From: an uncultured Lachnospiraceae bacterium
GTDB taxonomy: Bacteria; Bacillota; Clostridia; Lachnospirales; Lachnospiraceae
DNA: 64,000 nt
Direction: 5' to 3'
Assembly: GCA_945929965.1 (NCBI GenBank)
Contig: CAMEOT010000006.1
Span: forward strand, 1-64,000
Part shown: piece after piece, positions 1 to 64,000 of the stretch
How positions within the stretch are numbered: the stretch's first letter is position 1
Layout of the letters: each line of letters opens with the position of its first letter
Notes under the pieces: generated by a model
Told to the model about the DNA's origin: nothing
The model's input: the letters and a program-made list of their open reading frames with translations, nothing else
The model's database searches: none
Program-made: the position numbers and the translations under genes

Positions 1-70
1 CGGCAGCCCTTTCTGCGTGGATTTTAGAACAACTATTTCACTAACTCTCAATTTATATAGTATAAATAAA

Positions 71-110
71 AATACCGCCTGAGAAGATATGCAATCTCTC
101 AGGCGGTATT
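71..110 (-). terminator. Rho-independent terminator of the VPKTG surface-protein gene
   Basis: Perfect 14-bp inverted repeat aataccgcctgaga/tctcaggcggtatt; on the minus strand it is followed by TTTTTATTTA. Confidence 0.85.
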
Positions 111-145
111 AGCGTGGTCCGAACGCGGGCTACGGGAATTCAATT

Positions 146-1012
146 CTACTGTAAGTTCTTTTTGCGAAGCGCATATCCGGATACTACGAAGAGAACAGCA
201 GCACCTGCCAGGTAAAGAGGAAGCGCGCTCTCACCGGTCTTGGGCACGTTGTCATACGCACCGGAAGCGGTAGCAGACTGTGCGGGAGCAGTGGCGGTGG
301 TGGCAGCGGGAGCAGCGGTAGATTCCGGCGTTACAGCTGCTGTGGCGGCGGGAGCGGTCTTGCTGTAATACTGTTCCTCAGTCTTTACAGAGCCATCGTA
401 GATATCCAGTTTATTTTTTGCAAAGTTATAATATTCAAAATAAGTACGTTGATCTACGTTATCTTTTGCAATCAGATGATTTACGGTACCCTGGCATCCG
501 ATGTAAGCATGCAGGTTGTTCAGCCCGGTGCCCATACCCAGCATTTCCAGTGTATCTACATTATTAATGAAAGTAGCATGTGCGGAACCGTATACATAAG
601 CATGTGAAACATCGCCGTTGATGGAAGCGGTGGAACCGTCCAAAATATATACGGAATCATAACCCTTAGCGGTAGGTACCACAGTGGCTGTGGTATTTAC
701 AGTCAGATTACCCAGACGAACCGGGAAATTCAGATCGAAAGTAGGAGAGGAAGCATCGGTTTCGATGACTACATAATCGCCATCTTTGATGTCCTGCATC
801 ATGTAATAGGTCTCGCGATGGAAGGCATCGTCATCCCATGCGGAAGCTACCTCAAAGTACCAGCCGTCGCTGTGGGTATTGGTGCTTGTCAGATATCTGA
901 CAACATAGGTAGTGGGTTCAGCAGCCTTGACAGTAAGCTTGCCGAAGCCGGGCGCAGACAGACATACCGCTGCCAGCGTGAGCAGTGTAACAATTTTTTT
1001 CAGTTTTTTCAT
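146..1012 (-). CDS. Cell-wall-anchored surface protein with signal peptide, beta-helix-like body, Ala/Thr/Pro-rich stalk and VPKTG sorting signal
   Basis: N-terminal signal (MKKLKKIVTLLTLAAVCLSA); C-terminal VPKTGE + hydrophobic segment + RKK tail; adjacent sortase gene. Confidence 0.85.
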   Translation of the reverse strand: MKKLKKIVTLLTLAAVCLSAPGFGKLTVKAAEPTTYVVRYLTSTNTHSDGWYFEVASAWDDDAFHRETYYMMQDIKDGDYVVIETDASSPTFDLNFPVRLGNLTVNTTATVVPTAKGYDSVYILDGSTASINGDVSHAYVYGSAHATFINNVDTLEMLGMGTGLNNLHAYIGCQGTVNHLIAKDNVDQRTYFEYYNFAKNKLDIYDGSVKTEEQYYSKTAPAATAAVTPESTAAPAATTATAPAQSATASGAYDNVPKTGESALPLYLAGAAVLFVVSGYALRKKNLQ

Positions 1013-1039
1013 AAGAAAATCCTCCTGATAGTTAGTGGG

Positions 1040-1903
1040 TTATTCCTGTACGGGGAGATAGTGGTCACCGGGTTCCACCTCTTTGGCGACGACTACGAAC
1101 CGCCCCTGTTCTACATGGTAGACGCAGGTAGACAGGGTCAGGAAATGATCTCCGAACTTTGCCGTAACGCCGGTGTCGTACTGGGATAACTGCTTGATAT
1201 TGTTATAAAAGTCATCAAATTCTTCCTGAGTATCTGCCTGGAAAAATTTGTAGAACTTAAATACCTGATCTGTTTTCCGATAGACCTGGGAACGGAACAC
1301 AGCAATGACTTCATAATTGCGCTGGCATTCCTCGGTGTACAGGATGATATTTTTGTGTTTCTCGTAGAAATCCTGATTCTCGTAGTCGGTCAGATTGCCG
1401 AACATAGCGCCGGACTTCATATTGTGACCGTGGATGATAAGGTTGGTCGTCAGGGGATCCACACAGCTCTCATCATCGAGAAGCAGGCAGCCGTTTTTAT
1501 TCTTACTACCATCGAAAGCACGGTAGAGATAATAGGTCTCGTCCTTGGGGGTCCACATGACCGGATAGTCGATATTGGTATCCGGGATCTGCAGCCATGC
1601 AGCCATGTCGCCGTTGGCTGCAAAGCTGTCGGCATACGGATTGGGAACGCGGTCGAACTCTTCTGTGGGAACGGTTGTTTCTTCTGCTACGGCTTCTGTG
1701 GAAACAGAAGTGACAGCCTCTGTGGCTTCCGCAGAAGCATTTGTACTGTCTTCGGTAACTGCCGTGGGACGTAACTCGTCCAGAGACTCCTCCATACGAC
1801 GGTCCGCCATATGACCTTTTACGAACAGAATAACCGCTGCCAGAATACATATTCCAGCAAAGATAAATAAAATTGTGGATAAAATATTTTTATTAGATTT
1901 CAT
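1040..1903 (-). CDS. Class B-type sortase
   Basis: TM N-terminus, NLIIHGHNMKSGAMF (catalytic His) and TLSTCVYHVEQGRFVVVAKE (catalytic Cys, Arg); start trimmed to MKSNKN from the longer ORF 1040..2338. Confidence 0.88.
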   Translation of the reverse strand: MKSNKNILSTILFIFAGICILAAVILFVKGHMADRRMEESLDELRPTAVTEDSTNASAEATEAVTSVSTEAVAEETTVPTEEFDRVPNPYADSFAANGDMAAWLQIPDTNIDYPVMWTPKDETYYLYRAFDGSKNKNGCLLLDDESCVDPLTTNLIIHGHNMKSGAMFGNLTDYENQDFYEKHKNIILYTEECQRNYEVIAVFRSQVYRKTDQVFKFYKFFQADTQEEFDDFYNNIKQLSQYDTGVTAKFGDHFLTLSTCVYHVEQGRFVVVAKEVEPGDHYLPVQE

Positions 1904-2021
1904 ACGTTTATTATACGCTGAATCAGTGACAGGATGCAATAGGGGAAAACAAAAGGATTTCTTAATTTTCGGAAGATATTTCCATAGAAGAAAGCATATA
2001 AAATCATTGAGATATAAAATT

Positions 2022-2780
2022 ATGGAGACCGGGATGGAACAACAGAAAGCGTTGCACGCCGTTATGATATGTCTGCTGCTGATTGCCATGGCGGTGGTGG
2101 GCAGGGAGACAGCGGTGTATGTGGAGACAGTGAATGCGGTCAGTGTACTTAAGGAGGAACGACATACTCCGGGTGAGGAATCCCCTGTGGTAGTGATTGA
2201 TGCGGGGCACGGCGGGGATGATCCCGGGAAAATTGGAATCAACGGAAGCCTGGAGAAGGATATTAATTTAAATATTGTAAATAAACTCGCGGGATACCTG
2301 GAGGCGGAAGGCGTGCAGGTGGTACTGACCAGAGACACGGAAGAAGGTCTGTATGATGCGCATGCATCTAATAAAAAGGTACAGGATATGAAGCGCAGGA
2401 TCGAGAAGATAGAGGAGACGGATCCGGTCCTTACAGTAAGTGTTCACCAAAACAGCTACCCGGAGGAGTATGTCCATGGAGCCCAGGTATTTTATTATAA
2501 TGGAAGCAGCGGTGGGCAGAAGCTGGCGGAGCTGCTCCAAAAACAACTGACAAAAGACCTGGATCCGGAGAATCACAGACAGATCAAGGCAAATGAAAGT
2601 TATTATCTTCTGAAAAAAACAAAAGGAACCATCGTGATCGTGGAGTGCGGATTTCTGTCGAATGCCGCAGAAGCAGAAAAACTGTGCACGGAGACATATC
2701 AGGACAGAGTGGCATGGTCGATCCATAAGGGGATTTTACAATATATAGCACAACTGGAAAATCAAAACAGGGAAAACTGA
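2022..2780 (+). CDS. N-acetylmuramoyl-L-alanine amidase (Amidase_3 family)
   Basis: VVVIDAGHGGDDPG motif, later VECGFLSNAAEAEKL; N-terminal TM; start set at METGMEQQK. Confidence 0.88.
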   Translation: METGMEQQKALHAVMICLLLIAMAVVGRETAVYVETVNAVSVLKEERHTPGEESPVVVIDAGHGGDDPGKIGINGSLEKDINLNIVNKLAGYLEAEGVQVVLTRDTEEGLYDAHASNKKVQDMKRRIEKIEETDPVLTVSVHQNSYPEEYVHGAQVFYYNGSSGGQKLAELLQKQLTKDLDPENHRQIKANESYYLLKKTKGTIVIVECGFLSNAAEAEKLCTETYQDRVAWSIHKGILQYIAQLENQNREN

Positions 2781-2903
2781 TAAGAAACAATCTTTCCATT
2801 TTATATCGTATATGTTATACTATATCCAAATGCATTATAATGATGTCGGGGGCAAAATCCCCTGACATTATTATGATGAGTGCCGATAACAGAAGGTAGA
2901 AAA

Positions 2904-3968
2904 ATGGATACTGAAATCATAAAAATTCATCCCGGAGAGGGACCTGTCAGTGAAGAAGATGACAGGAAACTGCAGGCTGCGGGAGAGATCCTGAAAAGGG
3001 GTGGACTGGTGGCGTTCCCCACAGAGACCGTGTATGGTCTGGGCGGAGATGCGCTGAATCCCACATCCTCTCAGAAAATTTACGCCGCAAAAGGCAGACC
3101 TTCCGATAATCCGCTGATCGTTCATATCTATCGATTTGAAGATATAGAGAAGATCACGAGTAAGGTACCGGAAGAAGCAAAAAAAATAGCAGATGCATTT
3201 TGGCCGGGACCGCTGACCATGATCCTGCCGAAGTCTGATGCGGTACCGCGCGAGACTACCGGTGGGCTGGATACGGTAGCGATCCGGATGCCGTCACACC
3301 CGGCGGCACAGAGGCTGATCAAGTACAGCGGCGGCTATATTGCAGCCCCCAGTGCCAATACTTCCGGCAAGCCCAGCCCTACTGTGGCGAAATATGTGGT
3401 GGAGGATATGATGGGGCGGATCGATGCCATCATCGACGGCGGAGAAGTGGGAATCGGACTGGAATCTACCATCATTGATCTGACGGTGACACCGCCGCAG
3501 ATCTTAAGACCGGGTTATATTACCCAGGAGAAACTCAGCGAAGTACTGGGAACCGTGGATACAGATACCACGATCCTGCGGGCGGACAGCGGACAGGCTC
3601 CCAAGGCTCCCGGCATGAAATACAGGCATTACGCACCGAAGGGAGAACTCACCATCGTAGAGGGAACACCCGAAGAGGTCAGAGAGTATATTAACCGGGC
3701 CGCAGCCACAGATCATGCAGCGGGCGAGAAGACCGGCATCATCGGAACGGAAGAGATGCTCTCCGGCTATACGGCAGATGTGGTAAAAAGTGTCGGCAGC
3801 CGTAAGGACGAGGACAGCATCGCCAGACATTTATATACCATCTTAAGAGAATTCGATGATGAAGGCGTAACGAAGATCTATTCCGAAGGATTTTCCACGG
3901 AGGGTTTTGGTCAGGCAATTATGAACCGTCTGTTAAAAGCAGCAGGACATAAAGTGGTAACGCTGTAA
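2904..3968 (+). CDS. Threonylcarbamoyl-AMP synthase, Sua5/YwlC type with C-terminal Sua5 domain
   Basis: GGLVAFPTETVYGLGGDAL...IYAAKGRPSDNPLIVHI; APSANTSGKPSPT. Confidence 0.93.
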   Translation: MDTEIIKIHPGEGPVSEEDDRKLQAAGEILKRGGLVAFPTETVYGLGGDALNPTSSQKIYAAKGRPSDNPLIVHIYRFEDIEKITSKVPEEAKKIADAFWPGPLTMILPKSDAVPRETTGGLDTVAIRMPSHPAAQRLIKYSGGYIAAPSANTSGKPSPTVAKYVVEDMMGRIDAIIDGGEVGIGLESTIIDLTVTPPQILRPGYITQEKLSEVLGTVDTDTTILRADSGQAPKAPGMKYRHYAPKGELTIVEGTPEEVREYINRAAATDHAAGEKTGIIGTEEMLSGYTADVVKSVGSRKDEDSIARHLYTILREFDDEGVTKIYSEGFSTEGFGQAIMNRLLKAAGHKVVTL

Positions 3969-3994
3969 GTGTAATACAAGGAGGACAAATAAAA

Positions 3995-4426
3995 ATGATA
4001 GCAATCGCAAGTGATCATGGTGGATATGATCTGAAAGAGAAAGTTAAGAAATATTTAGAGGAGAAAAACATTCCCGTTCAGGATTTCGGATGCGACAGCA
4101 AGGCAAGCTGTGATTACCCCGTATTCGGACATGCGGCAGCAAAAGCTGTGGCAGACGGTACCTGTGAAAAGGGCATCGTGATCTGTACCACCGGTATTGG
4201 CATCAGTATTTCCGCTAATAAGGTAGCGGGAATCCGCTGCGCACTCTGTTCCGATCCGCTGTCCGCAAAAATGACCAGACTGCATAACGATGCCAATATG
4301 CTGGCAATGGGTGCAGGTATCGTAGGCGAGAATCTGGCACTGGAGATCGTGGAGACTTTCTTGAACACGCCTTTTTCCGGAGAAGAGAGACACAGCCGCA
4401 GAATCAGCCTGATCGAAGAGATCTAA
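3995..4426 (+). CDS. rpiB: Ribose-5-phosphate isomerase B
   Basis: [41 protein letters not shown]. Confidence 0.94.
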
Positions 4427-4472
4427 GGCGCAAGATACAACTAACAACACTAAAATACAGGAGGACAAGTAT

Positions 4473-5102
4473 ATGTCAAAAGTAGTAGTTATGGATCATC
4501 CTTTAATCGAGCAGAAGATCGGAATCATCCGCAGAAAGGAGACCGGCACCAAGGATTTCAGACAGAACATCAGTGAGATCGCAATGCTGATCGGCTATGA
4601 AGCTACCAAGGATCTGAAGTTGGAAGAAGTAGAGATCGAGACTCCCATCTGCAAGACTACTGTAAAGCAGTTAAAGGGCAAAAAATTGGCACTGGTACCC
4701 ATCCTGCGTGCAGGTCTTGGTATGGTAGACGGAATGCTGTCCCTGATCCCCGCTGCAAAGGTAGGACATATCGGACTGTACCGCGATCCTGAGACCTTAA
4801 AGCCCGTAGAGTATTACTGCAAGCTGCCTGCAGACTGTGCAGAGCGTGAAGTATTCGTCGTAGACCCCATGCTGGCAACCGGCGGCTCTTCCATCGCAGC
4901 AATCCAACTGTTGAAGGACAAGGGCTGCAAGAGCATCCGCCTGCTGTGCATCATCGCGGCACCCGAAGGCGTGAAGGCAATGCAGGAAGCACATCCCGAT
5001 GTGGATATCTATATCGGAGCAATGGATCAGAAGCTCAATGACCACGGATATATCGTTCCCGGACTGGGAGATGCAGGAGACCGTATTTTCGGTACCAAAT
5101 AA
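4473..5102 (+). CDS. upp: Uracil phosphoribosyltransferase
   Basis: [41 protein letters not shown]. Confidence 0.96.
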
Positions 5103-5113
5103 AGGAGACACCA

Positions 5114-5605
5114 ATGAGTGCCAAGCGCAGTGACTATATCAGCTGGGATGAATATTTTATGGGGGTAGCCCACCTGTCGGGGATGCGTTCCAAGGATCCG
5201 AATACCCAGGTGGGAGCCTGCATTGTCAGCCCGGACAACAAAATTCTGTCCATGGGATACAACGGCTTCCCCAAGGGCTGTTCCGATGATGAGTTTCCCT
5301 GGGAGAGGGAGAACGACAAGGATAGTAATCTGACAAAATATCCCTTTGTGACACATAGTGAACTGAATGCAATTTTGAATTACCGCGGAGGATCCTTGGA
5401 GGGCACGAAACTGTACGTGTCCCTTTTCCCCTGCAATGAGTGTGCGAAAGCCATCATTCAGGCAGGGATCCATACCGTAGTATATGACAGCGACAAATAT
5501 CGGGGAACACCCTCCAACCGGGCAGCCAGGCGAATGTTTGATGCGGCGGGAGTGGAGTGCGTTCCATACAGCAGGACAGGACGTACGATACATATCGGGG
5601 TCTGA
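5114..5605 (+). CDS. comEB: dCMP deaminase (ComEB family)
   Basis: Zn-binding HSELNAIL and [13 protein letters not shown] motifs. Confidence 0.92.
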
Positions 5606-5631
5606 ACGACAGATTAAAGGAGTATGAACGG

Positions 5632-6795
5632 TTGAAGCGCCTACAGAAGACAGCTGTACTGCTTGCAGCGGTGATCCTTGCAGGAGCATTTTCTTCAGAA
5701 GACATCAAAGTAGAAGCTACCAGCAGTACCTGGCAGCAGATTCAGAAGGAACAGCAGGAGAAAAATGAACTGCAGAACCAGTTGAATCAGGAAAATGATA
5801 ATCTGGAGAACCTGAAGGGAGAGCAGAATTCCCTCAAGGGACAACTGAATAATCTGAACGGTCAATTGACGGAGGTCAGCAATAATCTGGCGGATCTGGA
5901 ACAGCAGATCGCGGATAAGGAGAAGGAGATCGCAGATACCCAGGACAGTCTGGAGGAAGCGAAGGCAACGGAAGAGTGGCAGTATGAATGTATGGTGATC
6001 CGCGTCCGGGATATGTACGAACGGAACGAGACCAGCTATATCAATGCGATCCTGAGTGCCCAAAGCTTCGATAAATTGTTGAATGCTGCGGATTTTTTTG
6101 AACGGATCGCTGCCTATGACCAGAAAAAACTCAAAGAATTCGAGGAAAACCGCCAGCTGATCGAAGAGGAAGAGGCAAGGCTTCAGACAGAGAAGGCAGA
6201 GCTGGATGATCTGAAATTAGAAGCGGAAGCTGAAAAAAGCAAGGTATCCGGTCTGATCAGTCAGACATCCAACAATATCGCCAGATATGCCGGAGACATC
6301 TCCGAAGCGGAACAGAGAGCCCTGGCATACGAAGCGGAGATCAAGAAAAAAGAGGATAATCTGGAAACCCTCAGGAAAAAACTTGCCGAAGAGATCGCTA
6401 TGTCCCAGAAAGCGGCAAATGCCACCTGGCGGGATATTTCCGATATCTCTTTCGAAGAGGGAGACAGGTATCTGTTAGCAAATCTGATCTACTGTGAAGC
6501 GGGAGGCGAACCCTATGACGGTCAACTGGCGGTAGCCAGCGTTGTGATCAATCGTGTCAGAAGTTCAGTCTATCCCAACACGGTGGTGGGTGTGATCTAT
6601 CAGAACAAACAGTTCTCACCGGTAGCCAGTGGACGGTTGGAACTGGCTCTGGCTGCGAATAAGGCCACGAGCCGTTGTTATCAGGCGGCGGATGAGGCAA
6701 TGTCCGGAGTGACGAATGTAGGCAATTGCGTGTATTTCCGTACCCCGGTGGAAGGACTGACCGGCATCAGTATCGGTGGACATATATTTTATTAA
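5632..6795 (+). CDS. Secreted coiled-coil protein with C-terminal cell-wall hydrolase (SleB-like, Hydrolase_2) domain
   Basis: Signal peptide, long Gln/Glu-rich coiled coil, then LLANLIYCEAGGEPYDGQLAVASVVINRV; TTG start at 5632 preceded by AAAGGAG. Confidence 0.85.
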   Translation: MKRLQKTAVLLAAVILAGAFSSEDIKVEATSSTWQQIQKEQQEKNELQNQLNQENDNLENLKGEQNSLKGQLNNLNGQLTEVSNNLADLEQQIADKEKEIADTQDSLEEAKATEEWQYECMVIRVRDMYERNETSYINAILSAQSFDKLLNAADFFERIAAYDQKKLKEFEENRQLIEEEEARLQTEKAELDDLKLEAEAEKSKVSGLISQTSNNIARYAGDISEAEQRALAYEAEIKKKEDNLETLRKKLAEEIAMSQKAANATWRDISDISFEEGDRYLLANLIYCEAGGEPYDGQLAVASVVINRVRSSVYPNTVVGVIYQNKQFSPVASGRLELALAANKATSRCYQAADEAMSGVTNVGNCVYFRTPVEGLTGISIGGHIFY

Positions 6796-6812
6796 GGTGA
6801 AAGTGATAATCC

Positions 6813-8591
6813 ATGAAAATCAACATCGTAGAACGAGAAGGGTATTCCAACAGAATTATGAATTGGAAGATCTATGTGAGGAAGGATCTGACAGTTGCTA
6901 AGGCATCGGAATATTACTATGAATTTATAGAGGAAAATTCCTTTCGTCCGGTGAGTGAACTGGTGCTGCCGGAGGATGGTGAATTGTTGAAAGAGGCTGT
7001 TGCGGCGGAATTGCTCACTCCACTGGAATTAATGACAGTTCTCAGCAATCTCAAAGATAGTACCCGGAATGTGTATCTGCGTATGGAACAGAGTGAACAG
7101 ACAGAGGACGGAGTTCCTTTGTATCAGATCACACTATCGGATCTGCATGATCTGGAGAATAGAACAGTACAGCTGGAACAGAGCATTTTAAAATATCGTC
7201 ATTTTATGACATTGGAAGATGTTTATTACTTTGAATATCTGATCGACAGTGATCATATCACAGTGTATAAATATGTCAATGAACGGTCAATGAATCAGTT
7301 TGAGGGATCGTTGAAGGATCTGATCCGGATGGTGGAGAACGCACATACAGACAGTAACATTGCCGAAATGGAAGAACATCTGTGGGCGTTTTGTGCCCAT
7401 TTGCGTAATGGCGAAGATTCCTTTGAAATGAAATTCAACGGTCAGGATGAAGACGAGAGAATGTGGACGGTGAGAGCCTCCCGGATTCCGAAAAACCGGA
7501 ACATGCTGGCCGGTATCATAGATTCTGACAAAAACCGTCAGCAGGAAGCCTACTATCTGACTCCGGCAGCCAGGGATGCCGGAACAGGTCTGCTGAATAA
7601 GCGGGCATGGACGGAATATACCATCGAACAGCTGAATCGAAAGGATGGCCGGGTCCGCTGGCTGGTGATCATTGATATTGACGAGTTCAAGTATATTAAC
7701 GACACCTATGGACATATCTTCGGAGATCAGGTGATCCGTGGAGTGGCAGAGATCATGCAGGAGCTGGTAGGACAGAGAGGTGTCATCGGCAGATTCGGTG
7801 GAGACGAGTATGTGATTCTATTAGAGAAGGTTGAGACCAGGGAACAGTTGAAGACCCTGCTTAAGACCATTGCGAAGGAACTCAGGCTGGCATTCGATCC
7901 GAAGATCCATGTGACGGCTTCTATCGGTGTGTCGGAATATCCGGTGGATGGAACGGAGTATGAGTATCTGATGCGCAAGGCGGATAAAGCTCTGTATCTT
8001 GCCAAGGAAAAAGGCAAGAACCGACATATTATATATGAAGAGCGGCTGCATGGAAAGCTGGAGACCGACGATATGCAGAACATGGCTATGGCCTATGCAG
8101 TATCCAAGGAGAAAAAACGGGAAACTATCACAGAGATGATCACAAAATTATGTGTATCGGGCGTGAACGCTATTGTGAAAAGTGAAGAGCGCCTGCAACA
8201 GATCCGCAGTCTGTTTGATCTGGATGGTATTACCGTTTTCTCAGACAGAGGAAACAGACTTGTCTGCAGAAACGGCAACTATATGGCAGAAGCTCCGGAC
8301 GGTCGTCCCGGGTTTGAAGATGAAGGGTATCTTTCGCTGTTTGGTGATGATGATATTTTTGTAGAATCCAACATGATAAAACTTCGCTCCCAGAACCCGG
8401 CAGCCTATGCTGTGGCACAGGAGCAGGAGATTGGGGCTGCCCTTCAATGCCTGTCCAGAAAAGAAGGGATTCCTTATACAATGGTTAATTTTGAGGTGTT
8501 CAATCGTAACCGTAAATGGTCCGATGAAGACGTTACCCTGTTGACCTTGCTGGGACATTGCATCGGAGATTTGCTGAATTATTCAGAGTAA
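6813..8591 (+). CDS. GGDEF-domain protein (predicted diguanylate cyclase), GAF-like C-terminus
   Basis: VIIDIDEFKYINDTYGH, GRFGGDEYVILLE, ASIGVSEYP. Confidence 0.9.
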   Translation: MKINIVEREGYSNRIMNWKIYVRKDLTVAKASEYYYEFIEENSFRPVSELVLPEDGELLKEAVAAELLTPLELMTVLSNLKDSTRNVYLRMEQSEQTEDGVPLYQITLSDLHDLENRTVQLEQSILKYRHFMTLEDVYYFEYLIDSDHITVYKYVNERSMNQFEGSLKDLIRMVENAHTDSNIAEMEEHLWAFCAHLRNGEDSFEMKFNGQDEDERMWTVRASRIPKNRNMLAGIIDSDKNRQQEAYYLTPAARDAGTGLLNKRAWTEYTIEQLNRKDGRVRWLVIIDIDEFKYINDTYGHIFGDQVIRGVAEIMQELVGQRGVIGRFGGDEYVILLEKVETREQLKTLLKTIAKELRLAFDPKIHVTASIGVSEYPVDGTEYEYLMRKADKALYLAKEKGKNRHIIYEERLHGKLETDDMQNMAMAYAVSKEKKRETITEMITKLCVSGVNAIVKSEERLQQIRSLFDLDGITVFSDRGNRLVCRNGNYMAEAPDGRPGFEDEGYLSLFGDDDIFVESNMIKLRSQNPAAYAVAQEQEIGAALQCLSRKEGIPYTMVNFEVFNRNRKWSDEDVTLLTLLGHCIGDLLNYSE

Positions 8592-8654
8592 AGTAAACAC
8601 ATGAGCAAAAAGTAAGCACTGCAAGTGCGGTTTTGCGAATGCGTTACTCTGAAT
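8581..8654. repeat. Short palindromic repeat, copy 1
   Basis: attcagagtaa...ttactctgaat arms with internal gcactgcaagtgc hairpin; right half resembles 53797..53832. Confidence 0.6.
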
Positions 8655-8664
8655 AGTTCAGTAA

Positions 8665-9147
8665 TTACAGCCCACTTTTCTCCAGGGGGCTTTGCAGTCT
8701 GTCGAATTTGTCACGATAGATGATCGTGATCAGGTTATTTAACTGGCGCAGGCAGGCACTCATCTGCGCCTGTGTGATCAGACCTTTTTCCAGTGCCTCT
8801 GCCAGCTCGTCCAGGTCAACGACATGCATTCTTCCGTCGGGATAGAGGATAATGTCAGCCAGCAGATCGGTAACGATCAGGGCATTTTCCTCCGGACGGC
8901 GGGTGTATTCTACAATGTCGCAGTACCAGTACAGCAGAGACCCGTCATGACGGTAGAACTTGCTGATCTTGAACCCTTCCTTCAGATAATAGCAGGAACA
9001 GCCATGGGAAAAAGTAGTCTTGGGATTCAGTGTTTTCCATTTTGTCAGAATATAATCATCGTTCTGTTCTACGATAATATCATCTTTTAACAAAATACAT
9101 TCTTCCGGGATCAGCCGTTTCCGGTAGATCTGAAGTTCGTTATTCAT
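8665..9147 (-). CDS. DUF402-type protein
   Basis: YYLKEGFKISKFYRHDGSLLYWYCDIVEYTRRPEENALIVTDLLADIILYPDGRMHVVDLDELAEAL; start trimmed to MNNELQ. Confidence 0.75.
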   Translation of the reverse strand: MNNELQIYRKRLIPEECILLKDDIIVEQNDDYILTKWKTLNPKTTFSHGCSCYYLKEGFKISKFYRHDGSLLYWYCDIVEYTRRPEENALIVTDLLADIILYPDGRMHVVDLDELAEALEKGLITQAQMSACLRQLNNLITIIYRDKFDRLQSPLEKSGL

Positions 9148-9179
9148 AACATTTCTCCTTTGTATCAATTTGATAGTGT

Positions 9180-9737
9180 TCAAAGTTCCGGGAAAGGAAT
9201 AAAAGGTAGTGGCGGCACGGTGTGAGGACATAATGTCTTCTCCATCCAGATCATGTCATGCCATTCCCCCTGCTTGAAGCCGGAAGCATGAAAATGAGCA
9301 ACGGTCTTGTAACCATGCTTCTCATGAAAAGCAATACTGGGCGGATTCGGATAAGTAATGCAGGCACATACATTGCAGATATGTTGTGCTGTCAGATATT
9401 CCTCCAACTTCTGATAAAGAAGGCTGCCAACACCACTGCTTCGAACATCCTGACTGATATAAATGGAGGTTTCCACAGACCAGTTGTAGGCAGCACGTCC
9501 CTTGAAGGCGGAAGCGTAAGCATAACCTATGGGAATACCGATTTTCTCGGCCACCAGATAAGGGTAACGGGCGAGGGTATGCCGGATGCGTTCGGCGAAT
9601 TCCTCCACGGAAGGAACCGTGTATTCAAAAGTAATCGAGGTGTTCTCCACATAGGGAGCGTAAATGGCAGCCAGGGTTTCGGCATCTTCCGGTGTGGCGG
9701 TCCGGATCTTAATTTCATCATTGGCAGTGGCCTGCAT
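9180..9737 (-). CDS. GNAT N-acetyltransferase (phosphinothricin acetyltransferase-like)
   Basis: IRTATPEDAETLAAIYAPYVENTSITFEY; GYAYASAFKGRAAYNWSVETSIYI. Confidence 0.85.
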   Translation of the reverse strand: MQATANDEIKIRTATPEDAETLAAIYAPYVENTSITFEYTVPSVEEFAERIRHTLARYPYLVAEKIGIPIGYAYASAFKGRAAYNWSVETSIYISQDVRSSGVGSLLYQKLEEYLTAQHICNVCACITYPNPPSIAFHEKHGYKTVAHFHASGFKQGEWHDMIWMEKTLCPHTVPPLPFIPFPEL

Positions 9738-9877
9738 TGCGGCAATCCCTCTTTCTGTGATCATTCATAATTTCTGTAAAATAGTTACTCAAATAGTACT
9801 TCCGAGAAAGTATCCAAGTCAATCTTTTTTTAGGTGGAATTTATATTTTTTTTACGATTTCAGCAAGGGGATTTTAC

Positions 9878-9906
9878 TGGACAGAGTGTTCAGATTTCGT
9901 TATAAT
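9878..9906 (+). promoter_or_regulatory. Sigma-A-type promoter for ATP synthase operon
   Basis: TGGACA - 17 nt - TATAAT, about 90 nt upstream of the first operon ORF. Confidence 0.65.
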
Positions 9907-9995
9907 GACTATAGGTTTGTCTTGTGGGGACAAAATATACTTAAAAATGTACAAAAATATATGCTTAGAGCAGAAATCAACACGGAGAGAAAGAA

Positions 9996-10253
9996 GTGTC
10001 AAGAAAAAAGAAACCCTATGACAGAACCGTATTCCGTTCGATTGCGCTGATCATGCAATTCGGTATCAACATGCTGGTGCCAATCTGCCTGATGTCGGCG
10101 GTGGGTGTCTGGATGGACAAACATTTCGGAACGAACTTCTGGATGATCCTGCTTTTCTGTATGGGAGCAGTGGCCGGAGGGCAGAATGTATACCGTATGG
10201 CCAGGACAATTTATGATGACAGCGATGAGAAACACACTAAAAAAGATAAATAG
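9996..10253 (+). CDS. AtpZ/AtpI-like F1Fo accessory membrane protein
   Basis: 85-aa two-TM protein, first gene of atp operon. Confidence 0.75.
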   Translation: MSRKKKPYDRTVFRSIALIMQFGINMLVPICLMSAVGVWMDKHFGTNFWMILLFCMGAVAGGQNVYRMARTIYDDSDEKHTKKDK

Positions 10254-10740
10254 AACCGTTTTGGAGATGGACTTAGGGATCCTGTTTCTGGGAGTGCTGG
10301 CACAGATCATCGGAGCATTTATCGCGAAGGATAAAATGGTGTATGCAGGGAGTCTGTGGCTCGGTGTCTTGCTTGCGCTTGCAGCAACATATCATATGTA
10401 CCGTTCCCTGGACCTGGCACTGGATCAGCCGGAGAAGACCGCACAGAAGATGATCTTCCGCGGATATATCCTGCGTTATGTGATACTGATTTTTATATTG
10501 CTGGTGCTTATGAAGACAGAGGTGATGAATCCTCTGACCTTCTTTTTCTCCTATGTGATATGTATGAAAGTAACGGCATTTCTACAGCCGCTTACCCATA
10601 AATTATGCAATAAATTGTTTCATGAAACGGATCCGATTCCCCAGGCGATACCTAAGGAGACTGCCGGAGGCGAAAACGTCCCGGAGAATCCAGCAGGAGC
10701 TGAAAAGGACGGAGAAGTGACAGAACAACAGAATAAATAA
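10213..10740 (+). CDS. ATP synthase subunit I-like membrane protein
   Basis: Four hydrophobic segments, position before atpB; start uncertain (10186, 10213 or 10225). Confidence 0.65.
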   Translation: MMTAMRNTLKKINRTVLEMDLGILFLGVLAQIIGAFIAKDKMVYAGSLWLGVLLALAATYHMYRSLDLALDQPEKTAQKMIFRGYILRYVILIFILLVLMKTEVMNPLTFFFSYVICMKVTAFLQPLTHKLCNKLFHETDPIPQAIPKETAGGENVPENPAGAEKDGEVTEQQNK

Positions 10741-10755
10741 TAAGGAGGTGAAACA

Positions 10756-11487
10756 ATGGAACATGGAATTTTGTTATCCGGTGCCGATAATATCGATTTT
10801 ATGATACATGGCGTGTTTAAGTATTCTTTTTTCGGCCATGAGGTATGGATAACGACCACACATGTGTGTGTGCTGATCGTCATGTTGATCATCATTGGTT
10901 TTGCCATTGCCGCCAACCGCTGTATGGCCAAAGCCAGAGAAGTGCCGGAAGGCTTTCAGAATGTGGTGGAGCTGATCGTGGAGAAGCTGGATGCCATGGT
11001 GGATACTCCCATGGGCAAGGCGGCACCGAAGTTCTATAACTACATTGGAACGATCTTCATCTTCATTCTGGTGAGTAATATTTCCGGTTTGCTGGGACTT
11101 CGTCCCCCCACAGCGGATTATGGCGTGACACTGCCCCTCGGCGTACTGACATTTATATTGATTCATTATAACCAATTCAAGTACCAGAAGCCGAAGGAGA
11201 TCTGGGAAGGCATGTGTTCTCCACTGCCGCCCTGGCTGCCGATCTGGCTGCCCATCAACCTGATCAGTGAGATCGCCGTACCAATTTCGTTGTCTTTGCG
11301 TCTGTTCGCAAACGTATTGTCCGGAACGGTAATGATGGCATTGATCTACGGATTGTTAGGTGTGATCGCCACGGCGTGGCCCGCAGCGCTGCATGTGTAT
11401 TTTGACCTGTTCTCCGGAGCCATCCAGACATACGTATTCTGTATGCTGACGATGACTTATATCGCAAATGCAAGAGGAGACGCGTAA
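10756..11487 (+). CDS. atpB: F1Fo ATP synthase subunit a
   Basis: ISLSLRLFANVLSGTVMMALIYGLL; PLGVLTFILIHYN; operon position. Confidence 0.95.
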   Translation: MEHGILLSGADNIDFMIHGVFKYSFFGHEVWITTTHVCVLIVMLIIIGFAIAANRCMAKAREVPEGFQNVVELIVEKLDAMVDTPMGKAAPKFYNYIGTIFIFILVSNISGLLGLRPPTADYGVTLPLGVLTFILIHYNQFKYQKPKEIWEGMCSPLPPWLPIWLPINLISEIAVPISLSLRLFANVLSGTVMMALIYGLLGVIATAWPAALHVYFDLFSGAIQTYVFCMLTMTYIANARGDA

Positions 11488-11501
11488 GCTTAAAATGCTA
11501 G

Positions 11502-11795
<294 letters not shown>

Positions 11796-11847
11796 TTAAA
11801 CGAAAGGAATGCGGATGAAAATGATACTATTAACAGAAGGCGAGACC

Positions 11848-12350
11848 ATGTCAAGACTGTTTGACCTGGACTGGCAGCTGCTGGCAGACTCCTGCCTGAT
11901 GATCATTGCCATCTTCGTATTGTTCCTGGCGCTCAGCTATTTCCTGTTCAATCCGGCGAGAAAGTTCTTAAATGATCGTAAAGAGAAGATCAGAGGAGAA
12001 CTGGAAGAAGCGAAGACCAGTCAGGAAAAAGCCGCAGAACTGAAGGAACAGTATGAGGCGAAGCTGAAAGATATCGACAAAGAGGCAGAGGACATCTTAA
12101 GTGATGCCAGAAGACGGGCTCTCCAGAACGAGGAGCGCATCGTCGCACAGGCGAAGGAAGAAGCAGGCAGAATCCTGGCGAGAGCACAGGAAGAAGCCAG
12201 ACTGGAAAAACAGAAAATGTCCGACGAGATCAAACAGGAGATCGTATCCGTGGCATCTGTCATGGCAGGTAAGCTTGTGGGTGCGTCCATAGACACCGCC
12301 AGACAGAACAGTCTGATCGAAGAGACGCTGAAGGAAATGGGTGAGGACAC

Positions 12351-12363
<13 letters not shown>
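11848..12363 (+). CDS. atpF: F1Fo ATP synthase subunit b
   Basis: N-terminal TM then charged helix; operon position; start set at MSRLFDLDW. Confidence 0.92.
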
Positions 12364-14436
<2,073 letters not shown>

Positions 14437-14475
14437 GTGTGTCAGCCGTGACATACGGCAGAATGAGAGGTAACT

Positions 14476-16772
<2,297 letters not shown>

Positions 16773-16792
16773 CATGAGAGGGGAGTACAGAT

Positions 16793-17194
16793 ATGGCAGA
16801 TAAAGAATTCACACTTCGTATCATAACCCCGGAAAGAGTATTCTATGAGGGAACTGTGGATATGGTAGAATTCAATACCACGGAAGGACAGATCGGTGTC
16901 CTTCCGGGACACATTCCCCTGACGGTGATCGTGAAGCCGGGTATCCTGCATATTACGGAGACGGACGGAGAGAAGGAAGCAGCATTGCATTCCGGATTCG
17001 CCGAGATCCTTCCCGAAGGGGTTACCATTCTGGCAGAGATCATCGAATGGCCCAATGAGATCGATGAGAAACGTGCGGAGGCAGCATTGCACCGTGCGGA
17101 AGAGAGACTGCGCAGCAAGACGCCGGAGACGGATATTGCCAGAGCAGAGACGGCATTGCAGAGAGCAATGGCAAGAATTGAGGTGCTGCGATAA
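16793..17194 (+). CDS. atpC: F1Fo ATP synthase subunit epsilon
   Basis: LRIITPERVFYEGTVDMVEFNTTEGQIGVLPGHIPLTVIVKPG. Confidence 0.95.
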   Translation: MADKEFTLRIITPERVFYEGTVDMVEFNTTEGQIGVLPGHIPLTVIVKPGILHITETDGEKEAALHSGFAEILPEGVTILAEIIEWPNEIDEKRAEAALHRAEERLRSKTPETDIARAETALQRAMARIEVLR

Positions 17195-17216
17195 GAATCG
17201 CGGCACCTATTTTTTA
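17181..17216 (+). terminator. ATP operon terminator, left arm inside the atpC 3' end
   Basis: aggtgctgcgat-aaga-atcgcggcacct followed by ATTTTTT. Confidence 0.88.
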
Positions 17217-17256
17217 TTCTGCGCATATGCTATAAAAAAGCACGAGGCGAAAAACT

Positions 17257-17601
17257 ATGGTATCACGCCCATTTTTTATGACATTGCCCGGATATCCCGG
17301 AAGAATGGATGAGAAAGAACTATTAAGTGACCTGGAATATCTGCAGCAGACCTATCCTGGAGAAGTCAGACGCTGTCAGCGCAGAATTGCGGAAATATTG
17401 GACAAATACGATTATGAAGGAAGCATGATCTATGACGAATATCCGGACCGGTTAAGCCTGTATTGGATTGCAGATACAGTCGGTAAGATCCTGGAGCAGG
17501 AATCGGAAAAAGTCTCCGGGGATCTGATCCAGGTACTGGTGTGTGATGAGATCTACAAGAGAAGACACGGCGGAAGACGCGGAATGATTGCATTTTTATA
17601 G
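17257..17601 (+). CDS. Hypothetical protein (~98-114 aa)
   Basis: Intact ORF with GAGG upstream of 17257; internal start at 17305 also possible. Confidence 0.6.
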   Translation: MVSRPFFMTLPGYPGRMDEKELLSDLEYLQQTYPGEVRRCQRRIAEILDKYDYEGSMIYDEYPDRLSLYWIADTVGKILEQESEKVSGDLIQVLVCDEIYKRRHGGRRGMIAFL

Positions 17602-17676
17602 CAAAGAGGAATCATTTATGTTACAATGAACACTGTGAATTCATCAGGCATGAAGCGTATGGAAGCAGGATAAACT

Positions 17677-18854
17677 ATGGAAGAATTGAAAATACTTTTA
17701 CAGACAATTTTGAATAAAGACTTACAGCAGATCATCCTGAGCAACAGTCGTCATCCGGAACAGGCTCAGAAGGCGAAGATCCGCCCGGTACTGATCCGCG
17801 GGGAGCTGGTGTTTCAGGAGACTGCTTACAGAGGAACACAGGTATTTCATGAGAATTTTACGGCGGAGCAGATGACGGACAGAATCTGCACGGCACTGGC
17901 GGAGCAGTTCCGGCAGGGAGAATTTACAGCGAAAAGTTTACAGGCTACGGCGTTAGTCAGTAAAAAAGGAAAGCTGACGCTGAAGGTGAAAAATAACGGT
18001 GCATCAAAGGCAGGGAAAAGTACCGCTTCCGAACAGGAGGATCTGCAGGCACTTTCCCATAACCGCACCAAGCATTATATCTTAGAGGAAGGAAAGCCTG
18101 TGGATTTCCTGGTGGGGCTGGGTGTGCAGACACCGGACGGCCGTGTGACGAAGGCAAGATTCGATAAATTCCGCCAGATCAATCGCTATCTGGAATTCAT
18201 CGAGGATGTGATCGACGAACTGCCCACGGACCGGACCATAAGGATTATCGATTTCGGCTGCGGCAAATCTTACCTTACTTTTGCCATGTATTACTATCTG
18301 CACGAATTACAGCGTAGAGATATTCAGGTGACCGGACTGGATCTGAAGACTGATGTGATCCGGCACTGCAATGAACTGGCGGAGAGGCTGGGCTATGACA
18401 GATTAAAATTTGAACGGGGAGACATCAGCACCTATGAGGGAACGGATGTGGCGGATATGGTAGTGACGTTGCATGCCTGTACCTGGCGACGGATTATGCC
18501 CTGGACAAAGCGGTAAAATGGGGAGCCAGAGTCATCCTGGCGGTACCCTGCTGTCAGCACGAACTGAACAGGCAGATCCAATGTGACTCCCTGAAGCCCG
18601 TGCTGAAATACGGGATTATCAAGGAACGTATCGCGGCACTGCTTACGGATGCCCTCAGAGCGAATCTCCTGGAACAGCAGGGGTACGAGACACAGATCCT
18701 GGAATTCATTGATATGGAACATACTCCGAAGAATCTGTTGATCCGTGCGGTGAAAAAGGGCAGCATGCGCCCGAAGCACAGTGCGGACATCAGTACAGTG
18801 GAGGAACTGCTGCATGTGGCACCGACACTGGACAAACTGCTGAATAATGAATGA
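17677..18854 (+). pseudogene. SAM-dependent methyltransferase (Methyltransf_32-like), frameshifted
   Basis: IIDFGCGKSYLTFAMYYYL motif I in frame 1; ...LATDYALDKAVKWGARVILAVPCCQHELNRQI continues in the next frame from 18483; one G appears missing between 18480 and 18481. Confidence 0.8.
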
Positions 18855-21400
18855 GTGAAGAAGCAAGAATGAAGAAAACGATTATTAAAATTGCCGTATG
18901 CGTTGTGGTGTTTATAGCGTCAGCGTTTATCATCGGCGGCATTATGAATCAGGGACATAATAACATGACCATGGAAATGGCTCCGGCAACACTTCCCGTG
19001 ATCACCATGGAGAGCGGAGGAGTGGCATGTAACGAGCTGCATGGCAACACGGTGGAAATGGATGTGGCTTACCAGAAGGACACGGTGACCATGCTGGGGG
19101 TGGACAGACAGGCGAATTTTACTGTGGATACCTATGGCAGAGAAGTTACGGGAATCTCCATGGAAGTCCGCAGCATTGACGGATCCCGCCTCATAGAGAA
19201 TGGAGAAGTCACCGGATGGAAGGCGGGAGATAAAAGTCTCTCCGTCACACTGGCATTGAAGGATCTGATCAATACCAATACACAGTACAGTCTGACCCTG
19301 ATCCTGGAACTGGAAGGGGAACAGAAGGTCTACTATTATACAACGATCCTGTGGAACGACGACCTGCATATCGCAGAGATCCTGGAGTTCGCCACGGATT
19401 TTCATGGGAAGCTCTATGATAAGGAAGCAGCGAAGGAACTGACCAAGTATTTAGAACCGAATTCCAAACTGACGGATAACGGCACTTTTCATAAGGTGAA
19501 TATTCATAGCAGTTTCCAGCAGATTACCTGGGGAAGTCTGGAGCCGACGCAGGAAAATGCGGCTTCCATCCGCCTGGTACAGGTGAACGGCAATGTAGCA
19601 TCGCTTTTGATGGATTTTGTCGTGTCCACCGGTGAGGGGAAAAATAAGATATATTATAGCGTGGAAGAATACTATCGCGTCAGATATACCTCGGAGAGAA
19701 TGTATCTGCTGGATTATGAGCGGACCATGACACAGATCCCGGATACCGGGCGGATGTATGCCAATGATAAGATCCTTTTGGGGATCACGGACGAAAATGT
19801 GGACATGATGGAGAGCACCGACGGCAATACCGTGGTATTTTCCGATAGGGGACAGCTGCTTTGCTATAACGCGGTGACCAATGGGCTGACGGTGATCTTC
19901 TCTTTCTATGACAAGGACAATGCGGACTGCCGTACTCTGTATGACCATCATGATATCAAGATTCTGGATGTGGATGAGGGCGGCAATGTGAAATTCGCTG
20001 TATACGGTTATATGAACCGGGGAAGACACGAAGGGGAGACCGGTATTCAGATCTTAAGCTATGACAATTCCCTCAATACCATAGAGGAAGAAGTTTATAT
20101 TCCCTATTCCAAGAGTTATGCGGTGCTGAAAGACGAGATGAATCAGCTGCTGTACCAAAACAGACAGCAGCATCTGTACTTTTTCCTGGAAAACGGGGTC
20201 TATGATGTGGACCTGGAGAATCGAAGTGCAGCGCAGCTGGTAAGCATACACCAGGATGACAGTCTCCAGGTATCGGAGAACCATGAGATCATCGTATGGC
20301 AGGAAGGGGACGATATAAATCACAGCAGCCAGCTAAATGTGCGGAACCTGAATACCGGAGAGCAGACGGTGATCCGCGCGGAGGATGGTGAGGCAATCCG
20401 CCCCTTGGGATTCATGGGAGAGGACATCATCTACGGTGTGGCAAGAGAGAGTGATATCCGCACAGAGAATTCCGGACAGATATTCTATCCCATGTATAAG
20501 ATATGTATCAGTAATTCTTCCGGTGCCAGTCTGAAGGAATACGGGCAGGAAGGAATCTATGTCGTGGGATGTACGATCGAGGGTAACCAGATCACACTGT
20601 CCCGCCTGCAGCGGGCGGAGAACGGCAGCTACCAGGAGATCCTGGATGACCAGATCATGAACAATGTGGAAGAAGAAGCCGGACAGAATAAGGTGGTCAC
20701 GGCAAATATCGATATTTATGAGCGCTATGTGCAGATTCAGACGAAATCTTCCATTGATACGAAGACCATCAAGGTGCTGAACCCCAAGGAGGTTGTATTT
20801 GAGGGCGGCAGAGAGCTGGAACTGGATGCGGTCAGCGAAGTGCCCCGGTATTATGTCTACAATGCATATGGCGTATGCGGTATCTACAGTGCTCCGGGCA
20901 CGGCAGTGAAGGAAGCCTATGACACGTCCGGTATTGTGACCAATGACCGTGGAGTTACGATATGGCTCAAGGGAAACCGTGTCAGCAGGAACCAGATCAT
21001 GGCGATCAAGGAAGAGAGCGTCACGGAGCAGAAGAACAGCTTGGCTGTATGCCTGGATAACATTCTCAGACATGCCGGAATCACCCGTAACACTGAGTAC
21101 GACCTGGCGCAGGGCAAGACTGCCACTACGATCCTGTCGGAAAATATGACGGGAGTACAGGTGCTGGATTTAAGCGGCTGTACGCTGGATGCGGTGCTGT
21201 ATTATGTGAATCAGGATATCCCGGTACTGGCGATCCTGGATGACGGGGAAGCAGTTCTGGTGACAGGATTTAATGAATTCAATGTGGTCATTATGGAACC
21301 TGCCACCGGAAAGCTGTATAAGAAGGGAATGAATGATGCCACAGCGTGGTTTGCTGAGAATGGCAATCATTTCATCACATACATGAGAACAGAGAATTAA
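18851..21400 (+). CDS. Large envelope protein of unknown function: N-terminal TM, beta-rich middle, C39-peptidase-like C-terminus
   Basis: 849-aa ORF, TM segment IAVCVVVFIASAFIIGGIM; C-terminal NSLAVCLDNILRHAG...VPLAILDDGEAVLVTGF-like pattern. Confidence 0.75.
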   Translation: MSEEARMKKTIIKIAVCVVVFIASAFIIGGIMNQGHNNMTMEMAPATLPVITMESGGVACNELHGNTVEMDVAYQKDTVTMLGVDRQANFTVDTYGREVTGISMEVRSIDGSRLIENGEVTGWKAGDKSLSVTLALKDLINTNTQYSLTLILELEGEQKVYYYTTILWNDDLHIAEILEFATDFHGKLYDKEAAKELTKYLEPNSKLTDNGTFHKVNIHSSFQQITWGSLEPTQENAASIRLVQVNGNVASLLMDFVVSTGEGKNKIYYSVEEYYRVRYTSERMYLLDYERTMTQIPDTGRMYANDKILLGITDENVDMMESTDGNTVVFSDRGQLLCYNAVTNGLTVIFSFYDKDNADCRTLYDHHDIKILDVDEGGNVKFAVYGYMNRGRHEGETGIQILSYDNSLNTIEEEVYIPYSKSYAVLKDEMNQLLYQNRQQHLYFFLENGVYDVDLENRSAAQLVSIHQDDSLQVSENHEIIVWQEGDDINHSSQLNVRNLNTGEQTVIRAEDGEAIRPLGFMGEDIIYGVARESDIRTENSGQIFYPMYKICISNSSGASLKEYGQEGIYVVGCTIEGNQITLSRLQRAENGSYQEILDDQIMNNVEEEAGQNKVVTANIDIYERYVQIQTKSSIDTKTIKVLNPKEVVFEGGRELELDAVSEVPRYYVYNAYGVCGIYSAPGTAVKEAYDTSGIVTNDRGVTIWLKGNRVSRNQIMAIKEESVTEQKNSLAVCLDNILRHAGITRNTEYDLAQGKTATTILSENMTGVQVLDLSGCTLDAVLYYVNQDIPVLAILDDGEAVLVTGFNEFNVVIMEPATGKLYKKGMNDATAWFAENGNHFITYMRTEN

Positions 21401-21405
21401 ATAGC

Positions 21406-21900
21406 TTATTTCTGTACATCAAAAATGTATTTGCGATATTTCTGCAACACGGTGCGAAGCAGCATGCCCAGGATGCCGCAGGAGATCACTTCCCCGATGC
21501 CTACGGTCAGCATGAAATAAGGAATACCACCTTCTAAATGATACACATAAGCCAGCACGAAAGGAACGATGATGGTGTTGGCGATGATGGGAGGCAGAGG
21601 AACCAGCCATTTGTTCTTATCACGCAGCAGATAAGTGCCAAAGGCACCGATCAGCGTTGCCAGGCTGCCGAAGATAATGTCAAGCAGCATGCAGCCGGTC
21701 ATGGTATTGCTGATGATACATCCCAGGAAAAGTCCCGGTATGGCAGCAGGGGTAAATACGGGAAGAATCGTCAGGGCTTCCGAGAAGCGGACCTGAATGG
21801 CATAATTTGCCAGTCCCAGAGCGTTGGCTAACATGGTCAGCACAACATAGAGAGCAGCGATCACCGCTCCGTGTACGAGGTACAGTACTTTTTTGTTCAT
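21406..21900 (-). CDS. queT: QueT family queuosine-precursor transporter
   Basis: VHGAVIAALYVVLTMLANALGLANYAIQVRFSEALTILPVFTPAAIPGLFLGCIISN; preQ1 riboswitch upstream. Confidence 0.92.
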   Translation of the reverse strand: MNKKVLYLVHGAVIAALYVVLTMLANALGLANYAIQVRFSEALTILPVFTPAAIPGLFLGCIISNTMTGCMLLDIIFGSLATLIGAFGTYLLRDKNKWLVPLPPIIANTIIVPFVLAYVYHLEGGIPYFMLTVGIGEVISCGILGMLLRTVLQKYRKYIFDVQK

Positions 21901-21907
21901 TTGTTTT

Positions 21908-21950
21908 CTCCTTTAGTTTTGTTTTACGAGTGGAAGGTCACGAACACTCG
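21908..21950 (-). promoter_or_regulatory. PreQ1-I riboswitch
   Basis: Minus-strand CGAGUG-UUCGUGACCUUC-CACUCG-UAAAACAAAACUAAAGGAG: 6-bp P1, conserved UUC, A-rich tail ending in CUAA + SD; loop CCUU can pair with tail AAGG. Confidence 0.87.
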
Positions 21951-22017
21951 ATTCATTTTACGCCGGGAATCGGCGAGCCCTGTAAGACCTTGTTTTTATG
22001 GGCTGTACAACTGTTTC

Positions 22018-22045
22018 AGTATAACAATAATCTGGGAAAAGTCAA
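22018..22045 (-). promoter_or_regulatory. Sigma-A-type promoter for queT
   Basis: Minus strand TTGACT - 16 nt - TATACT. Confidence 0.65.
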
Positions 22046-22139
22046 GCCCTGTGTCAAAATATCCAATAGTTGCATTTTCTGCGTAAAAATGCGAAAATAT
22101 AAGATAACGCATTGATTGCAAGAAAGTAAGGAGAAGTAT

Positions 22140-22712
22140 ATGTATATTATCGCAGGGCTGGGGAATCCCGGCAAAGAATATGAAAATACGAGACATAATA
22201 TCGGTTTTGATGTCATAGACAGATTAGCAGAGGAAGAAAATATTGCTGTCATGGAGAGCAAACACAAGGCGTTGATCGGCAAAGGCTACGTGGCAGGGCA
22301 GAAGGTGATCCTGGCGAAGCCCCAGACCTTCATGAACTTAAGCGGAGAGAGCATCCGAGAGATCGTAGACTATTATAAGGTGGACGATACGACAGAACTG
22401 ATCGTGATCTCTGACGACATCAGTCTGGATGTGGGACAGCTCCGCATCCGCAAAAAAGGCAGCGCCGGCGGGCATAATGGACTCAAGAATATCATCAAGA
22501 TGTTAGGGCATGATACTTTTACCCGCGTGCGTATGGGTGTGGGTGAAAAACCGAAGAATTATGACCTGGCAGATTATGTATTGGGACATTTCCCTTCGGA
22601 AGAACGCACCGTCATGGATGAAGCGACGAAGACTGCCGCAGAAGCGATCCGCATGATCATTACCGAGAGCGCGGACGCAGCCATGAACCATTTTAACAGT
22701 AAGAAAGCGTAA
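22140..22712 (+). CDS. pth: Peptidyl-tRNA hydrolase
   Basis: MYIIAGLGNPGKEYENTRHNIGFDVID; KPQTFMNLSGESI; GSAGGHNGLKNI. Confidence 0.96.
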   Translation: MYIIAGLGNPGKEYENTRHNIGFDVIDRLAEEENIAVMESKHKALIGKGYVAGQKVILAKPQTFMNLSGESIREIVDYYKVDDTTELIVISDDISLDVGQLRIRKKGSAGGHNGLKNIIKMLGHDTFTRVRMGVGEKPKNYDLADYVLGHFPSEERTVMDEATKTAAEAIRMIITESADAAMNHFNSKKA

Positions 22713-22737
22713 CGGTTATTAGCAAGAGGAAAAAGAA

Positions 22738-25700
22738 ATGCAGGCACTACTTGCGCCATTGAAAGAACTGGCGGAATATGACGAGATCCGTAAAATCGTC
22801 AGACAGGGAAAGGGAACCATCGCTCTATCCGGCTGCGTGGACTCACAGAAACTTCATATGATCTACGGAATCAGCGATGGCCTGAAATACAAGGTCATCG
22901 TTACTTATAATGACTTAAAAGCCAAGGAAATCTATGAGGAATACCACTTTTATGACAGGAATGTCATGCTGTATCCGGCGAAGGACCTGATCTTTTTCCA
23001 GGCGGATATCCACGGTAATCAGCTGGTGCAGGAGCGGATCAAGACTCTGCGCAGAGTCGTGGAGGGCAAGCCTGTCACCATCGTCACCACCTACGCGGCA
23101 CTGATGACACCCCAGGTATTGTGGCAGGAGCAGGATATTATCCGCACCGAACGGGGCGGAAGCCTGGATGAGAGCAAATTGGCATCCAGACTGGTTGCAA
23201 TGGGATATGAGAAGGCATATCAGGTGGAAAGCCCGGGACAGTTCTCCATCCGCGGCGGCATCGTGGACATTTTTGATCTGACGGAGGAGAATCCCTACCG
23301 TATCGAACTGTGGGGGGATGAAGTGGAATCCATCCGCAGCTTCGATATCTTAAGCCAGCGTTCCATTGAGAAGCTGGAGAGCATCACGGTCTACCCGGCG
23401 ACGGAGTTTGTATTGTCAGAGGAACAGATTCATAAGGGTATCGCGAAGCTGGAAAAAGAAGCAGTAAAACAGGAAAAAGTCTTCCGGGATGCCCACCAGC
23501 CGGAGGAAGCCCACAGAATCGTCACTCAGGTAAGCGAGCTGAAGGAACAGCTGCTGGAGTTCCAGAGCAAGATCAATCTGGAGGGTTACATCCGTTATTT
23601 TTATGAAGATACCGTAACCATGCCGGAATTGCTGGCAGATATGGCAGGACGATCTCTGGCTTTTTTCATTGATGAGCCGGCGCGAGTGAAAGAGCAGGCG
23701 GATGCCATCGAGCTGGAATTCAGAGAGAGCATGGAGCAGCGTGCGAGAAAAGGTTATGTGTTGCCGGGACAGATGAATATTCTATACAGTGGGGAGCAGG
23801 TAGCGGCAACATTAGAGAAAAATGCTGTGGTGACACTTGCTACTATGGAGACAAAGTACGGGTATTTCCGGACGGAAAAACATATGGATATTGCAGCCCG
23901 CAACATTGCCCCCTATAACAACAGCTTTGAATCCCTGGTCAAGGATCTGAAGAAATATAAAAAGAACGGCTACCGGGTGCTGTTACTGTCCGGCTCCCGT
24001 ACCAGAGCAAAGCGCCTGGCGGAGGATCTGCGTAATTCCGAGGATGCAGGACTGACGGCGGTATACACGGAAGACCCCATGCGGGAGGTACAGCCCGGAG
24101 AGATCCTGACCTACTACGGTCATGTGAATAAGGGATTCGAATACCCGTGGCTGAAATTCGTGGTGCTGTCCGAGAGTGATATTTTCGGGGCGGAGAAGCG
24201 CAAGAAAAAAAAGAAAAAACTCTACCAGGGGCAGAAGATCAATGATTTTAACGACCTGAAGATCGGTGACTATGTGGTGCATGAGACCCACGGACTGGGG
24301 ATATACAAAGGCATCGAGAAGGTAGAGGTAGACAAAGTTGTTAAGGATTACCTGAAGATCGAGTATCGGGATGGCGGCAATCTGTACATTCTCGCTACCG
24401 GACTGGATGTAATCCAGAAGTATGCCTCCGCCGATGCAGCGAAGAAGCCGAAGCTGAATAAATTAGGCGGCAAGGAATGGGAGCACACCAAGACCAAGGT
24501 GCGCAGCGCGGTCAGCGCCGTGGCAAAGGATCTGGTGGAGCTGTATGCGGTCCGCCAGCAGAGCGAGGGCTATGCCTTCGGAAAAGATACGGTATGGCAG
24601 CGGGAGTTCGAGGAGATGTTTCCTTTCGAGGAGACGGAGGATCAGCTGAATGCCATAGCGGATACCAAGGCGGACATGGAGAGCCACCGGATCATGGATC
24701 GTCTGATCTGCGGAGATGTGGGATATGGTAAGACAGAGATCGCCATCCGTGCCGCCTTCAAGGCAGTGCAGGAGGGCAAACAGGTGGTATACCTGGTGCC
24801 CACTACCATATTAGCGCAGCAGCACTACAACACTTTTGTGCAGAGAATGAAGAATTTCCCGGTCAATATTGCCTTGATGAGCCGTTTCCGCACGCCTTCG
24901 GAGATCAAAAAGACGGTAAAGGATCTGGAAAAGGGAATGGTCGATATTGTCATCGGCACTCACAGAGTATTGTCGGCGGATGTGAAATTCAAGGATCTTG
25001 GACTTTTGATCATTGATGAGGAGCAACGTTTCGGCGTCGCTCATAAGGAGAAGATCAAAAAATTAAAAGAGAACGTGGATGTGCTGACATTAACGGCAAC
25101 ACCCATTCCCCGTACGCTGCACATGAGCCTGATCGGCATCCGGGATATGAGCGTGTTAGAGGAGGCACCCAACGACAGACTGCCGATCCAGACCTTCGTC
25201 TGCGAATACAATGACGAGCTGGTCAGAGAGGCGATCGTTCGGGAGATGGCGCGGGGCGGACAGGTCTACTATGTCTACAATCGTGTGAACAATATCGCGG
25301 ATATTGCGGCACAGATCGCGAAGCTGGTGCCGGAGGCTAACGTGGCTTATGCCCACGGGCAGATGAAGGAGCATGAGCTGGAGCGGATCATGTTTGATTT
25401 CATCAACGGGGAGATTGATGTTCTGGTGTCCACCACCATCATCGAGACTGGACTGGATATCTCCAATGTAAACACCATGATCATTCAAGACTCGGATAAC
25501 CTGGGGCTGTCCCAGCTCTACCAGCTCAGGGGACGCGTGGGACGGTCCAACCGAAATGCGTATGCGTTTCTGATGTACAAGCGGGATAAAATGTTAAAAG
25601 AAGTAGCGGAGAAACGGCTGGCGGCGATCAAGGAATTCACGGATCTGGGCAGTGGTTTCAAGATCGCAATGCGTGACCTGGAGATCCGCGGTGCCGGTAA

Positions 25701-26304
25701 TCTGCTGGGGATGAGCCAGCATGGACATATGGAAGCCGTGGGATATGATCTGTACTGCAAGATGTTGAATGAAGCGGTGCAGAACCTGAAAGGAGTCCAC
25801 ACGACGGTGGATTTCACCACGGTGATCGACTTGGATGTGGATGCTTATATTCCTGCGGAATACATTGTGAATGAGACGCAGAAGCTGGACATCTACAAGC
25901 GTATTGCCGGCATCGAGACCATAAAAGAGCGGGATGAGATGAAGGATGAGTTGTTAGACCGTTTTGGCAATATTCCCAAGGCAGTGGATAATCTGCTTCG
26001 GATCGCCCTGATCCGTATGGCAGCCCATGGTCTGGATATGACGGAGATCAAGGGCAAGAACGGCCGGATCACATTCAATTTCCGACCGGATGCAGGGATA
26101 GATCCACTGAAGATTCCCGCATTCTTGAAAAAACATGGAGAGAATCTTAGCTTTACCGCCTATGGCAATCCGTTTTTTACTTATAAATATAAGAAAACGG
26201 AGCTGGTGGAGACCGATGCGGAACTTCTGATGGGCAAAACAGAGGAACTGCTGGAAGAGATGAAATCCCTGGCGCTGGAACCGGAATCGGTGCAGAAAAA
26301 TTAA
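22738..26304 (+). CDS. mfd: Transcription-repair coupling factor
   Basis: 1188 aa; GDVGYGKTEIAIRAAFKA; DEEQRFGV; TATPIPRTLHMSL; directly after pth. Confidence 0.97.
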   Translation: MQALLAPLKELAEYDEIRKIVRQGKGTIALSGCVDSQKLHMIYGISDGLKYKVIVTYNDLKAKEIYEEYHFYDRNVMLYPAKDLIFFQADIHGNQLVQERIKTLRRVVEGKPVTIVTTYAALMTPQVLWQEQDIIRTERGGSLDESKLASRLVAMGYEKAYQVESPGQFSIRGGIVDIFDLTEENPYRIELWGDEVESIRSFDILSQRSIEKLESITVYPATEFVLSEEQIHKGIAKLEKEAVKQEKVFRDAHQPEEAHRIVTQVSELKEQLLEFQSKINLEGYIRYFYEDTVTMPELLADMAGRSLAFFIDEPARVKEQADAIELEFRESMEQRARKGYVLPGQMNILYSGEQVAATLEKNAVVTLATMETKYGYFRTEKHMDIAARNIAPYNNSFESLVKDLKKYKKNGYRVLLLSGSRTRAKRLAEDLRNSEDAGLTAVYTEDPMREVQPGEILTYYGHVNKGFEYPWLKFVVLSESDIFGAEKRKKKKKKLYQGQKINDFNDLKIGDYVVHETHGLGIYKGIEKVEVDKVVKDYLKIEYRDGGNLYILATGLDVIQKYASADAAKKPKLNKLGGKEWEHTKTKVRSAVSAVAKDLVELYAVRQQSEGYAFGKDTVWQREFEEMFPFEETEDQLNAIADTKADMESHRIMDRLICGDVGYGKTEIAIRAAFKAVQEGKQVVYLVPTTILAQQHYNTFVQRMKNFPVNIALMSRFRTPSEIKKTVKDLEKGMVDIVIGTHRVLSADVKFKDLGLLIIDEEQRFGVAHKEKIKKLKENVDVLTLTATPIPRTLHMSLIGIRDMSVLEEAPNDRLPIQTFVCEYNDELVREAIVREMARGGQVYYVYNRVNNIADIAAQIAKLVPEANVAYAHGQMKEHELERIMFDFINGEIDVLVSTTIIETGLDISNVNTMIIQDSDNLGLSQLYQLRGRVGRSNRNAYAFLMYKRDKMLKEVAEKRLAAIKEFTDLGSGFKIAMRDLEIRGAGNLLGMSQHGHMEAVGYDLYCKMLNEAVQNLKGVHTTVDFTTVIDLDVDAYIPAEYIVNETQKLDIYKRIAGIETIKERDEMKDELLDRFGNIPKAVDNLLRIALIRMAAHGLDMTEIKGKNGRITFNFRPDAGIDPLKIPAFLKKHGENLSFTAYGNPFFTYKYKKTELVETDAELLMGKTEELLEEMKSLALEPESVQKN

Positions 26305-26382
26305 GAGATTTTTATAGGACTGAAAAAATGATACCTTCTTATCAGAACAGTGAACAAAGGGATTCTGACAAGGAGGTATTTT

Positions 26383-26493
26383 ATGAAAGGTTATGTAACA
26401 GCCAGCGGATATATGGGATATGTGGAGAACGAATATATCTTATTTGCCAGTGAAGATGATTATTTTGAATACGTGGATTCGTTAAATTTTTAA
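26383..26493 (+). CDS. 36-aa small protein MKGYVTASGYMGYVENEYILFASEDDYFEYVDSLNF (not in ORF track)
   Basis: Strong AAGGAGG SD 6 nt before ATG; Tyr/acidic-rich protein-like composition. Confidence 0.75.
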   Translation: MKGYVTASGYMGYVENEYILFASEDDYFEYVDSLNF

Positions 26494-26643
26494 TTAATGT
26501 CCAGCGTCTTTACCGCCACAGCCTATCTGTGATATAGTACAAATGTAAAGGAAAAATGTAAGGGGTTTCAGCACGCTCTGCGAGGAGCAATGGTGATACT
26601 CTGATAAAGCATTAGGCAAAATAAACAGATGGGAGTTTATATT

Positions 26644-27678
26644 ATGGAACTGACTGAGAAGAAGGAATTTGATCTGCTCTCCCTGGGAGAGATTATGCTG
26701 AGATTATCACCGCCCGATAACGAGCGTATCACCAGAGGCGACAGCTTCAGCAAGCAGGCGGGAGGTGCAGAACTGAATGCCATCACCGGTGCGGCAATGC
26801 TGGGATTACGTTGTGGTATCATTTCCAAGCTTCCGGCCAATGACCTGGGTGTATATATTAAGAACCGTGTACGTCTCTGCGGTGTCAGTGATGACTATCT
26901 GGTATACGATGATGACAAGGATGCGAGACTGGGCGTGTACTATTATGAGAATGGTGCTTATCCGAGAAAGCCCCGTATCGTATATGACCGTAAGAATACT
27001 TCAATCAACAAGCTGACCGTAGATGACTATGACGATAAGCTCTACAGTGATACCCGCTGCTTCCATACCAGCGGCATTACACTGGCGCTGAGCCCTGAGC
27101 TGAGAGCTACCGCCATTGAGATGATCAAGCGTTTCAAGGCACAGGGAGCTATCATTTCCTTTGACGTGAACTTCCGCGGGAACCTGTGGACCGGTGCCGA
27201 AGCGAAGGAATGCATTGAATCCATTCTGCCTTATGTGGACATCTTCTTCTGTTCCGAAGACACCGCACGCCTGACTTTTCTGAAGGAAGGGGATGCCAAG
27301 AGCATTATGAAGAGCTTCACGGAAGAGTATCCGATCTCTATCGTGGCATCCACACAGCGTATCGTACATAGCCCGAAGCGTCATACTTTCGGTTCTATCA
27401 TCTACAGCGCCAAGGACGACACCTATTATGAAGAAGCACCTTACACCGATATCGAAGTCGTAGACCGTATCGGAAGTGGTGATGCTTATATCTCCGGTGT
27501 CCTGTACGGATTGCTGGCACATCCCGGCGAGTATCAGAAGGCACTGGAATATGGCAATGCCATCAGTGCACTTAAGAACACCATCCCCGGTGACCTGCTG
27601 TGCACCGATCTGAAAGAGATCCAGGGAATTATCAAGGAGCACAAGTCCACCGGACGTATTGCGGAGATGGACCGCTAA
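26644..27678 (+). CDS. PfkB-family sugar kinase (2-keto-3-deoxygluconate kinase-like)
   Basis: LGEIMLRLSPPDNERI; C-terminal DRIGSGDAYISGVLYGLL. Confidence 0.87.
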   Translation: MELTEKKEFDLLSLGEIMLRLSPPDNERITRGDSFSKQAGGAELNAITGAAMLGLRCGIISKLPANDLGVYIKNRVRLCGVSDDYLVYDDDKDARLGVYYYENGAYPRKPRIVYDRKNTSINKLTVDDYDDKLYSDTRCFHTSGITLALSPELRATAIEMIKRFKAQGAIISFDVNFRGNLWTGAEAKECIESILPYVDIFFCSEDTARLTFLKEGDAKSIMKSFTEEYPISIVASTQRIVHSPKRHTFGSIIYSAKDDTYYEEAPYTDIEVVDRIGSGDAYISGVLYGLLAHPGEYQKALEYGNAISALKNTIPGDLLCTDLKEIQGIIKEHKSTGRIAEMDR

Positions 27679-27692
27679 AATATTAAAATACA

Positions 27693-27732
27693 GAGTCCTG
27701 CAGTGCATGAGAATGCGCTACAGGACTTTTTT
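27693..27732 (+). terminator. Rho-independent terminator after PfkB kinase
   Basis: agtcctgcagtgcat-gaga-atgcgctacaggact + TTTTT. Confidence 0.85.
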
Positions 27733-27877
27733 CGTTTATTTTTAACAAAACTAAGCCTAAAATATATTAAAAAAGTAGATATACAAGACTAAATTAGTTT
27801 GCTATACTTAAAAACAAAGAATTAAAATGATAGGATAGCAGGTTATTGCCGGGGATCGGAAAGGAGACATAGAAAGC

Positions 27878-28555
27878 ATGGAAAAAGAAGACCGCATGCG
27901 ACAGAAGGAACAATGGAAGCAACTGTCTCCTTCCGAAAAATGGCAGTATTTTATAGACTATTACCTGTGGATCACCATAGGTGCGGTGGCGGGAATCGCT
28001 ATCGTTATCTTCCTGATCGTGCATTTTGCCACCAAGACCAGCTTTGTCATGGGAGTCATGGCAGTGAATACGGACGGAGAGCACATCGAAGCCACCGGAC
28101 CGGATTATTTTACGGATTTCCTGCGGGAACACGGTGTGACCTCCAAGCGTGACGTAGTGAATCTGAATTATACGATCTGGATCGATCCGAACTCGGATTC
28201 CGATGTGGATTCCACGAACCTCAGCACAATCCAGGTATTGTTCATGACCCGGTCGGTGGATGTATTTTTCTCCGACGAAGAGTTCTTAAAGCTCATGGGC
28301 GGTACGGATTATCTGGTAGACCTACGGGATTATCTGCCAGAGGATGTGTTGGACAGATATGAAGATCAGCAGATCAAAGTGTTAAATACCATGACGGGAG
28401 AGACAATTGTGGCGGGGATTCGGCTGGAGGATAATGCCTGGGTGCAAAAGACCGGCTGGTATAAGCACACAGCAGCAGTAGGTCTGGCGGATGGCATGAA
28501 GAATCCGGAACTGGCAGTGGCACTTTTGGAGGAAGTATTGAATGCGGAACAATGA
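27878..28555 (+). CDS. Membrane-anchored protein of unknown function
   Basis: Intact 225-aa ORF, one N-terminal TM, overlaps the following NUDIX gene. Confidence 0.75.
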   Translation: MEKEDRMRQKEQWKQLSPSEKWQYFIDYYLWITIGAVAGIAIVIFLIVHFATKTSFVMGVMAVNTDGEHIEATGPDYFTDFLREHGVTSKRDVVNLNYTIWIDPNSDSDVDSTNLSTIQVLFMTRSVDVFFSDEEFLKLMGGTDYLVDLRDYLPEDVLDRYEDQQIKVLNTMTGETIVAGIRLEDNAWVQKTGWYKHTAAVGLADGMKNPELAVALLEEVLNAEQ

Positions 28556-29165
28556 TGAAAAACATTACCGGGGCATAGAAAAGCTGACGGACAATCCGTT
28601 CCTGAACCTGTATCATATCGATGCACTGGGACGGGACGGCACACCGTTTCACTACTATTTTGCTTCCCGCAATGATGAGGATAATATCAAACATAAGACT
28701 CATAGCTTACGCCCTGAAGGTATGGCGGTCTATGCGGTAACGGAGGATGGACAACATCTGGTACTGGTGCGGCAGTACCGTTACCCCATGGACGATTATC
28801 TCTATGAACTGCCTGCAGGATTGATCGAGCCGGGAGAGACGGCTTCGGAGGCTGCCTGCCGGGAGATGATCGAGGAGACCGGTTGGGAACTGAAGGTATA
28901 TGAAGGCGGAGAGCCGGCATTCCGCAGAGGCTTTTTCCTGGCGCAGGGGCTGACGGACGAGAGCGGTAGTATGATCTTCGGCACGGTGACGGAGCAGGTG
29001 GGACAGCAGATGGAGAACACTGAGGATATTCAGGTGATCCTGGCGGACAGACAGGAGGTACTCCGGATCCTGAGACAAGAGCGGGTATCCATGCGCTGCG
29101 GACTGATGCTGATGCAGTTTTTGAAGGCAGAAACGGAAGAACCGTTTGCTTTTTTATATCTGTGA
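28542..29165 (+). CDS. NUDIX hydrolase (ADP-ribose pyrophosphatase-like)
   Basis: Nudix box GLIEPGETASEAACREMIEETGW. Confidence 0.9.
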   Translation: MRNNDEKHYRGIEKLTDNPFLNLYHIDALGRDGTPFHYYFASRNDEDNIKHKTHSLRPEGMAVYAVTEDGQHLVLVRQYRYPMDDYLYELPAGLIEPGETASEAACREMIEETGWELKVYEGGEPAFRRGFFLAQGLTDESGSMIFGTVTEQVGQQMENTEDIQVILADRQEVLRILRQERVSMRCGLMLMQFLKAETEEPFAFLYL

Positions 29166-29298
29166 CAGATATATCAACAGAAAGCATAAAAGACAGGGGC
29201 GCACTTGCCGCTCGGAGAAGTTTGGAAATGACGATTTTGGGAAAGCGGATGCTGATTTTTAGAAAGATTTTTTATTCCGGAAAGAAAGAGGTAAAAGT

Positions 29299-31506
29299 AT
29301 GGCAATCAGATACATAGAACAGGACAGAACCTTCTGGCTGGATACAGAACACACCAGCTACATCATGTCTGTTGTGGATGAGGAGAATTTTGTGGGGCAT
29401 GTATACTACGGGCAGAAATTGCAGTATACCGAAGGCACACCGGCACCGGTATATCTGATGCGCACCGGAGAAGCACCTTTTGTTCCTTCCAAAAATAACA
29501 GAGAACGGGTCTCTTTTTTGGACTCTTTCCCTATGGAGTATCCGGGGAACGGGTTAGGAGACTACAGAGAGAGTGCTGTCTCCATCCGAACCGTGGGAGG
29601 ACATGTGGGAGTGCAGCTAAATTACGTCTCCCATGAGATCGTAAAGGAGAAGCCCGCGCTTCCCGGGCTGCCTTCTACTTTTCCGGGAGAGGAGGATTGC
29701 GACACCCTGATCCTGCACCTGGAGGACCAGACGACCGGTTTGACGGCAGAACTGATCTATACTACATTTGAAAAAGTAGATGTGATTACCCGCAGTGTAA
29801 TCCTGAAAAATACAGCAGAACAGCCGATTTATCTGACAAAAGTTATGTCTGCCTGCCTGGATCTGGATTGCACGGATGAAAAGTATGACATCCTTACCTT
29901 GCACGGTTCCTGGGGGAGAGAACGTCAGATGGAGAGGAGAAGCCTGATGCATGGTAAGCAGAGCGTTGGGTCTGTAAGAGGAGAATCCTCCCACCAGGAG
30001 CATCCGTTTATCGCATTGCTGTCAGAAAATGCGACGCAGGATACCGGTGAAGTCTACGGCATGCATTTTGTATATTCCGGTAATTTTCTGGCACAGGCAG
30101 AGCTGTCACAGTTCGACTCCATCCGTATGACTATGGGGATCCATCCGGAGAATTTTGTATGGAAACTGGAGCAGGGAGAAAGCTTTGCTGCGCCCGAAGT
30201 AGTAATGACTTATTCTTCAGAGGGGCTTAGCGGTATGACACATCATTATCATGATATGTACCGCGAGCATCTGATCCGTGGAGAATACCGGGATAAAAAG
30301 CGTCCGATCCTGATCAATAACTGGGAAGCTACGTACTTTGATTTTAACACCGATAAATTATTAAAGATTGCAAAGCAGGCATCAAAGCTTGGGATTGAAA
30401 TGTTGGTCATGGACGATGGTTGGTTCGGACACCGTAATGATGACAGCACGAGCCTGGGTGACTGGAAGGTCAATGAGCAGAAGCTGCCGGGAGGTCTGAA
30501 ACTTTTGGTGGATCAGGTAAATGCCATGGGACTTAAGTTCGGTATCTGGTTCGAGCCGGAGATGATCTCCCCGGATTCGGATCTGTACAGAGAACATCCC
30601 GACTGGGCGATTGCTATCCCCGGACGTGCAGGAAGCCTGTGCCGTAATCAGTATGTACTGGATCTGTCCCGGAAGGAAGTCCGAGATCATGCTTATGAGA
30701 GCGTGGCAACAGTGTTACACAGTGCCAATATCGAATATGTGAAATGGGATATGAACCGACAGCTTTCGGATCTGGGAAGTGCAAATCTGCCGGCAGATCG
30801 TCAGGGAGAGTTGTATCATAGATATGTACTTGGTTTATATGAGATGCAGGAGAGACTGCTTGCGGAATTCCCGCATCTGCTTTTGGAGAATTGTTCCGGC
30901 GGCGGTGCCAGATTTGATCCCGGTATGTTATACTATAGTCCGCAGATCTGGTGCTCCGATGATACGGATGCCATCGAGAGACTGAAAATACAGGAAGGAA
31001 CGATGCTTCTGTATCCGCTGTCTACCATGGGCGCCCATGTATCGGATTGTCCCAACCACACAGTGGGAAGAGTCACACCTTTCGAGACCAGAGGGCATGT
31101 GGCGCTGGCAGGTACCTTCGGCTACGAGCTGGATATCACAAAGATCCCGGAGGAGGACAGACAGCAGATCCCCGCACAGACCGCCATGTATCACAAATAC
31201 AACGATCTGATCCGCAGAGGGGATTACTACCGGATCGCATCATATTTGGAAAACGGCAGCTATGACTGCTATATGGTAGTTTCCAAAGACAAAAAGGAAG
31301 TGCTGGTAACCTATGTACATGTATTATCGAGACCGAATTTCCACAGCAGAAGAGTGCGTCTGAAGGGACTGGCACCGGAGAAACAGTACCGCACCCAGGA
31401 GACCGGAGAAGTATTTGGCGGTGATGTGCTGATGCAGGCAGGACTTTTGGTGGCACCTCTGTGGGGAGACTACCGCAGTAAGCTGATTCATTTGGTGGAG
31501 GTATAG
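29299..31506 (+). CDS. Alpha-galactosidase, GH36
   Basis: RPILINNWEATYFDFN; MLVMDDGWFG; YVKWDMNR; LLENCSGGGARFDPGML. Confidence 0.95.
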   Translation: MAIRYIEQDRTFWLDTEHTSYIMSVVDEENFVGHVYYGQKLQYTEGTPAPVYLMRTGEAPFVPSKNNRERVSFLDSFPMEYPGNGLGDYRESAVSIRTVGGHVGVQLNYVSHEIVKEKPALPGLPSTFPGEEDCDTLILHLEDQTTGLTAELIYTTFEKVDVITRSVILKNTAEQPIYLTKVMSACLDLDCTDEKYDILTLHGSWGRERQMERRSLMHGKQSVGSVRGESSHQEHPFIALLSENATQDTGEVYGMHFVYSGNFLAQAELSQFDSIRMTMGIHPENFVWKLEQGESFAAPEVVMTYSSEGLSGMTHHYHDMYREHLIRGEYRDKKRPILINNWEATYFDFNTDKLLKIAKQASKLGIEMLVMDDGWFGHRNDDSTSLGDWKVNEQKLPGGLKLLVDQVNAMGLKFGIWFEPEMISPDSDLYREHPDWAIAIPGRAGSLCRNQYVLDLSRKEVRDHAYESVATVLHSANIEYVKWDMNRQLSDLGSANLPADRQGELYHRYVLGLYEMQERLLAEFPHLLLENCSGGGARFDPGMLYYSPQIWCSDDTDAIERLKIQEGTMLLYPLSTMGAHVSDCPNHTVGRVTPFETRGHVALAGTFGYELDITKIPEEDRQQIPAQTAMYHKYNDLIRRGDYYRIASYLENGSYDCYMVVSKDKKEVLVTYVHVLSRPNFHSRRVRLKGLAPEKQYRTQETGEVFGGDVLMQAGLLVAPLWGDYRSKLIHLVEV

Positions 31507-31510
31507 AGAC

Positions 31511-32530
31511 ATGGCAAAAGCAGTAAAATTAGCAGATATCGCAGAGAGAGTTGGAGTCAGCACGGTGACCGTGTCCAAGGCACTGTCCGGACAAAAAGGC
31601 GTCAGCGAGGAAGTCAGAGAGAAGATCCGCAGCATTGCGGAAGAACTCGGTTACCAGCAGCCGTCGGCGGCCAGGAAAAGCCAGAATCAGAAGAGCTACA
31701 ATATCGGTATTCTGATCTCCGAGAGATTCCTGGACAAATATGAATCCTTCTACTGGCAGATGTATCAGTCCGTAGCCACCAGAGCGACCGCCAAGGAGTG
31801 TTTTACCATGCTGGAGGTCATTGGGGCTGCAGAGGAAGAGAGCAGCAGAATGCCGAAGCTGGTGCAGGAACGTAAGGTAGACGGTATTATCGTCATCGGT
31901 AAAATGCTGGATGCTTACTTGCAGCATCTGAATGAGGAAGCCGGGATCCCTGTAATCTACCTGGACTATTATAACGGTAGAGAAGCCAGTGATTCCGTCA
32001 TTTCCAACAGCTATTACGGCACCTATGAACTGACCTATTATCTGTACCGCATGGGACACCGTAAGATTGCCTATGTGGGAACCCTGCTTGCCACCGAGAG
32101 TATTACGGATCGATATTTCGGTTACCAGAAGGCACTGTTAGAGCTGGGATTGGAACAGAAAAAAGAATGGGTCATGGACGACCGTCACATTGAGACCGGC
32201 AAGATCGATACTGTGAACATGCTGCAGATCCCCAAGGATATGCCCACAGCGTTCGTATGCAACTGTGATCTGACTGCAAGCTTTCTCATCAAGAAACTGA
32301 GAGAGAACGGATATCGCGTACCGGAGGACATCTCTGTGGTAGGTTTTGATAACTACCTGTATCCCGGACTTAGCGATATCCGTATCACGACCTATGAAGT
32401 AGATATGGGAGAGATGGCGAGAAGAGCCATTCATAATATTATCAAAAAAATCACCAGTGATAATTATAAGGCGGGAGTTACCGTGGTGGAAGGTCGCCTG
32501 GTACTGAAGGACAGCGTGTCTCGCGTATAG
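31511..32530 (+). CDS. LacI-family transcriptional regulator
   Basis: LADIAERVGVSTVTVSKALSGQKGVSEEVREKI HTH; periplasmic-binding-like domain. Confidence 0.94.
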   Translation: MAKAVKLADIAERVGVSTVTVSKALSGQKGVSEEVREKIRSIAEELGYQQPSAARKSQNQKSYNIGILISERFLDKYESFYWQMYQSVATRATAKECFTMLEVIGAAEEESSRMPKLVQERKVDGIIVIGKMLDAYLQHLNEEAGIPVIYLDYYNGREASDSVISNSYYGTYELTYYLYRMGHRKIAYVGTLLATESITDRYFGYQKALLELGLEQKKEWVMDDRHIETGKIDTVNMLQIPKDMPTAFVCNCDLTASFLIKKLRENGYRVPEDISVVGFDNYLYPGLSDIRITTYEVDMGEMARRAIHNIIKKITSDNYKAGVTVVEGRLVLKDSVSRV

Positions 32531-33425
32531 ATTGCGGCGCATTCTGCCTGTAGACAAAAGGCGTGACACCGGTGTGCTTTTTAAACAGGTGGATGAAATG
32601 GTTGGTATTGTCAATGCCCACCGCGGATCCCACCTCGTGAATCGGATCATCTGTAGATAGGAGCAGCGATTTGGCTGCTTCTATTTTTTTCTCCTGCAGA
32701 TACTGCAGCGGAGAGATGCGGAAGGCAGCGGAGAATTCCCGGCACAGACGGTAGCGGCTGACACCTAAAGTCTGCTCAAAGTATTCAAGGGAGTGACTTT
32801 CTGCATAATTTTCCTCGAAATCCGCTTTCATGGACAGCAGATAGGCGGGGAGGGGCTTCGCATCCCGGGAGACAGACAAAGCGGACAGCATCAGTTCCGT
32901 GAACATTCCGGTCAGTTCCCTGTGAAGCTGCATCTGCTCTGCGGGGGTCGGAGTAAAAGGAAATTTCGTCAGCTGTTGCATCCGCTGTGAGACACAGGAA
33001 CCGATGGGAATCGGATAACAACAGGAAAAATTAGCTTGAAATATGCTATAATAAGAAGAAAGCTCCAGCCCGCTTAGGAAAAACATCTGAAAACGCCATT
33101 TTCCCTGCAACAGCCGCAGGGAAAATCCCTGACTGCAGTCCAAAAACAGCAGGTGCTCATGATCCAGGATCACTTCGCTGCCCTGGGTGGTAAGGACGGC
33201 ACTGCCTTCTAAGGTATAGAGCAGCAGATACGAAGGAAAGGGGTTCCATTCATAATAGAAAGGATCGGAGAGCCGGAATTCCCCACCGGCCAGAGGCAGT
33301 AAAAATCCCTTGTCTTCCAGGGATATCTTATAGATCTGTCCCAGGAGGATCTCCGGGGAACGCTGCCCCTCCATATCGGAGGAAGTGCGCTTCAATGCAT
33401 TGAGAAAAGTGGTGGAAATGTTCAT
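32478..33425 (-). CDS. AraC-family transcriptional regulator
   Basis: C-terminal double HTH: LEYFEQTLGVSRYRLCREFSAAFRISPLQYLQEKKIEAAKSLLLSTDDPIHEVGSAVGIDNTNHFIHLFKKHTGVTPFVYR. Confidence 0.92.
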   Translation of the reverse strand: MNISTTFLNALKRTSSDMEGQRSPEILLGQIYKISLEDKGFLLPLAGGEFRLSDPFYYEWNPFPSYLLLYTLEGSAVLTTQGSEVILDHEHLLFLDCSQGFSLRLLQGKWRFQMFFLSGLELSSYYSIFQANFSCCYPIPIGSCVSQRMQQLTKFPFTPTPAEQMQLHRELTGMFTELMLSALSVSRDAKPLPAYLLSMKADFEENYAESHSLEYFEQTLGVSRYRLCREFSAAFRISPLQYLQEKKIEAAKSLLLSTDDPIHEVGSAVGIDNTNHFIHLFKKHTGVTPFVYRQNAPQSIRETRCPSVPGDLPPR

Positions 33426-33717
33426 AAAAAATTCTCCTGGCTTTCTTTTTGCAAAAATTAATTTAGCTTAAATACATTATAAACCATTATTTAAGCTGTT
33501 TCAATGACAAGAAAAAATAAAAGAGCAAAATTAGTTAATTAAATAAGCTAATTTAAGTAAAATTATCTGTTGCAGTAGTGCAAAATATACAAAACAGAGA
33601 GGAATAACTTGTGAAAATAGAAGATAATAACGAAAATGACAAGAATGAGAGATTAAAAACAAGAAAAGTTGATGCTTAATTAATATAATTATGTATAATT
33701 AAATTAAGTTACAAAAC

Positions 33718-33731
33718 AGTAAACGCTATCA
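33718..33731 (+). promoter_or_regulatory. LacI/CcpA-type operator (cre-like) upstream of the mannan ABC operon
   Basis: AGTAAACGCTATCA, one mismatch to TGNAANCGNWNNCW, 43 nt before the SBP start. Confidence 0.5.
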
Positions 33732-33773
33732 AATGTAACGAACAAAGTAACTCAAACAAGGAGGATATTTCTT

Positions 33774-35222
33774 ATGAAGATGAAAAAGTTTTTAGCTCTT
33801 TCCACAGCATCTGTCATGGCACTGTCTATGGTTGCATGTGGAAGCACCGACAACGGCGCAGCTGAGAGCACCGCAAGCAACACACCTGCAACAGCAGAGG
33901 CTTCCACCGTGGCTGCTACGGAAGCAGACGAGACAACCGGTCTGAATTACGCAGAGCTTACTTTGGGTGAGGATTACACCGACATTACCACAACCATTAA
34001 GGTGCTGACCAACCGTACCGATCTGTTGGAGGATGGCGCAGCAGTTCCTTATCAGACTTATATCGATGCATTCAATGAGCTGTATCCCAACATCACTGTT
34101 GATGTAGAAGGTATCACTGACTACGCAAGTGACACACTGCTTCGTCTGCAGGGTGGTGACTGGGGCGATGTTATGTTTATCCCCGCAGTTGACAAGGCTG
34201 ACTTAAGCACCTACTTCCTTCCTCTTGGAACTACTACTGAGATGGATGGCCAGTTAAACTACTACAATCAGATGTACGAAGGTGTTGTATACGGCGTTCC
34301 TTACACCGCAGGCGTTAACGGCGGTATCGTTTATAACAAGGCAGTATTCGAAGCAGCAGGAATCACTGAGATGCCTAAGACTCCCGAAGATTTCATCGCA
34401 GCATTAAAGCAGATCAAAGAGTATGACAGCTCCATCATTCCTCTGTACACCAACTACGCAGCTGGCTGGGCAATGGGCGGCCAGTGGGATCCCGCTATCA
34501 GCGGCAGTGCTACCGGAGACAGCACTTATATGAACCAGAAGTTACTGCACACAGCCAATCCTTTTGCTGATCCCGGCGACGGAACAGGCGCTTACAACGT
34601 ATACAAAGTAATGTACGATGCAGTTGCTGAAGGCCTTACCGAGGAAGACTACTCCACCACGGACTGGGAAGGTTGTAAGGGTATGATCAACAATGGTCAG
34701 ATCGCTTGCATGGTTCTTGGCTCCTGGGCAGTTCCTCAGATGAAAGAAGCCGGCGACAACGCTGACGACATCGCTTATATGCCTTTCCCTATTACCCTGA
34801 CCAGCGGTAAGCAGGCAGCATCTGTAGGCCCTGACTACAGCTTTGGTATCAATGCTAATACCACCGAAGATAATCAGGCAGCAGCTCTGTGCTTCGTTAA
34901 GTTCATGGCAGAAGAATCCGGATTCTCCTATGACTGCGGCGGACTTCCCGTTGCTATCAAGGATACCAGATTACCGGATTTCTATGCAGCATTCAAGGGT
35001 ATCGACTTCGTAGTGGATGAGCCTGCGATCGAAGGCGAAGAGGATCTGTTAAACGAGCTGAACGCTGAAAGTGGTCTTAACATCAACAACAACGGTGAGA
35101 CCAAGATGCAGGAGCTGGTAGAGTGTGCAGCAGACGGTTCCAAGACCTACGATGAGATCATCGACGAGTGGAACGTAGAGTGGACTTCCGCACAGGAGAG
35201 CTGTGGCGTAGAGATCCAGTAA
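33774..35222 (+). CDS. Sugar ABC transporter solute-binding lipoprotein (probable manno-oligosaccharide binding)
   Basis: Lipobox SMVACGS; family 1 SBP sequence features; followed by two CUT1 permeases. Confidence 0.9.
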   Translation: MKMKKFLALSTASVMALSMVACGSTDNGAAESTASNTPATAEASTVAATEADETTGLNYAELTLGEDYTDITTTIKVLTNRTDLLEDGAAVPYQTYIDAFNELYPNITVDVEGITDYASDTLLRLQGGDWGDVMFIPAVDKADLSTYFLPLGTTTEMDGQLNYYNQMYEGVVYGVPYTAGVNGGIVYNKAVFEAAGITEMPKTPEDFIAALKQIKEYDSSIIPLYTNYAAGWAMGGQWDPAISGSATGDSTYMNQKLLHTANPFADPGDGTGAYNVYKVMYDAVAEGLTEEDYSTTDWEGCKGMINNGQIACMVLGSWAVPQMKEAGDNADDIAYMPFPITLTSGKQAASVGPDYSFGINANTTEDNQAAALCFVKFMAEESGFSYDCGGLPVAIKDTRLPDFYAAFKGIDFVVDEPAIEGEEDLLNELNAESGLNINNNGETKMQELVECAADGSKTYDEIIDEWNVEWTSAQESCGVEIQ

Positions 35223-35268
35223 TTCCTGAAAGCAGTAAATATTAAGCGACTAACTTAATCTTCTGAAG

Positions 35269-35300
35269 TAAGAGGGAACCGGACAAAAGGTTCCCTCTTA
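35269..35300 (+). promoter_or_regulatory. Intercistronic hairpin between SBP and permease genes
   Basis: Perfect 12-bp stem taagagggaacc/ggttccctctta without downstream T-run. Confidence 0.75.
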
Positions 35301-35330
35301 TGTAAGAAAGAAGGGTATGGAGGTATTTCG

Positions 35331-36341
35331 ATGAATGCAGAGACAATGAAGAAAACAAAAAAACCCTTCAGCATGAAAAAATGGGTAAAGAGCAGGAACG
35401 GACAACAGACCATCGTCATCCTGTCCTTCATGATCATTCCCCTGCTTTTGCTGTTCGTGTTCACCTATCTCCCCTTTGGAGAGATGGTAAAATTCAGTTT
35501 TTATAAAATGAAATATGCTACCCCGGTAGACAAAAGACAGTTTGTAGGATTCCAGAATTACATTGATGTATTTAAGAAAGATGAATGCTTCAGCGCTTTG
35601 AAGCTGAGTCTTTATTACATGGCAGGCGCAATGGTGCAGCTGGCACTTGCGTTGTACCTGGCAACGATCCTTAGCTTTAAGACCAAGTTTGGCAATATGT
35701 TCAAGGGATTCATGTTCTTCCCTTATCTGATCAGTGGTATTGCCATTGGATTTATCTTCAAATTCTTCTACACCAGAGGATTTGTATTCGATACAGTATT
35801 ACAGTGGTGTGGATTTAACTTAGAAAGTCTTCCGTTCTGGCTGAAGGACAAGAGCGTTAACAATATCTCTCTGGTGGCTTCCTCGGTATGGCGTTATTAC
35901 GGCAACAACATGGTACTCTTCATCGGTGCCATCATGTCCGTGGACTCCGAGATGTACGAGGCAGCAGAGCTGGACGGTGCCAATAAATTCCAACAATTTA
36001 TACATATTATCTTACCCAGCATTAAGACCATCGTTACGCTGAACGTGATCCTGTCTATCACAGGTTCCCTGAGTGCTTTCGATCCTCCCTACGTTATCAC
36101 CAAGGGTGGCGGCGGAACCGCAACGTATTTCGTATTGATGGATAAGATCGCACATACCAACCAGCAGGTAGGTCTGGCGTCTGCTATGGCGGTGGTGCTG
36201 TTACTGATCATTTTTGCAGCAACAATTTTACAAAAGCTTTTCTTCAAACTGGTATTTAGAAGCTCCGATGCGGATAATGAAGAATATACCAGAAGAAAAC
36301 GGCTCAGAAGAGAGAGAAGATGGAAGAAGGAGGCGGTGTAA
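35331..36341 (+). CDS. Sugar ABC transporter permease (CUT1)
   Basis: EAAELDGANKFQQFIHIILPSIK loop; multiple TM. Confidence 0.93.
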   Translation: MNAETMKKTKKPFSMKKWVKSRNGQQTIVILSFMIIPLLLLFVFTYLPFGEMVKFSFYKMKYATPVDKRQFVGFQNYIDVFKKDECFSALKLSLYYMAGAMVQLALALYLATILSFKTKFGNMFKGFMFFPYLISGIAIGFIFKFFYTRGFVFDTVLQWCGFNLESLPFWLKDKSVNNISLVASSVWRYYGNNMVLFIGAIMSVDSEMYEAAELDGANKFQQFIHIILPSIKTIVTLNVILSITGSLSAFDPPYVITKGGGGTATYFVLMDKIAHTNQQVGLASAMAVVLLLIIFAATILQKLFFKLVFRSSDADNEEYTRRKRLRRERRWKKEAV

Positions 36342-36342
36342 A

Positions 36343-37209
36343 ATGGCAAAGATGAAAACCAACCGCAAACATTACAGCGCAGGCGCTGTCATCTGGATCG
36401 TTATTAAGTATTTTAGTCTGGTATTCTTCTCCTTCGTGGCACTTTTGCCCATCGTATCCTGCGTCATCACGGCGTTCAAGACCGATACAGAGTACCAGAG
36501 TACCAATGTAATGACCCTGCCGGAGAACTGGCTGAACTTCCAGAACTTTATTGACGCTTTTAACCGCGCCAACATGGGCAGAGCATATCTGAATTCAGCG
36601 ATCATTTTGGTATTTGTACTGTTGGGCTCCGTCCTGGTGGGAACACAGCTCGCATATGTACTGAACCGATTCAAGTTCCCCGGCAACGGATTGATCCGCA
36701 GCCTGTTCCTGTTCGCAACCCTCCTTCCCGGAATTGCTATGCAGGTATCTGTGTACCAGATCATGAGTAACCTTGGATTTATCAATCATCTGTATGGTTA
36801 TATCATTATGAGTATGGGTACGGATGTTATCTCCATCTACATCTTTATCCAGTTCATGGAAAATATTTCGGTGTCGTTGGATGAATCCGCATTTATCGAC
36901 GGAGCCTCCTACTTTACCATTTACTGGAAGATCATTCTTCCGCTTCTGAAGCCCGCTATCGTAACTTCGATGGTGCTTAAGGGAGTAGGCGTATATAACG
37001 AGTATTATTGCGCCAGTCTGTATCTGCAGGACAAGAGGACTCTCGGTGTGGTAGCAACCTCCCTGTATACCTTCACCGGACCTCTTGGAAGCAAATACAA
37101 TCTGATCTGTGCAGGTGTACTGATGTCTCTGCTGCCTGCCCTGATCGTATTCCTGCTCTGTCAGAAACAGATCTACAGTGGAATCACCTCCGGCGCTGTC
37201 AAAGGTTAA
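36343..37209 (+). CDS. Sugar ABC transporter permease (CUT1)
   Basis: DESAFIDGASYFTIYWKIILPLLKPAI; start trimmed to MAKMKTN. Confidence 0.93.
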   Translation: MAKMKTNRKHYSAGAVIWIVIKYFSLVFFSFVALLPIVSCVITAFKTDTEYQSTNVMTLPENWLNFQNFIDAFNRANMGRAYLNSAIILVFVLLGSVLVGTQLAYVLNRFKFPGNGLIRSLFLFATLLPGIAMQVSVYQIMSNLGFINHLYGYIIMSMGTDVISIYIFIQFMENISVSLDESAFIDGASYFTIYWKIILPLLKPAIVTSMVLKGVGVYNEYYCASLYLQDKRTLGVVATSLYTFTGPLGSKYNLICAGVLMSLLPALIVFLLCQKQIYSGITSGAVKG

Positions 37210-37229
37210 TACAAAGGAGAGTGCGGAAC

Positions 37230-38414
37230 ATGATGAACACAGAAACAATGAAAATGCGGGAAGAAATTAAAAACCACCTGACAGAAGGGATCATTCCCTT
37301 CTGGAAAGGAATGAGAGATGACGAGTTCGGCGGCTATTACGGCTACCTGGATTATGATCTGAAGCTGGATAAAAAAGCAGAAAAGGGCTGTATCCTGAAC
37401 AGCAGGATCACCTGGTTCTTCTCCAATGCTTATACTCTTTTGAAGGATGAGAGCCTGTTGGACGAAGCAAAGCATGGCTACGCTTTTCTGAAAGACTATT
37501 GTCTGGACAAAGAATACGGCGGAATCTACTGGTCCTTAAATTACGACGGAACACCGAAGGATACTACAAAGCATACGTACAATCAGGCATTCTGCATTTA
37601 TGCACTGTCCTCTTATTATGAGGCAAGCGGTGACGCAGAAGCCCTGGAGCTGGCGAAAAAGCTGTTTACTCTGATTGAGACTACGTGTATGGATGAGGTG
37701 GGATATCTGGAAGCATTCACCAGAGACTTTAAACCGGAATCCAATGAGAAATTGTCGGAGAACGGTGTCCTGGCAGACAAGACCATGAACACCCTGCTTC
37801 ATGTATTTGAAGCTTACACGGAGCTGTACCGTGTATCCGGTGATCTGAAGGTGAAAAGACGTCTTTTGTGGATCATGGATCTCTTCGGGGAGAAGATTTA
37901 TAATCCGGAGCTTCACAGACAGGAAGTATTTTTTGACAAGCATTATAATAGTATTCTGGATCTGCATTCCTATGGTCACGACATCGAGACCGCCTGGCTG
38001 ATCGACAGAGGCTGCAAGGTACTGGATGATCCGGAACTGACGCAGAAGATGTATGTCATCACCAAAGACCTGACCGCGCAGATCTATAAGGTGGCATTTG
38101 ACGGACACTCTCTCGCAAACGAATGTGACAGAGGTGTCGTGAATGTACACAGAATCTGGTGGGTACAGGCAGAGACTGTGATCGGTTTCTTAAACGGCTA
38201 CGAAAAAGAACCGGAGAAGATGGAGTATCTGGAAGCTGCTGAGAAGGAATGGGCATTTATCCGGGATCATGTGATCGATAAGAGAGCCGGTTCCGAATGG
38301 TTCTGGGAAGTGGATCCGGAAGGCAATCCGTACCCCGGCCGTCCTATCGTGGAGCCTTGGAAGTGCCCTTACCATAACGGCAGAATGTGCATGGAGGTTA
38401 TGAAGAGATGTTAG
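37230..38414 (+). CDS. AGE-family epimerase (cellobiose/mannobiose 2-epimerase-like)
   Basis: [61 protein letters not shown]. Confidence 0.9.
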
Positions 38415-39583
38415 AGCGTTATTACATAGAGAAAGAGAAGCAGGAGAAATTGCTTTCCCGTAAAAACATAAAGTCCGATTTCTACAACGGTATTTATGAC
38501 CGTTATGAATATCCGGTTCTGACCAGAGAACATATTCCCCTGACCTGGAGATATGATCTCAACCCCGAGACCAACCCTTATTTCATGGAGCGTCTGGGGA
38601 TCAATGCGGTCATGAATTCCGGAGCCATTGAATTAAACGGCAAGTATTATCTGGTAGCCCGTATCGAAGGCAACGACAGAAAGTCCTTCTTCGGTGTGGC
38701 AGAGAGTGACAACGGTATCGATGGATTCCGTTTCTGGGATTACCCCATTTTACTGGATGATACCTGCCCGGAAGAGACCAATGTCTATGACATGCGTCTC
38801 ACCAAGCACGAAGATGGTTACATCTATGGTGTGTTCTGCTCCGAGAGCAAGGATACCTCCGTAAATGATCTGTCCGCAGCAGTAGCGGCTGCAGGCATTG
38901 TAAGAACTAAAGACTTAAAACACTGGGAGAGACTGGAGAATTTAAAGACCCTTCGTTCTCCCCAGCAGAGAAATGTGGTGCTGCATCCGGAATTTGTAGA
39001 CGGCAAATATGCTTTCTATACCAGACCGATGGATGACTTCATCGAGACCGGAAGCGGCGGAGGAATCGGTTTCGGACTGTGTGATGATATTACCCATGCA
39101 GTGATCGACGAAGAGCGTATGACCAGTCTGCGGAAATATCACACCATTACCGAGGCGAAAAACGGTGCGGGAGCTACCCCCATCAAGACAGACAGAGGTT
39201 GGATACATATCGCACATGGAGTACGTAATACCGCAGCCGGTTTACGTTACGTTATTTATGCTTTTGCCACGGACTTAAAAGACCCGGCAAAAGTGATTGC
39301 AGAGCCTTCGGGTCTGCTGATCGGTCCCAGAGGGGAAGAGAGAGTGGGAGATGTTTCAAACGTAGTATTTACCAATGGCGCAATCGCAAATGAGAAGGGG
39401 GAAGTTTTTATCTACTATGCATCCAGCGATACCCGCATGCATGTGGCAACGACTACCATAGATAAGCTTGTGGATTATGTATTCCACACCCCTTCCGATC
39501 CCGGAAGAAGCGTGGAGTGTGTGGCACAGAGATGTGAACTCATCCGCAGAAATGAAGAGTTCTTAAAACAGGAAGCAAGATAA
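38408..39583 (+). CDS. GH130 phosphorylase (4-O-beta-mannosyl-glucose phosphorylase-like)
   Basis: GH130-type sequence: [12 protein letters not shown]-like [49 protein letters not shown]. Confidence 0.88.
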
Positions 39584-39608
39584 ATAACGCAGAAATGAGG
39601 TAACTCGA

Positions 39609-40631
39609 ATGAGCAAAGTTAAGATGATCAGCCCTGCAGTACCTAATGTACCCTGGCAGGATAAACCCGAAGGCCATACCGGAGCACCGGTATGGAGATA
39701 TAGTGAAAATCCTATCATTGGCAGAAACCCCGTAGAAGGAGTAGCCAGAATCTTCAACAGTGCGGTAATGCCCTATGGCGATGAATTTATTGGCGTGTTC
39801 CGCGGTGAACAGGTCAACGGTATTCCCTATATTTATTTAGGACGCAGCAAGGATGCTATCCACTGGGATTTTGATAAGAATAAGATTCAGTTCGTAGATG
39901 AAGAAGGCAAGCCTTTCATGCCGATTTACGCATATGATCCCAGACTGGTAAAGGTAGAAGATACCTACTATATCATCTGGTGTCAGGATTTCTATGGCGC
40001 AGCCATCGGTATTGCGAAAACCACGGATTTCAAGACATTCACCAGAATCGAGAATCCGTTCCTTCCCTTTAACCGTAACGCCGTACTGTTCCCCAGAAAA
40101 GTACATGGCAATTTCATGATGCTGTCCCGCCCTTCCGACAGTGGACATACGCCTTTCGGTGACATCTTTGTCAGTGAGAGCCCCGATATGGTATTCTGGG
40201 GCAAACATAGACACGTGATGGCAAAATCTTCCGAATGGTGGGAATCTCTGAAGATCGGTGGCGGAGCGGCACCTATTGAGACCTCCGAAGGATGGCTGTT
40301 ATTCTACCATGGTGTCAGCGGAACCTGTAACGGTTATGTCTATTCCATAGGTGGAGCAATCTTAGATATTGACAACCCGTCCATCGTAAAATATCGTTGC
40401 GAGAATTTCCTTCTGACTCCCGAAGAATGGTATGAAGAGAGAGGATTCGTGCCGAATGTATGCTTCCCCTGCGCTACCATCCATGATTCCGAGAGTGGCA
40501 GGATCGCCATTTACTATGGCGCAGCAGACAGTTATGTAGGACTGGCATTCACGACCATTGACGAAGTGGTTGACTATATTAAAGAACACAGCGTGGTCAG
40601 CACAAGTGATACGGAAGAAGGCAGAAGATAG
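39609..40631 (+). CDS. GH130 phosphorylase (beta-1,4-mannooligosaccharide phosphorylase-like)
   Basis: GVARIFNSAVMPYGDEFIGVFRGEQ; YDPRLVKVEDTYYIIWCQDFYG. Confidence 0.9.
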   Translation: MSKVKMISPAVPNVPWQDKPEGHTGAPVWRYSENPIIGRNPVEGVARIFNSAVMPYGDEFIGVFRGEQVNGIPYIYLGRSKDAIHWDFDKNKIQFVDEEGKPFMPIYAYDPRLVKVEDTYYIIWCQDFYGAAIGIAKTTDFKTFTRIENPFLPFNRNAVLFPRKVHGNFMMLSRPSDSGHTPFGDIFVSESPDMVFWGKHRHVMAKSSEWWESLKIGGGAAPIETSEGWLLFYHGVSGTCNGYVYSIGGAILDIDNPSIVKYRCENFLLTPEEWYEERGFVPNVCFPCATIHDSESGRIAIYYGAADSYVGLAFTTIDEVVDYIKEHSVVSTSDTEEGRR

Positions 40632-40635
40632 AATC

Positions 40636-40662
40636 AAAGGGCCCGCGGAGAGCGGGTCCTTT
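40636..40662 (+). terminator. Weak terminator/attenuator-like hairpin between GH130 and the GGDEF-SGNH gene
   Basis: aaagggcccgc-ggaga-gcgggtccttt with short T-rich tail. Confidence 0.55.
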
Positions 40663-40681
40663 GCGGTTTTGGAGACAGCGT

Positions 40682-43450
40682 ATGATGGAAAAAGAGGAAT
40701 TATATGCCAGAATCGAAGAACTGGAAAGAGAACTGGCAGAAGAACGTATCAGGAGGAAGATTACCGAGGACAATTCCGACTGTGCGCTGTGGGAGTATGA
40801 AATTGCAACAAAAAGATATGTGCTTTCGAGAAAACTCGGGGGAAAATGGAGCACAACAAATATGGTCATCGAAAATTATCAGGAGCAGATGCACAAATGG
40901 GGATTTGTACATCCGGATGACTGGTCTGCTTTTGATGCCTTTTGTGAGGCAATGGACCGCGGCGATGAGCATATTTCCTATGAAGTCAGACAAGTCAGTG
41001 ATGAATCGGTATTTGTCTGGTTCCGTTATGTAGGGATTCCGGTCTATGATAAGGATCATAAGCCATATAAGATCATGGGGAAGACGCTTGATATTACAGG
41101 AGAAAAAAAGAACCAGGAGCTGCTGGAACAGAAGGCAGAGAGGGACTCCCTGACAGATCTGTACAATAAGGCGAAAATGCGTAAGCTGGTGGAAAAGCAT
41201 ATCCAGCAGGCCGATGACACAGAAGGAGCTTTTCTCATCATTGATATTGATGACTTTAAAACGATCAATGACACTTGCGGACATTTATACGGTGATGAAG
41301 TATTGATCAAAATTGCCAATACGATTTTGATCAGTGCAGGCATGGAGGATTATGCAGGCCGCATCGGTGGAGATGAGTTTTGTGTATTCTGCCGTGGGAA
41401 AAATGTGGGACAGCATGCTGTGGAGACAGCAGAGAGAATATCCCGTATGGCGGATCAGATCCAGCTGTCAGGCAGACGAGTGACTTTAAGTATGGGAATC
41501 TCCCGATATCCGGAGGATGCTTCCTCTTATGAGGAACTGTATCAAAAAGCGGATCAGGCGCTGTACCGGGTAAAACGAAGCGGCAAAAATGCATTCAGCG
41601 TGTACGACAAGAACTATAATTATGTCGATTATACCTTAGAACGGAAAGGAACAGACCGGGAGACCGGTCTCTGGCAGGAGCTGGAGAAATATTATAAAGG
41701 ACGTCAGTGGACAGAAACGGAAAGCGAAATTCTGTCTACTATGACGCGGATGATGGAAAGCTATCTGAACCATGAAGAATATGCAGGGAATGTCAGGGAG
41801 CGGGAAAAGGATACAGAAAAGGATACAGAAAAGCCGGAACCGGACATTGCCGGAATGGAGACAACGGAAAGTTTTTCGATAAAACTGGAACAGATCCTGC
41901 CCTGGCAGGACGGTCAGTATGCAGAGGTATTTCTGGGCATCCGGGATTACGATGAGATTTCCGCGAAGATGAGTGAGGAAGTGAAAAACAGCCTTCTGTA
42001 CCATCTGGGGACACATATTCAAAAGCACCTGAAAGGACAGGAAATGGTGTGTCATTTGAAAAAGGATGAGTTCCTATTGCTATTGGATAATCATGTGGAA
42101 GCAGCACCGGAGAAGATCGGTCACATTATGATCATGTTTGAAGCCATGATCGGGGATAAATATCCGGATGTTCCCATCAAGCTTTACGGTGGAATTTATT
42201 ATCTGGAATCCAGGGGATACCGTCCGGAAGAGATTTTCCGGATCAGCAAGACATTGAAAAACAAGGCAAAGCGTTATTGCACCGTGGAAAACAGTATTTA
42301 TGAAAACCGAAAAAGTGCGGGAAATGTTATTGATAAAGAGGCCGGTATACTGAACAGGGGGAATCTGACGCGGCTGAAGAGCTTCCTGAACCGTGCAGCC
42401 AAAGGGGAGAGATTGACGGTGGGATTCATCGGCGGATCCATCACGCAGGGATTCGCAGCGACGGAGCCGGATCAATGCTATGCTGCAAGAACTGTTGCAT
42501 GGCTTCGGAAAGTGTTCCCCAATACGGAATTCGATTACGTGAATGCGGGAATCGGAGCTACCAATTCCCAGTTTGGTGCGGCGAGAGTGCAGGAGGACCT
42601 GCTGCGCAGACTGCCGGATCTGGTCATGGTGGAGTTCTCTGTGAATGATCACTGCACACCCCATGATATGGAGACGTATGAAGGACTCATACGGCAGATT
42701 TACGGCAGCAGAAGCTGTCCTGCAATGGTATTGTTGCACAGTGTTTATTATGATACCGGTAAAAGTGCGGCATACTATCATGCGCAGATCGGGAGACATT
42801 ATGATCTGCCCTGCATCAGCATGCAGAACAGCATCTATCCCGCTGTGGCGGCCGGAAGACTGCCGGCAGAGAAGATTACGGCAGATTTCCTTCATCCCAA
42901 TGATCTTGGGCATGAATTCATGGCATCTGTGATCACGAATTTCCTGGAAATGGTAATCCATGATAAGACGGTAGAGCAGCGGGAGATTTTCCCGGTCCCG
43001 CTGACAGAGAATGCCTATGAGCATTGCGTGAGACTACAATATTTTAATTCCACACCGGAGAAGAGCGGTTTTGAAGAAGATATGACACCGCAGAGAGACA
43101 TCACGGATATTTTCCGTAACGGATGGAGCGCCGGTGAAAAAGGAGCTTATCTGGAGTTCGCTTTTCGGGGAACCGGTGTCGCCGTGCAATACCGCCGAGT
43201 GAAGGACGGACCTGCACCCATTGCCACGGCAGTGGTGGATGAGAACCCTGAGACGGCGTGCGTGTTGGACGGAACCTTCGATGAGACCTGGGGAGACAAA
43301 ATGCAGCTGACAACGGTGGCAGAGCACCTGCCTTATGGGAAACACCAGGTACGTGTGGAGATCACGGAGACCCATGCGGAAGACAAGGCAGAGTTCTATC
43401 TGGTGTCGGTGATCGTGTCCGGGGTGAGGGAAGAAGGTAACACGAAATGA
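40682..43450 (+). CDS. Fusion protein: PAS-like - GGDEF - degenerate GGDEF-like - SGNH/CE17-like acetylesterase - C-terminal beta-sandwich
   Basis: GRIGGDEFCVFCRG; HLKKDEFLLLL; LTVGFIGGSITQGFAATEPDQCYAART; VMVEFSVND; DFLHPNDLGHEFMA, all in one uninterrupted frame. Confidence 0.88.
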   Translation: MMEKEELYARIEELERELAEERIRRKITEDNSDCALWEYEIATKRYVLSRKLGGKWSTTNMVIENYQEQMHKWGFVHPDDWSAFDAFCEAMDRGDEHISYEVRQVSDESVFVWFRYVGIPVYDKDHKPYKIMGKTLDITGEKKNQELLEQKAERDSLTDLYNKAKMRKLVEKHIQQADDTEGAFLIIDIDDFKTINDTCGHLYGDEVLIKIANTILISAGMEDYAGRIGGDEFCVFCRGKNVGQHAVETAERISRMADQIQLSGRRVTLSMGISRYPEDASSYEELYQKADQALYRVKRSGKNAFSVYDKNYNYVDYTLERKGTDRETGLWQELEKYYKGRQWTETESEILSTMTRMMESYLNHEEYAGNVREREKDTEKDTEKPEPDIAGMETTESFSIKLEQILPWQDGQYAEVFLGIRDYDEISAKMSEEVKNSLLYHLGTHIQKHLKGQEMVCHLKKDEFLLLLDNHVEAAPEKIGHIMIMFEAMIGDKYPDVPIKLYGGIYYLESRGYRPEEIFRISKTLKNKAKRYCTVENSIYENRKSAGNVIDKEAGILNRGNLTRLKSFLNRAAKGERLTVGFIGGSITQGFAATEPDQCYAARTVAWLRKVFPNTEFDYVNAGIGATNSQFGAARVQEDLLRRLPDLVMVEFSVNDHCTPHDMETYEGLIRQIYGSRSCPAMVLLHSVYYDTGKSAAYYHAQIGRHYDLPCISMQNSIYPAVAAGRLPAEKITADFLHPNDLGHEFMASVITNFLEMVIHDKTVEQREIFPVPLTENAYEHCVRLQYFNSTPEKSGFEEDMTPQRDITDIFRNGWSAGEKGAYLEFAFRGTGVAVQYRRVKDGPAPIATAVVDENPETACVLDGTFDETWGDKMQLTTVAEHLPYGKHQVRVEITETHAEDKAEFYLVSVIVSGVREEGNTK

Positions 43451-43530
43451 TTGACAGCACCGCAATGTTGAGCTATTAGTATAAATAAAAATGTATCACG
43501 GACAGATTCAAAGAAAGCAGGAACAGGAGC

Positions 43531-44466
43531 ATGAATAAAGATATTATATTTTTAAATCCGGTGTGTACTCACAACATCTGGGGCGGCACCCGACTGAACA
43601 GAGAATTCGGTTACCCCATTGAGGGAGATGACATCGGGGAGTGCTGGGGCATCAGCGCCCATCCGAGTGGAGATGGTACCGTGAGAAACGGAGTCTTTCA
43701 GGGAATGAAGCTGTCAGAACTGTGGGAGAAGCACCCCAAGCTGTTCGGAGACGCGGGAATGGATCGTTTTCCGCTGCTGGTCAAGATCATTGATGCGAAG
43801 GACGACCTCAGCATTCAGGTACATCCGGATGATGCGTATGCGAAGGTTCATGAGAACGGATCCCTGGGTAAGACCGAGTGCTGGTTCATCCTGGATTGTA
43901 AGGAGAATGCTACGCTGGTAGCCGGACACAATGCGAAGACGAAGGAAGAACTGGAGCAGATGATCCATGAGGGCAGATGGAAGGAGTTCATCCGTGAGAT
44001 CCCCATTAAGCCCGGGGATTTCATCCAGATCGATCCCGGTACCGTGCATGCCATCAAGGGAGGAACTCTTCTGTTAGAGACCCAGCAGAGCAGCGATATT
44101 ACTTATCGTGTGTATGATTACGACAGATTGAGCAACGGCAAGTCCCGACAGTTACACATCGCACAGAGTATTGATGTGATCACGGTTCCCGCAAAATCCG
44201 TGGACAACAGTGTGGTGCATACCGAGAAGAAGGATGATGCCATTCAGCAGCTGATCCGGTGCCCTTACTACACCGTATATCGTATTGATGTGGAGCATCG
44301 CGTGGAGACCTGGCAGGATAAGCCTTTCATCCTCATGAGCGTGGTAGAAGGCGAAGGCACCCTGAATGGTACTCATTTAAAAAAGGGCGATCACCTGATC
44401 CTGCCCGATGGCTATGGAAAGGTAGAGTTACAAGGCAGGATGCAGATTATTGCATCCACTATTTGA
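43531..44466 (+). CDS. manA: Mannose-6-phosphate isomerase, class I
   Basis: NIWGGTRLNREFGYP; LLVKIIDAKDDLSIQVHPDD; GKTECWFIL; PGTVHAI. Confidence 0.95.
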   Translation: MNKDIIFLNPVCTHNIWGGTRLNREFGYPIEGDDIGECWGISAHPSGDGTVRNGVFQGMKLSELWEKHPKLFGDAGMDRFPLLVKIIDAKDDLSIQVHPDDAYAKVHENGSLGKTECWFILDCKENATLVAGHNAKTKEELEQMIHEGRWKEFIREIPIKPGDFIQIDPGTVHAIKGGTLLLETQQSSDITYRVYDYDRLSNGKSRQLHIAQSIDVITVPAKSVDNSVVHTEKKDDAIQQLIRCPYYTVYRIDVEHRVETWQDKPFILMSVVEGEGTLNGTHLKKGDHLILPDGYGKVELQGRMQIIASTI

Positions 44467-44494
44467 TCTATACTTTAATCAATCTACGCAACAG

Positions 44495-44534
44495 ACAGTC
44501 CCTTTGCATTTCGGAGCAGGGGGGCTGTTTTTTG
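44495..44534 (+). terminator. Terminator after manA
   Basis: acagtccc...ggggggctgt followed by TTTTTT. Confidence 0.8.
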
Positions 44535-44682
44535 TTATACTTGACTAAAAAATATGGTTGTGGCAGTAACTATTGTAAGATATAATACATTTTGGGAGAG
44601 AATTTCTGAGAAGGTCTTATAGAAAGGAATAGGACCTTATGCATAATACACTGAAAAAGAGCTGTAGATAGAAGGAATAAAA

Positions 44683-45420
44683 ATGGATACCATCAGAGGT
44701 AAATTTTTGAAGCAACATTTACTCTCAGACGAGTTTTTGGATCTGATCGAGAAGAATAAGCGCCCCATGGACGAGCTGATGTCTTATTATCAGTGTGCCA
44801 TCATGGAGGTAGAGACGAAATTTAAAGTATTGAATCAGGAATATTCTCTGGAATATGACCGTAATCCCATTGAGGGCATCAAGACCAGAGTGAAGTCCTA
44901 CGACAGTATCCTTAGGAAGATCCGCCGGAAAAATATTCCCATGACGTTGGAAGGCATTGAGGAGAATATCCGTGACATCGCCGGTGTCCGGGTCATCTGT
45001 TCGTTTCCGGATGATATTTATGAATTGGCGGAGAGCTTTTTACGTCAGGATGACATTACCCTGATCGAGCGCAAGGATTATATAAAGAATCCTAAGGAGA
45101 GCGGTTACCGCAGCCTCCATCTGATCGTGCAGGTGCCGATCTTTTTACAGAATACGAAGAAACTGGTCTATGTGGAAGTGCAGTTCCGTACGATAGCCAT
45201 GGATTTCTGGGCGAGCCTGGAGCACAAGCTGCAGTATAAGAAAAACATTCCGGAAAGTCAGTCGAAGTTTTTAAAGGATGAGCTGTATGACTGTGCACAG
45301 CAGAGCGCAGCGCTGGATAAGCGGATGCAGAATATCCGGAATGTCATTGCGGAGAGTGAGACCGCAGAAGAGGAGAAACAGGATTTCCTGCCGATCTTTT
45401 TGCGGGAAAACAAAGGGTAA
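44683..45420 (+). CDS. Small alarmone synthetase (RelQ/YjbM-like GTP pyrophosphokinase)
   Basis: RVKSYDSILRKIRRKNI; DIAGVRVICSFPDDIY; YIKNPKESGYRSLHLIVQVP; VEVQFRTIAMDFWASLEHKLQYKK. Confidence 0.92.
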   Translation: MDTIRGKFLKQHLLSDEFLDLIEKNKRPMDELMSYYQCAIMEVETKFKVLNQEYSLEYDRNPIEGIKTRVKSYDSILRKIRRKNIPMTLEGIEENIRDIAGVRVICSFPDDIYELAESFLRQDDITLIERKDYIKNPKESGYRSLHLIVQVPIFLQNTKKLVYVEVQFRTIAMDFWASLEHKLQYKKNIPESQSKFLKDELYDCAQQSAALDKRMQNIRNVIAESETAEEEKQDFLPIFLRENKG

Positions 45421-45468
45421 TTACGTAGCCTGAAGGTATGTAGATGATGGAAAGGCGAGAAGAATTGT

Positions 45469-46338
45469 ATGAAGATCAGAGATATTTTGAATAAAGATAC
45501 AGCAACGATCTCTTTTGAGGTATTTCCTCCGAAGAAGAGTACGGATTTCGGAAATGTGGAGGCAGCAGCACTGGGGATCGCGGCATTGCAGCCTGCTTAT
45601 ATGAGCGTGACTTATGGCGCCGGCGGCAGTACCAAGGGACATACCATTGCTTTGGCAAGAGAGATTCAGAAGCAGTACAATGTGCCTACTGTGGCGCATC
45701 TGACCTGTGTCTGCGCTGACAGGAGCAGTATCGGCGCAGCTCTTACAGAAATGCAGGCAGCAGGGATCGAGAATATTTTAGCTCTGAGAGGAGATATTCC
45801 AAAGGATTTCGACGGAGAAGTATTTACAGATTTTACGCACGCCTCCGATCTGGTGCGTTTTATTAAGGAAAACGGAGATTTCTGCGTAGGAGGTGCCTGC
45901 TACCCGGAGGTGCATCCCGATTCTGCTAACAAAAATGCGGATATTCAGGGGCTGAAGGCGAAGGTGGATGCCGGTTGCGAATACCTGACGACCCAGATGT
46001 TCTTCGACAACAATATCTTCTTCAACTTTATGTACCGTGTGCGGGAAGCTGGGATTACCGTGCCCATCGTTCCCGGCATCATGCCCATTACCCGCGGCGT
46101 GCAGGTGAAGAATGCCGTAAAACTGTCCGGCTGTAATGTGCCGGAGCGCTTCAAAAATATCGTAGACCGTTTCGGTGATAACCCGGAAGCCATGAAACAG
46201 GCAGGTATCGCCTATGCCACCGATCAGATCATCGATCTGTTGGCCAACGGCGTAAAACATATCCATGTCTATTCCATGAATAAACCGGATGTGGCAGCCG
46301 GGATCCAGAGGAATCTGTCGGAGATTCTGAAGGCCTGA
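45469..46338 (+). CDS. metF: Methylenetetrahydrofolate reductase
   Basis: ISFEVFPPKK; MSVTYGAGGST; ALRGDIP; YLTTQMFFDN; VPGIMPIT. Confidence 0.95.
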   Translation: MKIRDILNKDTATISFEVFPPKKSTDFGNVEAAALGIAALQPAYMSVTYGAGGSTKGHTIALAREIQKQYNVPTVAHLTCVCADRSSIGAALTEMQAAGIENILALRGDIPKDFDGEVFTDFTHASDLVRFIKENGDFCVGGACYPEVHPDSANKNADIQGLKAKVDAGCEYLTTQMFFDNNIFFNFMYRVREAGITVPIVPGIMPITRGVQVKNAVKLSGCNVPERFKNIVDRFGDNPEAMKQAGIAYATDQIIDLLANGVKHIHVYSMNKPDVAAGIQRNLSEILKA

Positions 46339-46375
46339 GATAATGAACGCAAGTGAGCCAATACATTGACAGATG

Positions 46376-46420
46376 AAAAAGATGTACTATTATCTAAAGC
46401 AGAGGATAGTACATCTTTTT
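46376..46420 (+). terminator. Terminator after metF
   Basis: aaaaagatgtactat...atagtacatcttttt inverted repeat ending in T-run. Confidence 0.85.
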
Positions 46421-46474
46421 ATGTAGTGCTGAGGAAAGAAGCAGAATTGATGGGTGACGTGAGAAGGACAGGAT

Positions 46475-48292
46475 TTGTCAATGCGGAAAAATGCGTGGAA
46501 GAAGGAGCAGGAGAGGATGAAACAGATATCTGAGGCAGTGAAAAAGGATCAGATCCTGTATTATTTCAAAACCCAGTGGCCGGTGCTGCTGGCAGTCACG
46601 TTCTCCGGCCTGATCTATAACCTCGGACTTCTGGCAGGACCGTGGTTCGAGGGTCGGATGACGGGATGCCTGGTGGACATTCTGGGTGGGAAAGCAGGAT
46701 ACCAAGATATGCTGGTGCTGGTGACCGCATATGTGATGTCTATTGCCATAGTGCAGATATCCCGTTATATCAAACGTTTTTATGTCAGACGATTTGCTAA
46801 TAATGTAAATCGTGACATGAAAGAGATCCTATACCGCAGCCTGGTGCACAGAAGCCGTGCCGAACTGGAAGAAGAGGGTGTCGGAAATGTGATGACCAAG
46901 GCAATCCTGGATGTGGACGACTGCGCGGAGGGTATGCGGAAATTTACCACAGAGATCTTCGATACCGGTGTGGCACTGGCAGCATATGTGGGAATGCTGT
47001 TATTTTATGACTGGCGGCTGGCAATCTTAGGTATGCTGTTTTTACCGGTATCTTATGTGCTGGCGGAGAAGATGAAGCGTAACGTGCAGCGTACCGGAGC
47101 GGCATATAAGGAACAGTCCGGAGATTTAAGTGCCGCAACACTGGACAGAGCCACTAACGCTATCACTTACCGTGTCTATGGCAGAGAGGAAGAGCGCAGG
47201 CAGGCTTATGAAGCGAACCTTACCGATTATGAAACATCTGCTGTGAAGACCAATATCTGGAGTACTGCGTTCCCCCCGCTGTACCGGATCATCTCCATGA
47301 CAGGAGTATTGTTTATCTTGTATTTCGGCAGCAAAAATGTGCTTGGAACCGGCTGGAAAATATGGGATGTGGCAGCCTTTACCACGTTTTTATCCTGTTT
47401 TTTGAAGTTAGCCGTGAAATCTTCTCATGCCGCGAAGCTATTCAATGCAGTACATAAAGCCCAGGTCTCCTGGAAGCGCATCAAGCCACTGATGAAGGAA
47501 ACCACTTATGAGGACGACAGCCTGGTACAGGAGCCGGGAACGCTGGAAGTATCGGATGTAAGCTTCGCTTATCCCGGCGGAGAGAAGATCTATGAGGACT
47601 TCAATCTGTCAGCCACTCCGGGACAGATCATTGGTGTCACCGGCGCAGTGGCGTGTGGTAAATCCACATTGGGAAAGACCTTCCTCTGTGAATACCCTTA
47701 CGAAGGAAGGATCTGTTTTCGCGGCAAAGAATTATCCGGGATGACCAAGGCAGAGCAAAACGGCATGGTGGGATATTTAGGACACGATCCGGAGCTGTTC
47801 AATGATAGTGTCCGTAACAATATACTACTGGGCGATGATGACGATCCGGAGAAGTATCTGAAGGCAGTCTGTTTCGACGGTGAGGTGGCAGAGATGGAAG
47901 AGGGTATGGACACCATTGTGGGAAATGGTGGCGTCCGGCTCTCCGGTGGTCAGGCACAGCGGCTGGCATTGGCGAGAACCCTGTGCCATAAGCGTCCGGT
48001 CCTGATCCTGGACGATCCTTTTTCCGCACTGGATCGCAAGACGGAGGAAGAGGTTTTTGCCAATCTACGGAAGCTGGTAGCAGACAGTATTGTGATCCTA
48101 CTGTCCCATAGGCTGTATCTGTTCCCCAAAATGGATCAGGTGCTGTGGATGGAGGATGGAAAAGTGACTGCAGGAACCCACGAACAGATCCTTGAAAAGT
48201 TCCCGGAGTATGCGAGACTGTATGAAGCACAGGCGGATGGCGCTGATGCACACAGTACGCAGGAGGGAGGTCCGGATCATGCAGAAAAATAA
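46475..48292 (+). CDS. ABC transporter, TMD-NBD half 1 (LSGGQ intact, Walker B LILDD)
   Basis: GAVACGKST Walker A; LSGGQAQRLALARTL; LILDDPFSALD; TTG start at 46475 or ATG at 46481. Confidence 0.92.
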   Translation: MSMRKNAWKKEQERMKQISEAVKKDQILYYFKTQWPVLLAVTFSGLIYNLGLLAGPWFEGRMTGCLVDILGGKAGYQDMLVLVTAYVMSIAIVQISRYIKRFYVRRFANNVNRDMKEILYRSLVHRSRAELEEEGVGNVMTKAILDVDDCAEGMRKFTTEIFDTGVALAAYVGMLLFYDWRLAILGMLFLPVSYVLAEKMKRNVQRTGAAYKEQSGDLSAATLDRATNAITYRVYGREEERRQAYEANLTDYETSAVKTNIWSTAFPPLYRIISMTGVLFILYFGSKNVLGTGWKIWDVAAFTTFLSCFLKLAVKSSHAAKLFNAVHKAQVSWKRIKPLMKETTYEDDSLVQEPGTLEVSDVSFAYPGGEKIYEDFNLSATPGQIIGVTGAVACGKSTLGKTFLCEYPYEGRICFRGKELSGMTKAEQNGMVGYLGHDPELFNDSVRNNILLGDDDDPEKYLKAVCFDGEVAEMEEGMDTIVGNGGVRLSGGQAQRLALARTLCHKRPVLILDDPFSALDRKTEEEVFANLRKLVADSIVILLSHRLYLFPKMDQVLWMEDGKVTAGTHEQILEKFPEYARLYEAQADGADAHSTQEGGPDHAEK

Positions 48293-49958
48293 ACAGATGC
48301 AGAAAAATAAGAGACAGAATGTGAAAAATGTCCGCAGCGTGATCCGGCAGACTGTGACAGGCTATGCAGGGTTGTCACTGGGAATCGTGCTGGCAGTCGC
48401 AGGTGCCATTGTAACCGCGCTTTTGCCGCCCTGGATTCTGGGAAGTATCGTGGATACGATCACCGCAGGAAACGCAGTTCCGGTTGCATTGGTGATACTG
48501 TATTTTGCTTTTACGGTGCTCACCGGGCTGACCGAAAGCCTTCGGGAAGGTCTGCTGACGGTCTTCGGTCAGAAGATCACCCACGCATTGCGGAGCAGCA
48601 TGATGGACAAATACACGAACCTGACGGCAGGGGAACTGACGAAGCAGGAACCCGGTACTATTGTATCCCGGTTCGTAGGAGATGTGGATACGGTGGAGCA
48701 CCTGTTTACCTCCGGAATCATCAGCATGTTCGCCGATGCCTGTAAGATTATAAGTATTCTGGTGGTGATCTGGTTAAAAAACAGAGGACTGGCGATCGTA
48801 CTTTTGATCCTGCTGCCATTTCTGTATTGGTTCACCAGGACGGTGCAGAAAAACATGCTGAAAGCCCAGATCGAGAACCGTCGTGCTGTGGGCAGAGCCT
48901 CCGGACATGTGCCGGAGACGCTGCACAATATCCGCACCATTCATACGCTGGGAAAAGAGCGCTACATGGAGCAGCGGTATGATGAATATATTGCGGAGAG
49001 TTATCGCGCGGTAGATCGCACGAATTTCTATGATGCTATTTATTCCCCGGTGATCCTGATCCTGAATGCTATCGTGGTGGCGTTTGTGATGCTGTTTTCT
49101 GCCTCCGGTAATGCAAAGGTGCTGACACTGTTCGGCATGTCTGCAGGTACAGCGGTAGCGGTAATTAACTATATCTCCCAGATCTTTACCCCAGTGGAGA
49201 GTCTGGGAATGGAGATCCAGACCATACAGTCCGCCGTTGCGGGCGTGCACCGGATCAATGAATTCTATGTCCTGGAGGAATTGCCGGAGAGAGTACGGAA
49301 TTTGGAGACTCCGGTGACCACAGAGGAAGAGACGCCGTTTGTGGAACTGCAAAACGTGACCTTTGCTTATGAGGATGACAGTCGTAAAATCCTGCATCAC
49401 TTAAGCTTCCAAGTGTATCCAGGAGAACAGGTCACTCTGTCGGGCAGAACCGGTGCAGGGAAGAGCACGGTCTTCAAACTGTTGCTGGGACTCTATCAGC
49501 CGGGAGAGGGTAAAGTGCTGATTCAGGGAAGAGATGCTTTTCAGATTCCGGAAAATGAAAAGCGCAGCCTTTACGGCTATGTGGAGCAGACTTTTCACAG
49601 GGTACCCGGTACCGTGAAGGATCAGATCACGCTGTATGACGATTCTTTTACTATGGAAGAGGTACGGGAGGCTGCAAGAATTGCGGGACTGGATGCAACG
49701 ATAGAACAGCTGGAAAAAGGCTATGACACGCTCTGTACTTCGGAGATCTTCTCGCAGGGGCAGTGGCAGCTGTTATCCATTGCCAGAGCCGCCGTGGCGA
49801 AGCCGAAGCTCCTTCTGCTGGATGAGATTACGGCAAATCTGGATGCCCAGACTGAGGAAGAGGTGCTGCAGGCACTGAAGAGGGCTTCCGAAGGACGTAC
49901 CGTAATCTCGATTTCGCATAGAGTGAACGCGGAGACAGGACGGATCATTACATTTTAA
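48279..49958 (+). CDS. ABC transporter, TMD-NBD half 2 (degenerate signature FSQGQ)
   Basis: GRTGAGKST Walker A; FSQGQWQLLSIARA; LLLLDEITANLD. Confidence 0.92.
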   Translation: MQKNKQMQKNKRQNVKNVRSVIRQTVTGYAGLSLGIVLAVAGAIVTALLPPWILGSIVDTITAGNAVPVALVILYFAFTVLTGLTESLREGLLTVFGQKITHALRSSMMDKYTNLTAGELTKQEPGTIVSRFVGDVDTVEHLFTSGIISMFADACKIISILVVIWLKNRGLAIVLLILLPFLYWFTRTVQKNMLKAQIENRRAVGRASGHVPETLHNIRTIHTLGKERYMEQRYDEYIAESYRAVDRTNFYDAIYSPVILILNAIVVAFVMLFSASGNAKVLTLFGMSAGTAVAVINYISQIFTPVESLGMEIQTIQSAVAGVHRINEFYVLEELPERVRNLETPVTTEEETPFVELQNVTFAYEDDSRKILHHLSFQVYPGEQVTLSGRTGAGKSTVFKLLLGLYQPGEGKVLIQGRDAFQIPENEKRSLYGYVEQTFHRVPGTVKDQITLYDDSFTMEEVREAARIAGLDATIEQLEKGYDTLCTSEIFSQGQWQLLSIARAAVAKPKLLLLDEITANLDAQTEEEVLQALKRASEGRTVISISHRVNAETGRIITF

Positions 49959-51321
49959 TCCATCCAAATGCATTTGCTACAGAACTTAATAAAATAATCG
50001 TAGCAAATACCGGGCAGAGATACTTGATCATGAAATTGAATATCTTTTTGCGGCGGAAAGCGGCTTCTCCGTTCATGACTTCTTCTTCCACAGCCTTTAC
50101 TCCGATGACGTGGGATACCAGCAGACAGATGGTGATGGCAGCGATAGGCATCATTACGGAGTTGGTCAGGAAATCGAAGAAATCAAGGAACTGCATGCCG
50201 ATGATCTTCACAGCACCGAGCGGTCCGTAACCCAGTGAGGATAACGTTCCCAGTGCCAGCATGATCACACCCATGATCACGGTAGATTTTTTACGACCCC
50301 AGCCAAGCTCGTCCTCGAAAGTAGACACAGCACTTTCGGTAAGCGCAATGGAGCTGGTCATGGCTGCGAACAGTACCAGTACGAAGAACAGAATACCTAC
50401 GAAGGTGCCCATGCCCATGCTGTCGAAGACTTTGGGAAGTGTGATGAACATCAGGGAAGGACCAGCCTGTAAGGTATCGGGATCTCCGCCGGAAAATGCG
50501 AACACGGCGGGAATGATCATGAGACCTGCCATGATCGCGATGGCGGTATCAAAGATCTCCACATTTTTCGTGGAACCTTCAATGGAGACATCTTTTTTCA
50601 TATAAGAGCCGAAGGTGATAAGAATACCCATGGCAATGGACAGAGAGTAGAACATCTGACCCATGGCAGCTACGACTGTCATCCAGGAAAAATTCGCAGG
50701 ATTCGGGATCAGGAAATATTTCACACCGCTCAGTGCTCCCGGCCTGGTAACAGAATAGACGGTGATGACCACGGACAGCACTACCAGGATCGGCATCATA
50801 ATGCGGGATACACGCTCGATACCGTTGCGGACACCGGCGTAGATGATGCCCAGAGTACACAGAGTGAATACGATAAAGCACAGCTCAGTAGAGACACCAT
50901 TGGAAATAAACGTGGAAAAATAACCGTCCGTTGCCAGATCATGTCCGTGACCCTTGGCATATTCCACCAGATACTTGATCACCCATCCGCCGATGACGGA
51001 ATAATAAGGAACGATCAGAATAGGAATAATAGCGTTGATCCATCCGCCGAAGGACAGCCATTTGGATTTCCCGAAGGTATGAAAGGCACCCACGGGACTT
51101 TTACCTGTCATGCGTCCCAGTGAAGTCTCCGCCACGATCATGGTATAACCGAAGGTCAGCGCCAGAATAATATAGATCAACAGGAAGATTCCGCCGCCGT
51201 ATTTGGCTGCCAGATATGGGAAACGCCAGATATTGCCTAAGCCTACGGATGCTCCGGCAGCCGACAGGACGAAGCCGATCCTGCCTGAAAATGAACTTCT
51301 GTTATTATTTTTGTGATTCAT
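49948..51321 (-). CDS. Sodium-dependent transporter, NSS/SNF family
   Basis: GRIGFVLSAAGASVGLGNIWRFPYLAAKYGGGIFLLIYI. Confidence 0.95.
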   Translation of the reverse strand: MNHKNNNRSSFSGRIGFVLSAAGASVGLGNIWRFPYLAAKYGGGIFLLIYIILALTFGYTMIVAETSLGRMTGKSPVGAFHTFGKSKWLSFGGWINAIIPILIVPYYSVIGGWVIKYLVEYAKGHGHDLATDGYFSTFISNGVSTELCFIVFTLCTLGIIYAGVRNGIERVSRIMMPILVVLSVVITVYSVTRPGALSGVKYFLIPNPANFSWMTVVAAMGQMFYSLSIAMGILITFGSYMKKDVSIEGSTKNVEIFDTAIAIMAGLMIIPAVFAFSGGDPDTLQAGPSLMFITLPKVFDSMGMGTFVGILFFVLVLFAAMTSSIALTESAVSTFEDELGWGRKKSTVIMGVIMLALGTLSSLGYGPLGAVKIIGMQFLDFFDFLTNSVMMPIAAITICLLVSHVIGVKAVEEEVMNGEAAFRRKKIFNFMIKYLCPVFATIILLSSVANAFGWIKM

Positions 51322-51419
51322 AGTTTAAACACCCCACACTGTATTTTTTTGTCGCAAGTAGATTAAGTGTAACACAGAAATATAGGAAATACAAAGAAAA
51401 AAACATTTTGGTAAATGTC

Positions 51420-51449
51420 ACATAATTCTGTCATGATTTCCACATACTA
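51420..51449 (+). promoter_or_regulatory. Candidate forespore sigma-G/sigma-F-type promoter of spoVT
   Basis: ACATA - 18 nt - CATACTA (one mismatch to GHATR...CATWHTA). Confidence 0.55.
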
Positions 51450-51501
51450 CCCACACAGCACAATTATGGAAAGTAATCTGGAAAGCAGGAGGTTTTTGGA
51501 T

Positions 51502-52047
51502 ATGAAAGCAACCGGAATTGTAAGAAGAATAGATGACCTGGGACGCATCGTCATCCCGAAGGAGATCCGCCGTACGTTACACATCAGGGAAAGCGACCCT
51601 CTGGAAATATTTACTGACAGGGAGGGACAGATTATTCTGAAAAAATATTCTCCCATCGGAGAGATGACCACGTTCGCAAAACAGTATGCGGAAAGTCTTG
51701 CGCAGGTGTCCGGACATACGGCACTGATCGCAGACAGGGATCAGTTTATTGCGGTTGCAGGTGGCTGTAAGCAGCTGCTCAATAAGGCAGTAAGCCGTCA
51801 GCTGGAAGAGAAAATCAATAACAGAGAGACTGTGATCGCCGCAAAAGGAGACCGCAACTACGTCAACATTGCGGAAGACATTGCTGTGGACTATGCATGG
51901 CAGATGATCACCCCGATCCTCTGCGAGGGAGACATCATCGGCAGCGTGATCCTGCTGGAAAATGACGGGAAGAGCAAAATGGGAGAAGTGGAACAGAAAC
52001 TGGCGCAGTCCGCAGCAGGCTTCCTGGGCAGACAGATGGAGCAATAA
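51502..52047 (+). CDS. spoVT: Stage V sporulation protein T (AbrB + GAF)
   Basis: MKATGIVRRIDDLGRIVIPKEIRRTLHIRESDPLEIFTDREGQIILKKYSPIGEM; AGGAGG upstream. Confidence 0.95.
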   Translation: MKATGIVRRIDDLGRIVIPKEIRRTLHIRESDPLEIFTDREGQIILKKYSPIGEMTTFAKQYAESLAQVSGHTALIADRDQFIAVAGGCKQLLNKAVSRQLEEKINNRETVIAAKGDRNYVNIAEDIAVDYAWQMITPILCEGDIIGSVILLENDGKSKMGEVEQKLAQSAAGFLGRQMEQ

Positions 52048-52048
52048 A

Positions 52049-52093
52049 AAACGGTCGTAACCGGGTTAAGATACCACCTGGTTACGACCGTTT
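52049..52093. terminator. Bidirectional terminator between spoVT and Cache-GGDEF gene
   Basis: 14-bp perfect inverted repeat aaacggtcgtaacc/ggttacgaccgttt, extendable with wobble; right arm lies in the GGDEF 3' coding end. Confidence 0.8.
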
Positions 52094-53361
52094 GTCTTAC
52101 CGATATATAATTTCTCATCAGCTTCTTTTAATAATGTATGAACATCTTTGTCAGACTCACAGACCAGTCCGAAGGTCATATTTACCTTCACGTGTTGACC
52201 TTCATAGAGCGTATCCAGTTCGTGGATTTTGTCCATGAGAAGTTCCAGCTGTTTCCGTGCTTCTGCAAGATCTACATTTTCAAATACCAGTAGAAATTCC
52301 TCACCACCCCAACGCGCGGCAAAGCCACGGCGCCACATATGCTGCTTCAGCATGGCAGAAACATTTTTCAGTACGGCATCCCCACATTCGTGACCGTAGG
52401 TATCGTTAACCTTTTTGAAAAAGTCAATATCTCCGATGGCGAGCGCAAAAGAATGGCGGGAGGATCGGGCTTCCTCGAAGATCTGGCGCAGCTTTTTTTC
52501 CCCGCTGCGTCGGTTGTACAGCTCGGTCAGGGCATCCTGCTCGATCATGGTACGAAGAGAGCGCTGCATGGACAGGGCACAGCGACCGATATCACCTAAT
52601 TCATCACTGCGTTTTGTTACGGAATGATCCAGTGTGGCGTTCAGATTCCCGGAGGCTACCTCCGACAGGAAGCTGTGAATATGGAGTAATACAGCCACGA
52701 ATCTTCTGGTGTAAAAATAGATGCAGACAGCCACGAGAGCCACAAAACCGATGATCAGCCATGTCAGCGGATAGACATAACGTTGAATGGACTGAGATAC
52801 GGTGGCACTGGATTTTCCTATAAAAAGCATGCCAACTATGCTGCCGTCCTGATTGCGGACAGGACTATAATAGGAAAAATAAGACTTTCCATTGATCAGA
52901 GTGTTGATATAAAAATGATCTTCACCGGTATTCAGGACATCACGGATCACCACATCCGGAGCACCGGAGCCGACAATGCGGTCACCCTGGGCGTTATACA
53001 GAGACGTCAGAACGCGGGTATCCTGATAGAACAGGGTGATGTCCAGTCCGGTATCCTCTTTGAATTGATCAAATAGAGAATATTCACGGGTGATATCTAC
53101 ATCGCCCTTATACAGAAGGTAGGCAACATCACCTTCCAGCCGGTAATCGCCGGGATAGGCAGCGTTCAGAAGTGTAGTGGCACTTTTTGTGGCATCATAC
53201 AATTCACGTTCCACTTCCTGATACATAGTTTTTGTGAACCATTGGGAAGTGAAAAATAACATGACGATCCCCAGCGCCAGCAGGGGAATCAGGCCGATCG
53301 CCTGCAGAGTATATGATATTTTACCGCCGCTTCTTTTCGGCGTATTTTGCGTATTTTCCAT
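52066..53361 (-). CDS. Membrane Cache-GGDEF protein (predicted diguanylate cyclase)
   Basis: Two TMs flanking Cache-like domain (YYSPVRNQDGSIVGMLFIGKS), HAMP-like, then RWGGEEFLLVFE; start trimmed to MENTQNT. Confidence 0.9.
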   Translation of the reverse strand: MENTQNTPKRSGGKISYTLQAIGLIPLLALGIVMLFFTSQWFTKTMYQEVERELYDATKSATTLLNAAYPGDYRLEGDVAYLLYKGDVDITREYSLFDQFKEDTGLDITLFYQDTRVLTSLYNAQGDRIVGSGAPDVVIRDVLNTGEDHFYINTLINGKSYFSYYSPVRNQDGSIVGMLFIGKSSATVSQSIQRYVYPLTWLIIGFVALVAVCIYFYTRRFVAVLLHIHSFLSEVASGNLNATLDHSVTKRSDELGDIGRCALSMQRSLRTMIEQDALTELYNRRSGEKKLRQIFEEARSSRHSFALAIGDIDFFKKVNDTYGHECGDAVLKNVSAMLKQHMWRRGFAARWGGEEFLLVFENVDLAEARKQLELLMDKIHELDTLYEGQHVKVNMTFGLVCESDKDVHTLLKEADEKLYIGKTNGRNQVVS

Positions 53362-53479
53362 AGAATTCCCTGCCCCTTCCGGTAAGATCGGTACACATAT
53401 CAGTCTTAAAATAATTATATGAAATAAATGTCGGAAAAGCAAGAAAGAAAAGCTTTCTAAGCAAATCATAACATCCGGC

Positions 53480-53509
53480 TTGACAACGCAAAAAAATGAG
53501 ATATATAAT
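53480..53509 (+). promoter_or_regulatory. Sigma-A-type promoter for T-box/ileS
   Basis: TTGACA - 18 nt - TATAAT. Confidence 0.75.
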
Positions 53510-53529
53510 AGCGGTATATCAAAAATGCA

Positions 53530-53776
53530 TTGACGAAGAGAGTAACTTTTCCGCAGAAAGGCAAAGCGAGCCGGTGATGGTGAGAGACCGGTGCGAGTAA
53601 GGGAATCGTGAAAATCACTTCTGAGCTGTCAGAACAAAAGCGTAAGCCAGTAGTTCTGAACGGAATCCCGCCGTTACCGGGAGGCATATCACTCCTATAT
53701 ATAATAGGAAGTATGTTGTAAGAGGTGGTTAACGAATGCATGAGCTTCGTCCTGTTACGGGACGGAGCTTTTTTTG
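53530..53776 (+). promoter_or_regulatory. T-box riboswitch leader of ileS (specifier AUC at 53605..53607)
   Basis: GAAGAGAGTAAC start, AGCGAGCCGGTGATGGTGAGAGACCGG, AATCGTGAAAATCACTTCTGAG, AGAGGTGGTTAACGA antiterminator motif, terminator agcttcgtcc...gggacggagct+T-run. Confidence 0.9.
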
Positions 53777-53832
53777 ATACTATTCAGAAAGCATCAAAAC
53801 TGCGATTTTGTGAATGAGGCGCTGAATAGTAT
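53777..53832. repeat. Short palindromic repeat, copy 2
   Basis: atactattcag...ctgaatagtat, interior tgcgattttgtgaatg resembles copy at 8581..8654. Confidence 0.6.
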
Positions 53833-53865
53833 GATGCTGTAATAAGAAAAGAAAGGAAGCGCACT

Positions 53866-56800
53866 ATGTACAAGCAGGTACCCACAAGCCTGAATTTCGT
53901 AGATCGTGAGAAAGCCGTCGAGAAATTCTGGGAAGACAACAACATTTTCAAAAAAAGTATGGAGCATCGTAAGGAAGGCGAGACCTATACCTTCTACGAC
54001 GGACCGCCTACCGCCAACGGTAAGCCCCACATCGGTCATGTAGAGACCCGTACCATCAAGGATATGATCCCCAGATACCGTACCATGAAGGGATATATGG
54101 TTCCCCGTAAGGCAGGCTGGGATACCCACGGACTTCCCGTAGAGCTGGAAGTTGAGAAGATGCTGGGCTTAGATGGCAAGGAGCAGATCGAGGAATACGG
54201 TCTGGCACCTTTCATTACCAAATGTAAAGAGAGCGTCTGGAAATACAAGGGAATGTGGGAAGATTTCTCTCGCACCGTTGGTTTCTGGGCTGATATGGAT
54301 AACCCTTATGTTACCTATGATGACAATTTCATCGAGTCCGAGTGGTGGGCATTAAAGACCATCTGGGACAAGGGTCTGCTGTATAAGGGATTCAAGATCG
54401 TTCCTTACTGCCCTCGCTGCGGAACCCCGTTGTCCAGCCACGAAGTGGCACAGGGCTATAAGGCAGTCAAGGAGCGTTCCGCTATCGTACGTTTTAAGGT
54501 AAAGGGCGAGGATGCATATTTCCTGGCATGGACCACCACCCCCTGGACTCTTCCTTCCAACGTGGCACTGTGCGTGAACCCGGAGGAGACTTACCTGAAG
54601 GTGAAGGCTGCCGACGGTTATACCTATTATATTGCAAAGGCACTGGCAGACAAGGTTCTGGGACGTCTTGCAGAAGAAGGCAAGGATGCTTACGAAGTAC
54701 TGGAGACTTATGTTGGTAAGGATCTGGAGTACAAGGAGTACGAGCCTCTGTACAAGTGTGCGGGAGATGCCGCTGAAAAGCAGAAGAAAAAGGCACATTT
54801 CGTAACCTGCGACGGTTATGTAACCATGACCGACGGTACCGGTATCGTTCATATTGCACCGGCTTTCGGTGAAGACGATAGCCGTATCGGACGTAATTAC
54901 GAGCTGCCCTTCGTACAGTTCGTAGACGGCAAGGGTGATCTGACCGCAGAGACCCCTTATGCCGGAAAATTCGTAAAAGATGCAGATCCTCTGGTACTTA
55001 AGGATCTGGATGCAGAGGGCAAGCTGTTCGATGCACCGAAGTTCGAGCATGATTATCCCTTCTGCTGGAGATGTGATACTCCGCTGATCTATTATGCAAG
55101 AGAGTCCTGGTTCATCAAGATGACCGCTGTGAAGGATGATCTGGTACGTAATAATAAGACCATCAACTGGATCCCCGCTTCCATCGGTGAGGGACGTTTC
55201 GGTAACTGGCTGGAGAACATTCAGGACTGGGGTGTATCCCGTAACCGTTACTGGGGTACTCCGTTAAATATCTGGGAGTGCGAATGCGGACACCAGCATT
55301 CCATCGGTAGCCGTGAAGAGCTGTACAAGATGAGCGGCAATGAGAAGGCGAAGACCGTAGAATTCCATCGTCCTTACATCGACGAGATCACCATCACCTG
55401 CCCCGAGTGTGGCAAGCAGATGAAGCGTGTTCCCGAGGTGATCGACTGCTGGTTCGACTCCGGAGCAATGCCTTTTGCACAGCATCATTATCCGTTTGAA
55501 AACAAGGATCTGTTCGAGCAGCAGTTCCCCGCTGACTTTATCTCCGAGGCAGTGGACCAGACCCGTGGATGGTTCTACTCTCTGTTGGCAGAATCTACTC
55601 TGCTCTTCAACAAGGCACCTTACAAGAACGTTATCGTAATGGGTCATGTACAGGATGAGAATGGTCAGAAGATGAGTAAGAGCAAGGGCAATGCGGTAGA
55701 TCCCTTCAACGCACTGGAGACCTATGGTGCAGATGCCATCCGTTGGTATTTCTACACCAGTTCCGCACCCTGGCTGCCGAAGAGATTCTCCGGCAAAGCC
55801 GTACAGGAAGGACAGCGTAAGTTCATGGGTACCCTGTGGAATACCTACGCATTCTTCGTGCTGTATGCAAACATTGATAATTTTGACGCTTCCAAATATA
55901 CACTGGAATATGACAAACTGCCCGTAATGGATAAGTGGCTGCTGTCCAAGCTGAACTCTACCGTTGCAGAAGTAGACAGCAATCTGGATCAGTACCGTAT
56001 CCCCGAGGCTGCCAAGGCTCTGCAGGACTTCGTCGATGAGATGAGTAACTGGTATGTAAGACGCAGCCGTGAGCGTTTCTGGGCAAAGGGTATGGAGCAG
56101 GATAAGATCAATGCCTACATGACGCTGTACACCGCACTGGTGACCATCTGTAAGGCAGCAGCACCCATGATCCCCTTCATGACAGAGGATATTTACCAGA
56201 ACCTGGTAAGAAGCAACGATGCAAATGCTCCCGAGAGTATCCATCTGTGTGACTTCCCGGTAGTGAACAAGGATCACATCGACAAGAAGCTGGAAGAGGA
56301 TATGGAAGATGTGCTGGATGCTGTAGTTATGGGTCGTGCATGCCGTAACGAGGCTGCCATCAAGAATCGTCAGCCAATCAGCAGAATGTATATCAAGTCA
56401 GACTTCACCTTAAGTGAGTTCTATCAGGAGATCATCGAGGATGAGTTGAACGTCAAGGAAGTCGTATTTACCGATGACGTACGTGACTTTACCTCTTACA
56501 CCTTCAAACCCCAGCTGCGTACCGTAGGACCCAAGTACGGCAAACAGTTGGGCGGCATTCAGAAGCACCTCGCAGCACTGGATGGCAATGCAGCAATGGA
56601 TGAACTGAATGCAGACGGCGCATTAAAGTTCGATGTAGACGGTGTGGCTGTGGAACTGACCAAGGACGATCTGCTGATCGACATGGCACAGAAGGAAGGC
56701 TATGTATCTCAGGAGGACAATCGGATGACCGTCGTCCTGGATACCAACCTGACACCGGAACTGGTAGAGGAAGGCTTCGTATACGAGATCATCAGCAAGA

Positions 56801-57018
56801 TCCAGACCATGCGTAAGGAGAGCGGCTTCGAAGTGACCGATCACATCCGCGTATCCATCAATGGCAACGATAAGCTGTCCGAGATCGCACAGAAGAACAA
56901 AGAAGCCATCAGCGGCAAGGTTCTGGCTGATGAATTGACAAGTGGTGCGGAATACGGCGTATCGAAGGAATGGAATATCAACGGCGAGAACGCAGTGATC
57001 GCTGTGGAGAGAGTATAA
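53866..57018 (+). CDS. ileS: Isoleucyl-tRNA synthetase
   Basis: DGPPTANGKPHIGH; GWDTHGLPVE; KMSKSKGN; 1050 aa. Confidence 0.98.
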   Translation: MYKQVPTSLNFVDREKAVEKFWEDNNIFKKSMEHRKEGETYTFYDGPPTANGKPHIGHVETRTIKDMIPRYRTMKGYMVPRKAGWDTHGLPVELEVEKMLGLDGKEQIEEYGLAPFITKCKESVWKYKGMWEDFSRTVGFWADMDNPYVTYDDNFIESEWWALKTIWDKGLLYKGFKIVPYCPRCGTPLSSHEVAQGYKAVKERSAIVRFKVKGEDAYFLAWTTTPWTLPSNVALCVNPEETYLKVKAADGYTYYIAKALADKVLGRLAEEGKDAYEVLETYVGKDLEYKEYEPLYKCAGDAAEKQKKKAHFVTCDGYVTMTDGTGIVHIAPAFGEDDSRIGRNYELPFVQFVDGKGDLTAETPYAGKFVKDADPLVLKDLDAEGKLFDAPKFEHDYPFCWRCDTPLIYYARESWFIKMTAVKDDLVRNNKTINWIPASIGEGRFGNWLENIQDWGVSRNRYWGTPLNIWECECGHQHSIGSREELYKMSGNEKAKTVEFHRPYIDEITITCPECGKQMKRVPEVIDCWFDSGAMPFAQHHYPFENKDLFEQQFPADFISEAVDQTRGWFYSLLAESTLLFNKAPYKNVIVMGHVQDENGQKMSKSKGNAVDPFNALETYGADAIRWYFYTSSAPWLPKRFSGKAVQEGQRKFMGTLWNTYAFFVLYANIDNFDASKYTLEYDKLPVMDKWLLSKLNSTVAEVDSNLDQYRIPEAAKALQDFVDEMSNWYVRRSRERFWAKGMEQDKINAYMTLYTALVTICKAAAPMIPFMTEDIYQNLVRSNDANAPESIHLCDFPVVNKDHIDKKLEEDMEDVLDAVVMGRACRNEAAIKNRQPISRMYIKSDFTLSEFYQEIIEDELNVKEVVFTDDVRDFTSYTFKPQLRTVGPKYGKQLGGIQKHLAALDGNAAMDELNADGALKFDVDGVAVELTKDDLLIDMAQKEGYVSQEDNRMTVVLDTNLTPELVEEGFVYEIISKIQTMRKESGFEVTDHIRVSINGNDKLSEIAQKNKEAISGKVLADELTSGAEYGVSKEWNINGENAVIAVERV

Positions 57019-57022
57019 AGAT

Positions 57023-57069
57023 AAAGATTCTGCGGTTTTTCCGGAAGGGGGGACCGCAGAATCTTTTCT
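57023..57069 (+). terminator. Terminator after ileS
   Basis: aaagattctgcggt...accgcagaatcttt + T. Confidence 0.88.
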
Positions 57070-57115
57070 GTTTCGGGAAAACATTTACGAAACTTACGAA
57101 AACCGGCGAAAACAG

Positions 57116-57144
57116 TTGGAATACGCATGGAAGTTTGTTATAAT
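57116..57144 (+). promoter_or_regulatory. Sigma-A-type promoter for glgP
   Basis: TTGGAA - 17 nt - TATAAT. Confidence 0.7.
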
Positions 57145-57250
57145 ATTACCTGTATTTGGTTAAGAATATGGATGAAATCATAACGCTATCCGGCGCAGAA
57201 TATCTTGAGAAGAGTACAGTACCGGAGAGGTAATGGAGAGGAGAACATAG

Positions 57251-59755
57251 GTGAAAAAATCAGTAGCAGCCAGCGAGAAGCCGGTAAAGGCAAAAGAGTT
57301 CGACAAGGAGCTCTTCAAGAGAAGTGTGGAATATAATGTGCGCACCCTGTATCGTAAGAATCTGGAAGAGGCAGATGCACAGCAGATCTTCCAGGCAGTA
57401 TCTTATGCGATCAAGGACCGTATCGTAGAGAACTGGATGGAGACCCAGAAGGCATATGAGAAGGAAGACCCTAAGATGGTCTACTACATGTCCATGGAAT
57501 TTTTGATGGGAAGAGCACTGGGCAATAACCTCATCAATTTAAAGGCATACAAGCCCGTAGCGGAAGCTCTGGAAGAGCTGGGGCTGGATCTGAACCTGAT
57601 CGAGGACCAGGAGCCGGATGCAGCACTGGGTAACGGTGGACTGGGACGTCTGGCAGCATGTTTCCTGGATTCCCTGGCAACGCTGGGATATCCTGCATAC
57701 GGCTGCGGTATCCGTTATCGTTATGGTATGTTCAAGCAGGAGATCCGCGACGGTTATCAGGTAGAGGTTCCCGATAACTGGCTGATGAATGGCAATCCTT
57801 TTGAACTGCGTAGACCTGAGTATGCGAAAATGGTGAAATTCGGCGGCTATGTAAGTGTGCATACCGACGAGAATGGCAGAAATGTATTTACCCAGGAGGG
57901 TTATCAGTCTGTTAAGGCCATTCCTTTTGATTTTCCCATCGTGGGCTATGGCAACGGTATTGTAAACACCCTGCGTATCTGGGATGCGGAGCCCGTAGAG
58001 TGCTTCCAGCTGGATTCCTTTGATAAGGGTGATTACCAGAAGGCGGTAGAGCAGGAGAACCTGGCACGTAATATCGTAGAGGTTCTGTACCCCAACGACA
58101 ATCATTATGCAGGTAAGGAGCTGCGCCTGAAGCAGCAGTACTTCTTCATCTCCGCATCCGTACAGGAAGCAGTTGAGAAGTACATGAGAAAGCATGACGA
58201 TATCCATAAGTTCTATGAGAAGGTTACCTTCCAGCTGAACGATACCCATCCTACCGTAGCTATCGCAGAGTTGATGCGTGTGCTGATGGATGATTATTAT
58301 CTGACCTGGGAGGAAGCGTGGGAGATTACAACCAAGACCTGTGCTTACACTAACCATACCATTATGGCGGAAGCATTGGAGAAATGGCCCATCGAACTGT
58401 TCTCCAGACTGCTTCCCAGAATCTACCAGATCGTAGAAGAGATCAACCGCAGATTCATCATTGACATTCAGCAGAAGTACAGCAATGTACCCGGAGTGGA
58501 TGTACAGGAGAAGATCCGCAAGATGGCGATCATCTATGACGGACAGGTGAAGATGGCAAATATGGCAATCGTCTCCGGCTACTCTGTCAACGGTGTGGCA
58601 AGACTGCATACCGAGATCCTGGAGAAGCAGGAGCTGAAGGACTTCTATGAGATGTTCCCGGAGCGCTTCAATAATAAGACCAACGGTATCACCCAGAGAC
58701 GTTTCCTGCTGCATGCAAACCCGCTGTTAGCTGACTGGGTAACGGCTCATGTAGGTGACGACTGGATCACCGATCTGCCTCAGATCTCCCGCCTGAAGGT
58801 ATATGCGGATGACAAAAAGGCACAGCAGGAGTTCATGAACATCAAGTACCAGAACAAAGTACGTCTGGCAAAATACATTTTAGAGCACAACGGTATCGAA
58901 GTAGATCCCAGATCCATCTTCGATGTGCAGGTAAAGCGTCTGCATGAGTACAAGAGACAGCTGCTCAATATTCTGCATGTAATGCACCTGTATAATGAAT
59001 TGAAGGAGCATCCGGAACTGGATTTCTACCCCAGAACCTTTATTTTTGGTGCGAAGGCAGCAGCCGGCTACCGTAATGCGAAGCTGACCATCAAGCTGAT
59101 CAATTCCGTAGCGGATGTGGTAAATAACGATCCCGCTATCAACGGTAAGATCAAGGTCGTATTTATTGAGAACTACAATGTATCCAACGCAGAGATCATC
59201 TTCGCAGCAGCAGATGTCTCTGAGCAGATCTCTACCGCAAGTAAGGAAGCATCCGGTACCGGTAACATGAAGTTCATGCTGAACGGCGCCCTGACCCTGG
59301 GAACCATGGACGGCGCTAACGTGGAGATCGTAGAAGAGGTAGGCGAGGAGAATGCATTCATCTTCGGTCTGTCCGCACAGGAAGTTATCAATTATGAGAA
59401 CCATGGAGGATATGACCCCATGGAGATCTTCAACAATGATCAGGATGTCCGCAAGGTACTGATGCAGCTGATCAACGGAACCTTTGCACCGGGAGATCCC
59501 GAGCTGTTCCGCCCGCTGTACAATTCCCTGCTGAACACCCAGTGCACTGCGAAGGCAGACACCTACTTCATCCTCAAGGACTTCAAGTCCTACGCAGAGG
59601 CACAGAAGAGAGTGGAAGCCGCTTACCGCGACGAAGACAACTGGGCTAAGAGCGCTATCCTTAATGTGGCATGCTCCGGCAAGTTCACCTCTGACAGAAC
59701 TATACAGCAGTATGTGGATGAAATCTGGCACCTGGATAAAGTAGTGCTCAAATAA
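57251..59755 (+). CDS. glgP: Glycogen/alpha-glucan phosphorylase (GTG start)
   Basis: DAALGNGGLGRLAACFLDSLATL; EASGTGNMKFMLNGALTLGTMDGANVEI. Confidence 0.97.
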   Translation: MKKSVAASEKPVKAKEFDKELFKRSVEYNVRTLYRKNLEEADAQQIFQAVSYAIKDRIVENWMETQKAYEKEDPKMVYYMSMEFLMGRALGNNLINLKAYKPVAEALEELGLDLNLIEDQEPDAALGNGGLGRLAACFLDSLATLGYPAYGCGIRYRYGMFKQEIRDGYQVEVPDNWLMNGNPFELRRPEYAKMVKFGGYVSVHTDENGRNVFTQEGYQSVKAIPFDFPIVGYGNGIVNTLRIWDAEPVECFQLDSFDKGDYQKAVEQENLARNIVEVLYPNDNHYAGKELRLKQQYFFISASVQEAVEKYMRKHDDIHKFYEKVTFQLNDTHPTVAIAELMRVLMDDYYLTWEEAWEITTKTCAYTNHTIMAEALEKWPIELFSRLLPRIYQIVEEINRRFIIDIQQKYSNVPGVDVQEKIRKMAIIYDGQVKMANMAIVSGYSVNGVARLHTEILEKQELKDFYEMFPERFNNKTNGITQRRFLLHANPLLADWVTAHVGDDWITDLPQISRLKVYADDKKAQQEFMNIKYQNKVRLAKYILEHNGIEVDPRSIFDVQVKRLHEYKRQLLNILHVMHLYNELKEHPELDFYPRTFIFGAKAAAGYRNAKLTIKLINSVADVVNNDPAINGKIKVVFIENYNVSNAEIIFAAADVSEQISTASKEASGTGNMKFMLNGALTLGTMDGANVEIVEEVGEENAFIFGLSAQEVINYENHGGYDPMEIFNNDQDVRKVLMQLINGTFAPGDPELFRPLYNSLLNTQCTAKADTYFILKDFKSYAEAQKRVEAAYRDEDNWAKSAILNVACSGKFTSDRTIQQYVDEIWHLDKVVLK

Positions 59756-59800
59756 ATTGAGAGTTAATTAAGAAATGCTATCGAATCCCCGTAGCCCGCA

Positions 59801-59957
59801 TTGGGGCTAAGAACCGCAGACCCGCGTGTGCTTTAGCACGATTCGCTTACGGACGCAGACCGTAGCGGTACATAAGCGAGGTCAATACCCTCGCAATGCG
59901 TCCCTTGGGACGCTATGGTACCGACGGCTGCTTAGAGTCTGCTTGTCCTTACCCCAA
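59801..59957. repeat. 157-nt multibranched inverted-repeat element (structured ncRNA or MITE-like candidate)
   Basis: Imperfect 21-nt arms ttggggctaagaaccgcagac/gtctgcttgtccttaccccaa enclosing hairpins gtgctttagcac, cgcttacggacgcagaccgtagcg, gcgtcccttgggacgc. Confidence 0.65.
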
Positions 59958-60087
59958 CTGCAGGCTACTGGTTTCCACTAAAAAAGCCTTAAACTAATGA
60001 AAATGGTGGAAATTGAATAGAAAAAAGTTCTATAGAAGAAGCAATTCCTCTGTTTTAGATCTTTTCTGCAATTATGGAGGAAATTAT

Positions 60088-60549
60088 TTGCTCACAAAAC
60101 ATTAATTCCACTATTTTCTGTTATTCAATGGATTTTAGCGGAATCAGTAAACAGAACGCCCACGGCGGATGGAATGTCATGCCGCGATGTCTGTCGGAGG
60201 GTGTTGATATTTTCTTGAAAAGTGCTGATAGACAGGGGGAAAGCGGACACGATGTCCGCGTCAGCCGATCCGCGCCATGGATGGCGCGTGTAGGCGACCC
60301 CGTCATGATGAGAACCACTGTATCACTTTTCATTAGAAAATTCACACCCGGAGACGCGACATCAAGGCGTGATGTTCCGTTCACCGTGGGCGTTCGTGGA
60401 GTTTACGGCAACCCTACGTTACGAGCCATGCATTCAATTCATAAATGTGTCGCAAAGGACGCTCCACATTTATTTCATTGACGGCTGTCGAGTGTGTCCG
60501 TTGGACGCACGGTATAAAAATAGAACGAAATAACCTCTTGTGTGAGCAA
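60088..60549. repeat. Hairpin-rich non-coding segment bounded by TTGCTCAC/GTGAGCAA
   Basis: Internal hairpins gcggacacgatgtccgc, cgcgccatggatggcgcg, catcaaggcgtgatg, aaatgtg...cacattt, gtgtgtccgttggacgcac; no convincing CDS. Confidence 0.5.
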
Positions 60550-60609
60550 GCTCCCAATCACGGTTCTCATTTTGCCTATGCGCGGCTCATTGCCCGCGTA
60601 ACTTTCAAT

Positions 60610-62664
60610 TTAATCTCCGACACGATTCAGTGTCACATCATCCAAAGTTCCCCAACTATTCATATTACACTTATACCTTACTCCAATAGTCAGGGTGCCG
60701 TCGGTGACTTTGATTCCGGAGATAGTGGGATTCTGCCAGTCGGCATAGGTGGTGAGCATAAAGGGATCCGCCAGCACCATGTCATCTACGATTGAATACA
60801 ACTCCATGGAAGCATCCGCAGACAAATCCCCGCCCTGTGAGAAAGCGGACAGCTCATAAGTACCCGGTTCCAAATCGGTGAAGCTCTGCGCAATGGAGAA
60901 TTCCATATCGGAAGCTCCGGACCAGAAATGGAACGCTACTTCACCGCTGTGGGCATCCGCAGCCTTCACCTGATAGTCGGTGGGATCTGCATCCCCTGCG
61001 TAGGTTACTGTCCACATGGAGGTATCGGCATCTTCGAAGCTGGGATTCTGCACGTAATTCACCCGTTCTACCGTTACGGTAGCGGTAACCTCGCTGCCGT
61101 CATCCAGAGATCCTGTAACTGTGAAAGTACCCCCAATCTCAGTATCGATTGCAGCCACATCATCTGCATTCCAGGTAACGGAAACCTGCTCTTTGGAACG
61201 ATCATTATAGATGACACTTACTGTCTCCGGAAGCTCTGCTTCTGCACCGAGATTGCAGGATACCTCTACCGCGGGAACACTCTCTACTGTCAGGGGTGCC
61301 GTAGCACCGTATTTCAGATACTTAAAGACATTCAGAGAAGCCAGAGGATGTCCGGTGAAATCAAACATTGCCTGATTATCCCAGGAGCATCCGCCGTAAT
61401 ACTGTCCGGCATCTTTGGGATCGTAATCGGAAGCGTAGCTGCTTGCCCAACCACTGCCGTATTTTTCCCAGATAGCGGAATTGTCAGCATCTGCAGGACC
61501 TACCGGGATCCAGGTGCCTTCCCAGTAGAAGATACCTTCAGCACCGGCTTCATTGGCTGCCGCACAGACATCCCTTACTTCATTTGCCTGTCCCTGCACA
61601 CTGGCGGAATAGCCTTCTGCAAGATCGCCTGTTCCCTCCACACTGTTGGAGGATCCATCGCCGTCTTCTGCGGTATAGCAATAAGCATTTTCAGCGACAT
61701 ATACCTTTTTGTCATAAGTATCCCGGATATGGATAATTGCATTTTTTAGATCATCCATGGTCCCATGCCAGTAGGGATAGAAGGAGAGCCCAACAATATC
61801 GTAATCAATCTCTTTCACCTGCAGACCGGTCAGCAATGTATCCAGCTTCTTCATATCATCGATATTTGTATAGTGTACAGCTATGAGTATATCTTTGCCG
61901 GAATCCGCTGCTGCTTCCCGGACAGCCTTGCTGCCGGCGGTCAGAAGCTTTCTCACATTTGCCACATCCGTTTCACCGGACATACCATTGTTGATCTCAT
62001 TTCCAATCTGTACCATGCCCACATTGACGCCGGCTTCCAGAATCTGAGTGAGACTGTCCAGTGTGTAGTTGTAGAGAGCATCCGCTTTTTCTTCAATATT
62101 CATGCCTTGCCATGCCTTGGGAACGAATTGCTTCTTCGGATCCGCCCAAAAATCGGAATAATGGAAATCGATGCAGACCTTCATGCCATACTGCGTAGCA
62201 CGCTGACCCAGGGCAATTGCGGTTGCTACGTCGTTGTTACCGCCGCCGTAACCGTCACCGTTCTCATCATAGGGATCATTCCAGACACGGAGACGGATAT
62301 AGTTCACACCGGCCTGTGCCAGCGTCATAAATACATCCTGTTCTTCCCCGTCGAAATTATAATATTTCACGCCGCTGTTCTCCAGAGCCAGTACTGCAGA
62401 GGCGTCCATGCCCCGGTAAAAATCATCGGAAATGCCGTCGACCGGCTCCACATAGATGGTAGATTCCTCAGGTCCATCCGGCATGGGAAACGCAGTGATA
62501 TCGGTGACACCTGTCGAAGACGCACTCGCGGATTCGACTATGGTATCTGTGGTACCGTTGCCCTGACTCTGATCACCGCAGCCAGACAGACTGCCCATGA
62601 TCAGTCCTGCGCTGAGACATAGAGCCAACAGGCGTGTGTGTGAACGCTTTGTAAAATGATGCAT
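60610..62664 (-). CDS. Lipoprotein arabinogalactan endo-beta-1,4-galactanase, GH53, with C-terminal Ig-like and CBM-like domains
   Basis: Lipobox SGCGD; VNYIRLRVWNDPYDENGDGYGGGNNDVATAIALG; VGMVQIGNEINNGM; IVGLSFYPYWHGTM. Confidence 0.93.
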   Translation of the reverse strand: MHHFTKRSHTRLLALCLSAGLIMGSLSGCGDQSQGNGTTDTIVESASASSTGVTDITAFPMPDGPEESTIYVEPVDGISDDFYRGMDASAVLALENSGVKYYNFDGEEQDVFMTLAQAGVNYIRLRVWNDPYDENGDGYGGGNNDVATAIALGQRATQYGMKVCIDFHYSDFWADPKKQFVPKAWQGMNIEEKADALYNYTLDSLTQILEAGVNVGMVQIGNEINNGMSGETDVANVRKLLTAGSKAVREAAADSGKDILIAVHYTNIDDMKKLDTLLTGLQVKEIDYDIVGLSFYPYWHGTMDDLKNAIIHIRDTYDKKVYVAENAYCYTAEDGDGSSNSVEGTGDLAEGYSASVQGQANEVRDVCAAANEAGAEGIFYWEGTWIPVGPADADNSAIWEKYGSGWASSYASDYDPKDAGQYYGGCSWDNQAMFDFTGHPLASLNVFKYLKYGATAPLTVESVPAVEVSCNLGAEAELPETVSVIYNDRSKEQVSVTWNADDVAAIDTEIGGTFTVTGSLDDGSEVTATVTVERVNYVQNPSFEDADTSMWTVTYAGDADPTDYQVKAADAHSGEVAFHFWSGASDMEFSIAQSFTDLEPGTYELSAFSQGGDLSADASMELYSIVDDMVLADPFMLTTYADWQNPTISGIKVTDGTLTIGVRYKCNMNSWGTLDDVTLNRVGD

Positions 62665-62870
62665 AAGTAATCCTCCCGTGAAACTATAGCTGCACAACCG
62701 ATTGCGCACATATATTATAACACAGTATAGTGAAAATGAGACAAAAATGTAATAAAAACTGCGCAACAAAATAAAAGAAATATTGTGCAGAAAGAGCAGC
62801 GGTGCTGTATGCGCGGCTGCTCTTAAAATTATGCATGAATATGGATTTACGGTGTACCAGGACTGGAATC

Positions 62871-63170
62871 CTATACAAACAACTCAATCAAAAATACCAG
62901 CACACAACAGATCACGGATACCGGGAACAGCCCGGCACCGAGCCATGCGGCGATGATTCCGGCGATCAATGCCACCAGTCCGGAGATGGGAGTCTGGGTA
63001 GCATGGATGATGGCCGGGAAGGTCATGACAGCCAGTGTCACATAAGGTACATAGTACAAAAAGGACTGAATAAACTGATTCTTAATGGGCTTGCGGATCA
63101 GTGTCAGGGGTAAGACACGGATCGTATAGGAGACGGCTGCCATAACGGCAATATAGATATAATTATTCAT
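62871..63170 (-). CDS. azlD: Branched-chain amino acid exporter small subunit, AzlD family
   Basis: 99 aa, AVSYTIRVLPLTLIRKPIKNQFIQSFLYYVPYVTLAVMTFPAI; 4-bp overlap with azlC. Confidence 0.9.
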   Translation of the reverse strand: MNNYIYIAVMAAVSYTIRVLPLTLIRKPIKNQFIQSFLYYVPYVTLAVMTFPAIIHATQTPISGLVALIAGIIAAWLGAGLFPVSVICCVLVFLIELFV

Positions 63171-63973
63171 TTGTCAGAGTCTCCTTTCCGGGTACATTCC
63201 ACTGAATTATCAGCAACTGATACCCTTTCACTTCCCTGATCTGTCGGTCTGTCAACCATTTCATCCGCCTGTTTTACCGGGAACAGGATCGCTGCGGCAC
63301 CGGAGATGATCACGGTTAACAGGATGGTTCTCGTACCTTCCGATAGAGAAGAAATCCCGGGCAGGTAGTTGCAGGCAAAACTCAGCGCGAAGCTGATGGC
63401 TACCAGTGCTGCCACGATTTTACTTTTTCTGGCAGGGGGAATAATGATCGCTAAGAACATGCCATACAAAGCAACGCTCAGCGCACTGACCGCACGTAAG
63501 GGAAGCGCATTTCCGGCGATGATGCCGCAGGCAGTTCCGCCCGCCCACGCCGGAGCGGCTAACAGGATCGCACCGTAGGTATAGTACGGATTCAGAATGC
63601 CGGGCCGGGCAATGGTGATGCCGAACAGCTCGTCCGTCACATCATAAGCAATGATCAGACGGTGGAAAAAAGGAGTTCCGGGGGAGAACTTCTGCGCCAG
63701 TGCACAGCTCATGAGCAGATATCTGGCATTCGCGATCAGCGTAATGATCGCCACCTCCAGATAGGTTGCCTGAGCAGCCACCAGGGTAAAGGCTGCATAC
63801 TCTCCGGCAGAAGCATTATTCAGAAGACTGGCAATGAATCCCTGCAAGGGAGTGAAACCTGCATGTCTTGCAGCAATTCCCAGGGAGAAGGATACAGCGA
63901 AATATCCCAGCGCGATGGGAAAACCATCCCGCATGCCGTCGCAGAATATTTTCCTACTGAATTTATCATCCAT
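63167..63973 (-). CDS. azlC: Branched-chain amino acid exporter large subunit, AzlC family
   Basis: GFPIALGYFAVSFSLGIAARHAGFTPLQGFIASLLNNASAGEYAAFTLV; NARYLLMS. Confidence 0.92.
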   Translation of the reverse strand: MDDKFSRKIFCDGMRDGFPIALGYFAVSFSLGIAARHAGFTPLQGFIASLLNNASAGEYAAFTLVAAQATYLEVAIITLIANARYLLMSCALAQKFSPGTPFFHRLIIAYDVTDELFGITIARPGILNPYYTYGAILLAAPAWAGGTACGIIAGNALPLRAVSALSVALYGMFLAIIIPPARKSKIVAALVAISFALSFACNYLPGISSLSEGTRTILLTVIISGAAAILFPVKQADEMVDRPTDQGSERVSVADNSVECTRKGDSDK

Positions 63974-64000
63974 AATTATAATCCTCATCTTTCTGTAAGG

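What the first reader, a model, noticed from the sequence alone, without database searches (positions are those of the whole stretch)
59801..59957. 157-nt multibranched element after glgP: long closing stem with three hairpins
Arms ttggggctaagaaccgcagac and gtctgcttgtccttaccccaa are near-complementary and enclose three hairpins (gtgctttagcac; cgcttacggacgcagaccgtagcg; gcgtcccttgggacgc). This cloverleaf-like layout is not explained by a coding gene or an ordinary terminator. It could be a structured ncRNA or a MITE-like mobile palindrome.
Basis: seen in the sequence. Interest (0 to 1): 0.65.

Follow-up and report, generated by a model that had tools for sequence, protein, structure and literature searches.

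The report
Modular hairpin repeat, flipped between species
The cloverleaf is one module of an 856-bp mobile-looking DNA repeat that fills the gap between two genes in a gut bacterium; related copies sit at the same chromosomal sites in a sister species but often turned round and refilled, and its core is a hairpin motif found in many genomes of one bacterial family and absent from the RNA family database.

Summary
In detail: the arms and hairpins are present, and the 181-nt stretch folds far better than shuffles on both strands (z -6.4 and -8.3). It is not a stand-alone RNA. It is module A of a composite repeat at 59755-60610, bounded by terminal inverted repeats and TA, filling the glgP/galactanase gap. 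Module order is A-B-C-D; module C contains the Rfam motif TwoAYGGAY. A same-genus closed genome (GAM79, AP018536.1) has 26 complete copies. Most of its sites are also occupied in this genome, but with different contents, and in opposite orientation at 9 of 11 scorable sites (sign test p = 0.065). Repeats within one genome resemble each other more than their counterparts at the same site. Module A recurs in 82 of 121 congeners and 13 genera of one family, in none of the sampled genomes of other families, and matches no Rfam family. Covariation is strong (23 of 31 pairs changed on both sides), but G-U pairs are rare and do not exceed A-C mismatches, pointing to DNA-level palindrome maintenance (template switching, conversion) rather than selection on one RNA strand. 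Best reading: a BOX-like composite MITE with concerted, invertible contents. No mobilising transposase was found; no function is shown.

The parts
59755..60610 (+). whole composite element, modules A-B-C-D, flanked by TA on both sides (59753-59754 and 60611-60612)
   Evidence: ends taAATTGAGAGTTA / TAACTTTCAATTta; single multibranched fold z -14; the same-site copy in G006 has its borders at the same TA
59755..59766 (+). left terminal inverted repeat; its first base completes the glgP stop codon TAA (59753-59755)
   Evidence: covariance model R1 hit 59791-59970, 123 bits (the window copy is one of the eight sequences the model was built from)
59968..60151 (+). module B: AT-rich palindromic module, optional
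   Evidence: 93-100% identical copies in G000 L228, L231, L235, L236
60152..60397 (+). module C: 38-nt inverted arms around TwoAYGGAY
60192..60356 (+). TwoAYGGAY (RF01731) match inside module C
   Evidence: 107.9 bits against a gathering score of 43
60398..60597 (+). module D: further palindromic module next to the right end, optional
60599..60610 (-). right terminal inverted repeat; completes the stop codon of the convergent galactanase-like gene (minus strand, 60610-60612)
57251..59755 (+). glgP (glycogen phosphorylase), left neighbour
60610..62769 (-). secreted arabinogalactan endo-galactanase-like gene, right neighbour, convergent
   Evidence: open reading frame; name by sequence recognition, no family search run here

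Best explanation
The cloverleaf is module A of a composite, non-coding, MITE-like DNA repeat (856 bp here). Shown: terminal inverted repeats AMTKGARAGTTAR next to TA; fixed module order A-(B)-C-(D) with modules optional; copies too short for a transposase gene; many dispersed copies; two species sharing most sites but with different contents and often opposite orientation; copies inside one genome more alike than copies at the same site; strong covariation that is almost purely Watson-Crick. Inferred: the element spread long ago by transposition at TA (TA borders suggest an IS630/Tc1-like transposase). Since then the sites have stayed put while the palindromic contents are exchanged between copies and turned round, by ectopic conversion and/or replication template switching between inverted repeats, which also keeps the arms perfectly complementary. 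Insertion at TA within a stop codon is tolerated because the element's first base restores TAA.
For: 33 matches to the cloverleaf stretch and 80 to the rest of the element in the own genome, mostly partial and many at contig ends; 44 end-sequence matches there against 14 for the reversed control pattern; end pairs in the closed genome G006. All but about five of the 52 borders of 26 G006 copies carry TA. Fixed module order. Site sharing and orientation: the element starts at or within a few bases of the same border in G000 at about 17 of 26 G006 sites; opposite at 9 (L121, L127, L128, L130, L131, L218, L219, L221, L222), same at 2 (L122, L125). Concerted evolution: the window against its same-site counterpart matches only 216 nt at 83.8%, against G000 copies 528 nt at 92.8% and 251 nt at 97.6%. 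Sites without the element: L123 and the left junction of L116, and a right-end remnant at L225. Pairing: 95.5% of cells paired, 23 of 31 pairs with double changes, 0 of 500 shuffles; WC 694, G-U 11, A-C 17. Precedent: template switching homogenises inverted-repeat arms and inverts spacers (PMC8604942) and is proposed to maintain hairpins (PMC8794818).
Against: No transposase with matching ends: the only IS630-type (DDE_3) gene in G006 has none within 3 mismatches, and G000 has no such gene. Known spacer inversions by template switching involve spacers of a few bases, whereas these are about 500 bp with 12-16 bp ends, so conversion or a recombinase may be needed. The orientation tally is small (p = 0.065). 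G000 is a draft that breaks at these repeats, and two loci (L230, L043) join flanks of different G006 sites, which could be rearrangement or misassembly. The TA target duplication is judged from palindromic borders and few clean unoccupied sites. Absence of a transposase gene in the copies was judged by length and reading, not by a family scan.
Confidence: 0.75

Rival explanations
1. Module A (and TwoAYGGAY) is a functional structured RNA, for instance a cis-acting leader or 3' end element, that happens to have been picked up by a mobile repeat.
For: Strong covariation; TwoAYGGAY is classed as a probable RNA (PMC2864571); in G135/G017/G131/G113, 34 of 53 module-A copies have a Shine-Dalgarno and start codon within 90 nt of a border, mostly 17-38 nt away, against 19 of 53 in a window 100 nt further out; sites are conserved between G135 and G017.
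Against: G-U pairs do not exceed A-C mismatches; both orientations occur in front of genes; in the window the element lies between convergent genes, not in a leader; no promoter signal beyond chance.
Confidence: 0.2
2. The flips come from a dedicated site-specific inversion system (inverton-like) acting on the terminal inverted repeats.
For: The same border with opposite contents at 9 of 11 scorable sites; inverted repeats at both ends.
Against: Contents also differ in module set and sequence type, so simple inversion is not enough; no invertase was sought or seen next to the copies; no promoter signal in this copy.
Confidence: 0.15
3. Independent insertions into preferred TA sites at gene ends, not inherited sites.
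For: Insertion at TA of stop codons is common; orientation would then be random.
Against: About 17 of 26 sites coincide to within a few bases; one site carries a remnant, implying an older copy.
Confidence: 0.1

Closest known systems
BOX elements of Streptococcus pneumoniae (PMC3049150)
   Same: composite modular repeats in fixed order, terminal inverted repeats paired in the fold, 67-637 bp, over-represented between convergent genes, slow transposition, strong predicted RNA folds
   Different: sequence similarity to BOX was not tested; modules here are distinct palindromes rather than tandem boxB copies; contents exchanged and flipped at fixed sites between species; contains TwoAYGGAY
RUP of S. 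pneumoniae and Correia elements of Neisseria (MITEs; RUP's IS630 link from PMC3049150, the TA target of both from general knowledge)
   Same: terminal inverted repeats, TA target, non-autonomous, many copies
   Different: several times longer and multibranched; no matching IS630 found in G000 or G006
TwoAYGGAY RNA (RF01731)
   Same: module C is a clear member
   Different: known as a candidate RNA of unknown function; here a module of a mobile-looking repeat with up to 30 copies per genome
Quasi-palindrome correction by template switching (PMC8604942, PMC8794818)
   Same: explains perfect arms, double changes without G-U steps, and spacer inversion
   Different: described for short inverted repeats with short spacers

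Membership tests
MITE (non-autonomous DNA transposon) | terminal inverted repeats | tested here: met
MITE (non-autonomous DNA transposon) | target-site duplication | tested here: inconclusive
   TA at all but about five borders of 26 G006 copies; few clean unoccupied sites to compare
MITE (non-autonomous DNA transposon) | short and without a transposase gene | tested here: inconclusive
   465-860 bp in most copies, too short for a transposase; one ~2 kb copy carries another ORF; judged by length and reading, no family scan of the copies
MITE (non-autonomous DNA transposon) | dispersed multiple copies | tested here: met
MITE (non-autonomous DNA transposon) | related autonomous partner with the same ends (usual, not obligatory) | tested here: inconclusive
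   only DDE_3 (IS630 type) sought: none in G000, one in G006 without matching ends; other transposase families not sought
BOX elements | composite modules in fixed order with optional inner modules | tested here: met
BOX elements | sequence homology to boxA/boxB/boxC | not tested
   no BOX sequence compared; only likeness of layout is claimed
TwoAYGGAY RF01731 | score above the curated gathering cut-off | tested here: met
   module C 107.9 bits against 43; module A does not match any Rfam family at gathering threshold
structured ncRNA | covariation of pairs | tested here: met
structured ncRNA | strand-specific pairing (G-U tolerated, A-C not) | tested here: not met
   (G-U 11, A-C 17); one search mixed by genome (G135+G017: 32 against 17; others equal or reversed except the few G000/G006 copies)
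structured ncRNA | stable transcript | not testable with these tools
   no RNA-seq
inverton | invertible DNA between inverted repeats | tested here: inconclusive
   opposite orientation between two species, not shown within a population
inverton | promoter inside and an invertase | tested here: inconclusive
   one promoter-like site against 1.9 expected; invertase not sought

The most novel reading that the evidence does not exclude
A family-wide class of DNA hairpin elements with conserved cores and copy-specific, nearly perfectly complementary arms, whose covariation is produced at the DNA level (template switching or ectopic conversion) and whose cassettes are exchanged and turned round at fixed chromosomal sites. 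TwoAYGGAY would be one such core and module A a second, unrecorded one, so covariation alone would not prove an RNA here.
Probability: 0.4. Interest if true: 0.75.

Novelty: new variant of a known kind. Interest (0 to 1): 0.6.

Why it matters
It places a published candidate RNA (TwoAYGGAY) inside a mobile-looking composite repeat, adds a second widespread core motif that Rfam lacks, and gives a natural case in which strong covariation carries almost no G-U pairs. That makes it directly testable whether DNA-level template switching can mimic the standard evidence for structured RNA. Flipped and refilled cassettes at shared sites are also a ready system for studying palindrome-driven recombination in gut bacteria.

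Tried and rejected
Autonomous partner: DDE_3 search in five genomes gave one hit without matching ends. Unoccupied site at glgP: 30 loci from the genus were examined, but only this genome and GAM79 have the galactanase gene next to glgP. 'Empty' module-A forms (L007, L010, L018) were first read as unoccupied sites and then rejected as likely slippage deletions between GGCTA or GGC repeats in the arms (sequence reading). Viral contigs: no exact core match. Unoccupied sites for the 209-bp module-A elements: all nine G135 sites queried are occupied in G017. Strand choice by folding energy gave no consistent answer. Arms captured from the target DNA: considered, not testable with the sites found. 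Literature for this repeat in the family: nothing found. One nucleotide BLAST of congener TwoAYGGAY loci with module C found nothing, so those loci were placed by their covariance-model coordinates.

Full report
What was checked.

It is part of something larger. The gap between glgP (stop at 59753-59755) and a convergent galactanase-like gene (stop at 60610-60612) is filled by one element, 59755-60610, with ends AATTGAGAGTTA / TAACTTTCAATT next to TA. The whole region folds as one multibranched structure (-340.7 kcal/mol, z -14). Its first and last bases complete the two stop codons as TAA. Inside are module A (the cloverleaf), B, C and D; C contains TwoAYGGAY at 107.9 bits.

Copies. The own genome (G000, 3.04 Mb draft) has many partial matches, often at contig ends, 44 end-sequence matches with up to one mismatch against 14 for the control pattern and 16 TwoAYGGAY. 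A closed genome of the same genus, Lachnospiraceae bacterium GAM79 (G006 matched to AP018536.1 by length and copies), has 30 TwoAYGGAY and 26 complete copies, mostly 465-752 bp and one of about 2 kb, with TA at nearly all borders. Order A-(B)-C-(D) is kept; modules are optional; module A has long and short forms.

Sites are shared, contents are not. Flanks of the G006 copies were compared with the G000 loci in hand. At about 17 of 26 sites G000 has an element starting at, or within a few bases of, the same border. At the 11 sites where the A end can be placed in both, orientation is opposite at 9 and the same at 2 (two-sided sign test 0.065). The window is one of the opposite ones: in G006 the C end adjoins glgP. 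The window matches its same-site counterpart over 216 nt at 83.8% but other G000 copies over 528 nt at 92.8% and 251 nt at 97.6%. So contents have been replaced or converted since the species split, not merely inverted. At L123, and at the left junction of L116, G000 lacks the element; at L225 it keeps a 12-nt remnant of the right end.

Module A beyond this genome. A covariance model from eight copies hit 82 of 121 congeners, often with ten or more copies; a core model hit 30 of 295 genomes of the order, all in the same family, 13 genera. No Rfam family matches it at gathering threshold. Elsewhere the core sits in copy-specific, nearly perfect arms. In four congeners many copies lie just upstream of a Shine-Dalgarno and start codon: 34 of 53 within 90 nt, typically 17-38 nt, against 19 of 53 in a window further out. 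All nine G135 sites queried are also occupied in G017.

RNA or DNA. Across 24 diverse cores, 95.5% of cells pair, 23 of 31 pairs show changes on both sides, and no shuffle reaches this. But Watson-Crick 694, G-U 11, A-C 17; in the larger set G-U exceeds A-C modestly in G135 and G017 and not in G131, G113 or the mixed group. For TwoAYGGAY groups G-U was 125 against A-C 56, with a structure call that favours G-U. Selection on one RNA strand should tolerate G-U far more than A-C. Near symmetry suggests that the palindrome is maintained at the DNA level. Selection on both strands, since copies lie in both orientations, is not excluded. No control RNA of the same genomes was counted.

Mechanism. 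Most likely an old TA-inserting MITE-like element whose sites stay put while contents turn over. Published template switching between inverted repeats both homogenises arms and inverts spacers (PMC8604942) and has been proposed to maintain hairpins (PMC8794818); here spacers are far longer, so ectopic conversion between copies is probably needed as well. This step is inferred. No transposase with matching ends was found.

Closest known: BOX elements of S. pneumoniae (modular, terminal repeats paired, convergent-gene bias; PMC3049150) and TA-inserting MITEs such as RUP. It works like these; sequence kinship was not tested. Verdict: a real, BOX-like composite repeat of a family not described in the papers searched, with an unrecorded widespread core motif; function unproven.

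Noticed in passing
window 60192-60356: TwoAYGGAY (RF01731), a published candidate RNA of unknown function, is a module of the same element; 16 copies here and 30 in GAM79.
   Followed up: yes
L177-L214 (G010, G008, G034, G007 and single copies in others): In other congeners TwoAYGGAY stands alone with a conserved core and copy-specific, nearly perfectly complementary outer arms.
   Followed up: partly
L267-L320: Module-A elements of about 209 bp in four congeners cluster just upstream of Shine-Dalgarno plus start codon, in both orientations.
   Followed up: partly
L216 640-2700 (G006 1805643-1807696): A TIR-bounded copy of about 2 kb carries an extra ORF on the minus strand that reads like a lipoprotein.
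   Followed up: no
G000 L230 and L043: Elements whose two flanks match two different GAM79 sites: recombination between copies or misassembly.
   Followed up: no
window 59828-59839 and 59898-59913: In module A these two hairpins are both present or both absent among copies, in two sequence backgrounds.
   Followed up: no
L133 left flank (G006): Tandem repeats of about 50 bp (aatttagtcaattaagccccg..gcggggcgtaatcatc).
   Followed up: no
L348 (G000 C21): Remnant of a right end (taactttccatta) at the site of GAM79 copy L225: a lost copy.
   Followed up: yes
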